The notes beneath the pieces are model-generated. The model searched no databases. It was not told the DNA's origin and was given only the letters and a program-made list of their open reading frames with translations. The position numbers and the translations under genes are program-made. Shown one piece after another: positions 1 through 64,000 of a stretch of DNA of 64,000 bases (positions are counted from its first letter, which is position 1; each line of letters opens with the position of its first letter). This stretch comes from Leucobacter muris. GTDB lineage: Bacteria > Actinomycetota > Actinomycetes > Actinomycetales > Microbacteriaceae. The stretch spans positions 1,426,001 through 1,490,000 of the forward strand of contig NZ_CP035037.1 in assembly GCF_004028235.1 (NCBI RefSeq), given 5' to 3'.

Positions 1-2552
1 TCGGTCACTCGAACGCCGACGAGGAGCTGCGGCAGCGCGTGCTCGCGGCGGCCGAGGCGGCGCAGCGGCAGCTCGACCTCGTGAGCGCGGCGCTGCCGAC
101 GCAGGCGATCCACGGCGACCTCACCGACGACAACGTGACGGGTCGTCGCGGCGATGATCGCCGCCTGCACCCGCACGTGGTGCTCGACCTCGGCGATCTC
201 GCCTACGGCTGGCGCGTCTCCGAGCTCGCCGTCACGGCGAGCTCGATGCTGCACCACGACCCCGAGCGGCCCCTGCGGGTGCTCGACACGATCGCGGCGT
301 TCCACCGCGCCGCGCCGCTCTCCAACGCCGAGGCGCGCGCCGTCTGGCCGCTGATCGTGCTGCGCGCGGCCGTGCTCGTCGCGAGCGGCTGGCGCCAGCT
401 CGAGATCGACGGCGGCAACGACTATGCCCGCGAGCGCATCGCGGGGGAGCAGGCGATCTTCGACGCCGCGACCGCGCTGCCGCTCGCGGAGGCGACCGAG
501 CAGGTGCTCGCGCGCCTCGGCATGCAGGGCGTCCCCCACGGGCAGGGGCTGCGCCTCGTCGCCGCGCCGAGCATTCCTCGCCGTGCGGGCGTCGACGGGC
601 CGGGCGGTCCCGGCCAGCGCCCGCTCGGCGCGCTGCTGGCGGGCCTCACCGGCGGGGTCGCCATGGTCGACCCGGGCGTCGAGAGCGAGGCGCTCGACGC
701 CGGCACGTGGCTCGAACGAGACGTCGCGGAGCGTCGTCTGGTCGATGCCGCGTTGCGCGACGGCGCCGCAGTCGCAGTGCTGCCGTACGGCGTCTACCGG
801 CTCACGCGCACGGCGATCGACTCCGTCGACGCGGCCGAGACCTGGCCCATCGGCACCGAGCTGTGGGTGGGCGGCGGAGGCGCGCTCGACGTGCTCGCGC
901 CCCTCTCGGGCAGTGTCGCGGCGGCGACGGAGCGCGGCGTGCTGCTCGAACTGCAGAACGGCTGGTTCCTCTCGATCGACGGTGTCCCGGCGCAGGTGGA
1001 GGTCGGCGCCGACGTTCGTGCGGCAGACCCGATCGTACGCCTCGCGGCGTCCTCGGATCCCCGTCCTCTCACGGTGACGGTGTGCCGCGGCGACGCGCTC
1101 GACGGAGCCGAGCCGCCCATCCTCTCGGTCGAGGTTCCGCAGCAGGGGCGAGCGCAACTCGTCGCCCCCGAGCGCGTGCCGGCGTGGGCGCGCTTCACGC
1201 ACGACCCGGCGTCGATCCTCGGCCTCGACTCGCTCGTGCAGCGCGACGAGTCCGCCGACGAGCAGACGAGGCGCGAGCAGATCTTCGCGAGCGCGCAGGA
1301 GCGCTACTACGCGAGCCCCATGCAGATCGAGCGCGGCTGGCGCCACCACCTCGTCGACACCACGGGGCGAGCCTACGTCGACATGGTCAACAACGTGACC
1401 GGCCTCGGGCACGGGCATCCGGGCGTCGCCGACGCGGTGAACCGGCAGATCCGCATCCTGAACACCAACTCCCGCTTCCTCTACCGCGAGCTGGCCGAGT
1501 ACAGCGAGCGCCTCCTCGCCCTGCTCCCCGAAGGCTCGGATCTCGACACGGTGCTGCTCGTGAACTCGGGTTCCGAAGCGGTCGACCTCGCGCTTCGGCT
1601 CGCTCAGGCCGCCACGGGCCGCAAGACGGTCGTCGCGCTGCGCGAGGCGTACCACGGCTGGACCATGGCCTCAGACGCCGTCACCACGAGCGCCTACGAC
1701 AACCCGTACGCCCTCGAGAACCGCCCCGACTGGATCCACGTGGCTGACGTGCCCAACCGGTTCCGGGGCACCTACCGCGGCGAGGCGGGCGACACGAGCG
1801 TCGGGGCCCGCTACGCCGCCGACCTCGGGGGCGACCTCGACGCCCTCGCGGCGTCGGGGCGACACATCGCCGGTTTCATCTGCGAATCGGTGCTCGGCAA
1901 CGCGGGCGGCGTGCTGCTGCCCGACGGCTACCTCGCCGAGGTCTACGACCGGGTTCGCGTCGCGGGCGGTCTGTGCATCGCAGACGAGGTGCAGGTCGGG
2001 TTCGGTCGCATGGGGTCGAGCTTCTGGGGCTTCGAACAGTCGGGAGTCGCCCCCGACCTCATCACCATCGCGAAGCCCATGGGCAACGGATTCCCGATCG
2101 GCGGTGTCATCACCTCGAAGCGCATCGCCGATGCGCTCACCACGCAGGGTCAGTTCTTCTCGTCGGCGGGCGGTAACCCGCTCAGCTGCCGCGTGGGGCT
2201 CGCAGTGCTCGACGCGATGCGGAGCGAGGGGCTGCAGCAGAACGCGCACTTCGTCGGCCGGCGCCTCGCCGACGGCTTCCGGGCTCTCGCCGAGCAGCAC
2301 GACATCATCGGCCCCGTGCACGGCGAGGGGCTCTACCTCGGCGTCGAGCTGGTGCGCGACCGCGAGACGATGGAGCCCGCCACCGAGGAGGCCGCCGCGA
2401 TCTGCGAACGGCTGCGCGAGCTCGGGGTGATCGTGCTCACCACCTCGGAGCGCTCGAACGTGCTCAAGGTGAAGCCCCCGCTCTGCCTCACCGAGGAGAG
2501 CGCCGACTTCGTCGTCGCCCAACTCGATCGCGTGCTGAGCACCGGCTGGTGA
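1..2552 (+). CDS. APH / M23-like / class-III aminotransferase fusion (5' partial)
   Basis: The reading frame is open to the left window edge (first full codon at base 3), so the N-terminus is missing; 849 residues are visible. The first ~150 look like the C-terminal half of an aminoglycoside-phosphotransferase-like kinase (IHGDLTDDNV, then VVLDLGDLAYGWRV). The middle (~nt 600-1200) resembles the degenerate M23/lipoyl-like domain known in such fusions. From ~nt 1290 to the end is a complete class-III PLP aminotransferase: NSGSEAVDLALR, DEVQVGFGR and the Schiff-base lysine in TIAKPMGNG (codon at 2073). The family resembles AGXT2L-type phospho-lyases acting on phosphoethanolamine or phosphohydroxylysine, so a kinase-plus-phospho-lyase on an amino alcohol is plausible. 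The substrate is inferred only. Confidence 0.85.
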   Translation, partial: GHSNADEELRQRVLAAAEAAQRQLDLVSAALPTQAIHGDLTDDNVTGRRGDDRRLHPHVVLDLGDLAYGWRVSELAVTASSMLHHDPERPLRVLDTIAAFHRAAPLSNAEARAVWPLIVLRAAVLVASGWRQLEIDGGNDYARERIAGEQAIFDAATALPLAEATEQVLARLGMQGVPHGQGLRLVAAPSIPRRAGVDGPGGPGQRPLGALLAGLTGGVAMVDPGVESEALDAGTWLERDVAERRLVDAALRDGAAVAVLPYGVYRLTRTAIDSVDAAETWPIGTELWVGGGGALDVLAPLSGSVAAATERGVLLELQNGWFLSIDGVPAQVEVGADVRAADPIVRLAASSDPRPLTVTVCRGDALDGAEPPILSVEVPQQGRAQLVAPERVPAWARFTHDPASILGLDSLVQRDESADEQTRREQIFASAQERYYASPMQIERGWRHHLVDTTGRAYVDMVNNVTGLGHGHPGVADAVNRQIRILNTNSRFLYRELAEYSERLLALLPEGSDLDTVLLVNSGSEAVDLALRLAQAATGRKTVVALREAYHGWTMASDAVTTSAYDNPYALENRPDWIHVADVPNRFRGTYRGEAGDTSVGARYAADLGGDLDALAASGRHIAGFICESVLGNAGGVLLPDGYLAEVYDRVRVAGGLCIADEVQVGFGRMGSSFWGFEQSGVAPDLITIAKPMGNGFPIGGVITSKRIADALTTQGQFFSSAGGNPLSCRVGLAVLDAMRSEGLQQNAHFVGRRLADGFRALAEQHDIIGPVHGEGLYLGVELVRDRETMEPATEEAAAICERLRELGVIVLTTSERSNVLKVKPPLCLTEESADFVVAQLDRVLSTGW

Positions 2553-2603
2553 TCCCGCGGCCGGCGGCTCGCGTCGCGTCGCAACCCGCCGGCCGCACCG
2601 CTC

Positions 2604-3962
2604 TCACAACTGCAGGATCGTCTTCGCGATCATGAAGTAGACGATCAGACCGGTCGCGTCGACGAACGTCGAGATGAACGGGTTGGAGAAGACCGCCGGA
2701 TCGACGCGCACCGCCCGTGCCAGCAGCGGCATGCAGCCGCCCACGGCAGCGGCCACCGTGCAGACGGTGAGCAGCGTGATCCCGATCACCGCGCCGATCT
2801 GCGGCGAGTAGACGAGCCCGGCGACCGCGAAGCCCAGCCCGCCGAGCAGCAGGCCGAGCATCGCCCCGGTGCGCAGCTCGCGCGAGAGCACCCGCAGCAG
2901 ATCCCTCGGGCCCACGTCTCCGAGGGCGAGTGCCCGAGTGACGGTGGTGGCGGCCTGGTTGCCCGTGTTGCCGCCGGTGCCGATGAGCAGCGGGACGAAC
3001 AGCGCCAGGACCGTCACCCGCTCGAGCGTCGACTCGAACACCGACAGCACCTGCACCGTGAGGGTCGCCCCGATCGCGAGCACGAGCAGCCACACCACTC
3101 GGGAGCGCACGATCGAGCGCACTGGCGTCGACAGGTAGGGGCGCCGCAGCGGTTCGGTGCCGCCCTGCCTCGCCGTGTCCTCGCTCTCCTCGCGCTCGAG
3201 GATGCGCACGGCGTCGTCGATGGTGAACATGCCGACGAGGCGCTGCTCGCTGTCGACGATCGGCATCGCGAGCAGCGCGAGATCGGCGCACCGGCGAGCC
3301 GCGCTCTCCGCGTGCTCGACGGCCGCGGCGGTGTGAGCCTGCTGCATCAGTTCCTCGACGCTCGCGCGGGGATCGGCGCCGAGCAGGTCTCGCAGGCTGA
3401 CGACGCCGACGACTCGTCTGACGTCGTCCAGCACGGGGATCGTGTAGACCGTCTCGGCGTCGTCGAGCCGGGCGCGCACCCGGGCGAGCGACTGGTCGAC
3501 GGTCAGCCCGATCCTGGTCCATACGTACTCGGGCGTCATGCGCCGGCCGACGCTGCCCTGGGGGTAGCCGAGCACGGCCGCAGTGAGCACCCGATCCGTC
3601 TCGGGCAGGCCCCGCAGCAGTCGAGTCGCGAGCGACGCGGGCAGCTCCTCGAGCAGCCAGGCGCGATCGTCGGGATCGAGCTCGGCGAAGAGCCGCGCGA
3701 CCTCGGCATCGTGCAGCCCTGCGAGCAGATCGCTCTGCAGCTCGGGGTCGAGCGATTCGAAGACCTCGAGCGCTCGCTGCTTGCCGAGCAATCGGAACAC
3801 CACCGCTCGTCGCCGCAGGCTGAGGCGGTCGAAGAGCGGAACCAGGTCGGCGGCCGTGAGCGGGGCCAGGGTCTCGGTCAGCGCGTGCAGGTCACGGGCG
3901 GCGAGCTGCTGCTCGATGGTGTCGATGAGCCCGTCGACGACGGGAATGCTCTGGGTGGTCAT
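2604..3962 (-). CDS. mgtE: Magnesium transporter MgtE
   Basis: 452 residues, normal for the family. An N-terminal MgtE_N helical domain (about 1-130) is followed by a CBS pair (about 140-255; VYTIPVLDD and LAMPIVDSEQ mark the two halves) and five C-terminal membrane segments beginning around residue 285, with the conserved GTGGNTGNQ pore-region motif. It is a Mg2+ channel of the cytoplasmic membrane gated by Mg2+ binding to the cytosolic domains. GAAGGAG sits 5 bases before the ATG and supports this start. A leader of about 250 nt with a promoter and a small ORF precedes it, suggesting post-initiation control. It converges on the aminotransferase gene. Confidence 0.93.
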   Translation of the reverse strand: MTTQSIPVVDGLIDTIEQQLAARDLHALTETLAPLTAADLVPLFDRLSLRRRAVVFRLLGKQRALEVFESLDPELQSDLLAGLHDAEVARLFAELDPDDRAWLLEELPASLATRLLRGLPETDRVLTAAVLGYPQGSVGRRMTPEYVWTRIGLTVDQSLARVRARLDDAETVYTIPVLDDVRRVVGVVSLRDLLGADPRASVEELMQQAHTAAAVEHAESAARRCADLALLAMPIVDSEQRLVGMFTIDDAVRILEREESEDTARQGGTEPLRRPYLSTPVRSIVRSRVVWLLVLAIGATLTVQVLSVFESTLERVTVLALFVPLLIGTGGNTGNQAATTVTRALALGDVGPRDLLRVLSRELRTGAMLGLLLGGLGFAVAGLVYSPQIGAVIGITLLTVCTVAAAVGGCMPLLARAVRVDPAVFSNPFISTFVDATGLIVYFMIAKTILQL

Positions 3963-4079
3963 GTGAGCTCCTTCACAGGAGGCGCACGCCTGGACGGCGC
4001 GGGCGCGGGTCGGCGCACCGCGAAACCTGTGCGGAACGCGGCGCTCAGAGAGATGCGCCGGGCCGCAGCGCCGCCTCGA

Positions 4080-4145
4080 CTAGTCGGAGCGGGTCGAAGG
4101 GGCGAGCACGTGGCCCGGCTGGTGACTGCAACTGTCACTGGGCAT
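4080..4145 (-). CDS. Possible 21-residue leader peptide upstream of mgtE
   Basis: In the mgtE leader an ATG at 4145 preceded by GAGGTGAG (ideal Shine-Dalgarno, 5-base spacing) opens a 21-codon frame ending TAG at 4080, 117 bases before the mgtE start. The peptide is MPSDSCSHQPGHVLAPSTRS plus Asp. Its ribosome-binding bases GTGAGC can pair with GCTCAC directly before the mgtE ATG, so the two initiation sites could compete. The context resembles Mg2+-responsive leaders, but no confident M-box (ykoK) match was found. The rest of the gap 3963-4345 holds the promoter and a GGCGCT/AGCGCC stem; nothing was seen in 4249-4345. Confidence 0.5.
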   Translation of the reverse strand: MPSDSCSHQPGHVLAPSTRSD

Positions 4146-4219
4146 GGGCTCACCTCGCTTCGGGTCGTGGGTCGGGGACCGCGAGCTCCGGCACAGCGGG
4201 CGCGACACGATCCGCAGCG

Positions 4220-4248
4220 ACCCTAACAGGAACGCGGATCGGCGACAA
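4220..4248 (-). promoter_or_regulatory. Predicted sigma-70-type promoter of mgtE
   Basis: On the minus strand TTGTCG (4243-4248) and TAGGGT (4220-4225) are separated by exactly 17 bases. Transcription would begin near 4213, giving a leader of about 250 nt that contains the 21-codon ORF. Confidence 0.6.
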
Positions 4249-4345
4249 GCCCGGTCGACGTGTCGGCGTGCGCCGGGACGCCGTGCGAGCACCTCCCGAC
4301 GTCCCGGCCCGCGGCGCGGAGCCGTCCCGCGCCGAGCCGCTCCGT

Positions 4346-4978
4346 TCAGCGGACGACTGCGAGAACCGCCTCCGCGAGGATCGCCGCGGCGATGACCACG
4401 AAGAGCGCCCCCGCCACGATGTCGAACCAGGGGGCGGCGCGACCGAACCAGCCGCGGAACGCGGCGGCCGACGACGCGATCGCGATCGAGAGGAACCAGG
4501 CGACACCGACGGCGACCATCGCGGCGATGATTGCGATCCGGGTGTCCCAGCCCGCCCCCGCGGGCAGGAACTGCGCCAGCAGCGCCGTGAAGAAGATCAG
4601 GGCCTTCGGGTTGGCGAGGTTCGTGGTGAATCCCAGCAGCCACGGCCGGGACACCGATCCCTCACCCCGATCCGCCTCTGCAACGCGCAGCTGCGCGATC
4701 CCGCTCCGCATGCTCTGCGCCCCGAGGAAGCCGAGCACCAGTGCGCCCGCGCTCTGCATGATCGGCAGCAGGCCGGGCAGCGCTTGGAAGAGCGCGGCGA
4801 GCCCCAGCACCGAGACGACGATCCAGAGCAGGTTGCCGCTCATGATGCCGAGCGCCGCGAGCACGGCTGCGCGTCGCTGCCGCACCCCGAGGCGCAGCAG
4901 CAGGAAGATGTCGGGCCCGGGCAGTGCGAGCGCCGCGAACCAGGCCAGGAGCAGCCCGCCCCAGCCGGCCGCGGTCAT
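4346..4978 (-). CDS. LysE/RhtB family exporter
   Basis: 210-residue integral membrane protein with the usual six hydrophobic segments. The family signature GPDIFLLLRLGVRQ lies near residues 20-35, after the first membrane helix. LysE/RhtB proteins export amino acids such as lysine, arginine, homoserine or threonine using ion gradients; the substrate cannot be read from sequence. It lies between the DUF1801 gene and the mgtE leader on the same strand, with a 119-base gap upstream and over 350 bases downstream, so it is probably transcribed separately from mgtE. Length is standard for the family. Confidence 0.88.
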   Translation of the reverse strand: MTAAGWGGLLLAWFAALALPGPDIFLLLRLGVRQRRAAVLAALGIMSGNLLWIVVSVLGLAALFQALPGLLPIMQSAGALVLGFLGAQSMRSGIAQLRVAEADRGEGSVSRPWLLGFTTNLANPKALIFFTALLAQFLPAGAGWDTRIAIIAAMVAVGVAWFLSIAIASSAAAFRGWFGRAAPWFDIVAGALFVVIAAAILAEAVLAVVR

Positions 4979-5097
4979 CGGCGCGGCCCCGGTCGGCTCG
5001 GGGCTGTATCGGGGCGGCGGAGCGGGGCAGCGGGCACGACCCCCATCCTCTCAGACGCGGCCGGAGGAGACTGCGGGCCCGGCCCGGCCTGCACGAC

Positions 5098-5520
5098 TCA
5101 GGCGGACTGCGCGCGAGTCTCGGCGAGGGAGTGCTCGAGCAGCTCACGCAGCGCCCCGCGGTCGACCTTCGCGAGCCGCGTGAGGTAGAGGCAGGCCTTG
5201 CTCGCGCGGTATGCACCGAGCCGCTCCATGAGGTCGGGCCAGCGCTCCGAGAAGCCGTCGACGAGGTAGAGCGTGTGCTTCGCCGATCCGGTGGCGAACG
5301 CGAGTTCGGGGGCGCGGCCGCCGTGCCCGCTCTCGTACCGGTACTCGTACTCCCCGAAGCCGATGATGCGGCCGGCCCAGACGACGGGCTCGGCGCCGCT
5401 GAGTTCCCGGTGGAGGGCGAGCAGCTCATCGGCCTCGGCCCGGCGCGGGCCGGCGACTCGGTCGAGCACCTCGGCGACGGGCGTGTCCGAGGGTGACATC
5501 GCGGGCTCTTTCGCTGCCAT
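5098..5520 (-). CDS. DUF1801 (YdhG-like) domain protein
   Basis: 140 residues from the ATG at 5520, chosen because GAGGAGA lies six bases upstream; a longer in-frame start at 5562 lacks such a site. The body (WAGRIIGFGEYEYRY, then LAFATGSAKHTLYLVDGF and a C-terminal ASKACLYLTRLAKVD) is typical of DUF1801 proteins, small cytoplasmic alpha/beta proteins of unknown biochemical role. There is no signal peptide or membrane segment. It stands alone upstream of the LysE exporter on the same strand and divergent from the PucR gene. Confidence 0.8.
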   Translation of the reverse strand: MAAKEPAMSPSDTPVAEVLDRVAGPRRAEADELLALHRELSGAEPVVWAGRIIGFGEYEYRYESGHGGRAPELAFATGSAKHTLYLVDGFSERWPDLMERLGAYRASKACLYLTRLAKVDRGALRELLEHSLAETRAQSA

Positions 5521-5730
5521 GGGATCTCCTCGCGGTTGATGGGGGCCCTGCAGGGTGTGCACACATCGTACTGCGCGGCGGGGGTCGGGGCGCGGCGATC
5601 CCGGAGCGGGCGCGGGGCGGGCTGAACGGGGCGGGCGCGGATCTCAGGGGCGCCGGGGGCGGTTCGCGAGCGGCGGCCGCGACTGTACTGAGTGATGAAG
5701 CGGTCGGGTTTGTTGTGCGATGATCTGATC

Positions 5731-7152
5731 ATGGCAGAGTCGGGATCCGTGATGCTGGTCGAGGACCTCGTGTCGACCGCGAGCGTCGGCATCGAGGTGC
5801 TCGCGGGCGGGGGCGGGCTCGGCCGGGAGGTGCTGTGGGCGCACAGCTGCGAGATGCAGGCGCCGGAGCAGTGGCTCGGGCCGCACGAGCTGCTGATGAC
5901 GGTGGGGCTCTGCGTGCCCGCGAATCCGGATGAGCAGCGCGGGTTCATCCGCCGCCTGGACGATGCCGGGCTCGCGGGCCTGATGATCGGCGACCACGAC
6001 GTCGCGCCTCCCGTGAGCGAGGCGATGCTCACGGAGGCCGAACGCCGTGATTTCCCCCTGCTGCTGGCCGCCACCGAGACCCCGTACGCGGTCGTGTCGC
6101 GGCACGTGGCCGCCGCAACCTCCTCATCGCAGATCCTGCAGGTGCTCAAGCTGAGCAAGCTCTACCAGGTCGCGGCGAACGCCGACGACGATTTCGCGGG
6201 GCTCATGGCGGGGCTCGGCGCCCTGCTCCGGGCCGATCTGCGGGTCGTGGACAGTGCGACCGGCATCACGGTGCTCGAGACGGGGCGGGCGCAGCAGGGG
6301 GCGCGAGCGAGCGAGCGCCGGGTGCGCAGCTACCCGCTGCGAGGGCGGCACGCCGCCGAGCTGATTCTCGTCGAGTACCCGGGGGAGCCCGTCGAGAGCT
6401 TCATCCTGGTGCACCTCATGAAGGTGCTCGAGGTGACCATCGATCGGGTGCTCGGGGCCGCCGATGCGCGTGCACAGCGATCGGCGCAGGCGCTGGCCGG
6501 CCTGCTCGCCGGAACCCAGCCCGACGAGGCCGAGAGGATACTCGGCGACTCGCTGGCCGGCGGGTACCAGGTCGCGGCATTCGCCGAATCAGCGGAACGG
6601 ATCGCGCGCGGGGTGGCTCTGCGAGAGCTGCCGGTGCTGGTCGGCGCGGGGCGCACGAGCCACCTCGCGCTGATCCCGCTGTCGCAGGTGGCGCAGATCC
6701 GCGAGCTTGCCGAGGCCTCCGAGGCACGGTTCGGCGTCTCCTCGGTGTTCATCGATCATCGCGATGTGGGGTCCGCCGCCGAGGAGGCGGCGCGGGTGCT
6801 GACCGCCGCTCAGTTCAGCGGCCGCGCGTGGACCGAGTTCGAGGGCACGACGATCGCCGTGCTCTCGCGATCGAATCGCGAGGCCGAGGAGATCATCGGG
6901 GGCGTGCTCGGCCCGCTCGCCGAGGGCTCCGACGGGGCGCGCAAGCTGAGGGAGAGCCTCTTCGCCTATCTGCGGCACGATCGCCACTGGCAGCGCGCAG
7001 CCGACGAGCTCGGCATCCACCGCCAGACGCTCTCCTATCGCCTGAACCGCATCGAGCAGGAGACGGGCCTCAGCGTGACCCGATCCGCCGACATCGCCGC
7101 CTTCTGGGTGGCCTACCAAGCCTGGGAGAGCGTGCGCGCGGCGGAAGGGTGA
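5731..7152 (+). CDS. PucR family transcriptional regulator
   Basis: 473 residues from ATG 5731. The N-terminal PucR ligand-sensing domain (about 1-120, containing ELLMTVGLCVP) is followed by a GGDEF-like middle region and a C-terminal helix-turn-helix (about 420-465: HWQRAADELGIHRQTLSYRL). PucR-type regulators typically control purine, amine or amino-acid catabolism and usually act on adjacent genes; here those are the FAD oxidase, cupin and POT transporter downstream. No clear ribosome-binding site precedes the start; earlier ATGs exist at 5692 and 5695, so the exact start is uncertain. A second PucR paralogue lies at 28 kb beside gabTD. Confidence 0.88.
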   Translation: MAESGSVMLVEDLVSTASVGIEVLAGGGGLGREVLWAHSCEMQAPEQWLGPHELLMTVGLCVPANPDEQRGFIRRLDDAGLAGLMIGDHDVAPPVSEAMLTEAERRDFPLLLAATETPYAVVSRHVAAATSSSQILQVLKLSKLYQVAANADDDFAGLMAGLGALLRADLRVVDSATGITVLETGRAQQGARASERRVRSYPLRGRHAAELILVEYPGEPVESFILVHLMKVLEVTIDRVLGAADARAQRSAQALAGLLAGTQPDEAERILGDSLAGGYQVAAFAESAERIARGVALRELPVLVGAGRTSHLALIPLSQVAQIRELAEASEARFGVSSVFIDHRDVGSAAEEAARVLTAAQFSGRAWTEFEGTTIAVLSRSNREAEEIIGGVLGPLAEGSDGARKLRESLFAYLRHDRHWQRAADELGIHRQTLSYRLNRIEQETGLSVTRSADIAAFWVAYQAWESVRAAEG

Positions 7153-7201
7153 GCGTCCGCAGTCGGGGGACCCGTCTGCCGGTATTCATACCAGGGTACA
7201 T

Positions 7202-7240
7202 ATGATTAATCATTTTTGATCTCCGTGACGATGCTCATCG
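7202..7240. promoter_or_regulatory. Two palindromes in an AT-rich patch; candidate PucR operator
   Basis: A perfect 12-bp palindrome ATGATTAATCAT (7202-7213) stands in an unusually AT-rich patch, followed by CGATG-CT-CATCG (7229-7240). A TAGGCT -10-like hexamer follows at 7255-7260, before the FAD oxidase gene. The position suits the operator of the adjacent PucR regulator; binding is inferred. Confidence 0.4.
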
Positions 7241-7302
7241 ACGTTCTCGGTGCGTAGGCTCGCTGCATCAGCTTCCGCCGTCTCAACGAGGATATGGATT
7301 TT

Positions 7303-8709
7303 ATGACGCAGCAGAGTTACTCGGCCCCGGGGTTCGTCAACGGAGAGGTCTCGTTCTGGATGCGCAGCACCGGCCGGCCGACGCCGAGGCCGGCCCTGCC
7401 GGGAGACGTCTCCGCCGACGTCGCGATCGTCGGCGCCGGCCTCACGGGGCTCTGGACGGCCTACTACCTCAAGAAGGCGCGGCCCGAGCTCGAGATCGTC
7501 ATCATCGGGCGCGAGTTCGCGGGATTCGGAGCCTCGGGCCGCAACGGAGGCTGGATGAGCGCGGAGCCCGCGGGTCAGTTCCGCCGGTATGCGAAGTCCG
7601 GAGGCGTCGAAGCCGCCCGCGCGCTACAGCGGGAGATGTTCGGCGCGGTGCGCGAGTCGATCGAAGTCGCACGGGCCGAGGGCTTCTCCGAGGATCTCGT
7701 GCACGACGGCCTCGTCCACGCCGCCACCAACGCCGCCCAGCTCGCCCGCGCCCGCGCTCACATCGCCGAGATGCGGCAGCAGGGCTGGGGCGAGGGCGAC
7801 GTGTTCGAGCTGTCGCCCGCCGAGCTCGGCGAGCGCGTGCGCATCGAGGGCGCCCAGGGCGGCTACTGGACCCCCCACTGCGCGCGGGTGCACCCCGCCA
7901 AGTACACGCGCGGGCTCGCGGCGACCGTCGAGGGGCTCGGGGTCACGATCTACGAGGGCACGACCGCGATCAGCGTGGAGCCGCATCGGGTGCACACCGA
8001 CCGGGGCGTCGTCGGCGCGAAGTTCGTCGTGGAAGCGCTCGAGGGGTACACGCTCTCGCTGCAGGGCAAGGCCCGCAAGCTGCTGCCGATGAACAGCAGC
8101 ATGGTCATCACCGAGCGGCTCTCCGACGCCCAGCTCGATGCGGTCGGGTGGCACGGAGCGGAACTCGTGGGCGATGTGGCGCACAGTTTCACCTACATGC
8201 ATCGCACGCAGGACGGCCGCATCGCGATCGGCGGCAGGGGAGTGCCCTACAACTTCCGATCGAGCTTCGACCGCGAGGGGCGCACCGCCGACTCCGCCGT
8301 GCTGCAGCTGAAGAAGCGGCTGGGCGAGCTCTTCCCGGCTCTCTCCGACGTGCGCCTGGAGCAGTCCTGGTCGGGTGTGCTCGGCGTTCCGCGCGACTGG
8401 TGTGCCTCGGTCAACTTCGACCGCTCATCCGGTGTGCTGACCGCCGGCGGCTACGTCGGCCACGGCCTCTCGGGCACGAACCTCGCCGCGCGCACCATGC
8501 GCGATCTGATCCTGGGCGAGGACACCGCGCTCGCGCGCCTGCCGTGGATCGGCCGCCGGGCGCGCAACTGGGAGATCGAGCCCGTGCGCTGGATCGGAGC
8601 GACCGCGCTCTACGCCGTCTACGGATACGCCGACAAGCGCGAGTATGCCCTCGACGCGCCCCGCACACACTGGACCGCGCGCATGGCCAACCTCGTCAGC
8701 GGCCGCTAG
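7303..8709 (+). CDS. FAD-dependent amine/amino-acid oxidoreductase (DAO/PuuB-like)
   Basis: 468 residues. Residues about 35-70 form the ADP-binding fold (ADVAIVGAGLTGLWTAYYL), followed by GASGRNGGW, a flavin-contact motif typical of gamma-glutamylputrescine oxidase and related DAO-family flavoproteins. A C-terminal VLTAGGYVGHGLSGTNLA closes the FAD domain. The likely reaction is oxidative deamination of an amine with O2, in the cytoplasm. ATG 7303 is preferred over ATG 7294 because GAGGA at 7288-7292 is 10 bases from the former and only one from the latter. It heads a run with the cupin and POT transporter and follows the PucR regulator, suggesting amine or gamma-glutamyl-amine use. Confidence 0.85.
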   Translation: MTQQSYSAPGFVNGEVSFWMRSTGRPTPRPALPGDVSADVAIVGAGLTGLWTAYYLKKARPELEIVIIGREFAGFGASGRNGGWMSAEPAGQFRRYAKSGGVEAARALQREMFGAVRESIEVARAEGFSEDLVHDGLVHAATNAAQLARARAHIAEMRQQGWGEGDVFELSPAELGERVRIEGAQGGYWTPHCARVHPAKYTRGLAATVEGLGVTIYEGTTAISVEPHRVHTDRGVVGAKFVVEALEGYTLSLQGKARKLLPMNSSMVITERLSDAQLDAVGWHGAELVGDVAHSFTYMHRTQDGRIAIGGRGVPYNFRSSFDREGRTADSAVLQLKKRLGELFPALSDVRLEQSWSGVLGVPRDWCASVNFDRSSGVLTAGGYVGHGLSGTNLAARTMRDLILGEDTALARLPWIGRRARNWEIEPVRWIGATALYAVYGYADKREYALDAPRTHWTARMANLVSGR

Positions 8710-8813
8710 CGAACCCCCGGAGTCGCGCCCCGCCCCTCCGCCGCGCCGCGCGAGGGCGTTTCAGCGCGCCCCCATCCCTTCCCACTCCCTTCTCAGAGAG
8801 CAGAGGAACACAC

Positions 8814-9170
8814 GTGAGTTTCGCAGAGACCGAAGCCGTCGACTCCGACCGGATCCAGTGGCCCGCCTTCGTCGCGGTGCCGCAGGCGAAGGTGCTGAGC
8901 GGCGCACCCGAGACGTCGACGCACGTGCTGCGCGACACGCCGAAGGCTCAGATGGGTCTCTGGCGGGTCACTCCCGGTGCGTTCTCGACCGACCACGCGG
9001 GCTACGTCGAGTTCGTGCACATCATCGGCGGCAGCGGCCGACTGGTCAGCGAGCACGGCGCCGTGACCGAGCTCCGGTCGGGGTCCACGGCCCTTCTGCC
9101 CGAGGGGTGGCGGGGACGCTGGGAGATCGACGCGACCCTGACCAAGTCCTTCACCATCATCCGCGACTAG
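8814..9170 (+). CDS. DUF861-type cupin protein
   Basis: 118 residues starting at GTG 8814, with AGAGGA six bases upstream. The sequence LWRVTPGAFSTDH, then EFVHIIGGSGRL and LLPEGWRGRWEID, follows the Cupin_3 (DUF861) pattern of a single small beta-barrel. Members include ureidoglycine aminohydrolase and many unassigned partners of amine and GABA catabolic genes. It is 11 bases upstream of the POT transporter start and probably shares the mRNA with the FAD oxidase. No catalytic assignment is possible from sequence. Confidence 0.82.
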   Translation: MSFAETEAVDSDRIQWPAFVAVPQAKVLSGAPETSTHVLRDTPKAQMGLWRVTPGAFSTDHAGYVEFVHIIGGSGRLVSEHGAVTELRSGSTALLPEGWRGRWEIDATLTKSFTIIRD

Positions 9171-9181
9171 GAGGCCGCACC

Positions 9182-10654
9182 ATGCTTCGTGAAACCTCGA
9201 CGAGCACGATCTCGGTGAACCAGCTTCCCCGCACCATCTGGGGGCTCGCCTTCACCGAGCTCTGGGAGCGATTCTCCTTCTACGGGCTGAACGGCATCCT
9301 GACGCTCTACCTCTACTTCAACCTGCAGGACGGGGGACTCGAGCTGCCCAAGGCGGCCGCGGCCGGAATCGTGGGAGCCTACGGCGGATCCGTCTATCTC
9401 GCGCAGCTGCTCGGCGCCTGGCTCGGCGAGCGCGTCATGAGCCCCAAATGGATGGTGTTCTGGGGCGGACTCGTCATCACCGCGGGCCACCTGGTGCTGG
9501 CCGTGATCCCCGGCATCACCGGGGTGGCGGTCGGCCTCGTGCTCATCATCCTCGGCACCGGCGCGCTGAAGACCAACATCACGAACATCGTCGGCATCGT
9601 CGGCGACGGGCGGGATGAGGGGCAGCGCGACGTCGGCTTCGCCTACTTCTACCTCGCGATCAACGTGGGCGCGGTGCTCGGCCCGATGTCGACGGGCTTC
9701 GTGCAGAACGAGTGGGGCTTCCACTGGGGCTTCGGGCTCGCCGCGATCGGCATGACGGGCGCGCTGGTGCAGTACGTCGTCTCGATGCGAAAGCTGCCGG
9801 AGCGCACCAACGTGGTCGCGCGACCCATCGCCCGTGCGAGGGCGCTCGGGATCGCGGTCGGCGCCGCGCTGGTCGGAACGGTCGTCGGCCTGCTGCTCGC
9901 GACGGGCTCGGTGCGCGCCGAGCAGCTCGCCTCCGTCGCCACGGTGCTCATCCTGCTGGCCGCGGCCTGGTACTTCATCATGATGCTCTCGGCGAAGAGC
10001 GTGAGCCGGGACGAGAAGCGTCGCGTCGCGGCGTACCTGCCGCTCTTCCTCGCCGCGGGCGTCTACTTCGGTCTGCTGTTCCAGCAGTTCACCGCGATCA
10101 CGTTCCTCATCACCGAGCGCGTGGATCTCGTGATCGGCGGCTGGAGCATGCCGGTGCCCTGGATCACGATGATCAGCCAGCTCTCGGCCGTGCTCATCAC
10201 GCCGGTGATCGCCCGCTTCTGGGGTCGCAGCGGCAACGACGGGCCCGGTGCACCCGCGAAGTTCGCCCTGGGGCTCGTGCAGATGGGGCTCGCGTACGTG
10301 CTGATGATGGTGGCGCTCATCCTCTTCCCCGAGACCCCGGGCGTCCAGATCCCGTTGCTGCTCGTGATCGTCGTGATGATCGTCGCCGGCTCGTCCGAGG
10401 TCTTCATCGGACCGATCGGCCTGTCTCTGGCGACGCGGATCGGCCCGGCCGCCGTCAAACTGCAGCTCATCGGCCTGAACGCGCTGACGCTGGCGCTCGG
10501 CTCTTCCATCTCGGGGCTGCTCGGCCAGCTGTTCGAGGTGATGGATCCCGTGCCGTACTTCGTCGTGATCGTGGCCATCGGCCTCGGTCTCGGTGTCGCG
10601 CTCTGGCTGTTCCGCACCCCGCTGCAGCGAGCCCTCTCCGCGGGGCTGCGCTGA
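9182..10654 (+). CDS. POT/PTR2 family proton-dependent peptide transporter
   Basis: 490 residues and 12-14 predicted membrane helices. The N-terminal ELWERFSFYGLNGIL matches the ExxERFxYYG proton-coupling motif of the POT family, and ALKTNITNIVG and FAYFYLAINVGA match the PTR2 signatures. ATG 9182 follows GGAGG with appropriate spacing; much longer upstream readings in this frame lie inside the oxidase gene and are not real. POT carriers import di- and tripeptides with protons. Co-location with an FAD amine oxidase suggests import of peptide-like or gamma-glutamyl substrates, which is inference. Confidence 0.92.
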   Translation: MLRETSTSTISVNQLPRTIWGLAFTELWERFSFYGLNGILTLYLYFNLQDGGLELPKAAAAGIVGAYGGSVYLAQLLGAWLGERVMSPKWMVFWGGLVITAGHLVLAVIPGITGVAVGLVLIILGTGALKTNITNIVGIVGDGRDEGQRDVGFAYFYLAINVGAVLGPMSTGFVQNEWGFHWGFGLAAIGMTGALVQYVVSMRKLPERTNVVARPIARARALGIAVGAALVGTVVGLLLATGSVRAEQLASVATVLILLAAAWYFIMMLSAKSVSRDEKRRVAAYLPLFLAAGVYFGLLFQQFTAITFLITERVDLVIGGWSMPVPWITMISQLSAVLITPVIARFWGRSGNDGPGAPAKFALGLVQMGLAYVLMMVALILFPETPGVQIPLLLVIVVMIVAGSSEVFIGPIGLSLATRIGPAAVKLQLIGLNALTLALGSSISGLLGQLFEVMDPVPYFVVIVAIGLGLGVALWLFRTPLQRALSAGLR

Positions 10655-10682
10655 TCCTGCCCGAGCGCCGCCTCCCGCCGCT

Positions 10683-10715
10683 GTTCCCCGCCTTCGTATA
10701 CTGAGCGCGGGGAAC
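10683..10715. promoter_or_regulatory. 9-bp dyad bracketing a TATACT -10 element
   Basis: GTTCCCCGC (10683-10691) and GCGGGGAAC (10707-10715) are perfect inverted copies flanking TATACT (10697-10702), just before the DNA-alkylation-repair gene. The geometry suits a repressor site over the promoter. The same dyad could also form an RNA hairpin ending the POT transcript. Confidence 0.4.
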
Positions 10716-10725
10716 GGAGGCCCGG

Positions 10726-11820
10726 ATGTCGATGACCGATGAGCTGCTCGGCGACGAGAGCGTCGGATCGCTGCTCGGCGCGCTGCAGGACGCGGCGCCC
10801 GGCCGTCGCTTCGAGGCCACGCGCGAGGCGGCCGCCGGGCTGAGCGCGCTGACGCTGAGTCGACGTGCGAGGAGCCTCGCCGACGGGATCCTGCTCGATC
10901 TGCCCGGCGATCACGCCGAACTCGCGCGCGTGGTGCGCGCGGCGATCGAGCACCCCGGCTTCGATGGGTGGGCGCTCTGGCCGGTCGGGCTCGCCTCCGC
11001 CCGGCGCGCGGTCGCCGAGCGCACCGAGTCGGCGTTCGACGACTCGCTCGAGGTGCTGCGGCAGCTGACGAAGCGCTTCACCTCGGAGTTCGCGATCCGC
11101 CCGCTGCTGCTGCACGACCTCGATCGCGGGCTCGACCGCATGGCGTCGTGGACGACGGACCCCGACTGGAGGGTGCGCCGGCTCGCGACCGAGGGCAGTC
11201 GCCCGCTGCTGCCGTGGGCCGAGCGCCTCCCCGCCCTCGTCGCCGACCCGTCGCCGACGAGGGTGATCCTCGACGCCCTCCACGACGATGCCGAGGAGAG
11301 CGTGCGCCGTTCGGTCGCGAACCACGTCAACGACCACAGCCGCGGGCATGCCGCGTTCGCCGTGGAGGTCGTGCGCGGCTGGCGGGACGCGGGCGGCGAT
11401 CATCTCGAGCGGGTGTCCCGCCATGCGCTGCGCACGCTCGTGAAGCGGGGCGACGCCGGTGCGCTCGAGCTGCTGGGCTTTCCGCCGGCGCTCGTCGAGG
11501 TCTCGCCGCTCGAGGTCTCGCCCGTGCGGGTCGAGGCGGGCGGAGCCGTCGCCTTCGAGGCGGAGGTCGAGAACACGGGGGCGGATCCGGCGCGCCTCGT
11601 GATCGACTACGCGCTGTTCTTCCCGGGGGCTCGAGGCGAGGAACGCTCGAAGGTCTTCAAGATCGCGCAGCGCACGCTCGGTCCGGGGGAGCGCACCGTC
11701 GTGCGGGCCTCGCACTCGTTCCGGGCGATCACCACGCGCCGCTACTATCCGGGGCGGTACGGCGTGGCGCTGCAGATCAACGGGGTCGCTCACCCGCGCA
11801 CCGGGTTCGAGCTGGGGTAG
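10726..11820 (+). CDS. AlkC/AlkD-like DNA alkylation repair (HEAT-repeat) protein
   Basis: 364 residues made of helical HEAT-like repeats. WTTDPDWRVRRLATEGSRPL (about 140-160) and VRRSVANHVNDHSRGH (about 190-205) are strongly characteristic of the AlkC/AlkD DNA alkylation repair family, which removes alkylated bases without base flipping. Residues from about 255 onward form a beta-rich tail (VEVSPLEVSPVRVEAGGAV, then a CARDB-like segment), known in actinobacterial members. GGAGG precedes ATG 10726. The gene is monocistronic and converges on the DapA-like gene. Confidence 0.85.
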   Translation: MSMTDELLGDESVGSLLGALQDAAPGRRFEATREAAAGLSALTLSRRARSLADGILLDLPGDHAELARVVRAAIEHPGFDGWALWPVGLASARRAVAERTESAFDDSLEVLRQLTKRFTSEFAIRPLLLHDLDRGLDRMASWTTDPDWRVRRLATEGSRPLLPWAERLPALVADPSPTRVILDALHDDAEESVRRSVANHVNDHSRGHAAFAVEVVRGWRDAGGDHLERVSRHALRTLVKRGDAGALELLGFPPALVEVSPLEVSPVRVEAGGAVAFEAEVENTGADPARLVIDYALFFPGARGEERSKVFKIAQRTLGPGERTVVRASHSFRAITTRRYYPGRYGVALQINGVAHPRTGFELG

Positions 11821-11911
11821 GGCGGCCGCGGTCGGAATGGGGTGAGCCCGCGGGCCAGGTCCGCGCCTTCGGGTGACCGTCTCGTCTCCCGGGCGCCGCG
11901 CCTCGGGGCGT

Positions 11912-12811
11912 TCAGACGAGACCGAGCGCGGTCACGGTCTCGACGACCCGAGCGCGCTGCTCTCGCGCGAGACCGCGGAGCGGCAGCGGCAGGCACCCCT
12001 CCCGTGCGAGACCGAGGTGCTCGGCGATCGCCGCGACGACCCGCACGCTACCGCCGAACTCGGCGAACAGCGCCCAGAGCGGCGCGAGGCGCTGCGACTC
12101 GGCGGTCGCCTCATGAGGCCGGCCGCCGAGGGCGGCGCGTGTGATGGCGACGGCCGGCTCCGGCAGCGTGCCGCCGATGACCGAGTACCAGGAATCGCAT
12201 CCCGCGTTCAGACCTGCCGCCGCGAAGGCGTCGCCGGATATCCCGACGGTGACGCGTTCGGGCACCGCGGCTCGGATCGTGTCGACGTGGCGGCGGGCGT
12301 CGACGGGATCGCGGGGTGCACCCGGGATCTTGATGGCGGAGACGCCCGGCAGCTCGGCGATGCGCGCGTAGAGCTCGACGGTGAAGGCGAAGCGGGTGGT
12401 GCCCGGGTTGTCGTAGACGATCACGGGCAGCTCGGTGCGCTCGGCGACGCTGCGGAACAGCTCGAACACGTCGTCGTGCGTCAGCGGTTGGTAGGTCATG
12501 GGGGCGAGCAGCAGCCCACGTGCGCCGGCCTGCTCGGCGCGCTCGACGTTCGCCAGCACGTGCGAGGTGCGCAACGCGCCGACGCCGACGAACACCGGCA
12601 CGTCGCCCGCGTGCTCGACCGCGAGGGCGGCCACCTGTGCGCGTTCCTCCACGGTGAGGTAGGCGTAGGAGCCGGTGGAGCCGAGGGCGGTGATCGAGTC
12701 GACCCCCGCGTCGGCCAGACGCTCGATGATGCCGGCGAATGCGCGCTCATCGACGGCGTCGTCGAGCAGCGGCGTGAGGGGAAAGGCGCTGAGGCCGGAG
12801 AACAGGCTCAT
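11912..12811 (-). CDS. DapA-family (dihydrodipicolinate synthase/N-acetylneuraminate lyase) protein
   Basis: 299 residues, the usual TIM-barrel length. LGSTGSYAYLT (about 42-52) replaces the GTTGE motif of true DapA, VIVYDNPGTT carries the conserved tyrosine, and VSAIKIPG carries the Schiff-base lysine. Such proteins are pyruvate-dependent aldolases or lyases; deviation in the first motif argues against a lysine-biosynthetic role. The ATG at 12811 overlaps the stop codon of the upstream ABM gene by four bases (ATGA), indicating translational coupling. The substrate is unknown. Confidence 0.83.
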   Translation of the reverse strand: MSLFSGLSAFPLTPLLDDAVDERAFAGIIERLADAGVDSITALGSTGSYAYLTVEERAQVAALAVEHAGDVPVFVGVGALRTSHVLANVERAEQAGARGLLLAPMTYQPLTHDDVFELFRSVAERTELPVIVYDNPGTTRFAFTVELYARIAELPGVSAIKIPGAPRDPVDARRHVDTIRAAVPERVTVGISGDAFAAAGLNAGCDSWYSVIGGTLPEPAVAITRAALGGRPHEATAESQRLAPLWALFAEFGGSVRVVAAIAEHLGLAREGCLPLPLRGLAREQRARVVETVTALGLV

Positions 12812-13152
12812 CGCTCGCGCTCCGGCCGATGCTCGAGCCCGAGGACCGGGTCGCCGTAGACGGCCGTCACCTCGGCGATGACGACGCGGTAGCCGCCGAG
12901 CCATTCGCCGTATCGGCTCTTCGCGACGCGATGGGTGTCCATGCCGATGAGTTCGCGCAGCGCCTCCAAACTCGACCAGTAGTAGACCTCGGCGTGCAGG
13001 CCGGTCCGCTCGTTGTGCCAGGCCTCCTCTCCGAGGAAGCCCTTGATGCGCCTGGCGCGCTGCGCGATCTCGGTGTCGATGCGGTGGAACTCGTCATCGA
13101 GAGCGCCGACCTCGAAGATGAAGGTCGAACTGTACTTCGGAGTCTTCGACAT
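12808..13152 (-). CDS. Antibiotic biosynthesis monooxygenase (ABM)-like protein
   Basis: 114 residues. The sequence pattern (STFIFEVGALDDEFHRID, then GFLGEEAWHNERTGLHAEVY with WSSLEALREL and DTHRVAKSRYGEWL) matches the small ferredoxin-like ABM fold found in dimeric monooxygenases and stress-related proteins. It lies directly downstream of the MerR-peroxiredoxin gene (9-base gap) and overlaps the DapA-like gene, so the three probably form one transcript. That context suggests a role in oxidative or electrophile stress; this is inference. Confidence 0.78.
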   Translation of the reverse strand: MSKTPKYSSTFIFEVGALDDEFHRIDTEIAQRARRIKGFLGEEAWHNERTGLHAEVYYWSSLEALRELIGMDTHRVAKSRYGEWLGGYRVVIAEVTAVYGDPVLGLEHRPERER

Positions 13153-13161
13153 GCCGGCCTC

Positions 13162-14103
13162 TCAGGCGGGGGTGCGCTCGAGCCAGTCGAGCACCTGCCG
13201 GGCGTGCGCGTCGGGCGGGAAGATCGGGTAGAAGACGTGCTCGATCAGGCCGTCGCGAACGATCAGCGTCAGGCGCGAGTACAGGCGGTCGTGACCGGCG
13301 GCGGCGAACGTCGGCAGCCGCAGCGCGTCGGCCAGCGCGAACCCCTCGTCCGAGATCATGGCGAAGGGCAGCCGCAGGCGGTCGACGACCTCAGCCTGGT
13401 AGGCGGGATCCTGGCTCGACATGCCGTACACCCGTTCGGCGCCCGCCGCGCGCAGATCGCCGAAGTGGTCGCGGAAATCGCAGGCCTCCGTCGAGCAGCC
13501 GCGGGCGCCGGGGATGGCGTCCCAGCCCTCGGGCAGGTCGACGCCCGGTCGGCCGGTCAGCGGGTAGAGGTAGACGACGGTGCGGCCGCGGCCGAGGTCG
13601 GCGAACCGCAGCGTGCGGCCGTCGCTCGTCGGCAGTTCGAGCCGCGGCACGCTCATGCCGGGCAGGTGATCGGCGGCCCCGTCGTCCTCGGGCCGCGGCA
13701 GCCCCTCGGGCAGGATCGTGTAGTCGGTCATCGTTTGCTCCTTCGTGAAGGTCCGTCCGGCGCCCGCCTCCAAGCGGTGCCGCAGCGCGGCGCGCCGCGC
13801 CGCGAGCGCGTCGATCATGCGGGTGAGGTCGGCGATCGTGTCGCGGTAGACGGCGAGTGAACTCACGCAGTCGTCGCCGTGCTCGTGCCCCAGACCGAGG
13901 CACTCGAGGAAGGGCGCCGCGCGCTGGGGAGACACGCCGAGACCCGCGAGCTCCCGGATCTCGGCCACGGCGCGGGCGTGGTGCTCGTCGAACACCCGGT
14001 ACCCGTTGTCGAGACGGGCGGGCTCGATCAGTCCGATGCTCTCGTAATAGCGAATCGCCTTGACCGATGCCCCGGTGCGCTTCGCGAGTTCTCCGATACG
14101 CAT
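13162..14103 (-). CDS. MerR regulator fused in frame to a PrxQ-like peroxiredoxin
   Basis: 313 residues. Residues 1-70 are a MerR winged helix (MRIGELAKRTGASVKAIRYY), followed by a dimerisation helix with CLGLGHEHGDDC (Cys69, Cys79). From about residue 125 a thioredoxin-fold peroxiredoxin begins; RGCSTEACDF gives Cys203 and Cys208, the peroxidatic/resolving spacing of BCP/PrxQ enzymes. AGGAGGAG precedes the ATG. An internal ATG at 13731 (Met125) has its own AAGGAG six bases upstream, so a free 189-residue peroxiredoxin could also be made. The promoter upstream has MerR geometry. Regulation by peroxide or electrophile is inferred. Confidence 0.85.
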   Translation of the reverse strand: MRIGELAKRTGASVKAIRYYESIGLIEPARLDNGYRVFDEHHARAVAEIRELAGLGVSPQRAAPFLECLGLGHEHGDDCVSSLAVYRDTIADLTRMIDALAARRAALRHRLEAGAGRTFTKEQTMTDYTILPEGLPRPEDDGAADHLPGMSVPRLELPTSDGRTLRFADLGRGRTVVYLYPLTGRPGVDLPEGWDAIPGARGCSTEACDFRDHFGDLRAAGAERVYGMSSQDPAYQAEVVDRLRLPFAMISDEGFALADALRLPTFAAAGHDRLYSRLTLIVRDGLIEHVFYPIFPPDAHARQVLDWLERTPA

Positions 14104-14120
14104 GCTCCTCCTCTGCCGTC

Positions 14121-14152
14121 AGCGTAAACCCTGCCCCCGGGGGCAGGGTCAA
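14121..14152 (-). promoter_or_regulatory. MerR-type promoter with 22-bp perfect palindrome in a 20-bp spacer
   Basis: On the minus strand TTGACC (14147-14152) and TACGCT (14121-14126) are 20 bases apart, the lengthened spacing of MerR-activated promoters. A perfect 22-bp palindrome at 14128-14149 (ACCCTGCCCCC and its complement) fills the spacer. The position supports autoregulation by the MerR-peroxiredoxin protein. Confidence 0.72.
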
Positions 14153-14298
14153 ATCGGCGGGGAGCGAGCCGTCCGAGCCGCGACTCGGCGTCGGCGGGAC
14201 CGTCGGCACTTTCCCCTGGCCCGAGGCGGTCTCGGTCGGCGATATCCTGGCAGGCAGTGCCGTCTCATGACGGGTTCAGGCGATTCACGGAGGTGCCG

Positions 14299-15246
14299 AT
14301 GCCGGTTGCGACGCGGGCGATTCCCGTCGCCGGATTCCTGCTCGCGGTCGGCTCCGCGGCCTCGTTCGCCTTGTCGGGCAGCTTCGCGAGCGCGCTCCTC
14401 GCAGCGGGGTGGTCGGCGGGAGCCGCGACGACCGCGAGGATCACCCTCGCGGCCCTCGTGCTCGCGGCGCCCACCGCGCTCGCCCTGCGGAGCCGGTGGC
14501 GCACGGTTCTGGCGGCGTGGCGGCCGATCCTGCTGTTCGGCGTGCTCGCGGTCGCCGGCTGTCAACTCGCGTTCTTCATGGCGGTGCAGTTCATCCCGCC
14601 GAGTCTGGCGCTGCTCATCGAGTTCATGGGGCCCGTGATCCTGATGCTCTGGATCTGGGCCCGAACGCGCGTGGCGCCGGCCGCGCTGACGCTGATCGGC
14701 GCCGCCGTCGCCGTGCTCGGCCTCGCCGCGATATCGGGCGCCGGAGCGGGCGGAGCACTCCACCCGATGGGCATCGTCTTCGCGCTCATCGCGGCGATCG
14801 GCAATGCCGCGTACTACGCGACGGGGGCGAGCAGCGACCACGGCATCCCGCCGATCCCCTTCGTGGGGCTCGGCCTCGCGGTCGGAGCGGTGATGCTGGT
14901 CGTGGTGAGCGCGACGGGCCTGCTGCCGTTCGCGGTCACCGGCGCCCCGGCGGCGATCGCGGGCGCCGAGCTGCCTCCCGCGGTCGTCGTCGCGGGCATG
15001 GTGCTCATCTCGACGGTGCTCTCCTACGTGCTCGGCGTCGCCGCCTCCCGCAGGCTCGGAGCGACGGTCGCGAGCTTCACCGGGTACTCGGAGGCGCTGT
15101 TCGGCATCGTCTGGACCATCGTGCTGCTCGCGGTCGTCCCCACGGGCGCGCAGTGGGCGGGCGCGGCGCTGATCATCGCCGGAGTGGTCGCGGTGAAGAC
15201 GGGGGAGATCCTGCGGGCTCGCCGGCCCGCCGCCTCCGCAGTGTGA
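14299..15246 (+). CDS. EamA/RhtA-type drug/metabolite exporter
   Basis: 315 residues with ten hydrophobic segments arranged as two EamA repeats (about 10-145 and 155-300). VQFIPPSLALLIEFMGPV and EALFGIVWTIVLL mark the ends of the two repeats, as in RhtA-like amino-acid exporters and YdcZ-type carriers. ATG 14299 is preceded by GGAGGTG. It is divergent from the MerR-peroxiredoxin gene. A TATCCT -10-like hexamer lies at 14243-14248. The transported compound cannot be assigned. Confidence 0.87.
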   Translation: MPVATRAIPVAGFLLAVGSAASFALSGSFASALLAAGWSAGAATTARITLAALVLAAPTALALRSRWRTVLAAWRPILLFGVLAVAGCQLAFFMAVQFIPPSLALLIEFMGPVILMLWIWARTRVAPAALTLIGAAVAVLGLAAISGAGAGGALHPMGIVFALIAAIGNAAYYATGASSDHGIPPIPFVGLGLAVGAVMLVVVSATGLLPFAVTGAPAAIAGAELPPAVVVAGMVLISTVLSYVLGVAASRRLGATVASFTGYSEALFGIVWTIVLLAVVPTGAQWAGAALIIAGVVAVKTGEILRARRPAASAV

Positions 15247-15376
15247 CCGGCGCGGCGGCGAGCAACACTCCGAAGCCGCCCATCACGGCGAGCCCGGGGC
15301 GGGGCGGACGCCTCCTCCCGGGTGCCGCCGATGCTCCGAGCGCCGGGCCGTCGTCCGGCCCGGGGGCCGTCTCAGG

Positions 15377-15458
<82 letters not shown>

Positions 15459-15513
15459 GCGGCCCCGGTCCGCGGGGCAGCTGACAGCCTATCGGCTCGT
15501 GGCGGCGGCCCCT

Positions 15514-15544
15514 GGGCGGTCGGATCGGAGCGATCCGACCGCCC
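15514..15544. promoter_or_regulatory. 13-bp perfect inverted repeat between tRNA-Leu and aceA
   Basis: GGGCGGTCGGATC (15514-15526) and GATCCGACCGCCC (15532-15544) are perfect inverted copies around GGAGC. No gene reads into this point on either strand, so an operator in the shared promoter region is more likely than a terminator. A weaker CGAATC/GATTCG pair follows near 15580-15600. Confidence 0.4.
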
Positions 15545-15678
15545 GGCGAGCAAGATTTCCGCCGCGCAGAAATACCGCGAATCTTCATCCCGGGATTCGT
15601 GCGTGGCGGGGGTCTGGCGTCCCCCAGAGTAGAAGTAGTTCATTTCGGAGCTAGCCGCCATCATGCGAAGGAGTCAGA

Positions 15679-17271
15679 ATGAGTGCGTTCCAGAACGACA
15701 GGGAGGCCGTCGAGGCGCTCAAGGAGCAGAACGGTCCGAGCTGGGATGCGATCAACCCCGAGCACGTCGCCCGCATGCGGGCTCAGAACCGATTCAAGAC
15801 GGGCCTCGAGATCGCGCAGTACACCGCCGACATCATGCGACGCGACATGGCCGAGTACGACGCCGACTCGTCGGTCTACACGCAGTCGCTCGGCGTCTGG
15901 CACGGCTTCATCGGGCAGCAGAAGATGATCTCGATCAAGAAGCACCTCGAGACCACCAACAAGCGCTACCTCTACCTCTCGGGCTGGATGGTCGCGGCCC
16001 TGCGCTCCGAGTTCGGGCCGCTGCCCGATCAGTCGATGCACGAGAAGACCGCGGTGCCCGCGCTCATCGAGGAGCTCTACACCTTCCTGCGCCAGGCCGA
16101 CGCCCGCGAGCTCGACCTGCTCTTCACCCAGCTCGACGACGCCCGCCGGGCGGGCGACGAGACCGCCGTCGAGTTCATCCAGTCGCAGATCGACAACTAC
16201 GAGACGCACGTCGTGCCGATCATCGCCGACATCGACGCCGGTTTCGGCAACCCCGAGGCCACCTACCTGCTCGCGAAGAAGATGATCGAGGCCGGGGCCT
16301 GCGCCATCCAGATCGAGAACCAGGTGTCGGACGAGAAGCAGTGCGGCCACCAGGACGGCAAGGTCACCGTGCCGCACGAGGACTTCATCGCGAAGATCAA
16401 CGCCGTGCGATACGCGTTCCTCGAGCTGGGGATCGACAACGGCGTGATCGTCGCCCGCACCGACTCGCTCGGCGCCGGCCTCACCCAGAAGCTCGCGGTG
16501 ACGAACGTTCCCGGCGATCTCGGCGACCAGTACAACTCGTTCCTCGACGTCGAGGAGATCTCCGAGGACGAGCTCGGCAACGGCGACGTCGTGATCAAGC
16601 GCGACGGCAAGCTGCTGCGCCCGAAGCGCCTCGCCAGCAACCTGTACCGGTTCCGCTCCGGCACCGGCGAGGAGCGCTGCGTGCTCGACTGCATCACCTC
16701 CCTGCAGAACGGCGCCGACCTCCTGTGGATCGAGACCGAGAAGCCTCACGTCGAGCAGATCGCGGGCATGGTCGACCGTATCCGCGAGGCCGTGCCGAAC
16801 GCGAAGCTCGTCTACAACAACAGCCCCTCGTTCAACTGGACCCTCAACTTCCGTCAGCAGGCCTACGACCTGCTCGTCGAGCGGGGCGAGGACGTGGCGG
16901 CCTACGACCGCGACAACCTCATGAGCGTCGAGTACGACGGCACCGAACTCGCGCGCCTCGCCGACGAGAAGATCCGCACCTTCCAGCGCGACGGATCGGC
17001 TCGCGCCGGCATCTTCCACCACCTCATCACCCTGCCGACCTACCACACGGCTGCGCTGTCCACCGACAATCTCGCGAAGGGGTACTTCGGCGACGAGGGC
17101 ATGCTCACCTACGTGCGCGACGTGCAGCGCCAGGAGATCCGCCAGGGCATCGCCACCGTCAAGCACCAGAACATGGCCGGCAGCGACATCGGCGACAACC
17201 ACAAGGAGTACTTCGCCGGTGACGCGGCCCTCAAGGCAGGCGGCAAGGACAACACCATGAACCAGTTCTGA
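15679..17271 (+). CDS. aceA: Isocitrate lyase, long (~530 aa) form
   Basis: 530 residues starting with AAGGAG before ATG 15679. It cleaves isocitrate to glyoxylate and succinate, the first step of the glyoxylate bypass. DIDAGFGNPEATY binds Mg2+, and the catalytic KQCGHQDGKV motif contains the nucleophilic cysteine (K[KR]CGH in short forms, KQCGH here). Length and the start SAFQNDREAVEALKEQNG match the long subfamily typical of Pseudomonas and some mycobacterial AceA2, not the ~430-residue form common in actinobacteria. It has a strong terminator downstream and stands alone, without malate synthase in the window. Confidence 0.95.
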   Translation: MSAFQNDREAVEALKEQNGPSWDAINPEHVARMRAQNRFKTGLEIAQYTADIMRRDMAEYDADSSVYTQSLGVWHGFIGQQKMISIKKHLETTNKRYLYLSGWMVAALRSEFGPLPDQSMHEKTAVPALIEELYTFLRQADARELDLLFTQLDDARRAGDETAVEFIQSQIDNYETHVVPIIADIDAGFGNPEATYLLAKKMIEAGACAIQIENQVSDEKQCGHQDGKVTVPHEDFIAKINAVRYAFLELGIDNGVIVARTDSLGAGLTQKLAVTNVPGDLGDQYNSFLDVEEISEDELGNGDVVIKRDGKLLRPKRLASNLYRFRSGTGEERCVLDCITSLQNGADLLWIETEKPHVEQIAGMVDRIREAVPNAKLVYNNSPSFNWTLNFRQQAYDLLVERGEDVAAYDRDNLMSVEYDGTELARLADEKIRTFQRDGSARAGIFHHLITLPTYHTAALSTDNLAKGYFGDEGMLTYVRDVQRQEIRQGIATVKHQNMAGSDIGDNHKEYFAGDAALKAGGKDNTMNQF

Positions 17272-17275
17272 TCCG

Positions 17276-17322
17276 AACGCGCGAACGGGGGCCCGCCGAA
17301 GTCGGGCCCCCGTTCGCGCGTT
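17276..17322. terminator. Bidirectional terminator between aceA and the YqhA-like gene
   Basis: A perfect 20-bp stem (AACGCGCGAACGGGGGCCCG and complement) encloses a 7-base loop and is followed by TTT. It lies between two convergent genes and can serve both. Confidence 0.9.
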
Positions 17323-17336
17323 TCAGCGGTCCGCGT

Positions 17337-18083
17337 TCACTCGAGGATGCGGGCGCCCTCGGGAAGCTGCGAGCCGGCGGGGAGCCGGACGGTCACGTAG
17401 CCGTCGGCCGCGGGGGCCGGGACGGGGTCCCGCAGCGACGCCTCCAGGCGCCCAGCCGTGAGCTGCTCGTTCTTCGGCGCGGCGGGGTGCTGGTGGCTCA
17501 TCTTGTCGATCCAGGCGAGCGCCAGAGCGGAGACGATGAACGCGAGGTGGATCACCACCTCCCACAGCACGCCGTCCCACGAGTAGAGCACCGTGCCGTT
17601 CGCGTTGTGCACGAGGCCGCCGTCCATGCGGCCGACCTCGATGAAGGTCTTGAGCAGATGGATCGACGAGATCGAGATGATCGAGATCGCGAGCTTCACC
17701 TTGAGCAGGTTGGCGTTCACGTGCGACAGCCAGTCGGGCTCATCGTGGTGGCCCTCGACGCGGATCTTCGAGACGAAGGTCTCGTAGCCGCCGATGATCA
17801 CCATGATGAGCAGATTCGCGATCATCACGATGTCGATGAGCGCGAGCACGCTGAGCATGACCTCGGTCTCGCTGATGTGGCCCTCGAGGATGGCGCCCTC
17901 GATGAGGTGCCAGAGCTCGACGAAGAAGAGCACGACGTAGACCGCCTGGGCGATGATGAGGCCGAGGTAGAGCGGGGCCTGCAGCCAGCGGCTCGCGAAG
18001 ATGAATCCGGCGAGCGTGCGGGAGGCGGGGCCGGGACCCCGCTGGGTGCTGCGCTCGATCGGAGGGGTCGAACGGTCGGTCAC
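17337..18083 (-). CDS. YqhA/UPF0114 family membrane protein
   Basis: 248 residues. The first ~25 are polar and proline-rich, followed by LAGFIFASRWLQAPLYLGLI and three further hydrophobic segments; EVMLSVLALIDIVMIANLLIM and KVKLAISIISISSIHLLK are characteristic of the UPF0114 (YqhA, TIGR00645) family, of unknown function. The C-terminal ~70 residues are polar with a final VRLPAGSQLPEGARIL and are not part of the core family. It converges on aceA across the terminator and is divergent from terC. Confidence 0.85.
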   Translation of the reverse strand: MTDRSTPPIERSTQRGPGPASRTLAGFIFASRWLQAPLYLGLIIAQAVYVVLFFVELWHLIEGAILEGHISETEVMLSVLALIDIVMIANLLIMVIIGGYETFVSKIRVEGHHDEPDWLSHVNANLLKVKLAISIISISSIHLLKTFIEVGRMDGGLVHNANGTVLYSWDGVLWEVVIHLAFIVSALALAWIDKMSHQHPAAPKNEQLTAGRLEASLRDPVPAPAADGYVTVRLPAGSQLPEGARILE

Positions 18084-18278
18084 GGGCGTCCTTTCGTCTG
18101 CGGAGGATCACATCGTAGCGAGGCGAACCCCGTCTCGCGCTGGGAACGCGACGGTGCGGGGCGCTGCGCGCACCCGCCCGTCGATCGGAACGAGCCGGGA
18201 GCGCCGATCTCTCGGCGGACCCCGCGACTCGCCGACGAGCGCTGAGCGCTCGGCCCCGCCGGGGTATGATGATGCCTT

Positions 18279-18428
18279 CGAGAGGGAGTATTCCGTTTCG
18301 TCCGTGTCGTCAGTACGCCGGGCTCCGTGGCCCGGCCGGTGCGGACGCGGTGGGGTTCCGCCGCTTCGCGGGGAGCCTCGCCGGGGAGAGACTTTCGGTT
18401 ACTCCGCGTACCCGCGCCACACCGAAAG
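18279..18428 (+). promoter_or_regulatory. yybP-ykoY (Mn2+) riboswitch controlling terC
   Basis: CGAGAG (18279-18284) followed by GGAGTA, then GTCGTCAGTAC (18307-18317), hairpins, and GAGA-CTTTCG (18388-18397) reproduce the yybP-ykoY consensus; CGAGAG pairs with CTTTCG as helix P1. CTTTCGGT (18392-18399) can alternatively pair with ACCGAAAG (18421-18428), which carries the terC ribosome-binding bases AAAGAG. Ligand-stabilised P1 would therefore free translation. TATGAT at 18265-18270 is the likely -10. This accounts for most of the gap 18084-18435. Confidence 0.8.
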
Positions 18429-18435
18429 AGTTGCC

Positions 18436-19455
18436 GTGACCCCTGTTCTTCCGCTCTGGTTCGAGATCGGAGCGATGGTCGTGCTCGTCGCGATCCTCGT
18501 CATCGACCTGCTCCTCATCATCAAGCGCCCGCACGTGCCGAGCATGCGCGAAGCCAGCCTCTGGGTCGGCTTCTACGTGCTGCTCGCCCTCGTCTTCGCC
18601 GGCTGCATGTTCCTGCTGGGCGATGTGCAGCACGGCACCGAGTTCCTCGCGGGCTGGCTCACGGAGTACAGCCTCTCGATTGACAACCTCTTCGTGTTCG
18701 TGCTGATCCTCGGCAGCTTCAAGGTGCCGTACGCCTACCAGCAGCGGGCCCTCATGATCGGCATCATCCTCGCGCTGATCTTCCGCGGACTGTTCATCCT
18801 GGCCGGCGCGGCCATCATCGAGCGCTTCATCGCCGTGTTCTTCCTGTTCGGAGCCTGGCTCATCTGGACGGCGTGGCAGCAGGTCAAGCCCGGCGGGCAC
18901 GACGAGCAGGGCGACGGGCTCGCCGTGCGTCTCGCGAAGAGGATGTTCCCCTTCAGCGACCACTACGACGGCGGCAAGCTGCGCACCACGGTCGACGGCA
19001 AGCGCATGTTCACGCCCTTCCTGCTCGTGCTGATCTCGCTCGGCGCCACCGACCTGCTGTTCGCGCTCGACTCGATCCCCGCGATCTTCGGCATCACGCA
19101 GAGCCCCTTCATCGTCTTCACCGCCAACGTCTTCGCGCTCATGGGCCTGCGCCAGCTGTACTTCCTGCTCGGCGGCCTGCTCGATCGCCTGGAGTACCTC
19201 AAGTACGGCATCGCAGCGATCCTCGCTTTCATCGGCGTGAAGCTCATCTTCCACGCCCTGCACGAGAACGAGCTGCCCTTCATCAACGGCGGCGAGCACG
19301 TGCCGGTGCCCGAGATCAACACGTGGGTGTCGCTCGGCTTCATCGTCACGGCGATGGCGATCGCTACGGTTGCGAGCGTCGTGAAGATGAACCGCGAGGC
19401 GAAGCGCACCGGCGAGCGGCTGCACCTCGGCGCTCACGAGAACCCCGGCGACTGA
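18436..19455 (+). CDS. TerC family membrane protein (metal/tellurium-resistance-type)
   Basis: 339 residues from GTG 18436, whose AAAGAG ribosome-binding site lies within a riboswitch hairpin. It has about nine membrane segments; EYSLSIDNLFVFVLILGSF and SLGATDLLFALDSIPAIFGI hold the conserved acidic residues of the TerC family. TerC/Alx proteins are now linked to manganese export or metal loading of secreted enzymes, fitting the manganese riboswitch upstream. The longer reading starting near 18001 lies in the divergent gene and leader and is not used. A hairpin terminator follows the stop codon. Confidence 0.92.
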   Translation: MTPVLPLWFEIGAMVVLVAILVIDLLLIIKRPHVPSMREASLWVGFYVLLALVFAGCMFLLGDVQHGTEFLAGWLTEYSLSIDNLFVFVLILGSFKVPYAYQQRALMIGIILALIFRGLFILAGAAIIERFIAVFFLFGAWLIWTAWQQVKPGGHDEQGDGLAVRLAKRMFPFSDHYDGGKLRTTVDGKRMFTPFLLVLISLGATDLLFALDSIPAIFGITQSPFIVFTANVFALMGLRQLYFLLGGLLDRLEYLKYGIAAILAFIGVKLIFHALHENELPFINGGEHVPVPEINTWVSLGFIVTAMAIATVASVVKMNREAKRTGERLHLGAHENPGD

Positions 19456-19464
19456 ACCGGTCGC

Positions 19465-19501
19465 ACCGGGTGCCCGCTTCCAGGGAACGCGGGCACCCGG
19501 T
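19465..19501 (+). terminator. Terminator hairpin after terC
   Basis: ACCGGGTGCCCGC (19465-19477) and GCGGGCACCCGGT (19489-19501) form a perfect 13-bp stem with an 11-base loop. It lacks a long T-run and abuts the -10 element of the leu leader. Confidence 0.75.
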
Positions 19502-19503
19502 GG

Positions 19504-19509
19504 TAGACT
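19504..19509 (+). promoter_or_regulatory. -10 element of the leu leader transcript
   Basis: TAGACT lies seven bases before the ATG of the leader peptide, predicting a transcript that begins at or next to that ATG. The -35 region overlaps the terC terminator and is not recognisable. Confidence 0.6.
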
Positions 19510-19516
19510 CTTCGCT

Positions 19517-19561
19517 ATGCGTCGTCGGCAGCTTCTTCTTCCTTGCCGCGACGGGGTGTAG
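19517..19561 (+). CDS. leu leader peptide (14 aa, three consecutive Leu codons)
   Basis: ATG at 19517 opens a 14-codon frame ending TAG at 19561, reading MRRRQLLLPCRDGV. The three leucines are CTT CTT CTT (19532-19540), a codon seldom used in this GC-rich window, where CTC and CTG dominate; this would sharpen sensitivity to charged tRNA-Leu. It precedes leuC by 91 bases and is followed by competing hairpins. The pattern is that of a classical attenuation leader for leucine biosynthesis. No ribosome-binding site is present; translation is probably leaderless. Confidence 0.75.
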   Translation: MRRRQLLLPCRDGV

Positions 19562-19601
19562 CATTTCGGCCCTCCCGTCGCGGAGTCCGGCACGGCCGAA
19601 A
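19546..19601 (+). promoter_or_regulatory. Mutually exclusive hairpins of the leu attenuator
   Basis: Helix A pairs CCGCGACGGG (19546-19555, inside the leader ORF) with CCCGTCGCGG (19574-19583), ten perfect pairs. Helix B pairs TTTCGGCC (19564-19571) with GGCCGAAA (19594-19601). A's loop contains B's left arm, so the two compete. A ribosome paused at the Leu codons would mask A and favour B. No U-run identifies which state terminates, so polarity is unresolved. Confidence 0.65.
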
Positions 19602-19652
19602 AGCAATCGCGCGCGTTGGCGCATGCAAGTTACGGAATAGAGAAGCGCACGT

Positions 19653-21143
19653 ATGACTGAAGCAACCAAGCCCCGAACTCTGGCCGAGAAGCTGTGGGAC
19701 GACCACGTGGTCGTGAAGGGCGAGAACGGCGAGCCGGATCTCATCTACATCGACCTGCACCTCATCCACGAGGTCACCAGTCCGCAGGCCTTCGACGGCC
19801 TGCGCATGGCGAACCGGCCCCTGCGCCGCGTCGATCTCATGATCGCCACCGAGGATCACAACACCCCCACGGTCAACATCACCCGTCAGATCGAGGATCC
19901 GACGAGCCGGCTGCAGATCGAAACGCTGCGCCACAACGTCGAGGACTTCGGCGTGCGCGCCCACCCGCTCGGCGACAAAGAGCAGGGCATCGTGCACGTC
20001 GTCGGTCCGCAGCTCGGCCTCACGATGCCGGGCATCACGGTGGTCTGCGGCGACAGCCACACCTCGACCCACGGCGCCTTCGGCGCTCTCGCGTTCGGCA
20101 TCGGCACGAGCGAGGTCGAGCACGTGATGGCGACCCAGACCCTGCCGCTCAAGCCGTTCAAGACCATGGCGATCAACGTCGAGGGCGAGCTGCGCCCCGG
20201 CGTGACCGCGAAGGACATCATCCTCGCGGTCATCGCGAAGATCGGCACCGGCGGCGGGCAGGGTTATGTGCTCGAGTACCGCGGATCGGCGATCCGCAGC
20301 CTCTCGATGGACGGCCGCATGACGATCTGCAACATGTCGATCGAAGCCGGTGCCCGCGCGGGCATGGTCGCGCCCGACGAGATCACCTTCGACTATGTCA
20401 AGGGTCGTCCGCACGCGCCGCAGGGCGACGACTGGGATCGCGCCGTCGAGTACTGGAAGACGCTGCCCACCGACGACGGCGCCGTCTTCGACCGCGAGGT
20501 GTTCATCGATGCCGGCGAGCTCGAGCCCTTCGTGACCTGGGGCACGAACCCCGGCCAGGGCGTGCTGCTGAGCGATCGTGTGCCGAACCCCGTCCACATC
20601 GAGGATCCGAACGAGCGCGCCGCCGCCGAGCGAGCGCTCGAGTACACGGACCTCGAGGCCGGCACGCCCATGAAGGAGATCGCGGTCGACGCGGTCTTCA
20701 TGGGCTCCTGCACGAACAGCCGTCTCGACGACCTGCGCACCTTCACCAGCATCATCAAGGGCAAGAAGAAGGCCGAGGGGGTGCGCCTCATCGTGGTGCC
20801 CGGCTCGGCCCGTGTGCGCCTCGAGGCCGAGGCCGAGGGCCTCGACAAGATCGTCGAGGAGTTCGGCGGCGAGTGGCGCTTCGCGGGCTGCTCGATGTGC
20901 CTCGGCATGAACCCCGATCAGCTGGCCCCGGGGGAGCGCTGCGCCTCGACCTCGAACCGCAACTTCGAGGGCCGCCAGGGCAAGGGTGGCCGCACCCACC
21001 TCGTGTCTCCGCTCGTCGCCGCCGCGACCGCGATCCGCGGCACGCTCTCGAGCCCCTGGGATCTGAAGGAGGATGCCGAGAACGGCATCACGCACGACGC
21101 GGACGGCGCGGCGCACGCCGCCGAGAAGGTTGAGGCAGCGTAA
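19653..21143 (+). CDS. leuC: 3-isopropylmalate dehydratase, large subunit
   Basis: 496 residues, normal for bacterial LeuC. It isomerises 2- to 3-isopropylmalate in leucine synthesis together with LeuD. The [4Fe-4S] ligands are in [13 protein letters not shown] (about 350) and [13 protein letters not shown] (about 412); [14 protein letters not shown] is the aconitase-family substrate motif. GAGAAG precedes the ATG. It is followed two bases later by leuD and preceded by the leucine leader peptide, so leucine-dependent attenuation is expected. Confidence 0.97.
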
Positions 21144-21145
21144 CC

Positions 21146-21748
21146 ATGGACAAGTTCATCACGATGTCGGGCATCGCCGCACCGCTGAAGCGCTCCAACG
21201 TCGACACCGACCAGATCATCCCCGCCGTCTTCCTGAAGCGCGTCACCAAGACCGGCTTCGACGACGCGCTCTTCTACCACTGGCGGCAAGATGAGGGCTT
21301 CGTGCTCAACCAGCCCGTCTTCCAGGGCGCCGAGATCCTGGTCGCCGGCCCCGACTTCGGCACCGGATCGTCGCGGGAGCACGCCGTCTGGGCGCTGCGC
21401 GACTTCGGCTTCAAGGTGGTCATCTCGCCGCGCTTCGCCGACATCTTCCGAGGCAACTCCGGGAAGCAGGGTCTGCTCGCCGCCCAGGTCGAAGAGGCCG
21501 ACGTCGAGAAGCTCTGGGCGGCGATCGACGCCGAGCCCGGAGTGCAGCTGACCGTGAGCCTGGAAGACCGCACCGTCTCGGTCGGCGACCTGACCGTGCC
21601 GTTCCAGGTCGACGATTACACCCGCTGGCGTCTGATGGAGGGGCTCGACGACATCTCGCTGACCCTTCGCAACGAGTCGGCAATCACTGAATTCGAGGCT
21701 CGGCGACCGACCTGGATGCCGACCACAACCCCGCTGGAGGCCGCGTGA
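21146..21748 (+). CDS. leuD: 3-isopropylmalate dehydratase, small subunit
   Basis: 200 residues. It forms the swivel domain that completes the LeuCD active site: [15 protein letters not shown] near the N-terminus and [20 protein letters not shown] (about 72-91) are diagnostic. It starts two bases after leuC ends, and its stop overlaps the murA GTG by four bases, so leuC, leuD and murA are likely one transcript and translationally coupled. Expression would fall under the leu leader. Confidence 0.97.
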
Positions 21749-23151
21749 GCGAGCAGGACGCACCGAACGACGACACGACCGCCGAAGGGCTCAAGAAAGA
21801 CGCTCAGAAAGCCGGCGCCCGCGTGGGGCTGACCTCCGATGAGATCCTCATCAACGGCGGTCGGCCTCTGCAGGGGCGGATCGAGGTGCGCGGCGCCAAG
21901 AACCTCGCCACCAAGGCGATGGTGGCGGCGCTGCTCGGCAAGTCGCCCAGCGTGCTGCGCAACGTGCCGAACATCTCCGACGTGCGCGTCGTCGCCGGTC
22001 TGCTGGCCCTGCACGGCGTGTTGATCACCCGCGGCGACGAGCCGGGCGTGTGGCGCCTGGACCCCTCGAACGTCGAGGTGGCCCACCAGGCCGACATCGA
22101 CGCGCACGCGGGGTCGTCCCGCATCCCGATCCTCTTCTGCGGCCCGCTGCTGCACCGTCTCGGCGAGGCGTTCATCCCCGACCTCGGCGGGTGCCGCATC
22201 GGCGACCGGCCCATCGACTTCCACCTCGACGCACTGCGCAAGTTCGGTGCGGTCGTCGAGAAGCTGCCGAGCGGCATCAGCCTCACGGCCCCCAACGGGC
22301 TCAAAGGCGCCAACATCGAGCTGCCCTACCCGTCGGTCGGTGCCACCGAGCAGGTGCTGCTCACGAGCGTGCTCGCCGAGGGGCAGACCGAGCTGCGCAA
22401 CGCGGCGATCGAGCCCGAGATCATCGACCTCATCTGCATCCTGCAGAAGATGGGCGCGATCATCACGGTCGAGCCCAACCGCGTCATCTTCATCGAGGGC
22501 GTGAAAGAGCTGCGGGGCTACGACCACGCGGCGATCTTCGACCGCAACGAGGCCGCCAGCTGGGCCGCAGCCGCCCTCGCCACGAAGGGCGACGTGTTCG
22601 TCGGAGGCGCGAAGCAGGAGGAGATGATGACCTTCCTCAACGTCTTCCGCAAGGTCGGCGGCGACTTCGACGTGCACTCTGACGGCATCCGCTTCTGGCA
22701 TCCCGGGGGCGACCTCAAGCCGGTGACCATCGAGACCGACGTGCACCCCGGCTTCATGACCGACTGGCAGCAGCCTCTCGTCGTCGCCCTCACCCAGGCC
22801 CAGGGCGTGTCGACGATTCACGAGACGGTCTACGAGAACCGTTTCGGATTCACCGAGGCCCTCAACAAGATGGGCGCCGACATCGTGGTCTACAAGGAGG
22901 GGCTGCACGACAGCACCCGCCGCGTGATGCGCCGCGAATTCGAGCAGGCCGCCGTGATCACGGGGCCCACCCCGCTCACGGGTGCCGACATCGAGGTGCC
23001 CGACCTGCGGGGCGGTTTCAGCCACCTCATCGCGGCGCTCACCGCCGAGGGAAGCTCGAAGGTCACGAACATCGGCATCATCTCGCGCGGCTACGAGAAC
23101 TTCATCGAGAAGCTGCGGCAGCTCGGCGCCGACTTCGTCTACGAGAGCTGA
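21745..23151 (+). CDS. murA: UDP-N-acetylglucosamine 1-carboxyvinyltransferase
   Basis: 468 residues from GTG 21745, about 45 longer than E. coli MurA; the extra length is mainly a polar ~30-residue N-terminal extension. It transfers enolpyruvate from PEP to UDP-GlcNAc, the first committed step of peptidoglycan synthesis. [15 protein letters not shown] carries the PEP-binding cysteine (fosfomycin target), which is retained; [16 protein letters not shown] near the N-terminus carries the conserved KN motif. Its start overlaps the leuD stop. A hairpin follows the gene and separates it from plsC. Confidence 0.95.
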
Positions 23152-23167
23152 TCCCTCGATATCGCCT

Positions 23168-23193
23168 CCCCGGCACGGTATGCCGTGCCGGGG
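23168..23193 (+). terminator. Hairpin after murA
   Basis: CCCCGGCACGG (23168-23178) and CCGTGCCGGGG (23183-23193) form an 11-bp stem with a TATG loop, 17 bases after the murA stop. There is no T-run. Confidence 0.7.
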
Positions 23194-23217
23194 GCGCGGG
23201 AGCGGGATAATGGGACC

Positions 23218-23994
23218 ATGACTGACACGGTAAAACTCCGCAGCCGCCCCTCCGCGGAGAAGCGTCGACCCTCCGTGTTTTGGTTCCTGGCCGGGATGAT
23301 CCTGCCGGTGTGGTCCGTCATGGTGCGCTACCGCTTCGCGCCGCAGTCGAAGCTGCCCAAGACGGGCCCCTTCATCCTCGCGCCGAACCACTACAGCGAG
23401 ATCGACCCCATCGCGATGGGCGCGGCCGTCTGGCATCTCGGGCGGCTGCCCCGGTTCATGGCGAAGGCGAGCCTCTTCCGCGTGCCCGTGCTGGGGTGGG
23501 TGCTGCGAGCCTCCGGTCAGATCCCGGTCGAGCGCCAGGGATCCACCCGGCCCGCACGCGACGGAGTCAACCCGATGGGGGCCGCCGGCCAGCTCATCGA
23601 GCGCGAGTCGGGGGTGATCGTGTACCCGGAGGGGTCGCTCACCCGCGATCCGGATCTCTGGCCCATGCGGGGCAAGTCGGGCGCCGTGCGCCTCGCTCTC
23701 GAGTCGGGTATTCCCCTGATCCCCGTCGCCCACTGGGGCACCCAGGATCTGATGCCGCGCTACGCGAAGCGCATCCATCCGTTCCCGCGCAAGACCATCC
23801 GGGTCTCGGTGGGCGAGCCGCTCGACCTCAGCCGCTTCGAGAACCGTCCCGTCGATCAGCGCGTCGTCACCGAGGCCACGAGCCTGCTCATGGACGCGAT
23901 CACCGCGCTGCTCGCCGAGTTGCGCGGTGAGCAGCCGCCAGCCGAGCGCTGGGACCCCAGCAAGCACCAGCAGAACGAGACGGGCCGCTTTTGA
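23218..23994 (+). CDS. plsC: 1-acyl-sn-glycerol-3-phosphate acyltransferase
   Basis: 258 residues. NHYSEIDP is the HX4D catalytic motif and YPEGSLTRDP the glycerophosphate-binding motif of the LPLAT family; a hydrophobic helix near residues 20-40 anchors it to the membrane. It makes phosphatidic acid. ATG 23218 is chosen because a GATAAT -10 element (23206-23211) lies six bases upstream, implying a leaderless mRNA. The stop overlaps the gpsA TTG start, placing plsC, gpsA and ddl in one operon; gpsA supplies the glycerol-3-phosphate backbone. Confidence 0.92.
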   Translation: MTDTVKLRSRPSAEKRRPSVFWFLAGMILPVWSVMVRYRFAPQSKLPKTGPFILAPNHYSEIDPIAMGAAVWHLGRLPRFMAKASLFRVPVLGWVLRASGQIPVERQGSTRPARDGVNPMGAAGQLIERESGVIVYPEGSLTRDPDLWPMRGKSGAVRLALESGIPLIPVAHWGTQDLMPRYAKRIHPFPRKTIRVSVGEPLDLSRFENRPVDQRVVTEATSLLMDAITALLAELRGEQPPAERWDPSKHQQNETGRF

Positions 23995-25115
23995 GCACGC
24001 GGCCGATCCCGATCGTCACCGGTAGGAATCTGCGCAACCGCGGCCGCAGGGTCGCGGTCATCGGAGCGGGCAGCTGGGGCACCACGTTCGCGAAGGTGCT
24101 CTGCGACGCGGGCTGCGATGTCACCGTCTGGGCGCGTCGGCGCGAGGTCGCGCACGAGATCCAGGTCGCGAAGCGCAACACCCAGTACCTCGCCGGCATC
24201 AACCTGCCGAAGAGCCTGAAGGCGACCGACGACCTCAGCGTCGCGCTGCGCGGCGCGGGCCTCGTCTTCCTCGCGGTGCCGAGCCAGACCCTGCGGCAGA
24301 ACCTGCTCGACATCGAGCCCTACCTCGACCGGCGCAGCGTGCTAGTGAGCCTCGTGAAGGGGGTCGAGAAGACCACGACCATGCGCATGTCGCAGGTGAT
24401 GGCCGACACGCTCGACCTCGACCCGACGCGCATCGGCGTGATCTCGGGCCCCAATATCGCGCTCGAGATCGCGAAGGAGCAGCCGACCGGCGGCGTCGCA
24501 TCCTGCGCCGATCTCACCGTCGCGCAGGAGATCGCGACTGCCGCCTCCGCGCCCTACTTCCGCACCTACGTCAACACCGACGTCGTCGGCACCGAGCTCG
24601 GCGGCGTGCTCAAGAACCTCATCGCGCTGGCGATCGGCATCGTCGACGGCGTGGGCTACGGCGAGAACACGAAGGCCGCGATCATCACGCGCGGCATCGC
24701 CGAGATGACCCAGTTCTCCGTCGCGCACGGCGCGGATCCCGCGACCCTCTCGGGACTCGCCGGCCTCGGCGACCTCATCGCTACCTGCCAGTCGCCGCTC
24801 TCCCGCAACAACACCGCCGGCCGCCTCATCGGGCAGGGCTACACGCAGGAGGAGACGCGGGAGCAGATGCAGCAGGTCGCCGAGGGCATCACGTCGGTGC
24901 CCCCGGTGCTCGAGCTCGCCCGCGAGCTGGGCATCCGCATGCCCATCGTGGAGCAGGTGCAGATGGTGCTCGACGGCCGCATGGCCCCGAAGGATCTCGG
25001 CCCGCACCTCGCCACCGAAGACGACGTACCGCAGCCCGAGCAGGCGATTCCCGACGGAGCCCACGAGGGCACGTGGCGGCGACTGCTCAACCGTTTGAAG
25101 GGAACCCAGGCGTGA
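23991..25115 (+). CDS. gpsA: NAD(P)+-dependent glycerol-3-phosphate dehydrogenase
   Basis: 374 residues from TTG 23991, overlapping the plsC stop by four bases. Rossmann motif VAVIGAGSWGTTFAKVL near residue 20, ISGPNIALEIAKEQPT in the middle, and the C-terminal catalytic region GLGDLIATCQSPLSRN are diagnostic. It reduces dihydroxyacetone phosphate to sn-glycerol-3-phosphate for phospholipids. It is longer than most GpsA proteins (about 335) through an N-terminal extension of ~15 and a polar C-terminal tail of ~30 residues. The stop overlaps the ddl GTG. Confidence 0.95.
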   Translation: MSTRPIPIVTGRNLRNRGRRVAVIGAGSWGTTFAKVLCDAGCDVTVWARRREVAHEIQVAKRNTQYLAGINLPKSLKATDDLSVALRGAGLVFLAVPSQTLRQNLLDIEPYLDRRSVLVSLVKGVEKTTTMRMSQVMADTLDLDPTRIGVISGPNIALEIAKEQPTGGVASCADLTVAQEIATAASAPYFRTYVNTDVVGTELGGVLKNLIALAIGIVDGVGYGENTKAAIITRGIAEMTQFSVAHGADPATLSGLAGLGDLIATCQSPLSRNNTAGRLIGQGYTQEETREQMQQVAEGITSVPPVLELARELGIRMPIVEQVQMVLDGRMAPKDLGPHLATEDDVPQPEQAIPDGAHEGTWRRLLNRLKGTQA

Positions 25116-26272
25116 CCGCAGCATCCTCATCCTCCCCGTCGGAGCGCCGCGCCGACGCGCCCGGCGCGGGCGAGAAGCGCACGGTCGCGCTGCTCTTCGG
25201 CGGCCGCTCCAGCGAGCACGGCATCAGCTGCGTCACCGCCGCGGGCGTGCTGCGCGCGATCGACCGCGCGAAGTTCGACGTGATCCCGGTGGGCATCACG
25301 AAGCAGGGGGCCACCGTGCTCATGCGGGAGGAAGACCTCGAGGGGTACCGGCTCGAGCCCGGCGCGCTGCCCGAGGTCGGCGACAACGGCACGCGCGTGC
25401 TGTGGCCGGCCTCCACCGCGACCCGCACGCTCACCGTCGTCGATCAGGCGGGCGCGCTGCGATCGCTGGGGCACGTCGACGCGGTGCTGCCCATGCTGCA
25501 CGGCCCGTACGGCGAAGACGGCACCGTGCAGGGCATGCTCGACCTGGTCGACCTGCCCTATGTGGGCAGCGGCGTCCTGGGCTCGGCGCTCTGCATGGAC
25601 AAGCACGCGGTCAAGACCGTGCTGGCCGACGCCGGCATCCCGGTGGCGCCCTGGCGCACGGTGACGCGCGAGCAGCTCTCTCGCGACCCGTACCTCTCGG
25701 AGCGTCTCGACGAGGGGCTCTCCTACCCGCTGTTCGTGAAGCCGGCCCGGGCCGGCTCGTCGGTGGGGGTGAGCCGGGTCGCCGAGCTCGCCGAGCTGCC
25801 CGCCGCGCTCGAGGTGGCGTTCGCAGAGGATCGCACGGTGCTCATCGAGTCGGGCGTGACGGGGCGCGAGGTGGAGATCGCAGTGCTCGAGGGTCGCGGC
25901 GAGGATCGCCCGCGCACCAGCTCGGTGATCGGCGAGATCGTGTTCACCGGGCGCGACTTCTACGATTTCGAGGCGAAGTATCTCGGGGCCGCGGGCGTCG
26001 AGCTCGCGCTGCCGGCGCAGGTCACGGAGCTCGAGTTCGAGGCGATCCGGGACGCCGCGGTGCGCGCCTTCGAGGTGACGCAGTGCGCCGGGCTCGCGCG
26101 CATCGACTTCTTCCTCACCGACGAGGGACCGGTGCTCAACGAGATCAACACGCTGCCCGGCTTCACCCCGATCTCGATGTACCCGCGGCTCTGGCAGGAG
26201 TCGGGGCTCGAATACACCGACCTCATCACCGAGCTGGTCGAGCTGGCGATCGAGAAGAAGCCCGCCTACTGA
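25112..26272 (+). CDS. ddl: D-alanine--D-alanine ligase
   Basis: 386 residues from GTG 25112, which overlaps the gpsA stop by four bases. After a ~25-residue Ser/Ala-rich N-terminus, VALLFGGRSSEHGISCVTA begins the ligase fold. HGPYGEDGTVQGMLDL and MDKHAVKTVLADAGIPVAPW lead into the ATP-grasp domain, with FVKPARAGSSVGVSRV and the C-terminal NEINTLPGFTPISMYP that binds Mg-ATP and D-Ala. It makes the D-Ala-D-Ala terminus of the peptidoglycan stem peptide. It is the last gene of plsC-gpsA-ddl. Confidence 0.96.
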   Translation: MTAASSSSPSERRADAPGAGEKRTVALLFGGRSSEHGISCVTAAGVLRAIDRAKFDVIPVGITKQGATVLMREEDLEGYRLEPGALPEVGDNGTRVLWPASTATRTLTVVDQAGALRSLGHVDAVLPMLHGPYGEDGTVQGMLDLVDLPYVGSGVLGSALCMDKHAVKTVLADAGIPVAPWRTVTREQLSRDPYLSERLDEGLSYPLFVKPARAGSSVGVSRVAELAELPAALEVAFAEDRTVLIESGVTGREVEIAVLEGRGEDRPRTSSVIGEIVFTGRDFYDFEAKYLGAAGVELALPAQVTELEFEAIRDAAVRAFEVTQCAGLARIDFFLTDEGPVLNEINTLPGFTPISMYPRLWQESGLEYTDLITELVELAIEKKPAY

Positions 26273-26301
26273 GCCCCGGCCCGCTGCGGGTGCGGGTGCT
26301 T

Positions 26302-26399
26302 CCGGTCTCTCGGACGGTACCGGTATCTCGGACGCGATCCCGGGCCTCGATCCGAAGCACCGGTCCCACCCGAGACGCCGGTGTCACCCGAGACACCGG
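26302..26399. repeat. Four copies of a CCGGTNTCTCGGRN motif in inverted arrangement
   Basis: Two plus-strand copies (26302-26315 and 26320-26333) face two minus-strand copies (near 26368-26381 and 26386-26399). They can form a large imperfect cruciform or RNA hairpin. The location, between the convergent ddl and DUF3515 genes, suits a bidirectional terminator. Confidence 0.55.
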
Positions 26400-26414
26400 A
26401 CACGAGGGTCGACG

Positions 26415-26897
26415 CTACAGATCGAGCGTGTCGACGAGGCCGACGCACTCGCGTGTCTGCGGCAGCTCCCTGACGACGGTGCCGAGGTCGAGCACCGCCG
26501 CGGTACCGCTCGCGTACTCGGAATTCACGAACACGGCGAGGCCGGGCGAGCGCCCGTAGGCCTCGAAGCGGTAGAGCGGCGCCTGCGAGTCGTCCATGAT
26601 CCAGTCGACCCCGTCGACGTTCACGCAGGTGTCGGTGGTGGGGCCGCTCGGCTCGACGCCGCACTGCAGCTGCACGCCGGCCGGATCGCCCCACGCGCCC
26701 GTCGACTGGGCGTTGGTGGTGCGCCGCTCGAGGCCGGCGACCGTGTCGGGCAGGCGCACGATCACGTCGGCGCAGGCCGGGTCGTTGGCGTTCTCGGCCG
26801 CCTCCATGGGCACGTCGCCGGCGCAGCCGGTGAGCAGCGTCGCAGAGGCGAGCGCCGCGGTGGCGAGCGCGAGCAGGCGGGTGCGGTGCGAAGTCAC
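26415..26897 (-). CDS. DUF3515 family lipoprotein
   Basis: 160 residues from GTG 26897. The N-terminus is a lipoprotein signal peptide (basic MTSHRTR, hydrophobic core, lipobox LLTGC with the acylated cysteine near residue 25). The mature part has four cysteines likely paired outside the cytoplasm (ACADVIVRL, LQCGVE, DTCVNVDG, RECVGL). DUF3515 lipoproteins are common in actinobacteria beside ddl and thiL; their function is unknown. A TAGGCT -10 at 26904-26909 lies six bases upstream, so the mRNA is probably leaderless. It is divergent from thiL. Confidence 0.85.
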   Translation of the reverse strand: MTSHRTRLLALATAALASATLLTGCAGDVPMEAAENANDPACADVIVRLPDTVAGLERRTTNAQSTGAWGDPAGVQLQCGVEPSGPTTDTCVNVDGVDWIMDDSQAPLYRFEAYGRSPGLAVFVNSEYASGTAAVLDLGTVVRELPQTRECVGLVDTLDL

Positions 26898-26940
26898 GCT
26901 GCCAGCCTAGCGAGTGCCGCCTGTGCGCTAGTTTGAGAGT

Positions 26941-27960
26941 GTGAACGCGACCGTGGGGGAACTGGGGGAGCGCGAGGTGCTCGCCCGCGTGCTCGCCCGC
27001 CTGAGCCCCTCCGCGAGCGCGCGGCTCGGTCCGGGCGACGACTGCGCGGTGCTCGGCTTCGAGGGCGACGCGGTCGTGACGACCGACACGATGATCGAGG
27101 GGCCCGACTTCCGTCTGGCCTGGCACGACGGATTCGAACTGGGGTGGAAGCTCGCGGCCACCAACCTCTCCGACGTCGCGGCCATGGGTGCGCGGCCCAC
27201 GGCGCTCACCGTGGCGCTCGCCGTGCCGCACGAGACACCGGTCGATCTGCTCGAGCGGATCGCGCGCGGCCTCGACGCCGCCTGCCGGCAGCTCGCGCCG
27301 GGCTGCGGTGTGATCGGCGGCGACCTCGGGCGCGCGCCGGTGGTGACCGCCTCGGTGACGGCGCTCGGCGACCTCGAGGGGCGGCCGCCCGTGACCCGCT
27401 CGGGCGCGAGGCCGGGCGACAGGGTCGCGTACGCGGGGCAGCTCGGGCTCGCGGGGCTCGGGCTGTCGCTGCTGTTCGCCGAGGCCGCCGATCCCGACGG
27501 CACCGCCCACTCCCGGTCGCTGCCCGCCCTGCGGCGGGCCTACCCCGCGGCCGTCGCCGCGCAGCTCGCCCCCGAGCCGCCCATCGCGCTCGGAGCGGCC
27601 GCGGCCGACGCGGGAGCGACCGCGATGATGGACGTCTCCGACTCGCTGTCGATCGACGCCGACCGCCTGGCGCGGGCGAGCGGGGTGACAGTCGACCTCG
27701 ACGCGCTCCTGCTGGAGCGCGGCTTCGGAGTGCAGCACGGCGCTGCAGTGCCGATCGGGGCGATGCTCACGGGCGGTGAGGATCACGGGCTGCTCGCGAC
27801 GTTCCCGGCGTCGGCGGCGCTGCCGCACGGCTTCCTGCCGATCGGCGCGGTGCGGGATATCGATTCGGGATCCGCGGCCGCGCCCGGGATCCGTCTCGAC
27901 GGCGGCGCGCTCGACCCCGCCGGCTGGGACCCGTACACGGTGCGCCCGCCCGGATCCTGA
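26941..27960 (+). CDS. thiL: Thiamine-monophosphate kinase
   Basis: 339 residues from GTG 26941. GPGDDCAVLGF near residue 27 and VTTDTMIEGPDFRL near residue 46 bind Mg-ATP; WKLAATNLSDVAAMGARP and GGDLGRAP complete the PurM-like N-domain, and MMDVSDSLSIDADRLARAS lies in the C-domain. It phosphorylates thiamine monophosphate to thiamine diphosphate. A TAGTTT -10 element at 26929-26934 is six bases before the start, predicting a leaderless transcript. No thiamine riboswitch was seen. Confidence 0.94.
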   Translation: MNATVGELGEREVLARVLARLSPSASARLGPGDDCAVLGFEGDAVVTTDTMIEGPDFRLAWHDGFELGWKLAATNLSDVAAMGARPTALTVALAVPHETPVDLLERIARGLDAACRQLAPGCGVIGGDLGRAPVVTASVTALGDLEGRPPVTRSGARPGDRVAYAGQLGLAGLGLSLLFAEAADPDGTAHSRSLPALRRAYPAAVAAQLAPEPPIALGAAAADAGATAMMDVSDSLSIDADRLARASGVTVDLDALLLERGFGVQHGAAVPIGAMLTGGEDHGLLATFPASAALPHGFLPIGAVRDIDSGSAAAPGIRLDGGALDPAGWDPYTVRPPGS

Positions 27961-28005
27961 TGCTCGACACGCCCGCAGGATCGGCGACCCGGCGGAGGAG
28001 GGGGT

Positions 28006-29598
28006 TCAGGCCCTCTTCTCCGCCAGTCGCAGCGCCGTCCACAGGTCGGCGCGGGTGTCGGGGGAGTCGAGGTCGCTCTGCAGCAGTTGCGCGGCCGTCT
28101 GCACCCGGGCCTTGAGCGTGTGGCGGTGCACGCCGAGCTCGGTCGCGGCCGGGCTCGTCTGGCCGTGGTGGGCGAGCCAGACGCGCAGGCTGTGCTCGAT
28201 GGTGTCGTCGTGCCTGCGGTCGTGCTGGCGCAGCGGAGCGAGCAGGCTCTCGGCGCGGTGCCGCGCATCGGGCATTCCGCTCAGCAGGTGCAGTACGCCG
28301 TCGTGCAGCGCGGGCAGGTAGTCGACCGGCCCCTCCGCGCCGCTCGCGACCGCGTACTCGACCGCCCGGTCGGCCTGGTCGATCAACTCGGCCAGCTGCG
28401 GCAGCGTTCCGCGTTCCGAGACCCCCGACAGGATGCGGCGCGTGAGCAGCAGGCGGCGGATCGCGGGCAGGTGCCGCGTCTCGGCGATGATCAGCGGCGC
28501 ATCGCCGAGGGTCGCCCTGATGAGCCCGGGGCTGCCCGCGTCGAAGGACTGCAGATCCTCGACGATCGCGGGATCGACCCCCTCCGGCGTGCGGTAGCGC
28601 ACGGCCACGACGGATCCGCGCGGCACCCGGGTGAGCGCGCCCGCGGCGATCCTCTCCGCGAGGGCGAGGTCGCCGTCCAGCAGCAGCTGCACGATCGCGT
28701 CGCGCAGCGACGACTGCGCCTCGTCGATGCCGCCGCGGTGCTCGAGCTGCACGGTCGCGAGCGCGGCCACCAGGCCGATGAGGGTGCGCTCGGCGGTGTC
28801 GGGGGCGCCGCGATCCTCGACCGCCAGCACCCCGAGCACCCGGCCGCGCCGGCCGAGCGCCTGCATCTGCACACCGCCGCCCGCGCCGCCGATGCGGCCC
28901 GCGCTCACGCCCCGCTCCACGAGGCGACGGGTCTCGCGGCGGATCCACTCGGCCTGGACATCGGAGCGGGCGGAGCCCGGGGAGAACTCGACGATGCGCC
29001 CCGACCTGTCGGTGATGCACACCCAGCGCCCGAGACGGGCGGAGGCCTCGCGCACGGCCGAGCCCAGCCCGTCGCGCTGCAGCGAGGCCGAGGCCACCGC
29101 GCGCTGCGATTCGAGCGCCCAGACGTCGCGCTCCCTCGCGCCGGCCTCGAGCAGCCGCGCCGCGGTCTGCACGATCTCGATGAACGCCGTATCGTAGGGC
29201 ACGCGGAAGAGCGGCAGGCCGAGCCGGTCGCAGGCCGAGACGATCTGCGCCGGCACACGGTCCCAGTGCAGGCCGACCGCGACGCCGAGGGCGGTGACAC
29301 CGGCGCCGACGAGCCGCTGCACGTACGCGTCGGCGTCCTGCTGGTCGTGCACCGCCGAGAACCGGGCGCCGGTGGTGAGCAGCACGGTGCGGGGCGTGAG
29401 GAACGGGGCGGGATCCTCGAGCTCGCTGACGTGCACCCACTGCACCGGTCGCTCGAGCACGTCGGCGCTCGCCCCGGCGATCAGCACGAGGCCGAGCTGG
29501 TACTGACGCAGCAGCTCGCCGAGCTCGATGGCGGGGGAGTGCGTGGCGGGCGTCCCGCCCCTCGCGGCCCGCTCATCCGGCGCGGAGCTGGCTGCCAT
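28006..29598 (-). CDS. PucR family regulator, likely of gabTD
   Basis: 530 residues. The N-terminal PucR sensor domain (about 25-150: QWVHVSELEDPAPFLTPRTV is highly typical) is followed by a GAF/GGDEF-like middle region and a C-terminal PucR helix-turn-helix (AATELGVHRHTLKARV). GGGAGGG lies before the ATG. It is transcribed divergently from gabT across 170 bases, the standard arrangement of a GABA-responsive activator in actinobacteria. A TAGACT hexamer on the minus strand (29640-29645) is a plausible -10. The ligand is inferred from context. Confidence 0.88.
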   Translation of the reverse strand: MAASSAPDERAARGGTPATHSPAIELGELLRQYQLGLVLIAGASADVLERPVQWVHVSELEDPAPFLTPRTVLLTTGARFSAVHDQQDADAYVQRLVGAGVTALGVAVGLHWDRVPAQIVSACDRLGLPLFRVPYDTAFIEIVQTAARLLEAGARERDVWALESQRAVASASLQRDGLGSAVREASARLGRWVCITDRSGRIVEFSPGSARSDVQAEWIRRETRRLVERGVSAGRIGGAGGGVQMQALGRRGRVLGVLAVEDRGAPDTAERTLIGLVAALATVQLEHRGGIDEAQSSLRDAIVQLLLDGDLALAERIAAGALTRVPRGSVVAVRYRTPEGVDPAIVEDLQSFDAGSPGLIRATLGDAPLIIAETRHLPAIRRLLLTRRILSGVSERGTLPQLAELIDQADRAVEYAVASGAEGPVDYLPALHDGVLHLLSGMPDARHRAESLLAPLRQHDRRHDDTIEHSLRVWLAHHGQTSPAATELGVHRHTLKARVQTAAQLLQSDLDSPDTRADLWTALRLAEKRA

Positions 29599-29768
29599 GG
29601 CCCTCCCTGAATGGTGTCTGCCGAAGTGGCGAAAGTTCGAGTCTATTTAGTCCATTGTGGCACAGGAGCGGGTAGGCGGACGGGGCTAGGCTGATCCGGA
29701 ATCACATTCGAACCCGCGAGGCGCTCACCCGAGCGCAGCGCGGTGAGCCCCCAGGCAAGGAGAACCTC

Positions 29769-31112
29769 ATGGCTGATGCCAGCATCATCGGCGGCCCCTC
29801 GCTCCCGCAGGAGCGCAAGCTCGTCACCAGCATCCCCGGTCCGAAATCGCAGGAGATCATCGCGCGCAAGAGCGCCGCGGTCGCGGCCGGCGTCGGCGCC
29901 GCCCTGCCCGTGTCGATCGTCGCAGCCGGTGGCGGCGTCATGGTCGACGTCGACGGCAACTCGCTCATCGACCTCGGCTCCGGCATCGCCGTGACCGGCG
30001 TCGGCAACTCGGCCCCCGCCGTGGTGAAGGCCGTCACCGAGCAGGTGCAGCAGTTCACCCACACCTGCTTCACCGTCACCCCCTACGAGGGCTACGTGCA
30101 GGTCGCCGAGAAGCTCAACGAGCTTACCCCCGGCGACCACGAGAAGCGCTCCGCACTCTTCAACTCGGGCGCCGAGGCCGTCGAGAACGCGATCAAGATC
30201 GCCCGCCACTACACCAAGAAGAACGGCGTCGTCGTCTTCGACCACGCCTACCACGGCCGCACCAACCTCACCATGGGCATGACCGCCAAGAACATGCCCT
30301 ACAAGGACGGCTTCGGCCCGTTCGCCCCCGAGGTCTACCGCGTCGCGACCTCGTACCCCTTCCGCGACGGCCTGACCGGCGCCGAGGCCGCCGAGGTCGC
30401 GCTCACCCAGATCGAGAAGCAGGTCGGCGCGTCGAACCTCGCCGCCATCATCATCGAGCCCATCCAGGGCGAGGGCGGCTTCATCGCCCCCGCCGAGGGC
30501 TTCCTCCCCGCCCTGCAGGAGTGGGCGACCGCCAACGGCGTCGTCTTCATCCTCGACGAGGTGCAGACCGGCTTCGCCCGCACCGGCGACCTCTTCGCCG
30601 CGAACCACGAGGGCGTCGTGCCCGACCTGGTCACCACCGCCAAGGGCATCGCCGGCGGTCTGCCCCTGTCGGCTGTCACCGGCCGCGCCGAGATCATGGA
30701 CTCGGCGCACGCGGGCGGCCTCGGCGGCACCTACGCGGGCAGCCCCATCGCCTGTGCCGCGGCCCTCGCCACCATCGAGACCTACGAGCAGGAGAACCTC
30801 TCGCAGCGCGCCCGCGAGATCGGCGCGATCATCGAAGAGTTCTTCGCCGAGCTGCAGAAGAACGACGACCGCATCGGCGACATCCGCGGACGCGGCGCCA
30901 TGCAGGCCGTCGAGCTCGTCGAGTCGGGCTCGAAGAAGCCCGCCGCCGCCCTCACCGGCGCGATCGCGAAGCAGGCCGGCGACCAGGGCGTCATCCTGCT
31001 CACCTGCGGCACCTACGGCAACGTGATCCGCTTCCTCCCGCCGCTCTCCATCTCGGACGAGCTGCTGCGCGAGGGCCTCCAGGTCGTCGCCGACGCGCTG
31101 GCCGCCAACTGA
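29769..31112 (+). CDS. gabT: 4-aminobutyrate--2-oxoglutarate transaminase
   Basis: 447 residues with AAGGAG eight bases before ATG 29769. Class-III aminotransferase motifs: FNSGAEAVENAIKIARHYTK (PLP phosphate site), DHAYHGRTNLTMGMTAKNMP, ILDEVQTGFARTG, and the PLP lysine in LVTTAKGIAGGLPLSAVTG. It converts GABA and 2-oxoglutarate to succinic semialdehyde and glutamate. gabD follows after 36 bases, completing the GABA shunt to succinate. It is distinct from the class-III domain of the fusion protein at the left edge. Confidence 0.94.
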   Translation: MADASIIGGPSLPQERKLVTSIPGPKSQEIIARKSAAVAAGVGAALPVSIVAAGGGVMVDVDGNSLIDLGSGIAVTGVGNSAPAVVKAVTEQVQQFTHTCFTVTPYEGYVQVAEKLNELTPGDHEKRSALFNSGAEAVENAIKIARHYTKKNGVVVFDHAYHGRTNLTMGMTAKNMPYKDGFGPFAPEVYRVATSYPFRDGLTGAEAAEVALTQIEKQVGASNLAAIIIEPIQGEGGFIAPAEGFLPALQEWATANGVVFILDEVQTGFARTGDLFAANHEGVVPDLVTTAKGIAGGLPLSAVTGRAEIMDSAHAGGLGGTYAGSPIACAAALATIETYEQENLSQRAREIGAIIEEFFAELQKNDDRIGDIRGRGAMQAVELVESGSKKPAAALTGAIAKQAGDQGVILLTCGTYGNVIRFLPPLSISDELLREGLQVVADALAAN

Positions 31113-31148
31113 CCGACGCAGCAGACTGACGAACAGAAAGTAGACATC

Positions 31149-32618
31149 ATGGCACTGAAGCCCAACGAGCAGGAACTGCTCGATCGTGTTGAGTCCGGTC
31201 TCGGTATCGGCGGCAAGTGGGAAGCGTCCACCTCGGGCGCGACCTTCGACGTGACCGACCCCGCCACCGGCGAGGTCATCAAGACCATCGCCGACGCGAC
31301 CGTCGAGGACGCGGTGCGCGCGCTCGACGCGGCCGTCGAGGCGCAGGAGGAGTGGGGCAACACCCCCACCCGCGTGCGCTCGAACATCCTGCGCCGCGCG
31401 TTCGATTTGCTGATGGAGCGCAAGGAGGAGTTCGCGCTGCTCATGGCCATGGAGATGGGCAAGCCCATCGCCGAGGCCCGCGGCGAGGTCGTGTACGGCG
31501 GCGAGTTCCTGCGCTGGTTCTCGGAGGAGGCCGTGCGCGTGCAGGGAGACTACCGCCAGAACCCCGAGGGCACCGGCAACATGGTGGTCTCGCATATCCC
31601 CGTCGGCCCGTGCTACTTCATCACGCCGTGGAACTTCCCGCTGGCGATGGCGACCCGCAAGATCGCTCCGGCACTCGCCGCGGGCTGCACCTCGGTGATC
31701 AAGCCGGCTGCGCTGACTCCGCTGACCACGATCTTCTTCGTACAGCTGCTCGAGGAGGCGGGCCTCCCCGCCGGCGTGGTGAACGTCGTGCCGACCTCGA
31801 AGTCGAGCGCTCAGTCGTCGGCGCTGCTGTCGGATCCCCGCCTGCGCAAGCTGTCGTTCACGGGCTCCACCCCGGTGGGCGTGAAGCTGCTCGAGGCCGC
31901 CGCTCAGAACGTGCTGCGCACTTCGATGGAGCTCGGCGGCAACGCGCCGTTCGTCGTGTTCGAGGACGCGGATCTCGATAAGGCCGTCGAGGGCGCCATG
32001 CTCGCGAAGTTCCGCAACATCGGCCAGGCCTGCACCGCGGCGAACCGCATCATCGTGCACGAGAGCGTGGCCGACGAGTTCGCGCGCCGCGTGGGCGAGA
32101 AGGTCGCGGCGATGAAGATCGGCCGCGGCGCCGACGAGGGCAACGACATCGGCGCGCTGGTCGAGGAGAAGGCCGTGGCCAACACGGCCCGCCTCGTGGC
32201 CGACGCCGTCGAGACCGGCGGCACCATCGTCACCGGTGGTGAGCCGATCGACGGCCCCGGCAACTTCTTCCAGCCGACCGTGATCGACAACCTCGGCCCG
32301 CAGGCCGCGATCATGCGCGAGGAGATCTTCGGCCCGGTGCTCGGCATCGTGCGCTTCTCCACCGAGGACGAGGCGGTCGAGATCGCCAACAACACCGAGT
32401 ACGGCCTCGTGAGCTACGTGTTCACCGAGAACCTCGCTCGCGGTCACCGCATGATCGAGAAGCTCGAGACCGGCATGATGGGCCTGAACACGGGCCTCGT
32501 GTCGAACGCCGCGGCTCCGTTCGGCGGCGTGAAGCAGTCGGGCATCGGCCGCGAGGGCGGCTTCGACGGCATCCACGAGTTCCTGTCGACGAAGTACACG
32601 CTGATCCCGCGCTCGTAG
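31149..32618 (+). CDS. gabD: Succinate-semialdehyde dehydrogenase (NAD(P)+)
   Basis: 489 residues. ITPWNFPLAMATRKIAPALA binds substrate and cofactor, FTGSTPVGVKLLE is the Rossmann motif, MELGGNAPFVVF carries the general-base glutamate and NIGQACTAANRI the catalytic cysteine. EEIFGPVLGIVRF and the C-terminal FGGVKQSGIGREGG are GabD-typical. It oxidises succinic semialdehyde from GabT to succinate. It shares the gabT transcript and ends at a strong terminator. Confidence 0.94.
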   Translation: MALKPNEQELLDRVESGLGIGGKWEASTSGATFDVTDPATGEVIKTIADATVEDAVRALDAAVEAQEEWGNTPTRVRSNILRRAFDLLMERKEEFALLMAMEMGKPIAEARGEVVYGGEFLRWFSEEAVRVQGDYRQNPEGTGNMVVSHIPVGPCYFITPWNFPLAMATRKIAPALAAGCTSVIKPAALTPLTTIFFVQLLEEAGLPAGVVNVVPTSKSSAQSSALLSDPRLRKLSFTGSTPVGVKLLEAAAQNVLRTSMELGGNAPFVVFEDADLDKAVEGAMLAKFRNIGQACTAANRIIVHESVADEFARRVGEKVAAMKIGRGADEGNDIGALVEEKAVANTARLVADAVETGGTIVTGGEPIDGPGNFFQPTVIDNLGPQAAIMREEIFGPVLGIVRFSTEDEAVEIANNTEYGLVSYVFTENLARGHRMIEKLETGMMGLNTGLVSNAAAPFGGVKQSGIGREGGFDGIHEFLSTKYTLIPRS

Positions 32619-32637
32619 TTCGAGCTCGGAGTCCGCA

Positions 32638-32672
32638 CTCGGGCCCGGAACCTCTGAGGTTCCGGGCCCGAG
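32638..32672 (+). terminator. Terminator after gabD
   Basis: CTCGGGCCCGGAACC and GGTTCCGGGCCCGAG form a near-perfect 15-bp stem with a five-base loop between the convergent gabD and rsmD genes. It can act in both directions. Confidence 0.85.
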
Positions 32673-32699
32673 GTGTATCCGGAGGGGGCGGATCGCGGT

Positions 32700-33287
32700 T
32701 CAGGCGGGCTCTGCCCACCACAGCGCGGTCTCGCCGTAGCGCTTCTCGCGCACCGGAGCCAGCCCCGCGGGCCACTCCGGCTCGGGGGAGCGGGTGCTGC
32801 GCTCCACGAGCACGGCGGCGTCGTCGGCGAGCAGCGGCACGAGCGCGGCGAGGTTCGCCGCGAGCTCGGCGTCCCCGAGATCGTAGGGCGGGTCGATGAG
32901 CGCGACATCCCAGCGCGGAGCGGCCGGATTCTCCCCGGCCGAGTCGAGGAACGCCTGGACCGACTGCCGCACGACCTCGACGAGGGGGGCCGATCCGGAG
33001 CGCGTGAACGCCCCGAGCACCGTTCGCGCGTTGCGACCCGCGACCTGCGCCGCCTGGAGATGCTTCTCGACGAGCGTGACGGCGGCTGCACCGCGGCTCG
33101 CCGCCTCGAGGCCCAGAGCGCCCGAGCCCGCGTAGAGGTCGAGCACGCGTGCGCCGTCGATGAGGCCCCACGACTCGAGCGCCGAGAAGATCGCCTCGCG
33201 CACGCGATCGCTCGTGGGCCGCGTGCCGGAACGGGGCACGTCGAGGCGCAGCGATCCGGCGGCTCCGGCGATGATTCTGGTCATCAC
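32700..33287 (-). CDS. rsmD: 16S rRNA (guanine(966)-N2)-methyltransferase
   Basis: 195 residues. RIIAGAAGSLRLDVP, then RPTSDRVREAIFSAL (the RsmD-specific N-terminal motif), DLYAGSGALGLEAASRGA (SAM-binding motif I) and DPPYDLGD (catalytic DPPY) identify it. It methylates G966 in the 30S subunit. The frame opens with GTG followed directly by ATG at 33284; either could start, the ATG being more usual. It is divergent from recG, the usual actinobacterial arrangement. Confidence 0.93.
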   Translation of the reverse strand: MMTRIIAGAAGSLRLDVPRSGTRPTSDRVREAIFSALESWGLIDGARVLDLYAGSGALGLEAASRGAAAVTLVEKHLQAAQVAGRNARTVLGAFTRSGSAPLVEVVRQSVQAFLDSAGENPAAPRWDVALIDPPYDLGDAELAANLAALVPLLADDAAVLVERSTRSPEPEWPAGLAPVREKRYGETALWWAEPA

Positions 33288-33346
33288 ACGAGGGTACCGT
33301 CTCGCCGCCGCGAGCGTCTGTCGGGGGTCGCCGCTACGCTGGAGAC

Positions 33347-35542
33347 ATGACCCAGGCCACGCTCGACACCCGCCTCGACGGTGTCGTGGGAGCGCGCACG
33401 GCGAAGCCGCTGCAGCGGGCCTTCGAGATGCTCACGGTCGGCGACCTGCTGCACCACTTCCCGCGCCGCTACTCCCGGCGGGGCGAGCTGACGCCGCTGC
33501 GCGGGCTGCCGACGGGCGAGCAGATCACGGTGGTCGCCCAGGTGCTCGACGTGCGCGAGCGCCGCATGCAGCGCCGCAACGGCAGCCTCCTCGAAGCCCG
33601 CATCACCGACGGAACGGGAACGCTCACGCTCACCTTCTTCAACCAGCAGTGGCGCAGCCGGGAGCTGGTGGCGGGGCGACGGGGCATCTTCGCGGGCAAG
33701 GTCAGCGAGTACCGGGGCAACCTGCAGCTGCAGCACCCCGAGTACGAGCTGTTCGAGAACCGCGATGAGGCCCCCGGCGCAGAGCAGCTCGACGAGGCGG
33801 CGGCGAAGGCGTGGGCCGAGACGCCGGTGCCGATCTACCCGGCCACCGCGCAGATGCCCAGCTGGACCATCCAGCGGGCCGTCGAACTCGCCCTCGACGC
33901 TCTCGGGCCGGTGACCGACCCGCTGCCCGCCGAGATCCGCGACGCCGAGGGGGTCATGGCCTACGGGCGGGCGCTCGAGCTGATCCACCGCCCGCAGACC
34001 GATGCCGACTGGCGCGGCGCGCAGCAGAGTCTGCGCTTCCGCGAGGCGTTCGAGCTGCAACTCGCGCTGCTCGATCGCCGGCGTCGCGCCGGGCTCGAAT
34101 CCAGCACCCCGAGGCCGCTCACGAGCGGCGCGGCGGGCAAGCCGGGCCCGCTCGACCGATTCGACGCCGCCCTGCCCTTCGACCTCACCGGCGACCAGCG
34201 CCTCGCGGGTGACACGATCTCGGCCGAGCTCGCTCAATCGCACCCGATGCACCGTCTGCTGCAGGGCGAGGCCGGGTCGGGCAAGACGCTCGTGGCGCTG
34301 CGCGCCATGCTGCAGGTCGCGGGCAGCGATGGCCAGAGCGCGCTGCTCGCGCCCACCGAGGTGCTCGCGGCGCAGCACTTCCGCTCGATCACGGAGGCGC
34401 TCGGCCCCGACCTCACGGCCGAGCTGAACCCCGTGCTGCTCACGGGCCGCATGCCGGCCGCCGAGCGCAAGCGGGCGCTGCTCTCGCTCGCCTCGGGCAC
34501 CTGCCGCATCGCGGTCGGCACGCACGCCCTCATCAGCGAGGGGGTCGCGTTCTACGACCTCGGGTTCATCGTGGTCGACGAGCAGCACCGCTTCGGCGTC
34601 GAGCAGCGCGAGGCGCTGAGGCGCAAGGGGGCTTCGCCCCACGTGCTCGCGATGACCGCCACCCCCATTCCGCGCACGGTCGCGCTCACGACCTTCGGCG
34701 ACCTCGAGGTGACCACGATCAGAGAGCTGCCGCCCGGGCGGCAGGGCATCGAGACCTTCACCGTGCCCGAACTCGAGATGCCGAACCGCGCGGCCCGCGT
34801 GTGGGCGCGCGCTGCGGAAGACCTCGCGGGAGGCCGACAGGTGTACGTCGTCTGCCCGGCGATCTCGGCGGGCGAGGTCGATCCCGAGCTCGACGGCGAC
34901 GAGACGGGCGCCGAGGAGCGGCCGCGGCCGCTCGCGAACGTCGAGGATACCGTCGCCGAGTTGCGCCGCCGCCCCGAGTTCGCGGGCGTGCAGATCGAGG
35001 GGCTCGACGGCGGCATGGCCTCCGACGAGAAGGACCGCGTGATGCGGGGCTTCGCCGATGGGCGCATCGGCGTGCTCGTCGCCACGACCGTCATCGAGGT
35101 GGGCGTCAACGTGCCCAACGCCACGATCATGATCGTGCGCGACGCCGACCGCTTCGGCATCTCGCAGCTGCACCAGCTGCGCGGCCGGGTGGGGCGCGGC
35201 GAGCACGCGGGTCTCTGCCTGCTCATGACCACGGCCGAGCAGGGCTCTGTGGCGCGAGAGCGCATCGAGGCCGTCGCGGCGACCTCCGACGGTTTCGCGC
35301 TCGCCGAGGTCGATCTCGAACTGCGCCGCGAGGGCGACATCCTCGGTACGGCGCAGTCGGGAGGGCGGTCGACGCTGCGCCTGCTGCGCGTCGCCGAGCA
35401 CGGCGAACTGATCGCGCACGCCCGCGAGGTGGCGGCGGCGCTGCTCGAGCACGATCCCGAGCTCGAGACCGCCCCGGGCCTCGCCGAGCTCATCGCCCGC
35501 GAGTACGAGGCGGGCCTGCTCGACAACCTCGCGAAGTCGTAG
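33347..35542 (+). CDS. recG: ATP-dependent DNA helicase RecG
   Basis: 731 residues. An N-terminal OB-fold wedge domain (about 55-160: HHFPRRYSRRGELTPL) is followed by helicase motifs: Walker A LQGEAGSGKTLVALR, TPTEVLAAQH, Walker B VVDEQHRFGVEQR, MTATPIPRT, and C-terminal ATTVIEVGVNVPN and QLRGRVGRGEH. It reverses stalled forks and processes recombination intermediates. A TACGCT -10-like hexamer (33335-33340) six bases before the ATG suggests a leaderless mRNA. Divergent from rsmD. Confidence 0.96.
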   Translation: MTQATLDTRLDGVVGARTAKPLQRAFEMLTVGDLLHHFPRRYSRRGELTPLRGLPTGEQITVVAQVLDVRERRMQRRNGSLLEARITDGTGTLTLTFFNQQWRSRELVAGRRGIFAGKVSEYRGNLQLQHPEYELFENRDEAPGAEQLDEAAAKAWAETPVPIYPATAQMPSWTIQRAVELALDALGPVTDPLPAEIRDAEGVMAYGRALELIHRPQTDADWRGAQQSLRFREAFELQLALLDRRRRAGLESSTPRPLTSGAAGKPGPLDRFDAALPFDLTGDQRLAGDTISAELAQSHPMHRLLQGEAGSGKTLVALRAMLQVAGSDGQSALLAPTEVLAAQHFRSITEALGPDLTAELNPVLLTGRMPAAERKRALLSLASGTCRIAVGTHALISEGVAFYDLGFIVVDEQHRFGVEQREALRRKGASPHVLAMTATPIPRTVALTTFGDLEVTTIRELPPGRQGIETFTVPELEMPNRAARVWARAAEDLAGGRQVYVVCPAISAGEVDPELDGDETGAEERPRPLANVEDTVAELRRRPEFAGVQIEGLDGGMASDEKDRVMRGFADGRIGVLVATTVIEVGVNVPNATIMIVRDADRFGISQLHQLRGRVGRGEHAGLCLLMTTAEQGSVARERIEAVAATSDGFALAEVDLELRREGDILGTAQSGGRSTLRLLRVAEHGELIAHAREVAAALLEHDPELETAPGLAELIAREYEAGLLDNLAKS

Positions 35543-35684
35543 CTGCCGGGGCCGCACGCCCGTCGAGCACGGCGTGGACTCGGCGCCTCGGAAGGCGCGT
35601 GCTCGTACCGCGTCGCGCACCCGCGATCCGGGATCCGGCGGCCGCGCCGTGCGACGCCGCCCCTCGGCCGGCCCCGAAGCGGTA

Positions 35685-35785
35685 CCCAGGTACCATTCCC
35701 CAGGCACCGAGGGCCGATCCGTCGCCGCTCGCGCGGTCCTAGCGTGGAAGCAACGATGCACCACGAGCGCATCACCCCAGGCACC
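35685..35785 (+). promoter_or_regulatory. Three direct repeats CCCAGG(T/C)ACC around a -10; candidate response-regulator sites
   Basis: CCCAGGTACC (35685-35694), CCCAGGCACC (35699-35708) and CCCAGGCACC (35776-35785) are spaced 14 and 77 bases apart before the ABC ATPase gene. A TAGCGT -10-like hexamer lies at 35740-35745 between them. The remainder of 35543-35802 shows nothing recognisable. Confidence 0.4.
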
Positions 35786-35802
35786 ACGCGAAGGAGAGCA
35801 CC

Positions 35803-36717
35803 ATGATCGAGGCACGAGGCCTGAGCAAGCAGTACGGCAAGAAGACCGCCGTCGACGACGTCAGCTTCTCGATCAGGCCGGGGCAGGTGACGGGATTCCT
35901 CGGCCCGAACGGTGCGGGCAAGTCGACGAGCATGCGTCTCATGGTGGGGCTGGACCGCCCCTCGGCGGGCACCGTCACCGTGAACGGCAGGCGCTACGCC
36001 GAGTCCCCGGCGCCGCTCGCCGAGGTGGGCGCGCTGCTCGACGCGAAGGGCGTGCATCCGGGCCGCAGCGCCCGCAGCCACCTGCGCGCCCTCGCCGCGA
36101 CGCACGGCATCCCGGATCGCCGCGTGCACGAGGTGCTCGAGCAGACCGGGCTCGGGGCGGTCGCGAACAAGCGCGTCGGCGGCTTCTCGCTGGGCATGGG
36201 GCAGCGGCTCGGCATCGCGGCGGCGCTGCTCGGCGACCCGCAGACGCTCATCCTCGACGAGCCCGTGAACGGTCTCGACCCCGACGGCGTGCTGTGGGTG
36301 CGTCAGCTGCTGCGCCACCTCGCGGGCGAGGGACGCACCGTGCTGCTGTCGAGCCACCTGATGAGCGAGATGGCGCAGACCGCCGACCACGTGATCGTGC
36401 TCGGGCGCGGACGCGTGGTGGCCGACGCGCCCATCGCCGAGTTCGTAGCCGGGGGCCAGGGCGCGCAGGGCGAACGCGTGCGGGTGCAGAGCCCCGACGC
36501 CGCGAGGCTCGCTGCGCTGCTCATGAACGCCTCGGGCGTGGAGCTCGATCCGGAGGGGGAGCAGGGCTTCACGGCGCGCGGGATCGCTGCGGCCGAGATC
36601 GGCCGCGCCGCCGCCGCGCACGGCATCGAGCTGCACGAGCTCAGCCCTCTCTCGTCGTCGCTCGAGGACGCCTACCTCGCGCTCACCCGCGGCGAGCTCG
36701 AGTACCAGTCCGCGTGA
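35803..36717 (+). CDS. ABC transporter ATP-binding protein
   Basis: 304 residues, 28-kDa ATPase core plus a C-terminal extension of the CcmA/NodI/LanF type. Walker A GPNGAGKSTS (about 34), signature GGFSLGMGQRL (LGMGQ in place of LSGGQ, common in this subgroup), Walker B LILDEPVNGLDPDG and switch histidine in LLSSHLMSEM. AAGGAG precedes the ATG. It is followed by an ABC-2-type permease and a two-component system, a module typically used for lantibiotic or antimicrobial defence or for lipid export; the cargo is unknown. Confidence 0.92.
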   Translation: MIEARGLSKQYGKKTAVDDVSFSIRPGQVTGFLGPNGAGKSTSMRLMVGLDRPSAGTVTVNGRRYAESPAPLAEVGALLDAKGVHPGRSARSHLRALAATHGIPDRRVHEVLEQTGLGAVANKRVGGFSLGMGQRLGIAAALLGDPQTLILDEPVNGLDPDGVLWVRQLLRHLAGEGRTVLLSSHLMSEMAQTADHVIVLGRGRVVADAPIAEFVAGGQGAQGERVRVQSPDAARLAALLMNASGVELDPEGEQGFTARGIAAAEIGRAAAAHGIELHELSPLSSSLEDAYLALTRGELEYQSA

Positions 36718-36835
36718 CTCGGCCGGCGGCGGCATCGCCCGCGCGAAGCCGGACGACCGCCACCTCCGGCGGCCTCGGGAATGGGCCGTCTCCGATCCCC
36801 AGACGCACCACATCTTCCAGCGAAAGAAGCAGATC

Positions 36836-37783
36836 ATGACCTCCACCATCACCATCGACGCGAGCCAGGTGCCCGGCCAGCAGGCCGGCGGATCCGCGCC
36901 CGCTCCAGAAGGCCGCCCGGCCATGGGCGGCGCCCCGCGGCTCACCTTCGGCGGTGTGCTGCGCTCCGAGCGCATCAAGCTGTCGTCGCTGCGCAGCATC
37001 CGCCTCACCCTGCTCATCACCGCGCTCGTCGGCCTCGGGCTCAGCGCGATGATCGCCCTGCTGTGGAGCGGCCAGATGGACGGCGCCGACGCCATGATGA
37101 CGTCGGATCCCGCCGGCCTGCAGACTTACCTGCTGATCGTGTCGACGTTCACCGCGCCGTTCCTGGCCCTCGTCTTCGGCGTGCTGGGCGTGTTCGCCGT
37201 CACGAGCGAGTATTCGAGCGGCATGATCCTCTCCACGCTTACCGCGGTGCCGCGTCGCACCCCGGTGCTGATCGCGAAGGCGATCGTGACCGCGGCCGTC
37301 GCCGCCGCGACGGCCCTCGTGCTCGTGCTCGGCGGCCTCGCGCTCGCCGTGGCGTTCCTGCCCCAGGCCGCTGAGCAGCTCGGCTCCACCGCGGTGATCT
37401 CGGGCGGACTCGGAACGGTGGCCTACCTCGTGCTCATCACGCTGCTCGCCTTCGGCATCGCGACGCTGCTGCGCTCGACCGCGGGCGGTATCGCGGTGAT
37501 CGCGGGCCTCACGTTCGTGCTGCCGATCGCGATGCAGGTGCTCATGCTCACCGGATGGGAGTGGCTGCCCACCGTCTCCGCCTACCTGCCCGCCGACCTC
37601 GGCGGCACGCTCGCAGCGGGCATCTCCGACAGCGCGCTCCCCGAGGCCGTCACGGTCGACGGCGAGGCGCTCGCGGTCGGCTCCGGGCCCGGCTACTGGA
37701 CGGCGCTCGCGGCGATGACCGCCTGGGCCGTCGCCGCCCTCGTGCCCGCCGCGATCCTCTTCAAGCGCCGCGACGCGCGCTGA
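36836..37783 (+). CDS. ABC-2-type transporter permease
   Basis: 315 residues. A ~40-residue polar, Gly/Ala/Pro-rich cytoplasmic N-terminus is followed by six predicted membrane segments; GVLRSERIKLSSLRSIRLTL near the first helix and EYSSGMILSTLTAVPRR between helices are typical of ABC-2 permeases paired with CcmA-like ATPases. It lies 118 bases after the ATPase gene with GAAAGAAG before the ATG. It presumably forms a homodimeric or heteromeric pore with that ATPase. Confidence 0.88.
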   Translation: MTSTITIDASQVPGQQAGGSAPAPEGRPAMGGAPRLTFGGVLRSERIKLSSLRSIRLTLLITALVGLGLSAMIALLWSGQMDGADAMMTSDPAGLQTYLLIVSTFTAPFLALVFGVLGVFAVTSEYSSGMILSTLTAVPRRTPVLIAKAIVTAAVAAATALVLVLGGLALAVAFLPQAAEQLGSTAVISGGLGTVAYLVLITLLAFGIATLLRSTAGGIAVIAGLTFVLPIAMQVLMLTGWEWLPTVSAYLPADLGGTLAAGISDSALPEAVTVDGEALAVGSGPGYWTALAAMTAWAVAALVPAAILFKRRDAR

Positions 37784-37817
37784 TCCGCGCGGTCGGGCGA
37801 GTCAGTAGGGTGAAGGG

Positions 37818-39260
37818 GTGAACGCAGAACTGTCGACCGCGGCCGAGGTGCGGCTGCCGCGCTCGCCGGGAGTGATCCGGCGGGCGCTGGCGGCGCACCC
37901 GCTCGCGGTCGACGTGTTCATCGTGACCTGGTACGTGCTCGGCTGCCTGCTCGGCGTGTTCATCGACCTCGTGGCCGCCCAGGCCCCGGTCGACGGCCTC
38001 GCCGTCTCCGACTGGTTCGCGCTGCCCGGCTACCTGCACTGGCCGTGGTGGCCGCTGGCCGTGCTGCGGGTACTGGTGATCGGCGCCGCGCTGCTCTTCA
38101 GACGCCGCTATCCGCTGGCGGGGCTCATCGTGGTGACGGTCGCCATGCTCGGCGACCACGGCGCCCAGGCGCTCGCGTCGGGCGTCGCACTGCTCTTCAT
38201 GATCTACGCCGTTCCGGTCTACCGCAGCGTCGCCGCCGGATGGATCGGCTACGCGATCGTGGTCGTCGCGAGCGTGGGCGGCAGCCTCGTCTCGATGCTC
38301 TCGGGCTCGACGTGGAGCACCACCGGCGAGATCACCCCGGGTGGGGTCGTGCGCGCCGGTGACGCGGCCGCGATGTCGATCCCGGACTTCATCGTCGTGA
38401 GTGTGATGACCGCGATCTGGTACCTCGCGGTGCTGATGCTCGGTATCAACCTCGGCAACCGCCGCCGGTATCTGCAGGCGATCATCGACCGGGCGCACCA
38501 GCTCGCGCGGGAGCGCGACCAGCTCGCGCAGCTCGCGGTCGCCGAGGAGCGCTCGCGCATCGCCCGCGAGATGCACGACATCGTCGCCCACTCCCTGTCG
38601 GTCATGATCGCGCTCTCCGAGGATGCGGCGCGAGCCGCGCAGGCCGCCCCCGACGCGGCGGTCGACTCCATGACGCGCAGCGCCGAGACCGGGCGCACGG
38701 CCCTCGCCGAGATGCGGCGCCTGCTCGGCGCGCTCACCGAACAGGGCGAGCAGGCAGAACTCGTGCCGCAGCCGGGTGTGCAGGATCTGCCCGAGCTCGC
38801 GCGCGGCTTCCGCGACGCGGGCGTCGATGTGAGCCTCGAGATCTCGGGCGAGGCCTCCGGCGACCGCGGACAGGATCTCGCCGTGTACCGCGTGGTACAG
38901 GAGGGGCTCACGAACGTGCTGCGCTACGCGGGCACGGGCGCCCGGGCCGAGGTGCGGATCGAGCGCCTGCCCGACCGCACCGTGATCGAGGTGCGCGATT
39001 TCGGCGCGAAACCCGGATCGTCGGCGCCGGTATCCGGCGTCGGCTCGGGGCGCGGCATCGCCGGCCTGCGCGAGCGCGCGCGGGTGTTCGGCGGCGAGAT
39101 CTCGGCGGGGCCCGTCGCGGGCCCCGGCGCGGGCTGGCTGCTGCACGCCGAGCTGCCCGTCAGCGCGGCGGCCCGCGAACGCGTGCCGGGCGATCCCGCC
39201 GCGCAGCAGGAGGGCGGCGCGGACGACCGAGATCCCGAACCCGACGAGGAGAGACGATGA
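37818..39260 (+). CDS. Sensor histidine kinase (HisKA_3/NarL type)
   Basis: 480 residues from GTG 37818. Four to five N-terminal membrane segments (about 35-210) are followed by a HisKA_3 dimerisation domain with the phosphoacceptor in [14 protein letters not shown] and a HATPase_c domain with [14 protein letters not shown] (N-box) and [12 protein letters not shown] (G-box). TAGGGT (37806-37811) sits six bases upstream, so the kinase may have its own leaderless promoter. Its stop overlaps the response regulator by four bases. It probably senses a membrane or cell-wall signal and controls the adjacent ABC genes. Confidence 0.92.
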
Positions 39261-39985
39261 GCGACGCACAGATCCGGGTGATGCTGGTCGACGACCAGGA
39301 ACTGATCCGCACGGGCTTCCGGCTCGTGCTGCTGGGGGAGCCCGGCATCGACGTGGTCGCAGAGGCCGCCGACGGCGAGGCGGCGCTCGCCGAGCTCGCG
39401 AGTCTGGAGGCGAGCGGCGGCGGGTGCGACGTGGTGCTCATGGACGTGCGCATGCCCGGCATGAACGGCATCGAGGCCACCGGCCGCATCGTCGCCGAGC
39501 ACCCGGCGACGCGTGTGCTCGTGCTCACCACCTTCGATCTCGACGAGTACGCGACGGGAGCGATCCAGGCCGGCGCGAGCGGCTTCCTGCTCAAGGACGC
39601 CCGTCCCGACGACCTCGTCGATGCGATCCGCCGCGTCGCCGGCGGCGACGCCGCGATGGCGCCGAGCGTCACGCGCCGGCTCATCGAGCAGCTGCGACTC
39701 GCGGATCCGGCTCAGGCGTCGTCCGGCTCCGCAGCGCCCGAGGTGTCGGGCGCCGCCGGCGCTCCCGGCGCCGATACCGACCCGCACGCCGTGTTCGAGG
39801 TGCTCACCGAGCGCGAGCTCGACGTGCTGCGCCTCATCGCCGAGGGGCTCAACAACGCCGAGATCAGCGCCGAGCTCTTCCTCTCGGAGTCGACGGTGAA
39901 GACCCACGTCGGGCGCGTGCTCGCGAAGCTGCAGCTGCGCGACCGCGTGCACGCCGTCATCTTCGCGAAGCAGCACGGACTCTGA
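39257..39985 (+). CDS. NarL/LuxR-type response regulator
   Basis: 242 residues. The receiver domain (about 1-125) has the acidic pocket VDDQE, the phosphoacceptor Asp in [11 protein letters not shown], the Thr in VLTTFDLDE and the Lys in [10 protein letters not shown]. An Ala/Gly/Ser-rich linker of ~25 residues (about 152-176) leads to a LuxR helix-turn-helix ([34 protein letters not shown]). It is translationally coupled to the kinase (ATGA). Predicted targets are its own locus and the ABC genes upstream. Confidence 0.93.
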
Positions 39986-40047
39986 GAGATTCCGCTGACA
40001 GCGGCGACGCGGCGCTCTTCCAAGCTGCGGCAGATAGGGTTGAAGGC

Positions 40048-40542
40048 ATGAGCAATATCGCCGTCGTACCCGGGTCGTTCGACCCGATCACCCTCGGGCA
40101 CCTCGACGTGATCCGTCGGGCTGCCGACATCTTCGACGAGGTGCACGTCCTCGTCGTGCACAACCCCGGCAAAGACGCGATGCTGCCGATCTCGGAGCGC
40201 GTCGGCCTGATCCAGAAGGCGCTCGACGAAGACCCCCAGATGCCGAAGAACATCCTCGTGGCGTCGTGGTCGGTCGGCCTGCTGGTCGACTACTGCACGG
40301 AGGTCGGGGCCTCGGTGCTCGTCAAGGGCATCCGCTCCCAGATCGACGTGGCCTACGAGACTCCCATGGTCATCATGAACCGCAGCCTCGCAGGCGTCGA
40401 GACCGTGTTCCTGCTGCCCGACCCGGCCCACGCGCACGTGTCGAGCACGCTGGTGCGCCAGGTCTCGTCGATGGGCGGCGACGTCTCGCAGTACGTGCCC
40501 CCGGCCGTGGCCCGCTTCCTCGCGAAGACGAGGCCCGCGTGA
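40048..40542 (+). CDS. coaD: Phosphopantetheine adenylyltransferase
   Basis: 164 residues, standard length. [20 protein letters not shown] carries the HxGH-type nucleotide-binding motif, and [20 protein letters not shown] and [17 protein letters not shown] complete the nucleotidyltransferase fold. It makes dephospho-CoA. ATG 40048 is supported by TAGGGT (40035-40040) seven bases upstream, predicting a leaderless mRNA. The longer upstream reading lies within the response regulator and is not used. The stop overlaps the DUF177 ATG by one base. Confidence 0.96.
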
Positions 40543-41090
40543 TGAGCGGCGCACGAGTGTTCCACGAGAACATCCGCGACATCTACAATCGTCCGGGTGA
40601 GATGCGCGAGCGCACGCGCACCGTCGCGGCGCCCGAACGACTGGGCGAGGGGCTCGCCTGGGTGGCCGAGGGCGAGAACCTCGACCTCGACCTGCGGCTC
40701 GAGTCGGTGCACGAGGGCATCCTCGCCACCGTCGAGGTGAACACCACCGTGCACGCCGAGTGCGGGCGCTGCCTGAAAGAGTTCGCCACGCCGTTTCAAG
40801 TCGAGTTTCAGGAGCTTTTCGCGTATACTCCTACGGAGGCCGACGAGTATGGGGTTCACGGTGATCACGTGGATCTTGAACCCCCGCTCCGAGACGCGGT
40901 AGTGCTTGCACTGCCGTTCCAGCCAGTGTGTCGCCCGGACTGCCCGGGGCTCGATCCCGAGTCCGGTGAGTTGCGCGAGGCCGAGGCTGCAGCCGAGTCC
41001 GGCGCGGTTGATCCGCGATGGGCTGCGCTGGCCGGGTATCTGGCCGAGGAAAAAGACGTGGATCGGTCCGCCGATCCTGAAGGCAACTAG
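40542..41090 (+). CDS. DUF177 (YceD) family protein
   Basis: 182 residues from ATG 40542, sharing one base with the coaD stop. [15 protein letters not shown] and [11 protein letters not shown] supply paired cysteines typical of the YceD/DUF177 family, probably binding zinc. Members are nearly always immediately upstream of rpmF, as here (13-base gap), and in bacteria and plants YceD-like proteins are tied to large-subunit rRNA accumulation. A role in 23S rRNA or L32 homeostasis is inferred from that linkage. Confidence 0.9.
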
Positions 41091-41103
41091 GAAAGAGAGC
41101 ATC

Positions 41104-41307
41104 ATGGCTGTTCCCAAGCGCAAGATGTCGCGTTCGAACACCCGTCACCGCCGTTCGGCGTGGAAGGCCGAGGCCCCGAAGCTGGTGAAGACCGTCGAGA
41201 ACGGCCGCACCGTGTACAGCCTCCCGCACCGCGCTCGCGTGGTCGAGGACTCGCAGGGCAACGCCCTCTTCCTCGACTACAAGGGCCGCAAGGTCGCCGA
41301 CGCGTAA
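41104..41307 (+). CDS. rpmF: 50S ribosomal protein L32
   Basis: 67 residues. [20 protein letters not shown] is the invariant N-terminus of bacterial L32. The zinc-binding cysteine ribbon present in some L32 proteins is absent (no cysteine at all), so this is the zinc-independent form. AAAGAGAG precedes the ATG. It is cotranscribed with DUF177 and followed at once by rnc. Confidence 0.96.
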
Positions 41308-41308
41308 G

Positions 41309-42055
41309 TTGGCATCGAACGCTCGAGAGCCGTCGGGAACGCCGCAGGGCGAGCCCGGCGGCTTTCTCATGCCCTTCGGGGTGCGAGTCGATCCCGAGCT
41401 GCTCGAGCTCGCCCTCACGCACCGTTCCTGGGCGTATGAGAACGGCGGGGCGCCCCACAACGAACGCCTTGAGTTTCTTGGCGACTCCATCCTGGGTCAG
41501 GCCGTCACCCTCAAGCTCTACCGCGACTACCCCGAGCTGAGCGAGGGCGAACTCGCGAAGCGCCGCTCGGCGCTCGTGTCGACCGTGGCGCTCGCCGAGG
41601 TGGCGCGCGGTCTCGGCATCGGCGCCTCGCTGCGGCTCGGCAAGGGCGAGCGCCAGACCGGTGGGCGCGACAAGGACTCGATCCTCGCCGACACCGTCGA
41701 GGCGATCATCGGCGCCGTCTACCTGTCGACCGACGGCGAGACGGCGAACCGTTTCGTGCTCGACCTCGTGGCCCCGCTGTTCGCCGACCCCGAACGGTTC
41801 ACGGCGGCCGTCGATCCGAAGACCTCGCTGCAGAAGGAGGCCGCCCAGCGCGGCCTGTCGCACCCGCCCTACGAGACCACCGGCACCGGCCCGGATCACG
41901 ATCGGCGATACACCTCGCGCGTGACGCTCGACGGTGCGACCGGAGTCGGCGAGGGCACCAGCAAGAAGGTGGCCGAGCTCGCCGCCGCGCGCGACGCCGT
42001 CGAGCAGCTGCTCGAGGCCCGTCGCCGTCGCGCCGAGCGCGGCGCCGGGAAGTAG
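41309..42055 (+). CDS. rnc: Ribonuclease III
   Basis: 248 residues if started at TTG 41309, one base after the rpmF stop; an alternative ATG at 41369 would give 228 residues beginning just before the catalytic domain. NERLEFLGDSILGQAVT is the RNase III signature with catalytic acidic residues, DTVEAIIGAVYLS holds the second acidic cluster, and residues ~175-240 form a dsRNA-binding domain (KTSLQKEAAQRGLSHPPY, GTSKKVAELAAARDAVEQL). It processes rRNA precursors and structured RNA. Neither start has a clear ribosome-binding site. Confidence 0.94.
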   Translation: MASNAREPSGTPQGEPGGFLMPFGVRVDPELLELALTHRSWAYENGGAPHNERLEFLGDSILGQAVTLKLYRDYPELSEGELAKRRSALVSTVALAEVARGLGIGASLRLGKGERQTGGRDKDSILADTVEAIIGAVYLSTDGETANRFVLDLVAPLFADPERFTAAVDPKTSLQKEAAQRGLSHPPYETTGTGPDHDRRYTSRVTLDGATGVGEGTSKKVAELAAARDAVEQLLEARRRRAERGAGK

Positions 42056-42061
42056 CGCGGC

Positions 42062-43048
42062 GTGCCCGAACTGCCCGAAGTCGAGGTGGTGCGCGCCGGC
42101 CTCGCCCCCGCCGTGACGGGTGCGCGGATCGTCGCCGCCGAGGTGCGTGACCCCCGCGCGCTCAAGCGGCACCTGCCGCTCGGCCTCGACGGACTGCCCT
42201 TCGACGACGGCCTCGGCGGGCACAGCGTCACCCTGCCCGTCGAGGCGGGCCTGTCGCGCTCGGCCGACTTCGAGCGCCGGGTCACCGGTCTCCGGCTCGC
42301 CGCGCCGCAGCGGCGCGGTAAGTTCATGTGGATCCCCGTAGCGAACCCGAACGGCGGCGCTCCCGGATCGGCGCTCCTCGCGCACCTCGGCATGAGCGGG
42401 CAGCTGCTGCTGCGCTCGCTCGAAGCGCCCGACGACCGGCACGTTCGCGTGCGGCTCTGGATCGAGCACCCCGAGCACGGCGACCTGCGTCTCGATTTCG
42501 CCGACCAACGGCTCTTCGGCTCGCTGGCGCTCGACGCGCTCGTCGAGGCCGCGGGCGGCGGCGCGATCCCGAGCCAGGCGCGCCACATCGCGCGCGACCC
42601 GCTCGATCCGCTCTTCGACGACATCGGCTTCATCGCGGCGCTGCGCTCCCGCAGCGCCGGTGTGAAGAAGCTGCTGCTCGACCAGGGGCTCGTGAGCGGC
42701 GTCGGCAACATCTACGCCGACGAGGCCCTGTGGCGGGCGCGACTGCACCCCGAGACGGCGGGCACGTCGGTCGGGCCGCGCAAGGCCCGCGAGCTGCTCG
42801 CCGCGCTGCGCGACGTGTTCGCGAAGGCGCTCGCCGAGGGCGGCACGAGCTTCGACGCCCAGTACGTCAACGTGAACGGTCAGGCGGGTTATTTTGCGCA
42901 CTCGCTCAACGCCTACGGCCGCACCGGGCAGCCGTGCCCGCGCTGCGGGGGGCCGATCCGGCGCATCGTCATCGGCGGACGCTCCTCGCACTTCTGCTCG
43001 CGGTGCCAGAAAAGGGGCTCCGCCCCGCGGTCCCGCACCTCTGTCTGA
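42062..43048 (+). CDS. mutM: Formamidopyrimidine-DNA glycosylase
   Basis: 328 residues from GTG 42062. After Met removal the catalytic Pro2-Glu3 of PELPEVEVVRAGL is exposed. LAHLGMSGQL, the helix-two-turn-helix GVGNIYADEALW and the C-terminal zinc finger CPRCGGPIRR...CSRCQ (C-x2-C-x16-C-x2-C) are intact. It removes 8-oxoguanine and formamidopyrimidines. It is longer than typical Fpg (about 270-290) because of an insertion near residues 40-65 and a short tail after the zinc finger. It follows rnc by six bases. Confidence 0.95.
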   Translation: MPELPEVEVVRAGLAPAVTGARIVAAEVRDPRALKRHLPLGLDGLPFDDGLGGHSVTLPVEAGLSRSADFERRVTGLRLAAPQRRGKFMWIPVANPNGGAPGSALLAHLGMSGQLLLRSLEAPDDRHVRVRLWIEHPEHGDLRLDFADQRLFGSLALDALVEAAGGGAIPSQARHIARDPLDPLFDDIGFIAALRSRSAGVKKLLLDQGLVSGVGNIYADEALWRARLHPETAGTSVGPRKARELLAALRDVFAKALAEGGTSFDAQYVNVNGQAGYFAHSLNAYGRTGQPCPRCGGPIRRIVIGGRSSHFCSRCQKRGSAPRSRTSV

Positions 43049-43117
43049 GGCGTTGGGGCAGGATCCGCCCGGTCCGATTCGCTGCTCCCGCTGGCGGTGC
43101 GCCGCCGCGGCGGAGTG

Positions 43118-43847
43118 CTAGGGCCGGGCCGTCGAGGCCGCAGCGGTTGCACGCACGGCGGCGGTGATGCCGTCCTTCCAGGGGGCGCCGTGTCCGGGGA
43201 GTACCCATGTCGCTTCGGTCGGGAGCAGATTCTGGAGAGAAGCGATGGCTTGCTCTGGGTCATCGGTGAACGGCGCGGGCTGGGGGCCGGTCACGCCGGT
43301 CAGGACGTTGCGTGTCGTGAGTCCATCGCCGACGAACACTGCGTCGGCGAGCGGAACATGCACGGCGATGCTGCCCTCGGAGTGCCCTGGAAGGCCGATG
43401 ATGCGGGGGGGGGGGGGATCCCGGAAGATCCAGGACTTCTCCGTCGCGCACGTCGATCGTGCGGGTGAGCCACGAAGTGCGAAGTCCGCCTTTGCGGAGG
43501 GCGTATGTCAGGAATTCGACGAGGGGCAGGAATCTCATCTGCTGCTTGGCGTTGGGCGGCTTCGGTCCGCCCATGGCACGCGCTGCATCTGCGTGGTGGA
43601 CGTAGACGGGTATTCCGAGGTGCCGGCGCAGGCGTTCAGCGAAGCCGAGGTGGTCGGAGTCGCCGTGCGTCAGAATGATGCCCTTGACGTCGCCCAGGGT
43701 TCTGCCCGCAACTGTGAGTTCGGCGCGGAGATCGCGCCAGTGGCCGGAGAGCCCCGCATCGATGATCGTGACTCCTTCGGGGGTGACGACGAGGTAGGCG
43801 GCCACGATGTCATTGCCGACTCGGTAGAGATGGGTGCTCAGCTTCAT
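43118..43847 (-). pseudogene. MBL-fold metallo-hydrolase, frameshifted at a 13-G run
   Basis: The first frame (start 43847) reads a beta-lactamase-fold protein: YLVVTPEGVTIIDAGLSG and the metal motif LTHGDSDHLGF. At 43405-43417 a run of 13 G (C on the coding strand) shifts the frame; the correct C-terminus (IGLPGHSEGSIAVHVPLADA, then VFVGDGLTTRNVL and WVLPGHGAPW) continues in another frame to 43118. Repaired, it would be about 240 residues. A TATCTT -10 lies seven bases before the ATG. It is divergent from the TetR gene, and both have lower GC than their neighbours. Mutation, phase variation or a sequencing error could each explain it. Confidence 0.8.
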
Positions 43848-43894
43848 GAAGGCTAAGATATATAGCCATGAAGGCTACTGTCAATAGCTATACT
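43848..43894. promoter_or_regulatory. Divergent TetR/MBL promoter with repeat operators
   Basis: ATGAAGGCTA occurs twice (43846-43855 and 43868-43877), TAGCC-ATGAA-GGCTA forms an inverted repeat (43863-43877), and TATAGC/GCTATA flank it. TATACT (43889-43894) is the -10 for the TetR gene, six bases before its ATG; TATCTT on the minus strand (43855-43860) serves the hydrolase. This is a likely self-controlled TetR operator. Confidence 0.55.
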
Positions 43895-43900
43895 TGGGGG

Positions 43901-44443
43901 ATGCCAGCTCCTGACAAGACTTCCCTGGGTGCGATCGTGCATGCTGCCCGGCAGCTTGTGGAATCCGACGGATTGCCCGGCTTGACCATGCAGAGCGTTG
44001 CTCAGCGTGTGGGAGTTCGTGCGCCTTCTCTCTACAAGCGCGTCGGAAATCGAGACGAACTGATCCGACTCGTCGCTGAAGCTGCGCTGAGCGACCTGTC
44101 CGATGCGTTGAGGGCGGCTCCCGACCTCTACCGCCTTGCGGAAGCGTTTCGCAGCTTCGGGCATCTGCATCCTGCCGCATTCCAACTGATCATGGCTCCC
44201 GGTGCAGGTGTTCCGGTTGCGAGTCTCGCGGCGACGGCGGCGGTCACGCAGCCGGTGATCGACGCTACACGGGCCCTCTGCGGCGAAGCTCGAGGGCTTG
44301 ACGCTGCTCGCACCCTCACTGCGTGGGCGACGGGCTTCATCATCATGGAGAACAACGGGGGTTTCCGCCTGGACGGAGATGTGGAGGAGGCGTGGCGTTT
44401 CGGGCTCGAGAGAATTCTCGAAGCGATAGCGCGCTCGCGCTGA
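43901..44443 (+). CDS. TetR/AcrR family regulator
   Basis: 180 residues. The N-terminal helix-turn-helix (GLTMQSVAQRVGVRAPSLYK, then RVGNRDELIRL) is standard TetR; the C-terminal half (FGHLHPAAFQLIMAP, TAWATGFIIMENNGGFRL) matches the WHG-type TetR ligand domain. ATG 43901 is chosen because TATACT lies exactly six bases upstream; an in-frame ATG at 43868 would be inside the operator. It is divergent from the MBL-fold hydrolase and presumably represses it in response to a small ligand. GC content is visibly lower than in the neighbouring genes. Confidence 0.85.
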   Translation: MPAPDKTSLGAIVHAARQLVESDGLPGLTMQSVAQRVGVRAPSLYKRVGNRDELIRLVAEAALSDLSDALRAAPDLYRLAEAFRSFGHLHPAAFQLIMAPGAGVPVASLAATAAVTQPVIDATRALCGEARGLDAARTLTAWATGFIIMENNGGFRLDGDVEEAWRFGLERILEAIARSR

Positions 44444-44528
44444 GGCGCGGTCTCCAGGTCCCGACTGAAGCGTGAGACGCAGAAGCCTGCTGTCTGCAGC
44501 AGATCGTCCACGCGAACCGCGATGGGGA

Positions 44529-45053
44529 TCAACAGCCCGAGCGCGGCCGATCCACCGCGAACGCCAGATGCGGCATCTCAACGCCGCGGTAGTGCTTCAC
44601 GAAGCGTCCGCGGACGGTCATGCCGAGGCGGATCGCGACGTTCATCGAGGCGAGATTGGTGTCGCGCACCTGCGCCCACACCCGCTCGGCGGCGAGCTGA
44701 TCGAAGGCGTACTCGCGGCAGGCGGTGGCCGCTTCGACGGCGTATCCGCGGTGCCAGTGGGCGCGGTTGAAGAGGTAGCCGACCTCGATGACGTCGGCGC
44801 CGAGGATGCGCTGCCGGGTGAGCCCGCACTGCCCGATCATCTCGCCGGTGTCACTCAGCTCGACGGCCCACAGCCCGAAGCCGTCCTCCCGATACCGCTC
44901 GCGCATGCGCTGCAGCCAGCCGCGCACCATCGGCTCGTCGAACGCGCCCTCGTAGGCGGTCATCGTCTGCTCGTCCTGCAGGATCGCGCGGAGCGCGGGC
45001 AGGTCGCCCTCGTTCAGCTCGCGAAGTTGCAGGCGCGGGGTTTCGAGACGCAT
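44529..45053 (-). CDS. GNAT (RimJ/RimL-type) acetyltransferase
   Basis: 174 residues from ATG 45053. METPRLQLREL-like start (MRLETPRLQLRELNEGD), GLWAVELSDTGEMIGQCGL, VGYLFNRAHWHRGYAVEA (acetyl-CoA pyrophosphate loop) and NVAIRLGMTVRGRF are typical of the RimJ/RimL subgroup, which acetylate N-termini or small amines. The longer reading upstream to 45356 overlaps the chorismate mutase gene and is not used. GACAAT, six bases before the start, is a possible -10. The substrate is unknown. Confidence 0.87.
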   Translation of the reverse strand: MRLETPRLQLRELNEGDLPALRAILQDEQTMTAYEGAFDEPMVRGWLQRMRERYREDGFGLWAVELSDTGEMIGQCGLTRQRILGADVIEVGYLFNRAHWHRGYAVEAATACREYAFDQLAAERVWAQVRDTNLASMNVAIRLGMTVRGRFVKHYRGVEMPHLAFAVDRPRSGC

Positions 45054-45096
45054 CCGACCATTGTCGCAGGCGCCGGGTATGCCAGGGTTCGGGCCG

Positions 45097-45393
45097 CTAG
45101 CCTGCTCGGTGCTGCCGCAGTTCGAGATCGATGGAGGCTCCGATGAGGGCACGGTACGCGGCCTCGACCACCTCGGGGGAGGCCCCGCGCTCCTCGGCGA
45201 GGCCCCGCGCCTTCTCGATGACCTGCTCCACCCTGGCGGGCGCCCGCACCTCGCCCTCGTTCTGCTTGAGGGAACCAGCCGTGAGCACCCACCGCTGCCG
45301 ATCGGCGATGAGTGAGACGATGCGCTGATCGATCGCGTCGATCTGCTCGCGCACATGGTCGAGGGTGAGGCTCTGAACCGGGTCGGTGCTCAT
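45097..45393 (-). CDS. Chorismate mutase (AroQ type)
   Basis: 98 residues from ATG 45393. The helical AroQ pattern is clear: LDHVREQIDAIDQRIVSLIA, DRQRWVLTAGSLK, then APARVEQVIEKARGLAEERG with a C-terminal LIGASIDLE. It converts chorismate to prephenate, or acts as a PchB-like or stress homologue. TATATT on the minus strand (45400-45405), six bases before the ATG, predicts a leaderless mRNA and decides the start over an upstream in-frame ATG at 45510. It lies upstream of the GNAT gene on the same strand (43-base gap). Confidence 0.85.
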   Translation of the reverse strand: MSTDPVQSLTLDHVREQIDAIDQRIVSLIADRQRWVLTAGSLKQNEGEVRAPARVEQVIEKARGLAEERGASPEVVEAAYRALIGASIDLELRQHRAG

Positions 45394-45472
45394 CGCATCA
45401 ATATAGTCGGGGTGCAGGTCTCGAGCCCCGGTCTCGGGGCAGGCCAGGCGCCTGCGCCGATACCCTTGAACG

Positions 45473-46255
45473 ATGATTGCGCAGATCCTCGGCGAGGGAA
45501 CCCCGCTCATCGCGATTCACGGCTTCGGTGTGGATCACCGCATCATGCTGCCGCTCGACGACGATCTCGCGAACCGGGGGTGGCAGCGCATCTACCTCGA
45601 CCTTCCATGGGCGGAGGGCGCTGCGGACACCGGCGAGCGCACCCCGCGTGAGCTTGCGGACGCGGTGCTCGCCGAGGTCCGTGGCACGATCGGCGAGGCG
45701 CCCTTCGCGGTGATCGGCAACTCGTTCGGAGCGATGGTCGCGCGCCACCTCGCGCACGCGCTGCCGGCGCAGTGCCTGGGTCTTGCGACGCTCGGCGGGA
45801 TGTTCGAGCCGGATCGTTCGCGGCGCATCTGTCCCGACCGTCAGGCGGTCGTGCTCGACGACGAGGTGCTCGTGCGGGCGGGGGAGGCGCGGGCGGATTT
45901 CGAGGAGATGGCGGTCGTGCAGAGCGAGGCGGCCCTCGACGCGTTCCTCACCTCCGCGCTGCCGGGTCTGCGCGGTGCGGATCAGCGGGTCATGGGGCGG
46001 ATCGCGGCGAAGTACACGCACGCCTACTCTCCTGAGGCGGGCGCCGCGGAGCCCTTCGATGCGCCGTCGCTGCACGTTTTCGGCAGGCAGGACCACGTCG
46101 TCGGTTTCGAGGACGGCCTGGCGCTGCGAGACCACTACACGCGGGGTGCGTTCGTCGTGCTCGACGCCGCCGGGCACAATGTGCACCTGGAACAGCCGGC
46201 GGTCGTCGGCGCCCTGCTGCGCGACTGGCTCGACCGGACGGCCGTCGCTCGCTGA
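45473..46255 (+). CDS. Alpha/beta-fold hydrolase
   Basis: 260 residues. LIAIHGFGVDHRIMLPLDDD is the oxyanion strand-loop, VIGNSFGAMVARHLAH holds the nucleophile elbow G-N-S-F-G, FGRQDHVVGFED the catalytic acid region and DAAGHNVHLEQP the catalytic histidine. It is a small soluble esterase or hydrolase without signal peptide. TACCCT (45461-45466) six bases before the ATG indicates a leaderless transcript, and the gene stands alone, divergent from chorismate mutase. The substrate is not predictable. Confidence 0.88.
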   Translation: MIAQILGEGTPLIAIHGFGVDHRIMLPLDDDLANRGWQRIYLDLPWAEGAADTGERTPRELADAVLAEVRGTIGEAPFAVIGNSFGAMVARHLAHALPAQCLGLATLGGMFEPDRSRRICPDRQAVVLDDEVLVRAGEARADFEEMAVVQSEAALDAFLTSALPGLRGADQRVMGRIAAKYTHAYSPEAGAAEPFDAPSLHVFGRQDHVVGFEDGLALRDHYTRGAFVVLDAAGHNVHLEQPAVVGALLRDWLDRTAVAR

Positions 46256-46290
46256 GGCTCCTTCGCGGCACCGAAGGTTCCGCAGGGGGC

Positions 46291-46611
46291 TCAGCTCGCC
46301 GGCTGCAGGCGTCGCAGCGCGACGGCCTGGCTGGCGGCGAAGAGGGCGATATCGACGGCGATGGCGAGCACGGCGAGGGCGACCAGCACCGCGGCGCCCG
46401 TCGCCGAGACCGCAGCGACCGCGGCGGCGGCGAGCAGGTTCGCGATCATCACCAGCCGGAGCGCGGTGCGCAGCGGAAGTCTCGCGAGCATGAGCAGGAT
46501 CAGGCCGGCGCAGACGACCACGGCGACGCCGACGGCGGCGACCAGCCATGCCGGCAGCGCGAGGGTGGGCGCGATCGCCGGGGCGGCGAGTGCGACGCCC
46601 GCGCCGAGCAA
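46291..46611 (-). CDS. Small hypothetical membrane protein
   Basis: 106 residues with about four hydrophobic segments (LVAAVGVAVVVCAGLILLML, LVMIANLLAAAAVAAVSATG and others). The only start in frame after the upstream stop is TTG 46611, yet the preceding ~25 in-frame codons also look coding, with residues such as GERLGRLSLRLDAAYCG. The true start may be missed or altered by a frame error near 46690. I do not recognise a family. It is convergent with the hydrolase gene. Confidence 0.5.
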   Translation of the reverse strand: MLGAGVALAAPAIAPTLALPAWLVAAVGVAVVVCAGLILLMLARLPLRTALRLVMIANLLAAAAVAAVSATGAAVLVALAVLAIAVDIALFAASQAVALRRLQPAS

Positions 46612-46776
46612 CCCGCAGTACGCGGCATCGAGACGGAGGCTGAGGCGGCCGAGGCGTTCGCCGTTCCATGCGTGCCTGACCTCATCCTACGCGGCACGAC
46701 GCCGTTCCCCGGCCGGGGCAGCCACGAGCGCTGGCACGCGCGTGTGCCGGCCGCCGCTTCGAAATAGACTGCGCGC

Positions 46777-47448
46777 ATGGGCCCGAAAGTCTCCGCAGGT
46801 GCGCATGCGCACGCGCATCTGCGGCTGCGTTCCTGCGTCTCCATCCTGCTCGGCATCGGTGCGGGGGCCGTCGTGGCCCCCTCGCTCGGAGTCGCTGCGG
46901 GACTGCTCGCGGGCTGGGGGCTCGTGGCGCTCATCAACGTGGTCTGGGTGCTGCTGGTGGTCTGGCGCATGAACCCGCAGCAGACGAGGGCGCACGCGAC
47001 CGCCGAGGATCCGGGGCGCGGGCTCGCGCGCGTGGTCGCTGTGGCCGGCAGTGTCGCGAGCCTCGTCGCCGTCGCGGTGGTCGCGGCGCAGGCGCAGCGA
47101 GCCGACGGGATCGAGGCATACCTGCTCGCGGGGATCGCGCTGCTCAGCGTTGCGAGCTCCTGGGCGCTGATCCACACCGACTACATGCTGCGGTATGCCG
47201 CGCTCTACTACGCGAGCGGCCCCGATGGCGCACCGCGGGGCGGTATCGACTTCAATCAGGCGGATCCGCCGCAGTACACCGACTTCGCCTACTTCTCGGT
47301 GGGGCTCGGGATGACCTATCAAGTGGCCGACACGAACGTGAGCAGTTCGGATCTGCGCCGGGTCGTGATCGCGCAGACGCTGCTCGGCTATCTCTTCGGC
47401 GTCGGCATCATCGCGAACGTCGTCAATCTCATCTCGGGCCTGGGATGA
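46777..47448 (+). CDS. DUF1345 family membrane protein
   Basis: 223 residues. After a His-rich N-terminal stretch (HAHAHLRL), five hydrophobic segments follow. SWALIHTDYMLRYAALYY and PPQYTDFAYFSVGLGMTYQV, then VADTNVSSSDLRRVVIAQTLLG, are hallmark DUF1345 sequences; the region between residues 135 and 200 resembles a potassium-channel pore loop. Function is unknown. TAGACT (46765-46770) six bases before the ATG predicts a leaderless mRNA. Confidence 0.88.
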   Translation: MGPKVSAGAHAHAHLRLRSCVSILLGIGAGAVVAPSLGVAAGLLAGWGLVALINVVWVLLVVWRMNPQQTRAHATAEDPGRGLARVVAVAGSVASLVAVAVVAAQAQRADGIEAYLLAGIALLSVASSWALIHTDYMLRYAALYYASGPDGAPRGGIDFNQADPPQYTDFAYFSVGLGMTYQVADTNVSSSDLRRVVIAQTLLGYLFGVGIIANVVNLISGLG

Positions 47449-47513
47449 CGGCCCGGGATGACGGCCCGGGCGCCGGTGCGAGCGCCGCGTGCGCCCCTCG
47501 GTAGGGTGAGGGG

Positions 47514-48083
47514 ATGACTCAGTCTTCGCCGGGCTCGGCCCGCCCAGCGCTCACCCCGGGGCTCTCCGGCGACGAGCTGCGACGCTGGTACTGGCTGAAA
47601 GACGAACTGAGCGACTTCGCGCGGTCGCTCGGCATCCGCGCCACCGGCGGCAAAGAACTGCTGACGGAGCGGATCGCTGCTCGCCTCGACGGCCGCGAGT
47701 TCGTCGAGCCGTCGCAGCGGAGGCGCACCGGTGGGCGTCAGCTCGCGGGTGAGCTGACGCCCGAGACCCTGATCCCGGCGGGTCAGCGGTGCAGCCAGAC
47801 GGTGCGGGCGTGGATGGCTGAGCAGGCGGGGCCGGGTTTCCACTTCGACGCCGAGATGCGCGCCTTCTTCGCGGCCTCGGATGGCACGCAGACCCTGCAG
47901 CACGCCCTCGACCACTGGGTCGCGACGCGCGAGCAGGGGAAACGCGGCATCGACGCCCAGTTCGAGTACAACCGCTTCACCCGGGCCTGGCACACCGCCC
48001 ACCCGGATGGCAGCCGCGAGGATCTGCTCGCCGCTTGGCGGGAGTACCGCGCACGCCCCGTCGACGAGCGCGGCCGAGCGTAG
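47514..48083 (+). CDS. SAP-domain/DUF6434 protein
   Basis: 189 residues. Residues ~18-62 (LRRWYWLKDELSDFARSLGI, then GGKELLTERIAARLDG) form a SAP-like DNA-binding helix-loop-helix. The rest, with MRAFFAASDGTQTLQHALDH, FEYNRFTRAWHTAHP and LLAAWREYRARP, matches the DUF6434 region seen after SAP domains in actinobacteria and firmicutes. It is probably a small nucleic-acid-binding protein. TAGGGT at 47502-47507 lies six bases before the ATG (leaderless). Confidence 0.78.
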   Translation: MTQSSPGSARPALTPGLSGDELRRWYWLKDELSDFARSLGIRATGGKELLTERIAARLDGREFVEPSQRRRTGGRQLAGELTPETLIPAGQRCSQTVRAWMAEQAGPGFHFDAEMRAFFAASDGTQTLQHALDHWVATREQGKRGIDAQFEYNRFTRAWHTAHPDGSREDLLAAWREYRARPVDERGRA

Positions 48084-48092
48084 GGCGAGGGC

Positions 48093-48668
48093 ATGGTCGA
48101 CCTGCATCAGACCGAGCCCGGGCTGCCTCCGGATCACCCGTGGCTTCTGCTCTCGCGGTGGGGGATCGCGTGGCGCTCGGCGCTCGGGGCGATCGTCGCC
48201 GGGCTCTGCGTGGTGCTGGTGATCACGCTCTTCGGCCTGCTCGGTGACAGTCCCATGCCCCAGACCACGCTCAACCTGGTCTGGTTCGGAATCCCGCAGC
48301 TGCTCGTGATGATCGCGACCGCGGCGGTGCTCGGCCCCTGGCTGCGGCGCTTCTACCCGTTCGGGCAGGCGCTGCTGTTCAGCGGCATCGCGCTCGCCGC
48401 AGCGTTCGTGCTGGCGATCCTGGTCGAGGCGGCGAACCGGCTCCTCGACCCGAGCACGGGGGGAGTGGGGGTCTTCCTCGTGCTCTTCTTCGCGGGGTTC
48501 CCGTTCTTCCTGACGGGGGCGGTCGGCTACGGCCTCGCGATCTGGTCGGTGACGCCACGCGGCGCCCGCGTGTTCTGGCCGCTGCTGGCAGGGGTGATCC
48601 TGCTCTTCGCGGGGTGCTGGATCGCGGCCCGGCTCACGGCGGCGTCAGCAATAGCATGGAGCCCATGA
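48093..48668 (+). CDS. Hypothetical integral membrane protein
   Basis: 191 residues with five or six hydrophobic helices (ALGAIVAGLCVVLVITLFGL, LLFSGIALAAAFVLAILVEA, VFLVLFFAGFPFFLTGAVGY among them). I do not recognise a family and see no catalytic motif. It begins nine bases after the SAP gene and its last codons overlap the promoter and start of the DUF4260 gene. The arrangement suggests cotranscription with the SAP gene. Confidence 0.7.
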   Translation: MVDLHQTEPGLPPDHPWLLLSRWGIAWRSALGAIVAGLCVVLVITLFGLLGDSPMPQTTLNLVWFGIPQLLVMIATAAVLGPWLRRFYPFGQALLFSGIALAAAFVLAILVEAANRLLDPSTGGVGVFLVLFFAGFPFFLTGAVGYGLAIWSVTPRGARVFWPLLAGVILLFAGCWIAARLTAASAIAWSP

Positions 48669-49063
48669 ACTTCATGCGTGTGAGTTGGGGCATGAGCGCC
48701 CTCGTCTGGTTCGGCTTCATCGTGCTGGCGTGCGTGGCGCTCGGCTGGCCGGCCGTCGGCATCGCGGTGCTCTTCGCGGTGCTGCCCGACGTGGCGCTCA
48801 TCGGTGGTTTCGCGGAGCAGGGCCGCCTGAAGTCCGAGCGCGTGCGCCTCTACAACACGCTGCACTCGATGCCGGTGCCGATCGCGATGCTCGTGCTCGG
48901 GGCGGCCGTGTTCTTCATCACGGGCGGCTTCGACGGCGGATTCTGGCCGCTCGCGCTCGCGGGTGCGGCCTGGTTCGTGCACATCGCGGCGGATCGCGCC
49001 TTCGGTTACGGCTTCCGAGACGCCGACGGCGACATCATCCCTGTCGGCAGCGTGCTGGGCTGA
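48665..49063 (+). CDS. DUF4260 family membrane protein
   Basis: 132 residues. FAVLPDVALIGGFAEQGRLK, VRLYNTLHSMPVPIAMLVLG and LAGAAWFVHIAADRAFGYGF with the terminal DADGDIIPVG are typical of DUF4260, four-helix membrane proteins of unknown function with conserved His and Asp. ATG 48665 is chosen over ATG 48656 because TAGCAT (48652-48657) is a -10 element exactly seven bases upstream and includes the earlier ATG. It overlaps the preceding gene by four bases. Confidence 0.8.
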   Translation: MNFMRVSWGMSALVWFGFIVLACVALGWPAVGIAVLFAVLPDVALIGGFAEQGRLKSERVRLYNTLHSMPVPIAMLVLGAAVFFITGGFDGGFWPLALAGAAWFVHIAADRAFGYGFRDADGDIIPVGSVLG

Positions 49064-49191
49064 GCCCGGGGCGCGCCTCGCCGCCCTGGTTCTCGAGGCT
49101 TCGCAATAGCGGGGAATCGGCTCTCGGCCGGGTAAAGTCGTAGAGATCGACGGATCCTTGTCGGCCGGGCGAGAGACGGAAAGGCGGCGGC

Positions 49192-52100
49192 GTGCACCTC
49201 AAGAGCCTCACGCTCAAGGGCTTCAAGTCCTTCGCTCAGCCGACCACGTTCCAGTTCGAGCCCGGCGTCACCGCCATCGTGGGCCCCAACGGCTCGGGCA
49301 AGTCGAACGTGGTCGACGCGCTCGCGTGGGTGATGGGCGAGCAGGGCGCGAAGACGCTGCGCGGCGGCAAGATGGAGGACGTGATCTTCGCGGGCACCTC
49401 CACCCGGGGCCCGCTCGGCCGGGCCGAGGTGCGACTCACGATCGACAATTCCGACGGTGCGCTGCCGATCGAGTACACCGAGGTGACGATCAGCCGCACG
49501 CTGTTCCGCAACGGGTCGAGCGAGTACGCGATCAACGGCGAGAGCTGCCGCCTGCTCGACGTGCAGGAGCTGCTGAGCGACTCCGGCCTGGGCCGCGAGA
49601 TGCATGTGATCGTGGGGCAGGGCCAGCTCGACGCGGTGCTGCGCGCCACCCCGGAGGATCGCCGCGGCTTCATCGAGGAGGCCGCGGGCATTTTGAAGCA
49701 CCGCCGCCGCAAGGAGCGCACGCTGCGCAAGCTCGATGCGATGGAGACGAATCTCACGCGTCTGAACGATCTGGCGGGCGAGATCAGGCGGCAGCTCAAA
49801 CCGCTCGGGCGTCAAGCCGAGGTGGCGCGGCAGGCGCAGACGATCGCCGCCGAGGTGCGCGACGCGAAGGCGCGGCTGCTCGCCGACGACGTCGCGCGGC
49901 TGCGGGCCGAGCTCGACGAGCTGGCGAAGGACGAGGCCGAGCGGCACTCGGAGCGCATCGTGCTGCAGGAGCAGGTCGAGCAGAAGCAGCTGCGCATCCA
50001 GCGGCTGGAGCAGGAGCAGCAGAGCGACGAGCTCGACGCGGCGCGGCGCGTCACGATCGGTCTCGAATCGGCGCAGTCGAAGCTGCGGGGCCTCTACTCG
50101 CAGGCGCAGCAGCGGCTCACCTTCCTCGCGACGCAGGCGGAGACGCCCGAGCAGGTGAATCGGCTGACGCGTGGCGCGGTCGACGAGGCCGCCGAGGAGG
50201 TGCGCCGGCTCGAGGCGCTGATTCCCGAGGCGGAGTCCGCGTGGCAGCGCGGCGGATCGGCGACGCGTCAGGCGCAGCAGGCGCTCGACGCGATCGATGA
50301 GCACATCGCCGCGCAGAGCGCGCTCGTGTCGAGGCACGACCTGCAGCTGTCGCAGCTGCGCGGACGGGCCGAGGCCGCCGAGCAGAAGCGGGCGACCGTG
50401 GCGCAGGAGCTGGCGCGGCGCGAGCACGCGGTGGAGCAGGCCGAGGAGCGTGCGGAAGCCGCGCGGCTCGAGCTCGCGGGGTTCGAGGAGCGGGCCGAGG
50501 CCGAGGATCCGGGCGCGGCGGCCGCCGATGCCGGCTCGCGGATCGCCGACTGGGACGCCGCCTACCGCGCCGCCCAGGAGCGGCAGAGCGACGCGGAGCA
50601 GCGGCGCGACGAGGCCCGGGAGCGGCTGCACGAGCTCGAGCAGGAGCGCGCCGGACTCGACGCGCGGGTGAGCGCGCTCACCCGCTCGCTGGATCAGCGC
50701 GACGCCTCGGGGGCGCTGCTGGCCGATGCGCCGAGCGGGATCTCCGGGCGGGTCTCCGACCACGTGCGGGTGCGCGAGGGCGCCGAGGCGGCCGTCGGCG
50801 CCGCGCTCGGCGTCTTCGGCGACGCCCTGCTCGCCGAGTCCGACGCGGCAGCGGGGCTCGCCGTGTCGGCGGCCCGCGAGCGGGATCTGGGGCGGCTGCG
50901 GGCCGTGCTCGCGGGCGGCGGGCGTGGCGACGCGGATCCCGCGGCCGGCGCCGGGCCCGAGGTCGACGGGGCGACCCGCGCCGTCGACGTGATCCTCGAG
51001 GCCCCTGTCGGGGTGCGCGGGCTGCTCGCGCGCAGTTACATCGTCGAAGACCTGGAGTCGGCGATCCGCGTCGCCTCCGCACTGCGGGAGCAGTGGCCCG
51101 GCGGCGCATACACCGTGGTGACCGGCGGGGGAGACGTGCTCACCGAGCACACGCTGAGCGGCGGGTCGGGCCTCGCCCCGTCGCGCATCGAGCTCACGGC
51201 CGAGCTGGAGCAGGCGGAGCAGGCGCGCACCCGCGTGGCCGAGCGGATCGTCGAGACCGAGGCCGAGCTCGCCGAGCTGCGCGACGCCGCGTCGCGCGCC
51301 AAGACCGACGCGCAGCAGGCCTTCGCCGAGCTGCGCGCGGCCGATGCCCGTCTCGCGGAGGCCGCGAAGGAGCGCAACCGGCTCTCCACCCGCGCCGAGG
51401 CCGCCCGGGCCGAGGCCGACCGCGCCCGCCACGCGCTCGTCGCCGTCGAACAGTCGGTCGGGGAGGCTGCGGCCGATGCCGAGCGCGCCGCCCAGGCGTT
51501 CGCCGCGGCGGAGGCGGAGCCCCGGCCGATCCTCGACGCGAGCCAGCGCGACGAGCTGCTCGCCGAGCTCGAGCGGGCGCGGTCGGCCGAGATCGAGCTG
51601 CGTCTCGCGCTCGAGACCGCCCGCGAGCGGGCCCGCGCCGCAGAAGCGCGCCGCGGCGCGCTCGCCGATCAGTTCGAAGCGGAGCGCCAGGCGGCCGAGG
51701 AGGCGGCGCGGCGCGCCGTGCTGCGATCCCGGCAGGTGGCGCAGGCCGAGCGGGTGGCCGAGCTGCTGCCCGCGATCCTCGACGCCTGCGACCGCTCCCT
51801 GGCCGAGGCCCGCCTCGCCCAGCAGGCCGCCGAGCAGCAGCGCGCCAAGCACAGCCAGGAGCTCACGCTGCTGCGCTCCGAGGAGTCGGAGCTGCGGCAG
51901 AAGCTGCAGACCCTCACCGAGCGGGTGCACGGCGCCGAGCTGAAGAGCTACGAGCGCAAGCTGCAGCTCTCGGGGCTGCTCGAACGCTCGGGCAACGAGC
52001 TCGGACTCGTCGAAGACGTGCTCATCGCCGAGTACGGCCCCCTGGTCGGGGTGCCGGTGCACGCGGCGGACGCCGCATCTCCGCAGCCGGAGCAGGCCGC

Positions 52101-52962
52101 GGATCCCGAGCCCGCGTACGCGAATGCGCTCGAGGCGGAGCTCGCCGCGGAGCTGGGGCTGACGAGCGCCGCCTCCGAGCGCGCCGAGGCGGAGGCGCTC
52201 CCCTCGACGGAGTCGGAGGGTGCGGCGCCGGGCAGCGCAGACGCCGAGGGCGAGGGACAGGACCGCGACGCTTCAGAGGCGCCCGCCGTCGAGACCGTGC
52301 CGTACGTGCGCGCGGAGCAGGAGCGGCGGCTCGCGAAAGCCGAGAAGCAGCTCGCCCAGCTCGGCCGCATCAACCCCCTCGCGCTCGAGGAGTTCGCGGC
52401 CCTCGAGCAGCGGCACCGCTTCCTCACCGACCAGCTGCAGGACCTCACCAAGACGCGCTCGGATCTGCTGGCCATCATCGAGGAGCTCGACCACAAGATG
52501 CAGGGCATCTTCGCGGCGGCCTTCGAGGACACGAAGGCGGCGTTCTCCGAGGTCTTCCCGATCCTCTTCCCCGGCGGGTCCGGAGAGATCGCGCTCAGCG
52601 ATCCCGACGACCTGCTGAACACCGGCATCGACATGGCCGTGAAACCGGCGGGCAAGAAGGTCGAGCGCCTCTCGCTGCTGTCGGGCGGCGAGCGATCCCT
52701 CGCCGCGGTCGCTTGGCTCATCGCGATCTTCCAGGCCCGCCCCAGCCCGTTCTACATCGTCGACGAGGTCGAGGCCGCGCTCGACGATGCGAACCTCGGC
52801 CGCCTGCTGCAGGTCTTCGAGCGGCTGCGCGAGAACTCGCAGCTGATCGTGATCACCCACCAGAAGCGCACCATGGAGATCGCCGACGCGCTCTACGGCG
52901 TCTCGATGCGGCAGGACGGCATCAGCGCCGTCGTGGGCCAGCGCATCGGTCGCGAGGAGTAG
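49192..52962 (+). CDS. smc: Chromosome segregation protein SMC
   Basis: 1256 residues from GTG 49192 (GGAAAGG upstream). The N-terminal head has Walker A VGPNGSGKSNVVDALAW; long Ala/Glu/Arg-rich coiled coils (about 165-500 and 680-1050) flank a hinge near 510-660 (GISGRVSDHVRVREGAEAAV to GGDVLTEHTLSGGSG). The C-terminal head has LLSGGERSLAAVAWLIA (signature) and FYIVDEVEAALDDANL (Walker B). The second coil contains an acidic, Ala/Glu/Pro-rich insert near 960-1045. It condenses and segregates chromosomes with ScpAB. ftsY follows after 35 bases, the usual actinobacterial order. Confidence 0.97.
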   Translation: MHLKSLTLKGFKSFAQPTTFQFEPGVTAIVGPNGSGKSNVVDALAWVMGEQGAKTLRGGKMEDVIFAGTSTRGPLGRAEVRLTIDNSDGALPIEYTEVTISRTLFRNGSSEYAINGESCRLLDVQELLSDSGLGREMHVIVGQGQLDAVLRATPEDRRGFIEEAAGILKHRRRKERTLRKLDAMETNLTRLNDLAGEIRRQLKPLGRQAEVARQAQTIAAEVRDAKARLLADDVARLRAELDELAKDEAERHSERIVLQEQVEQKQLRIQRLEQEQQSDELDAARRVTIGLESAQSKLRGLYSQAQQRLTFLATQAETPEQVNRLTRGAVDEAAEEVRRLEALIPEAESAWQRGGSATRQAQQALDAIDEHIAAQSALVSRHDLQLSQLRGRAEAAEQKRATVAQELARREHAVEQAEERAEAARLELAGFEERAEAEDPGAAAADAGSRIADWDAAYRAAQERQSDAEQRRDEARERLHELEQERAGLDARVSALTRSLDQRDASGALLADAPSGISGRVSDHVRVREGAEAAVGAALGVFGDALLAESDAAAGLAVSAARERDLGRLRAVLAGGGRGDADPAAGAGPEVDGATRAVDVILEAPVGVRGLLARSYIVEDLESAIRVASALREQWPGGAYTVVTGGGDVLTEHTLSGGSGLAPSRIELTAELEQAEQARTRVAERIVETEAELAELRDAASRAKTDAQQAFAELRAADARLAEAAKERNRLSTRAEAARAEADRARHALVAVEQSVGEAAADAERAAQAFAAAEAEPRPILDASQRDELLAELERARSAEIELRLALETARERARAAEARRGALADQFEAERQAAEEAARRAVLRSRQVAQAERVAELLPAILDACDRSLAEARLAQQAAEQQRAKHSQELTLLRSEESELRQKLQTLTERVHGAELKSYERKLQLSGLLERSGNELGLVEDVLIAEYGPLVGVPVHAADAASPQPEQAADPEPAYANALEAELAAELGLTSAASERAEAEALPSTESEGAAPGSADAEGEGQDRDASEAPAVETVPYVRAEQERRLAKAEKQLAQLGRINPLALEEFAALEQRHRFLTDQLQDLTKTRSDLLAIIEELDHKMQGIFAAAFEDTKAAFSEVFPILFPGGSGEIALSDPDDLLNTGIDMAVKPAGKKVERLSLLSGGERSLAAVAWLIAIFQARPSPFYIVDEVEAALDDANLGRLLQVFERLRENSQLIVITHQKRTMEIADALYGVSMRQDGISAVVGQRIGREE

Positions 52963-52997
52963 CGGGCGCCCGATCCCGATCTCGATAGACTTGAGCA

Positions 52998-53873
52998 ATG
53001 GCTGAGCGATCCTGGTCCTTCTCGAAAGCGTTCCGCACTCTCTTCACCGGCCCCGAGCTCATCACCGACGAGACGTGGGACGATCTCGAGGCCGCGCTCA
53101 TCACCGCCGACTTCGGGCCCGACGTCACCGAGTCGATCCTCGACCAGCTGCGCGCCGACGTCGAGCGCCACCGCGTCACCGAGGTGAAAGACATGCGCCG
53201 CATGCTGCGAGACGCCATCGAAGAGCGGCTCGCGGCCTACGACCCCACGCTGCACCTCTCGGAGCGCCCCGCCGTGATCCTCGTGGTCGGCGTCAACGGG
53301 GTGGGCAAGACCACCACCATCGGCAAGTTCGCGAAGTACCTCACCGCGTTCGAAAAGAAGATCGTGGTGGGCGCCGCCGACACGTTCCGCGCCGCCGCCG
53401 TCGAGCAGCTCGCCACCTGGGCCGAGCGCGCCGGGGTCGACATCGTGAAGCCCCAGCAGCAGGGGCAGGATCCCGCCTCGGTCGCGTTCCAGACCGTCGA
53501 GCAGGCGAAGAACGAGGGCTACGACATCGCCATCATCGACACCGCCGGCCGCCTGCAGACGAAGGGCGGCCTCATGGACGAGCTCGGCAAGGTGCGGCGC
53601 GTGATCGAGAAGCAGGCGCCCGTCGCCGAGGTGCTGCTCGTGCTCGACGCAACCACGGGCCAGAACGGGCTCGCGCAGGCCGAGGCCTTCATCGAGCACG
53701 CCGGCGTCACCGGCCTCGTGCTCACGAAGCTCGACGGCTCGGCCAAGGGCGGTTTCGTGCTCTCGGTGCAGCAGAAGACCGGCCTGCCTATCAAGCTCGT
53801 CGGGCAGGGCGAGGGCATCGGCGACCTCACCGGCTTCACGCCCCACGTCTTCGCGCAGCAGCTCGTCGGCTGA
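52998..53873 (+). CDS. ftsY: Signal recognition particle receptor FtsY
   Basis: 291 residues: only the N (about 1-85) and G domains, without the long acidic A domain of enterobacterial FtsY. VVGVNGVGKTTTIGKFAKYL (G1), AADTFRAAAVEQL (G2), IIDTAGRLQTKGGLMDEL (G3) and VLTKLDGSAKGGFVL (G4) are intact. It docks SRP-ribosome complexes at the membrane for cotranslational insertion. TAGACT (52986-52991) six bases before the ATG predicts a leaderless mRNA. The partner ffh lies 2.5 kb downstream. Confidence 0.96.
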   Translation: MAERSWSFSKAFRTLFTGPELITDETWDDLEAALITADFGPDVTESILDQLRADVERHRVTEVKDMRRMLRDAIEERLAAYDPTLHLSERPAVILVVGVNGVGKTTTIGKFAKYLTAFEKKIVVGAADTFRAAAVEQLATWAERAGVDIVKPQQQGQDPASVAFQTVEQAKNEGYDIAIIDTAGRLQTKGGLMDELGKVRRVIEKQAPVAEVLLVLDATTGQNGLAQAEAFIEHAGVTGLVLTKLDGSAKGGFVLSVQQKTGLPIKLVGQGEGIGDLTGFTPHVFAQQLVG

Positions 53874-53877
53874 GCCG

Positions 53878-55284
53878 GTGGTCTCCCGCGCCCAGGTCGG
53901 ACTGCGCTCGGAGCGCGGGCCGATCCTGCTCGCCCTGATGCTCTCGGCCGGGCTCATCGCGGTCGACGCGACGATCCTCGCGACGGCCGTGCAGAGCGTC
54001 GTGGCCGACCTCGGAGGCTTCAACCAGTTCCCGTGGCTGTTCTCGAGCTATCTGCTGGCGCAGGCGGTCTCGGTGCCGATCTACGCGAAGCTCTCCGACA
54101 TGATCGGGCGCAAACCGATCCTGCTGTTCGGCATCGCGCTCTTCCTCGTGGGCTCGATCGCCTGCGGCTTCGCGTGGAGCATGCCCGCGCTCATCGTGTT
54201 CCGCGCCGTGCAGGGGCTCGGGGCCGGCGCCGTCGCGCCGATGACGCAGACCGTGGCGGGCGACATCTACACCGTCGAGGAGCGGGCGAAAGTGCAGGGG
54301 TACATGGCGAGCGTGTGGGCCGCGGCCTCGGTGCTCGGCCCCGTGCTCGGCGGCGTGTTCTCGCAGTTCGTCTCGTGGCGATGGATCTTCTTCATCAACA
54401 TCCCGCTCTGCCTCATCGCCGGCGCGCTGCTGCTGCGCAACTACCGCGAGCGCGCCGAACGCAGCGACCGCCGCGTCGACGTGCTCGGCGCCGCGGTGCT
54501 GACGATCGGGCTGACGGCGGTGATCCTCGCGCTGATCGAGGGCGGCCACGGGTGGGAGTGGGTCTCGCTGCCGAGCCTGGGCCTGGCGGCGCTCGGGATC
54601 GCGGCGCTCGCGGTGTTCGCCCGCTCGACCCGGCGTGCGTCCGAGCCGATTCTCGACCTCGGGCTGCTGAAACTGCCCGTCGTGTGGGCGCCCACCTGCA
54701 TCTCCGCCTGCGTGGGTGCGCTGCTCACCGGGTTCACGGCATTCGCGCCGAGCTATCTCGAGCGCACGGCGGGGTCCCCGCCCCTTGTGGCCGGCCTCTC
54801 GGTCGCGGCGTGCACGCTCGGCTGGCCGCTCGCCGCCTCAATGTCGGGGCGTCTCTACCTGCGGTGGGGGTTCCGCCGCACGGCGCTCATCGGCAGCACG
54901 ATCGCCGCCCTCGGCGCCGTCGCCCTCGTGCTCGTCGCCCCCTGGCCCGACCCCCTGCGCATCGCCGTCTGCGCGTTCTGCATCGGCTTCGGAATCGGGT
55001 GGACGGCGACGCCGACGCTCATCGCCGCCCAGGCGTCGGTCGAGTGGAACCAGCGCGGAGCCGTGACGGGCCTCAACGTCTTCGCGCGCACCGCCGGCGG
55101 CGCGATCGGAGTGGCGATCTACGGCGCGATCTCGAACGCGGTCATCTCGGGCGGCGGGGGAGAGCACCACGCGCCCACGGTCGTGTCGGCGACGACCTGG
55201 GTGTTCGCGGGAGTCGCGATCACGGCCCTGCTCATGCTCGCGAGCGCCGTCGCGATGCCGCGGCGCGTGCCGACGCCCGACTGA
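53878..55284 (+). CDS. MFS drug:H+ antiporter (DHA2, 14-TM)
   Basis: 468 residues with about 14 hydrophobic segments. LSAGLIAVDATILATAVQSV at the N-terminus matches motif D, KLSDMIGRKPILLFGIALFL is motif A, FRAVQGLGAGAVAPMTQTVA is motif B, and GPVLGGVFSQFVSWRWIFFI is motif C of the DHA2 drug-exporter group (EmrB/QacA-like). GTG 53878 begins four bases after the ftsY stop, so it is probably cotranscribed with ftsY. The exported compound is unknown. Confidence 0.9.
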   Translation: MVSRAQVGLRSERGPILLALMLSAGLIAVDATILATAVQSVVADLGGFNQFPWLFSSYLLAQAVSVPIYAKLSDMIGRKPILLFGIALFLVGSIACGFAWSMPALIVFRAVQGLGAGAVAPMTQTVAGDIYTVEERAKVQGYMASVWAAASVLGPVLGGVFSQFVSWRWIFFINIPLCLIAGALLLRNYRERAERSDRRVDVLGAAVLTIGLTAVILALIEGGHGWEWVSLPSLGLAALGIAALAVFARSTRRASEPILDLGLLKLPVVWAPTCISACVGALLTGFTAFAPSYLERTAGSPPLVAGLSVAACTLGWPLAASMSGRLYLRWGFRRTALIGSTIAALGAVALVLVAPWPDPLRIAVCAFCIGFGIGWTATPTLIAAQASVEWNQRGAVTGLNVFARTAGGAIGVAIYGAISNAVISGGGGEHHAPTVVSATTWVFAGVAITALLMLASAVAMPRRVPTPD

Positions 55285-55461
55285 GAGCGGTCGCCCGTCA
55301 GCGACCGGTCACCCGCCGGGGATTCGCTGCCCGCGAAATCCGGCCACGCCGTGCCCGCGGAGGAGTAGACCGGAGGGTGAGGCCTGACGGCCGAGCCCCG
55401 CGCTGCGACCGCCGGACCGGATCACCGCCCACCGGGCGATACATTCGAGAAAGGCACGACA

Positions 55462-56311
55462 TTGCAGAACCTCACCGTACTCGGAACCGGCGTGCTCGGC
55501 TCCCAGATCATCTTCCAGGCCGCGTACTCCGGCAAGGACGTGGTCGCGTACGACCTGAACGACGAGATCCTCGCCAAGCTCCCGGCGCGCTGGGAGTACC
55601 TGAAGCCCCTGTATCTGCGCGACCTGCCCGACGCGACGCCCGAGAAGCTCGACGCCGCCGTGGCGCGCATCCGCACGAGCTCCGACCTCGCCGACGCGGT
55701 GCAGCGCGCCGACATCATCATCGAGGCCGTGCCCGAGCGGCTCGACATCAAGCAGCAGACCTGGGAGAAGGTCGCCGCCGTCGCCCCCGAGCAGACGATC
55801 CTCTGCACGAACTCATCGACGCTGCTGCCGAGCGACATCGCGCCGTTCACCGGGCGCCCCGCGAAGTTCCTCGCGCTGCACTTCGCGAACGAGGTCTGGG
55901 CGAAGAACACGGGCGAGGTCATGGGGCACGCGGGCACCGACCCAGAGGTCTTCGAAGCCGTCGCGCAGTTCGCCGAGCAGATCGGGATGGTGCCGATCCG
56001 CATCCGCAAGGAGCAGCCGGGCTACGTGCTGAACTCGCTGCTCGTGCCGTTCCTGAACGCCGCGTCCCACCTGCTCGTGCGCGGTGTGGCGACCCCCGAG
56101 GACATCGACAGGACCTGGAAGATCGCGACCGGGGGCACCTACCGGGCCGTTCGAGATCTACGACGTGGTCGGCATGATGACGCCCTACAACCTCGGCAAG
56201 GACAGCGACGATCCCGAGCAGCGCGAGTTCGCCGAATACATCAAGCGCGAGTACATCGACAAGGGCTACCTGGGCAAGGGATCGGGCCGCGGCTTCTACG
56301 CGTACGAGTAG
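55462..56311 (+). pseudogene. 3-hydroxyacyl-CoA dehydrogenase, frameshifted near 56131
   Basis: From TTG 55462 (GAAAGG upstream) the frame encodes an NAD-binding domain (LTVLGTGVLGSQIIFQAAYS) and IIEAVPERLDIKQQTWEKVA with TNSSTLLPSDIAPFTGRP, as in 3-hydroxybutyryl-/3-hydroxyacyl-CoA dehydrogenases. At the five-G run 56131-56135 the frame breaks; removing one G restores ATGAPTGPFEIYDVVGM and runs to YAYE at 56311. The intact protein would be about 282 residues, the usual FadB-like size. The unshifted frame runs on into ffh and is not meaningful. Sequencing error is as likely as a true null. Confidence 0.82.
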
Positions 56312-56351
56312 GTCGGACGATCCCGGGCGAGCCGGGTAGACTGGACCCGCT

Positions 56352-57917
56352 ATGGCTACTTTCGGAAACCTGTCTGCTCGGCTCACCGAGACCTTCAAGA
56401 ACCTCCGTACGAAGGGCAAGCTGTCGGCCTCGGACGTCGACAGCACGGTGCGCGAGATCCGTCGCGCCCTGCTCGAGGCCGACGTCGCGCTCGACGTGGT
56501 CAAGGAGTTCACGGGCAAGGTGCGCGAGCGCGCGCTCGGCGACGAGGTCAACCAGGCCCTCAACCCGGCGCAGCAGGTCGTGCAGATCGTCAACGAGGAA
56601 CTCGTGGGCATCCTCGGCGGCGAGCAGCGCCGACTGCAGTTCGCCAAGAACCCTCCCACGGTCATCATGCTCGCCGGTCTCCAGGGTGCGGGCAAGACCA
56701 CGCTCGCGGGCAAACTCGCGAAGTGGCTGAAGGATCAGGGCCACACCCCGATGCTCGTGGCCTGCGACCTGCAGCGCCCCAACGCGGTCACCCAGCTCGG
56801 CGTCGTCGCCGAGCAGGCCGGCGTGGCGATCTACGCGCCCGAGCCCGGCAACGGTGTCGGCGACCCGGTGCAGGTCGCGAAGAACGGCGTGGCCGAGGCC
56901 CGGGCGAAGCAGTACGATTTCGTGATCATCGATACGGCGGGTCGCCTGGGCGTCGACGCCGAGCTGATGCAGCAGGCCTCCGACATCCGCAGGGCCACCG
57001 AGCCCGACGAGGTGCTCTTCGTCATCGACGCCATGATCGGTCAGGATGCGGTCGCGACCGCGCAGGCCTTCCAGGAGGGCGTCGACTTCACCGGCGTCGT
57101 GCTCACGAAGCTCGACGGCGACGCGCGCGGCGGCGCTGCGCTCTCGATCCGCAGCGTCACCGGTCGTCCGATCCTCTTCGCCTCGACCGGCGAGGGCCTC
57201 GGTGACTTCGAGCCCTTCCACCCCGACCGCATGGCGAGCCGCATCCTCGACCTCGGCGACATCCTCACCCTCATCGAGCAGGCCCAGCAGGCGTTCGACG
57301 AGGACGAGGCGCGCAAGGTCGCCGAGAAGATCGCCACCGACGCCTTCACCCTCGACGACTTCCTCGGCCAGATGCAGCAGCTGCGCAAGGCCGGCTCCCT
57401 GAAGAAGATGATGGGGATGCTGCCCGGCATGGGCAAGATGAAGGATCAGCTCGACAACTTCGACGAGCGCGAGATCGTGCGCACCGAGGCCATCATCCAG
57501 TCGATGACCCGCGACGAGCGTCAGAACCCGAAGATCCTCAACGGCTCCCGCCGCCTGCGCATTGCCAAGGGCTCGGGTATGACCGTCACCGACGTCAACC
57601 AGCTCGTGCAGCGCTTCGAGCAGGCCGCGAAGATGATGAAGACCGTCGCCCGCGGCGGCGTGCCGCAGATCCCGGGCATGGGGCCGATACCGGGCATGGG
57701 TCACGGCGGCAAGAAGAAGCAGCAGGCCAAGGGCAAGGGGCGCAAGCAGTCGGGCAACCCCGCCAAGCGAGCCCAGGAGGCCGCCGGGCTGGCCACGCAG
57801 CAGGCCGCGGCGCCGGCCGGCGGCTCCGGCTTCGGGCTCGGCGCCGCCGGGAAGGCGCAGCCGAGCGAGGAAGACCTCGCGAAGCTGCAGCAGATGCTCG
57901 GCAAGGGCCTGCGCTGA
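56352..57917 (+). CDS. ffh: Signal recognition particle protein (Ffh)
   Basis: 521 residues. N domain followed by the GTPase with LAGLQGAGKTTLAGKLAKWL (G1), FVIIDTAGRLGVDAELMQQ (G3) and VLTKLDGDARGGAALSI (G4). The M domain (about 325-430) is methionine-rich with LPGMGKMKDQLDNFDE and the SRP-RNA-binding helix-turn-helix RLRIAKGSGMTVTDVNQL. A Gly/Ala/Lys/Gln-rich tail of ~80 residues extends beyond. It binds signal sequences on ribosomes and delivers them to FtsY. TAGACT (56337-56342) nine bases before the ATG is the likely -10. Confidence 0.97.
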   Translation: MATFGNLSARLTETFKNLRTKGKLSASDVDSTVREIRRALLEADVALDVVKEFTGKVRERALGDEVNQALNPAQQVVQIVNEELVGILGGEQRRLQFAKNPPTVIMLAGLQGAGKTTLAGKLAKWLKDQGHTPMLVACDLQRPNAVTQLGVVAEQAGVAIYAPEPGNGVGDPVQVAKNGVAEARAKQYDFVIIDTAGRLGVDAELMQQASDIRRATEPDEVLFVIDAMIGQDAVATAQAFQEGVDFTGVVLTKLDGDARGGAALSIRSVTGRPILFASTGEGLGDFEPFHPDRMASRILDLGDILTLIEQAQQAFDEDEARKVAEKIATDAFTLDDFLGQMQQLRKAGSLKKMMGMLPGMGKMKDQLDNFDEREIVRTEAIIQSMTRDERQNPKILNGSRRLRIAKGSGMTVTDVNQLVQRFEQAAKMMKTVARGGVPQIPGMGPIPGMGHGGKKKQQAKGKGRKQSGNPAKRAQEAAGLATQQAAAPAGGSGFGLGAAGKAQPSEEDLAKLQQMLGKGLR

Positions 57918-58016
57918 CGGTCTGAACCGGCTGCGCCCTGCGCGCCGCCCGGATCGAAGCGCGTCGCCCGCGTAGACTCGGCGACAGGCCGGTCGGCCGG
58001 GGGAGGGGCGCTGAGC

Positions 58017-58565
58017 ATGACGAGCGAAAGATCGTGGGCCACGCTGCCCAACGCGATCACACTGCTGCGGCTGCTGCTCGTCATCCCCATCGTGGTGCTG
58101 CTGATCGAGGGCGAACAGCCCGTGCTCACAGTGGTGCTGCTCGTGATCTTCGGTGCGAGCGACTGGATCGACGGCACTCTCGCCAGGCTGATGAACCAGG
58201 TGTCGCAGTTCGGCAAGCTGTTCGACCCGCTCGCCGACCGCGTCGGCGTCGTGGCCATCGTGCTCGCCATGATCGTCGCGGGGTTGCTGCCCGCGTGGAC
58301 CGCGATCGCGATCCCCGGCGTCGAACTGGTGCTGCTCGTCGTCTACTTCATGACGCGCCCCGAACGCATCCCTGAGGCGAGTCTGCTCGGCAAGGCCCGC
58401 ACGGCCGTGATGATGACCGGCATCGCCGCGGTGGGGTTCGGGATCCTGCCCGGTCTCGAGTGGCTCGGCGAGGCGGGGCGGTGGATCACCGCCGTCGGCG
58501 TCGCCATGCACATTGTGGTGGGAGCCGACTACTTCCGGCTGATGGTCGCCGGCCGCCGCCGCTGA
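58017..58565 (+). CDS. CDP-alcohol phosphatidyltransferase (PgsA-like)
   Basis: 182 residues with four to six membrane segments. DWIDGTLARLMNQVSQFGKLFDP-type motif (about 43-70) satisfies D-x2-D-G-x2-A-R-x8-G-x3-D-x3-D of the CDP-OH-P transferases, with the final Asp in PLADR. Such enzymes make phosphatidylglycerol phosphate, cardiolipin or other phospholipids; the small size and N-terminal TLPNAITLLRLLLVIPIVVL fit PgsA. GGGAGGGG precedes the ATG. Which phospholipid it makes cannot be settled from sequence. Confidence 0.9.
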   Translation: MTSERSWATLPNAITLLRLLLVIPIVVLLIEGEQPVLTVVLLVIFGASDWIDGTLARLMNQVSQFGKLFDPLADRVGVVAIVLAMIVAGLLPAWTAIAIPGVELVLLVVYFMTRPERIPEASLLGKARTAVMMTGIAAVGFGILPGLEWLGEAGRWITAVGVAMHIVVGADYFRLMVAGRRR

Positions 58566-58661
58566 CGGCAACCGCCGCGTGCTTCGCGTGCGGGCCGCGG
58601 CGCATGGCGACCCGACGCACCGCGTGTCGCCGCGGACGCCGCAGGCCCTAGGGTGGATCGC

Positions 58662-59966
58662 ATGAGCAGAAGCCCGGAGTACTGGATCGGCAGGGACATC
58701 GTGGCCCGCGACGTGTGGACGACGGTGCCGCTCGACTGGGCGAACCCGGGCGGCGAGACGATCCGGGTCTTCGCCCGCGAGCTCGTCGCGGCCGAGAAGC
58801 GCGGCGAGGATCTGCCGCTGCTGGTGCACCTGCAGGGAGGCCCGGGCGGCAAGGGCACGCGCCCCCTCGGTCGATCCGGCTGGGTGGGAGCGGTGCTGAA
58901 GCGCTTCCGGCTGGTGATCCCGGATCAGCGGGGCACCGGCCGCTCGACGCCCGTGAGCGGCGCGCACTTCGAGAACCTGGCCGCCGAGGACGCCGCTCAT
59001 CGACTGTCCCTGCATCGCGCCGACTCGATCGTGCGCGACCTCGAGGAGGTGCGGCGGACGCGCTACGAGGGTCGCCAGTGGTGGACGATCGGGCAGAGCT
59101 ACGGCGGCTTCCTGACGCTGCACTACCTGTCGGCTGCGCCCGAGGCGATCGTCGGATCCGCGGTGACGGGCGGTCTCGCGGGGCTCGACGCGGATCCCGC
59201 CGAGGTCTACCGCCGCACCTTCCCGCGCACCGTCGAGAAGAACCGGGAGTTCAGGGAGCGGGCGCCGCATCTCGCCGAGCGCGTCGGCAGGATCGCCGAC
59301 CTGCTCGAGCGAGAGGACGTGCGGCTGCCGGACGGAGACCGGCTCACCGTGCGGCGCCTGCAGACGCTCGGCTTCGATTTCGGCATGGCGCCGGGCTTCG
59401 ACCGTGTGCACTGGGTGCTCGACGAGGCGTTCGCCGATGCAGCCGAGACGCGGCTGAGCGAGGCGTTCGTCGATGCGGTGGGGGCCGAGACCGGTTTCGG
59501 GGGTCGGCCGCTGTACGCCGCTCTCCAGGAAGCGATCTACGGATCCGGGCCGTCGGCCTGGGCGGCGCAGCGGGAGCGGGATCGGCGGCCCGAGTTCGCC
59601 GAGACGGCGAGGCCGCTGCTCTTCACCGGCGAGATGGTGTTCCCCTGGATGTTCGAGGAGATCCGGGCGCTGCGGGGGTTCCGCGCCGGCGTCGAGGCGC
59701 TCGCGGCGAAGGAGTGGCCGATCGATCTCTACGACGCCGAGCGGCTCGCTGCGAACGAGGTGCCCGTCGAAGCCGCCGTCTACTTCGACGACATGTACGT
59801 GGACGCCCGCCTCTCGCTCGAGACGGCCTCCCGCGTCGGGGCCGTGCACGCGTGGGTGACCAATGAGTACGAGCACGACGGCGTGCACCACGACGGAGTC
59901 GCCGAGCGGCTGTTCGTCGCCCTCGAACACCGGCTCGGCGGCACCCAGTCGCGAAGAAAAGCCTGA
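58662..59966 (+). CDS. Prolyl aminopeptidase-like alpha/beta hydrolase
   Basis: 434 residues from ATG 58662. VHLQGGPGGKGTRP is the HGGPG oxyanion motif of the proline iminopeptidase family, VIPDQRGTGRSTPVSG the DQRGxGxS motif, and TIGQSYGGFLTLHYLS the GQSYGG nucleophile elbow. A cap domain spans about 170-330, and the catalytic His is likely in EHDGVHHDGV near the C-terminus. It is cytoplasmic and removes N-terminal proline from peptides. TAGGGT (58649-58654) seven bases upstream predicts a leaderless mRNA and rejects an in-frame ATG at 58653 inside the -10. Confidence 0.88.
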   Translation: MSRSPEYWIGRDIVARDVWTTVPLDWANPGGETIRVFARELVAAEKRGEDLPLLVHLQGGPGGKGTRPLGRSGWVGAVLKRFRLVIPDQRGTGRSTPVSGAHFENLAAEDAAHRLSLHRADSIVRDLEEVRRTRYEGRQWWTIGQSYGGFLTLHYLSAAPEAIVGSAVTGGLAGLDADPAEVYRRTFPRTVEKNREFRERAPHLAERVGRIADLLEREDVRLPDGDRLTVRRLQTLGFDFGMAPGFDRVHWVLDEAFADAAETRLSEAFVDAVGAETGFGGRPLYAALQEAIYGSGPSAWAAQRERDRRPEFAETARPLLFTGEMVFPWMFEEIRALRGFRAGVEALAAKEWPIDLYDAERLAANEVPVEAAVYFDDMYVDARLSLETASRVGAVHAWVTNEYEHDGVHHDGVAERLFVALEHRLGGTQSRRKA

Positions 59967-59990
59967 TCGTGACAAAAATTGCTTTTCTTC
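59953..59990. promoter_or_regulatory. AT-rich 10-bp inverted repeat before rpsP
   Basis: GAAGAAAAGC (59953-59962) and GCTTTTCTTC (59981-59990) are perfect inverted copies straddling the stop of the aminopeptidase gene. Such an AT-rich dyad is unusual here. It may terminate that gene or regulate the rpsP operon promoter that follows. Confidence 0.45.
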
Positions 59991-60098
59991 CCGGATTATG
60001 TGAGGATTGATGGGTTCGCGCAACCCTGCGCGCCCAGGCTTCCGCTCCCGCTCGAATCGCGAGGCGCGGCGTCGCACCCCTCGATCCAAGGAGTCATC

Positions 60099-60524
60099 AT
60101 GGCCGTCAAGATCCGTCTCAAGCGCCTCGGCAAGATCCGCGCCCCCTACTACCGCATCGTCGTCGCCGACTCGCGCACCAAGCGCGACGGCCGCGTGATC
60201 GAGGAGATCGGCAAGTACCACCCGACCGAGCAGCCCTCGTTCATCGAGGTCGACTCGGAGCGTGCGCAGTACTGGCTCAGCGTGGGCGCCCAGCCCACCG
60301 AGCAGGTCGCCGCGATCCTCAAGCTCACCGGCGACTGGGGCAAGTTCACCGGCGAGGGCAACACCGAGTCGCAGGTGAAGCCGGTCGAGCCGAAGCCCGT
60401 CTTCGAGGTCGACGCCGCCAAGAAGCCCGTGCTGCGGCCCAAGGCCGAGAAGCCCGCGGCGAAGGCCGAGGACACCGCCGAGGCTCCGGCCGAGGAGGTC
60501 GCCGCCGAGGCCACCGAGGGCTAA
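60099..60524 (+). CDS. rpsP: 30S ribosomal protein S16
   Basis: 141 residues with AAGGAG five bases before ATG 60099. The first ~80 ([40 protein letters not shown]) are canonical S16. The remaining ~55 are a low-complexity Lys/Pro/Ala/Glu-rich tail ending in AAEATEG, common in actinobacterial S16 and probably disordered on the ribosome surface. It begins the operon rpsP-khpA-rimM-trmD. Confidence 0.96.
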
Positions 60525-60529
60525 TCCTC

Positions 60530-60829
60530 TTGGCTGAGCAGGCGCTGGCCGAAGCGCTCGACCACCTGGTGCGCGGCATCGTCGACCACCCCGATCGTGT
60601 GCGCGTCGACGCCCGCGAGACCCCGCGGGGCGACGTGCTCGAGGTGCGCGTGCACCCGAGCGACCTCGGCCGTGTGATCGGACGAGGCGGTCGCACCGCC
60701 TCGTCGCTGCGCACCGTCGTATCGGCTCTGGCCGACGGCGGGCGCGTGCGCGTCGACGTGATCGACACCGACCAGCACGACCTCGGCGAAGACGAGGCCG
60801 ACCCGGTCGACACGGAGGGCGCCGCCTGA
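60530..60829 (+). CDS. khpA: KH-domain RNA-binding protein
   Basis: 99 residues from TTG 60530, five bases after rpsP. VRVHPSDLGRVIGRGGRTAS contains the GxxG loop (G-R-G-G) of a single KH domain, followed by LRTVVSAL. KhpA-like proteins bind RNA, often with KhpB/Jag, and sit between rpsP and rimM in many Gram-positives. The C-terminus is acidic (DLGEDEADPVDTEG). Its stop overlaps the rimM ATG by one base. Confidence 0.92.
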   Translation: MAEQALAEALDHLVRGIVDHPDRVRVDARETPRGDVLEVRVHPSDLGRVIGRGGRTASSLRTVVSALADGGRVRVDVIDTDQHDLGEDEADPVDTEGAA

Positions 60830-61524
60830 TGGCCGACGCTCACGAGCGTGCGCGAGCTCCCCGTCCCGCAAGCGGGGCGGGGAGTTTGCGCGTCGGGCGC
60901 CTCACGAAACCCCACGGGCTCAAGGGCGGAGTCAAGCTCGAGCTCTTCACCGACAACCCCGAACTGCGCTTCGCACCCGGAGCGGTCTTCCACCTGCAGG
61001 TGCCCGAGGACTCCTCCTGGTTCGGCCGCACCATCACCATGCGCGAACTGCGCTGGTTCAACGACTCCCCGGTCGGCTTCTTCCAGGAGCTGCCCGACCG
61101 CACCGCCGTCGAGAGCATCGTGCGCGCGATCCTCTGGATCGATGAGCAGGCCGTCGCCGAGGGCGAAGAGGAGAACGCCTGGTACGACCACCAGCTCGTC
61201 GGGCTCGACGTCGTCCGCGAGACCGAGAACGCCTCGGGAGAGACGACCGCGGTGAAACTGGGCACCGTCGCCGAGGTGCGGCACTTCCCGGCGCAGGACC
61301 TGCTCGTCGTCTCCACAGCCGGGGGCACCGTGCTCGTGCCATTCGTCGAGGCGATCGTGCCGAGCGTCGACATCGACGAGGGCGTCGTGCGCGTGACCCC
61401 GCCCGCGGGTCTCTTCGAGGAGATCGCCGAGGACGATGCTCCGGGCGACGATGCTCCGGGCGACGATGCGTCGAGCGATGCAGCCGCTCCGGGCGAAGGC
61501 GATCCGAACGGCGCGAGCGCATGA
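60829..61524 (+). CDS. rimM: 16S rRNA processing protein RimM
   Basis: 231 residues. After a ~20-residue basic N-terminus, [20 protein letters not shown] begins the RimM barrel; [19 protein letters not shown], then [18 protein letters not shown] and [20 protein letters not shown] form the PRC-barrel. It assists 30S maturation around the 16S 3' domain with S19. The acidic tail is built from a 15-bp DNA repeat. Its stop overlaps the trmD ATG by four bases. Confidence 0.95.
61432..61469 (+). repeat. 15-bp tandem repeat in the rimM tail
   Basis: GACGATGCTCCGGGC occurs at 61432-61446 and 61447-61461, with a third partial copy to 61469. It encodes DDAPG repeats in the acidic C-terminal tail. Copy number could vary between strains without shifting the frame. 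Confidence 0.85.
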
Positions 61525-62345
61525 GGATCGACGTCGTCTCGATCTTCCCCGGCTACTTCGACGCGCTCGAGCTCTCCCTGCTCGGCAAGGCGAAGCAGAA
61601 GGGGCTGCTCGACGTGCGCGTGCACGACCTGAGAGACGCGGCCCACGACAAGCACCGCACCGTCGACGACACCCCCACGGGGGGCGGCGCCGGCATGGTC
61701 ATGAAGCCCGAACCGTGGGGCGAGATGCTCGACGGCATCCTGGCGGAGTCGCCGACCGCAGCCGCGTCGTCGTCGGCGCCCGAGGCATCGGCGGGGACGG
61801 CGGACACCCGTGAGCCGTCCCTCGGACGATCGGGCGCGACGAGCGGCGCCGAGCCGCTCATCATCTTCCCGTCGCCCGCCGGCGAGGTCTTCACGCAGCG
61901 CATGGCGCGCGAACTCGCCGAGGAGCAGCACCTCGTCTTCGGCTGCGGCCGCTACGAGGGCATCGATCAGCGCGTGTTCGACGAGTACTCCGGGCGGGGG
62001 CGCGTGCGCCTCGTCAGCATCGGCGACTACGTGCTCAACGGCGGCGAGGTCGCCGCGATCGCGATGATCGAGGCCATCGCCCGGCTGCTGCCCGGGGTGG
62101 TGGGCAACCCCGAGAGCCTGGTCGAGGAGTCGCACGAGGAGGACGGTCTGCTCGAGTACCCGAGCTACACGAAGCCCGCCGACTGGCGCGGACGCGAGGT
62201 ACCGCCCGTGCTGCTGAGCGGCAACCACGCCGCGATCGACGCCTGGCGCCGAGAGCAGCGCGTCGAGCGCACCCGCCGGGTGCGGCCCGAGCTGCTGCCC
62301 CGCGAGCTGCGCGGAGAATCGCGCGGCCGTCACGCCGCGGATTGA
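61521..62345 (+). CDS. trmD: tRNA (guanine(37)-N1)-methyltransferase
   Basis: 274 residues, overlapping the rimM stop by four bases. [20 protein letters not shown] and [20 protein letters not shown] are TrmD N-terminal hallmarks; [20 protein letters not shown] and [20 protein letters not shown] form the SAM-binding trefoil knot. Residues ~76-110 (61746-61850) are a Ser/Ala/Gly-rich insertion between GEMLDGIL and [14 protein letters not shown] that ordinary TrmD lacks. It methylates G37 to prevent frameshifting. Confidence 0.95.
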
Positions 62346-62356
62346 CGCCGCAGCCT

Positions 62357-62383
62357 GATGCCGCCGCGGGGCACGGCGGCATC
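62357..62383 (+). terminator. Hairpin after trmD
   Basis: GATGCCGCC (62357-62365) and GGCGGCATC (62375-62383) form a 9-bp stem with a 9-base GC-rich loop, 11 bases after the trmD stop and before the murT promoter. Confidence 0.65.
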
Positions 62384-62415
62384 GCCTCCGCGGGCGCAAC
62401 CTCTAAGCTTGATCC

Positions 62416-63792
62416 ATGCGTGATGTTCTCTCCGCCGTCATCGGCAAGACGGTGCGGCAGGCGGCGAGGCTGCGGGGCGGCGGATCCGCCCTGCCCGGCC
62501 TCGTCGTCGAAAAACTCGATCCCGGCTTCCTGAGCCGGGTGCTCGGCCGGCTGCCCTACGGGGTGATCGCGGTGAGCGGCACCAACGGCAAGACCACCAC
62601 CACCAAGATGATCGTGGAGATGCTGCAGGCCCGCGGTCTGCGCGTCTTCACGAACAAGACCGGATCGAACTTCTCGCGGGGCGTCGTCGCCGCCGCCATC
62701 CAGGAATGCTCGCTCCGCGGCAGGCTCGACGCCGACATCGCGGTGCTCGAGCTCGACGAGGCGCACGCGATGTATTTCATCGACCGTGTGAAGCCCCGGT
62801 TCACGCTGCTGCTCAACGTGCTGCGCGACCAGCTCGACCGCTTCGGCGAGATCGACACCACCGCGAAGCTGCTGCAGCGCATCGCCGACGCCACGGTCGA
62901 GGGCCTCGTCGTCAACCGCGAGGATCGACTGGTGGCCGCGATCGGCGAGCGCACGCGCGAGCGCGCCGGATCCGCCTCGCCCGCGGGTCGCCCCGAGGTG
63001 CGCGAGTTCGGCCTCTCGGCCGCGCTGCTCTCGACCTTCCCGAGCGACGACGACTTCCACGCGACGCCCCTCGCAGAGGCAGCGGCCGACGACGCCCCGG
63101 AACGCCCTGACGCCGACGTCACGCTCGTCGGGCTGGGGGACCACGAGGCCGTGTTCCGCATCGAGGGCGAGGATCACCGCACCGCGCTCAAGCTCGAGGG
63201 GCTCTACAACACGTTCAACGCCGCGGCGGCCCTCGCGACCGTGCGCATGGCGCTCGACGCCGGGCCGCTGCCCGGCCGACCCGCGCGATTCCGCACCGCC
63301 GACACCGACGAGGCGCTCGTGGCGGCCCTCGCCGAGGTGCGCCCGGCCTTCGGGCGCGGCGAGCAGCTGCTGCTCGACGGGCGGCCCCTCGAACTCGTGC
63401 TCGTGAAGAACCCCGCCGGCTTCCGGCTCGGTCTCGCGTCGTTCGACGCGAGCGGCGTCGACGTGATGATCGCGATCAACGACCAGTACGCCGACGGGCG
63501 CGACATGTCGTGGCTGTGGGACGTCGACTTCGGCTCGCTCGCCGACGAGGGCGTCGACACGGTCGCGGGCACGCGCGCGTGGGACATGGCGCTGCGTCTC
63601 GAACACGACGACGTGCCCGTCGGTCAGGTCGAAGAGGATCTGGGCCGCGCCCTCGCCTCATTCCGGCAGCGCACCCTGGGCGAGGGCGAGGGCGAGGGCG
63701 CCCGGCCGCGACGCATCTACTGCACCTACACCGCCATGCTCGAGCTGCGACGGGCGCTGGCCGAGCTGACCGACGTGGAGGACATCTGGTGA
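62416..63792 (+). CDS. murT: Lipid II isoglutaminyl synthase, Mur-ligase subunit MurT
   Basis: 458 residues. IAVSGTNGKTTTTKMIVEML (about 51-70) is the Mur-ligase P-loop, NKTGSNFSRGV and AVLELDEAHAMYF follow, and LKLEGLYNTFNAAAALATVR starts the DUF1727 C-terminal domain. With GatD it amidates the alpha-carboxylate of D-Glu in lipid II. Unlike most MurT proteins it has no Cys-x2-Cys zinc ribbon; residues ~182-235 are an Ala/Asp/Pro/Arg-rich stretch instead. TAAGCT (62404-62409) six bases before the ATG predicts a leaderless mRNA. Its stop overlaps gatD. Confidence 0.93.
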   Translation: MRDVLSAVIGKTVRQAARLRGGGSALPGLVVEKLDPGFLSRVLGRLPYGVIAVSGTNGKTTTTKMIVEMLQARGLRVFTNKTGSNFSRGVVAAAIQECSLRGRLDADIAVLELDEAHAMYFIDRVKPRFTLLLNVLRDQLDRFGEIDTTAKLLQRIADATVEGLVVNREDRLVAAIGERTRERAGSASPAGRPEVREFGLSAALLSTFPSDDDFHATPLAEAAADDAPERPDADVTLVGLGDHEAVFRIEGEDHRTALKLEGLYNTFNAAAALATVRMALDAGPLPGRPARFRTADTDEALVAALAEVRPAFGRGEQLLLDGRPLELVLVKNPAGFRLGLASFDASGVDVMIAINDQYADGRDMSWLWDVDFGSLADEGVDTVAGTRAWDMALRLEHDDVPVGQVEEDLGRALASFRQRTLGEGEGEGARPRRIYCTYTAMLELRRALAELTDVEDIW

Positions 63793-64000
63793 GCGAGAAC
63801 GAGAACGAGACCCGCGACGAGCGCGAGCTCGTCATCGTGTCGCTGTACCCGCGCGACATGAACATCTACGGCGACCGAGGCAACGTGCTGTCGCTCGCCC
63901 GGCGGGCCCGGGCGCACGGCTTCGCGCCCCGTGTCGTCGAGGTCAACACCGGCGACCCGCTGCCCGAGCAGGTCGACATCGTCGTGGGCGGGGGAGGCCA
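63789..64000 (+). CDS. gatD: Lipid II isoglutaminyl synthase, glutaminase subunit GatD (3' cut)
   Basis: Starts at GTG 63789, overlapping the murT stop by four bases, and runs off the window after about 70 residues. LVIVSLYPRDMNIYGDRGNV and the following LARRARAHGF match the start of CobB/CobQ-like GatD; the class-I glutaminase cysteine lies beyond the edge. After ~12 polar residues (SENENETRDERE) the conserved fold begins. It supplies ammonia to MurT. Confidence 0.93.
   Translation, partial: MSENENETRDERELVIVSLYPRDMNIYGDRGNVLSLARRARAHGFAPRVVEVNTGDPLPEQVDIVVGGGG

Follow-up and report, generated by a model that had tools for sequence, protein, structure and literature searches.

The region between a TerC/Alx-family gene and leuC of Leucobacter muris carries a short ORF with a run of leucine codons, which raises the question of whether leuC responds to leucine and, if so, at which step of expression. 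The region was analysed within a window of 64,000 nt (NZ_CP035037.1, positions 1,426,001-1,490,000, forward strand, assembly GCF_004028235.1), and the coordinates given below are positions in this window unless the whole genome is named. The initial annotation had interpreted the region as a ribosome-mediated attenuator with two mutually exclusive helices. It had missed the identity of the region with the LEU element known from leuA; the leuC leader is a real leucine leader and a new placement of this element.

Direct reading of the sequence confirmed the annotated 14-codon ORF with three CTT codons between a -10 element and leuC. The conserved extended -10 element TGG-TAGACT (TGGTAGACT, 19501-19509, plus strand) includes TAGACT at 19504-19509, and the leader ATG (19517-19519) lies 7 nt past it. 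The probably leaderless ORF, encoding MRRRQLLLPCRDGV, spans 19517-19561 on the plus strand and ends with TAG (19559-19561) in the loop of the helix H1. The run CTT CTT CTT forms codons 6-8 (19532-19540) and doubles as an anti-Shine-Dalgarno strand. The annotated rarity of CTT was borne out: seven genes of the window contain 249 leucine codons, of which one is CTT. No two-hexamer sigma-70 promoter turned up at the leader in a scan, and the promoter call rests on the conserved extended -10. A perfect 12-bp inverted repeat (19466-19477/19489-19500) lies between the end of the TerC/Alx-family gene and the leader promoter, over the -35 region; it may be an operator, or else a terminator that lacks a U-tract.

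Downstream on the same strand are leuC (19653-21143; TIGR00170, 724.6 bits) and leuD (21146-21748; TIGR00171, 203.5 bits), encoding the large and small subunits of 3-isopropylmalate dehydratase, and murA (21745-23151; TIGR01072, 423.5 bits). The reported overlap of leuD and murA is real (4 nt, 21745-21748), so that coupling is conceivable and leucine control may reach murA by this route.

Both annotated helices were present. H1 consists of 10 bp between 19546-19555 (CCGCGACGGG) and 19574-19583 (CCCGTCGCGG), and H2 of 8 bp between 19564-19571 (TTTCGGCC) and 19594-19601 (GGCCGAAA), all on the plus strand. The claim that they exclude each other was not sustained, as they share no bases and their complementarity is kept by matched changes. 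Since the 5' arm of H2 lies inside the H1 loop and its 3' arm outside, the two helices interleave and, judging from the sequence, can form an H-type pseudoknot. A third pairing, the base stem, was predicted by the fold and by the accessibility models between 19531-19542 and 19634-19646 (plus strand), with C19538 and 19638-19639 unpaired; its 3' arm contains the Shine-Dalgarno-like GAGAAG (19640-19645) of leuC. The pairing in competition, according to the models, is the one between the Leu-codon run and the Shine-Dalgarno region of leuC, not H1 versus H2.

In the E. coli leu operon, stalling on the Leu codons of a leader peptide, which has its own ribosome-binding site, controls an intrinsic terminator. 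The proposed leuC leader would resemble this attenuator in its sensor. A search of the plus strand in 19400-19700, however, turned up no terminator-like site, and the helices do not compete for the same bases. What stood of the annotated attenuation was the leucine leader peptide before leuC with its conserved Leu codons, and not the exclusive helices or the terminator/antiterminator layout. Given its composition, the leader had a minimum-energy fold of ordinary stability (z -0.93 and -0.78), and stability was therefore kept out of the evidence. The covariance models of Rfam 15 gave no match across 19440-19700 at E<=1.

As described before leuA in Actinobacteria, the LEU element has a leader ORF containing leucine codons, can fold into a pseudoknot and pairs its Leu codons with the Shine-Dalgarno box in a base stem (Seliverstov et al. 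2005, PMC1262725). Compared with the accessible part of that description, all three parts can be drawn for the leuC leader: the ORF, the pseudoknot as interleaved helices whose H2 complementarity is kept, and the base stem as a computed pairing. Homology to published examples was found through the covariance model R1, which was constructed from 20 leuC leaders (that of the window and those of 19 loci) and the leuA1 leader of the own genome. In two genomes that belong to another family, R1 detected leuA leaders encoding MRFGLLLLSCRGEGL, and this is the peptide printed for LeuL1, the leader of Streptomyces lividans leuA, which is reported to be transcribed leaderless, to contain a Leu run and to lack a typical terminator (PMC8079986, as far as the accessible text goes). 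The window leader differs from LeuL1 in its peptide (MRRRQLLLPCRDGV) and in preceding leuC; a separate copy in the own genome precedes leuA, and we treated the location at leuA as placement and not as part of the structure of the element. A leuA leader with four Leu codons is also described for C. glutamicum (PMC4046766). Unlike the element of the 2005 study, copies here also precede leuC, a second leuA and an MFS gene. In the accessible main text of that study, figures aside, the word leuC does not occur, and no report of a LEU copy at leuC was found in the open-access literature, in which this leuA study was the nearest (PMC1262725).

Covariance models were used for the survey because a simple H1 pattern was uninformative in the own genome (23 matches per strand, 33 in the control). 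At leuC loci the element was detected by reading upstream regions (28 loci) and with R1. There were at least 597 candidate loci, of which the best 80 were kept. The element was located just upstream of leuC at 19 of these 80, all of which 19 are included in R1 and are titled Microbacteriaceae or one of its genera. These are 19 of 27 family loci among the best 80, assigned by title with a genus-to-family membership that we take as given; the element was absent at the other eight (Curtobacterium, Frigoribacterium, two Agrococcus, Salinibacterium, Rhodoluna and two others). The annotation had proposed a covariance search in related genomes, and its expectation held: the Leu codons are conserved and 19 related leuC loci have the same type of leader. 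In 149 genomes of the order, R1 detected the element next to leuC in 10 of 10 family members but in none of the 133 genomes outside the family that had a leuC match, at a threshold (E<=0.001) where weak copies could be missed. A scripted check of genomes with the element and leuC on one contig found 10 adjacent and 45 not adjacent (nearest 19.7 kb). In the ten family members compared, the matched element ended 19-55 nt ahead of the leuC match. At least one R1 copy was present in 240 of 249 family genomes, 105 of 149 order genomes and 255 of 296 class genomes. Based on these comparisons, the leuC copy is conserved in Microbacteriaceae. The weak model matches L167, L213, L214, L219 and L221 were rejected, being inside coding sequence or having no leucine gene downstream.

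The pairing of H2 was examined in 159 of 164 elements; in the other five, H1 was not at the expected place. One bulge was allowed, as an ungapped search missed many leuA1 and leuC copies with a one-base bulge. The mean complementarity was 15.7, compared to 14.6 when 3' partners were exchanged within a class (sd 0.18; maximum of 40 permutations 15.0), 13.6 when they were exchanged between classes and 12.2 after shuffling of the 3' sequence. The excess was seen in the leuC class (13.97 versus 13.03; reached by 0 of 2000 permutations, and by 6 of 2000 after reduction to 44 distinct loops), in leuA1 (14.31 versus 13.19; 0 of 2000) and in leuA2 (1 of 2000). It was absent in the leuB class (434 of 2000) and in the MFS class (1023 of 2000), each with four elements. 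In the leuA2 alignment, 94.8% of H1 and H2 cells were paired. Five pairs were doubly changed, a number reached by 2 of 500 shuffles; four of them belong to H1 and one to H2. H1 of the leuC alignment was paired in 99.5% of cells (21 leaders) and mostly invariant. Its covariation was weak because six of the ten pairs never vary: as many as its two doubly changed pairs occurred in 90 of 500 shuffles, and shifting the helix by -3 gave an equal score.

The reading frame and the promoter spacing were compared among 162 distinct leaders. The annotation had placed the start codon as in leaderless transcripts; in agreement, a -10 (TAnnnT) was present 5-7 nt ahead of the start codon in 47 of 50 leuC leaders, and likewise in 59 of 65 leuA1, 33 of 33 leuA2, 9 of 9 MFS and 3 of 4 leuB leaders. 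The TGn extension occurred in 43 of those 47 leuC leaders. A stop codon was located in the H1 loop, or at most 3 nt away, in all 50 leuC and all 65 leuA1 leaders, in 29 of 33 leuA2 leaders, and in 6 of 7 MFS and 4 of 4 leuB leaders counted. The leaders of the 19 leuC loci share their reading frame and -10 spacing as well as a run of 2-5 Leu codons. The leader ORF would be transcribed leaderless, from a start at or next to its ATG.

The accessibility of the leuC Shine-Dalgarno sequence was modelled for free RNA, for RNA with a 30-nt mask around the Leu codons (stall) and for RNA with a 30-nt mask at the stop codon, using an energy model that omits the pseudoknot and a 16S tail and Shine-Dalgarno consensus that we presumed. 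In the window, the unpaired probability of GAGAAG was 0.02 in the free state, 0.97 with the stall mask and 0.02 with the stop mask. The predicted switch was weaker with an automatic choice of the Shine-Dalgarno sequence (0.37, 0.95 and 0.63, respectively) or with the sequence set by pairing to the presumed 16S tail (0.29, 0.80 and 0.40). By the latter definition, the means for 49 of the 50 leuC leaders were 0.28, 0.50 and 0.35, when compared with 0.40, 0.43 and 0.45 in 196 controls with shuffled upstream sequence, so that stall minus stop was +0.146 in the leaders versus -0.020 in the controls. The pairing probability between the Leu run and the Shine-Dalgarno region averaged 0.56 in the 49 leaders. 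With the automatic choice, the stall mask left the Shine-Dalgarno sequence more open than the stop mask did in 45 of 50 leuC, 51 of 65 leuA1, 26 of 33 leuA2 and 4 of 9 MFS leaders. The modelled switch is in the expected direction and of modest size.

The comparisons show the anatomy, the conservation, the kept complementarity and the target genes of the leader. We consider it fairly probable that this LEU-type leader RNA is a leucine-responsive translational attenuator of leuC acting by ribosome stalling. Transcription would start at or beside the leader ATG. When leucyl-tRNA is ample, a ribosome would read the whole leader ORF and terminate at its UAG within the loop of H1. The run of Leu codons would then pair with the leuC Shine-Dalgarno region, forming a stem that encloses the H1/H2 pseudoknot, and leuC would be poorly initiated. 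When leucyl-tRNA is scarce, the ribosome would stall on the CUU run and cover the anti-Shine-Dalgarno strand together with the edge of H1, by which the leuC start would be freed. We infer the stalling, the leucine response and the effect on leuC translation; the exposure of the start site upon stalling was obtained in the models. Several results count against this translational attenuator: the switch in the window weakens under the other two Shine-Dalgarno definitions, the difference between stall and stop exceeded 0.3 in only 9 of 49 leuC leaders (3 of 196 controls), and the stalled state was more open in just the 4 of 9 MFS leaders noted above. The same holds for the missing H2 excess in the MFS and leuB elements, the weak covariation of H1 at leuC and the omission of the pseudoknot from the energy model.

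Among the alternatives, transcription attenuation seems unlikely. In this case, stalling or its lack would decide whether RNA polymerase goes on past the leader or is terminated there, by Rho or in another non-canonical way. The leader-peptide layout resembles known attenuators, and approximately 50 nt are available between H2 and leuC in the window. Precedents in the accessible literature include the S. lividans leuA leader, likewise without a typical terminator (PMC8079986), and the cys leaders of mycobacteria, for which the 2005 authors proposed Rho (PMC1262725). Against these stand the lack of a terminator-like site on the plus strand, the merely 19-55 nt between the element end and the leuC match in the ten family members, and the predicted pairing of the Leu run with the Shine-Dalgarno region.

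Whether the codons themselves are sensed was addressed by copies near leuB, a class comprising elements that precede neither leuA, leuC, leuA2 nor an MFS gene. In other families an element copy is located near leuB, in several genomes before a conserved micro-ORF, and the leaders have mixed Ile/Val/Leu runs, such as MARQLVILSSRGEFR, MRSVFVLIDCRGEA and MRFVLILRCRDGA. Among distinct leaders near leuB or the micro-ORF, Ile occurred within residues 4-11 in 9 of 9 and LLL in none, while of 144 other distinct leaders entered, 134 had LLL and 10 had Ile at these residues; the leaders are mutually related, and a dozen or so further ones were left out of this comparison. That the codon run tracks the pathway in this way speaks for ribosome stalling as the sensor, and because the peptide changes while H1 and H2 can still be drawn, its decoding appears to matter. 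This change from Leu to Ile/Val/Leu amounts to a codon swap made by nature, and it points to stalling. The micro-ORF, of about 20-26 aa (e.g. MSEEAQKARQALQESMDLREQGHSDD), was observed behind an Ile/Val/Leu leader in L252, L253, L254, L255 and L258 of other families; leuB lies further on in L252-L254 and L258, and L255 has the micro-ORF with no leuB in the stretch examined. A search of 149 order genomes at E<=0.1 detected the micro-ORF in 12, and in ten of its upstream regions the leader was flagged by script in four and recognised by reading in a fifth (L300, the same place as L258).

The same codon shift bears on a second alternative, in which the pseudoknot is bound by a protein and the leader codons have no sensing role. 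The nearly invariant H1 sequence and the kept pseudoknot would suit such a protein. In the accessible text of the 2005 comparative study, leader translation is argued against as the LEU sensor, a DEAD-box protein is proposed for leuA, and earlier Leu-codon mutations in S. coelicolor leuA are recounted as inconsistent with classical attenuation (PMC1262725); the reported insensitivity to these mutations is also a point against the translational attenuator. A binding protein is nevertheless improbable, as the codon run shifts near leuB while H1 and H2 stay, and every leuC and leuA1 leader has retained its stop codon at the H1 loop. That the CTT run serves merely as anti-Shine-Dalgarno strand and the small ORF senses nothing is highly improbable: CTT/CTC runs do complement Shine-Dalgarno sequences and CTT is nearly absent from the seven window genes, but the reading frame is kept together with its start codon, its stop position and the spacing to the -10, and leaders near leuB read Ile/Val/Leu.

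Returning to the stalling-based translational attenuator, we see about an even chance that LEU is one case of a wider, actinomycete-wide group of leaderless, pseudoknotted translational attenuators. In such a group, the codon run would be re-set to the downstream pathway (Leu for leuA, leuA2, leuC and MFS; Ile/Val/Leu for leuB and the micro-ORF), stalling would expose the next start codon, and the leucine steps of separate operons in Microbacteriaceae would be co-ordinated. If true, one RNA design links several leucine genes in this family, here ahead of a murA overlapping leuD. The leuC, leuA2, MFS and leuB copies provide natural variants for the question of the LEU mechanism.

The L. muris genome contains four copies of the element, before leuA1, the second leuA (leuA2), leuC and an MFS transporter gene. 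R1 detected leuA1, leuC and, weakly, leuA2 in the own genome, and the MFS site at E=0.23 only. The second model, R2, was constructed from 14 leuA2 leaders (the own and 13 others) and the own MFS leader. In the whole genome it detected the leuC (E=2.1e-6) and leuA1 (E=3.2e-6) leaders; as R2 contains no leuC or leuA1 leader, its match to the leuC element indicates that the element is beyond chance. Its values for leuA2 (3.9e-19) and the MFS site (1.9e-11) concern leaders inside the model and, like all such values of R1 and R2, are not independent evidence. In own-genome coordinates, the MFS copy (1924778-1924870, minus strand; leader MSRAQLLRRRNGV; H2 GACCGGC/GCCGGTC) precedes a PF07690 gene. 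It recurs in seven other genomes of the genus (homologues of 64-80% identity), found via R2 itself, and in two of another genus; the element was present at 3 of 30 MFS homologue loci examined out of 77 places found. The LEU-type leader makes this gene a possible leucine-linked transporter.

In the own leuA1 (L087:1394-1501), the frame from the expected start breaks before the conserved part, which is either a true frameshift or an assembly error. The leuA2 copy (2049222-2049320, plus strand, own genome) is a LEU-type leader before the second 2-isopropylmalate synthase gene. The leuA2 promoter regions have a conserved stretch upstream of the -10, with the consensus ACTTGTCTGAGGAGTTGTG in 33 leaders, which looks like a special promoter or operator.
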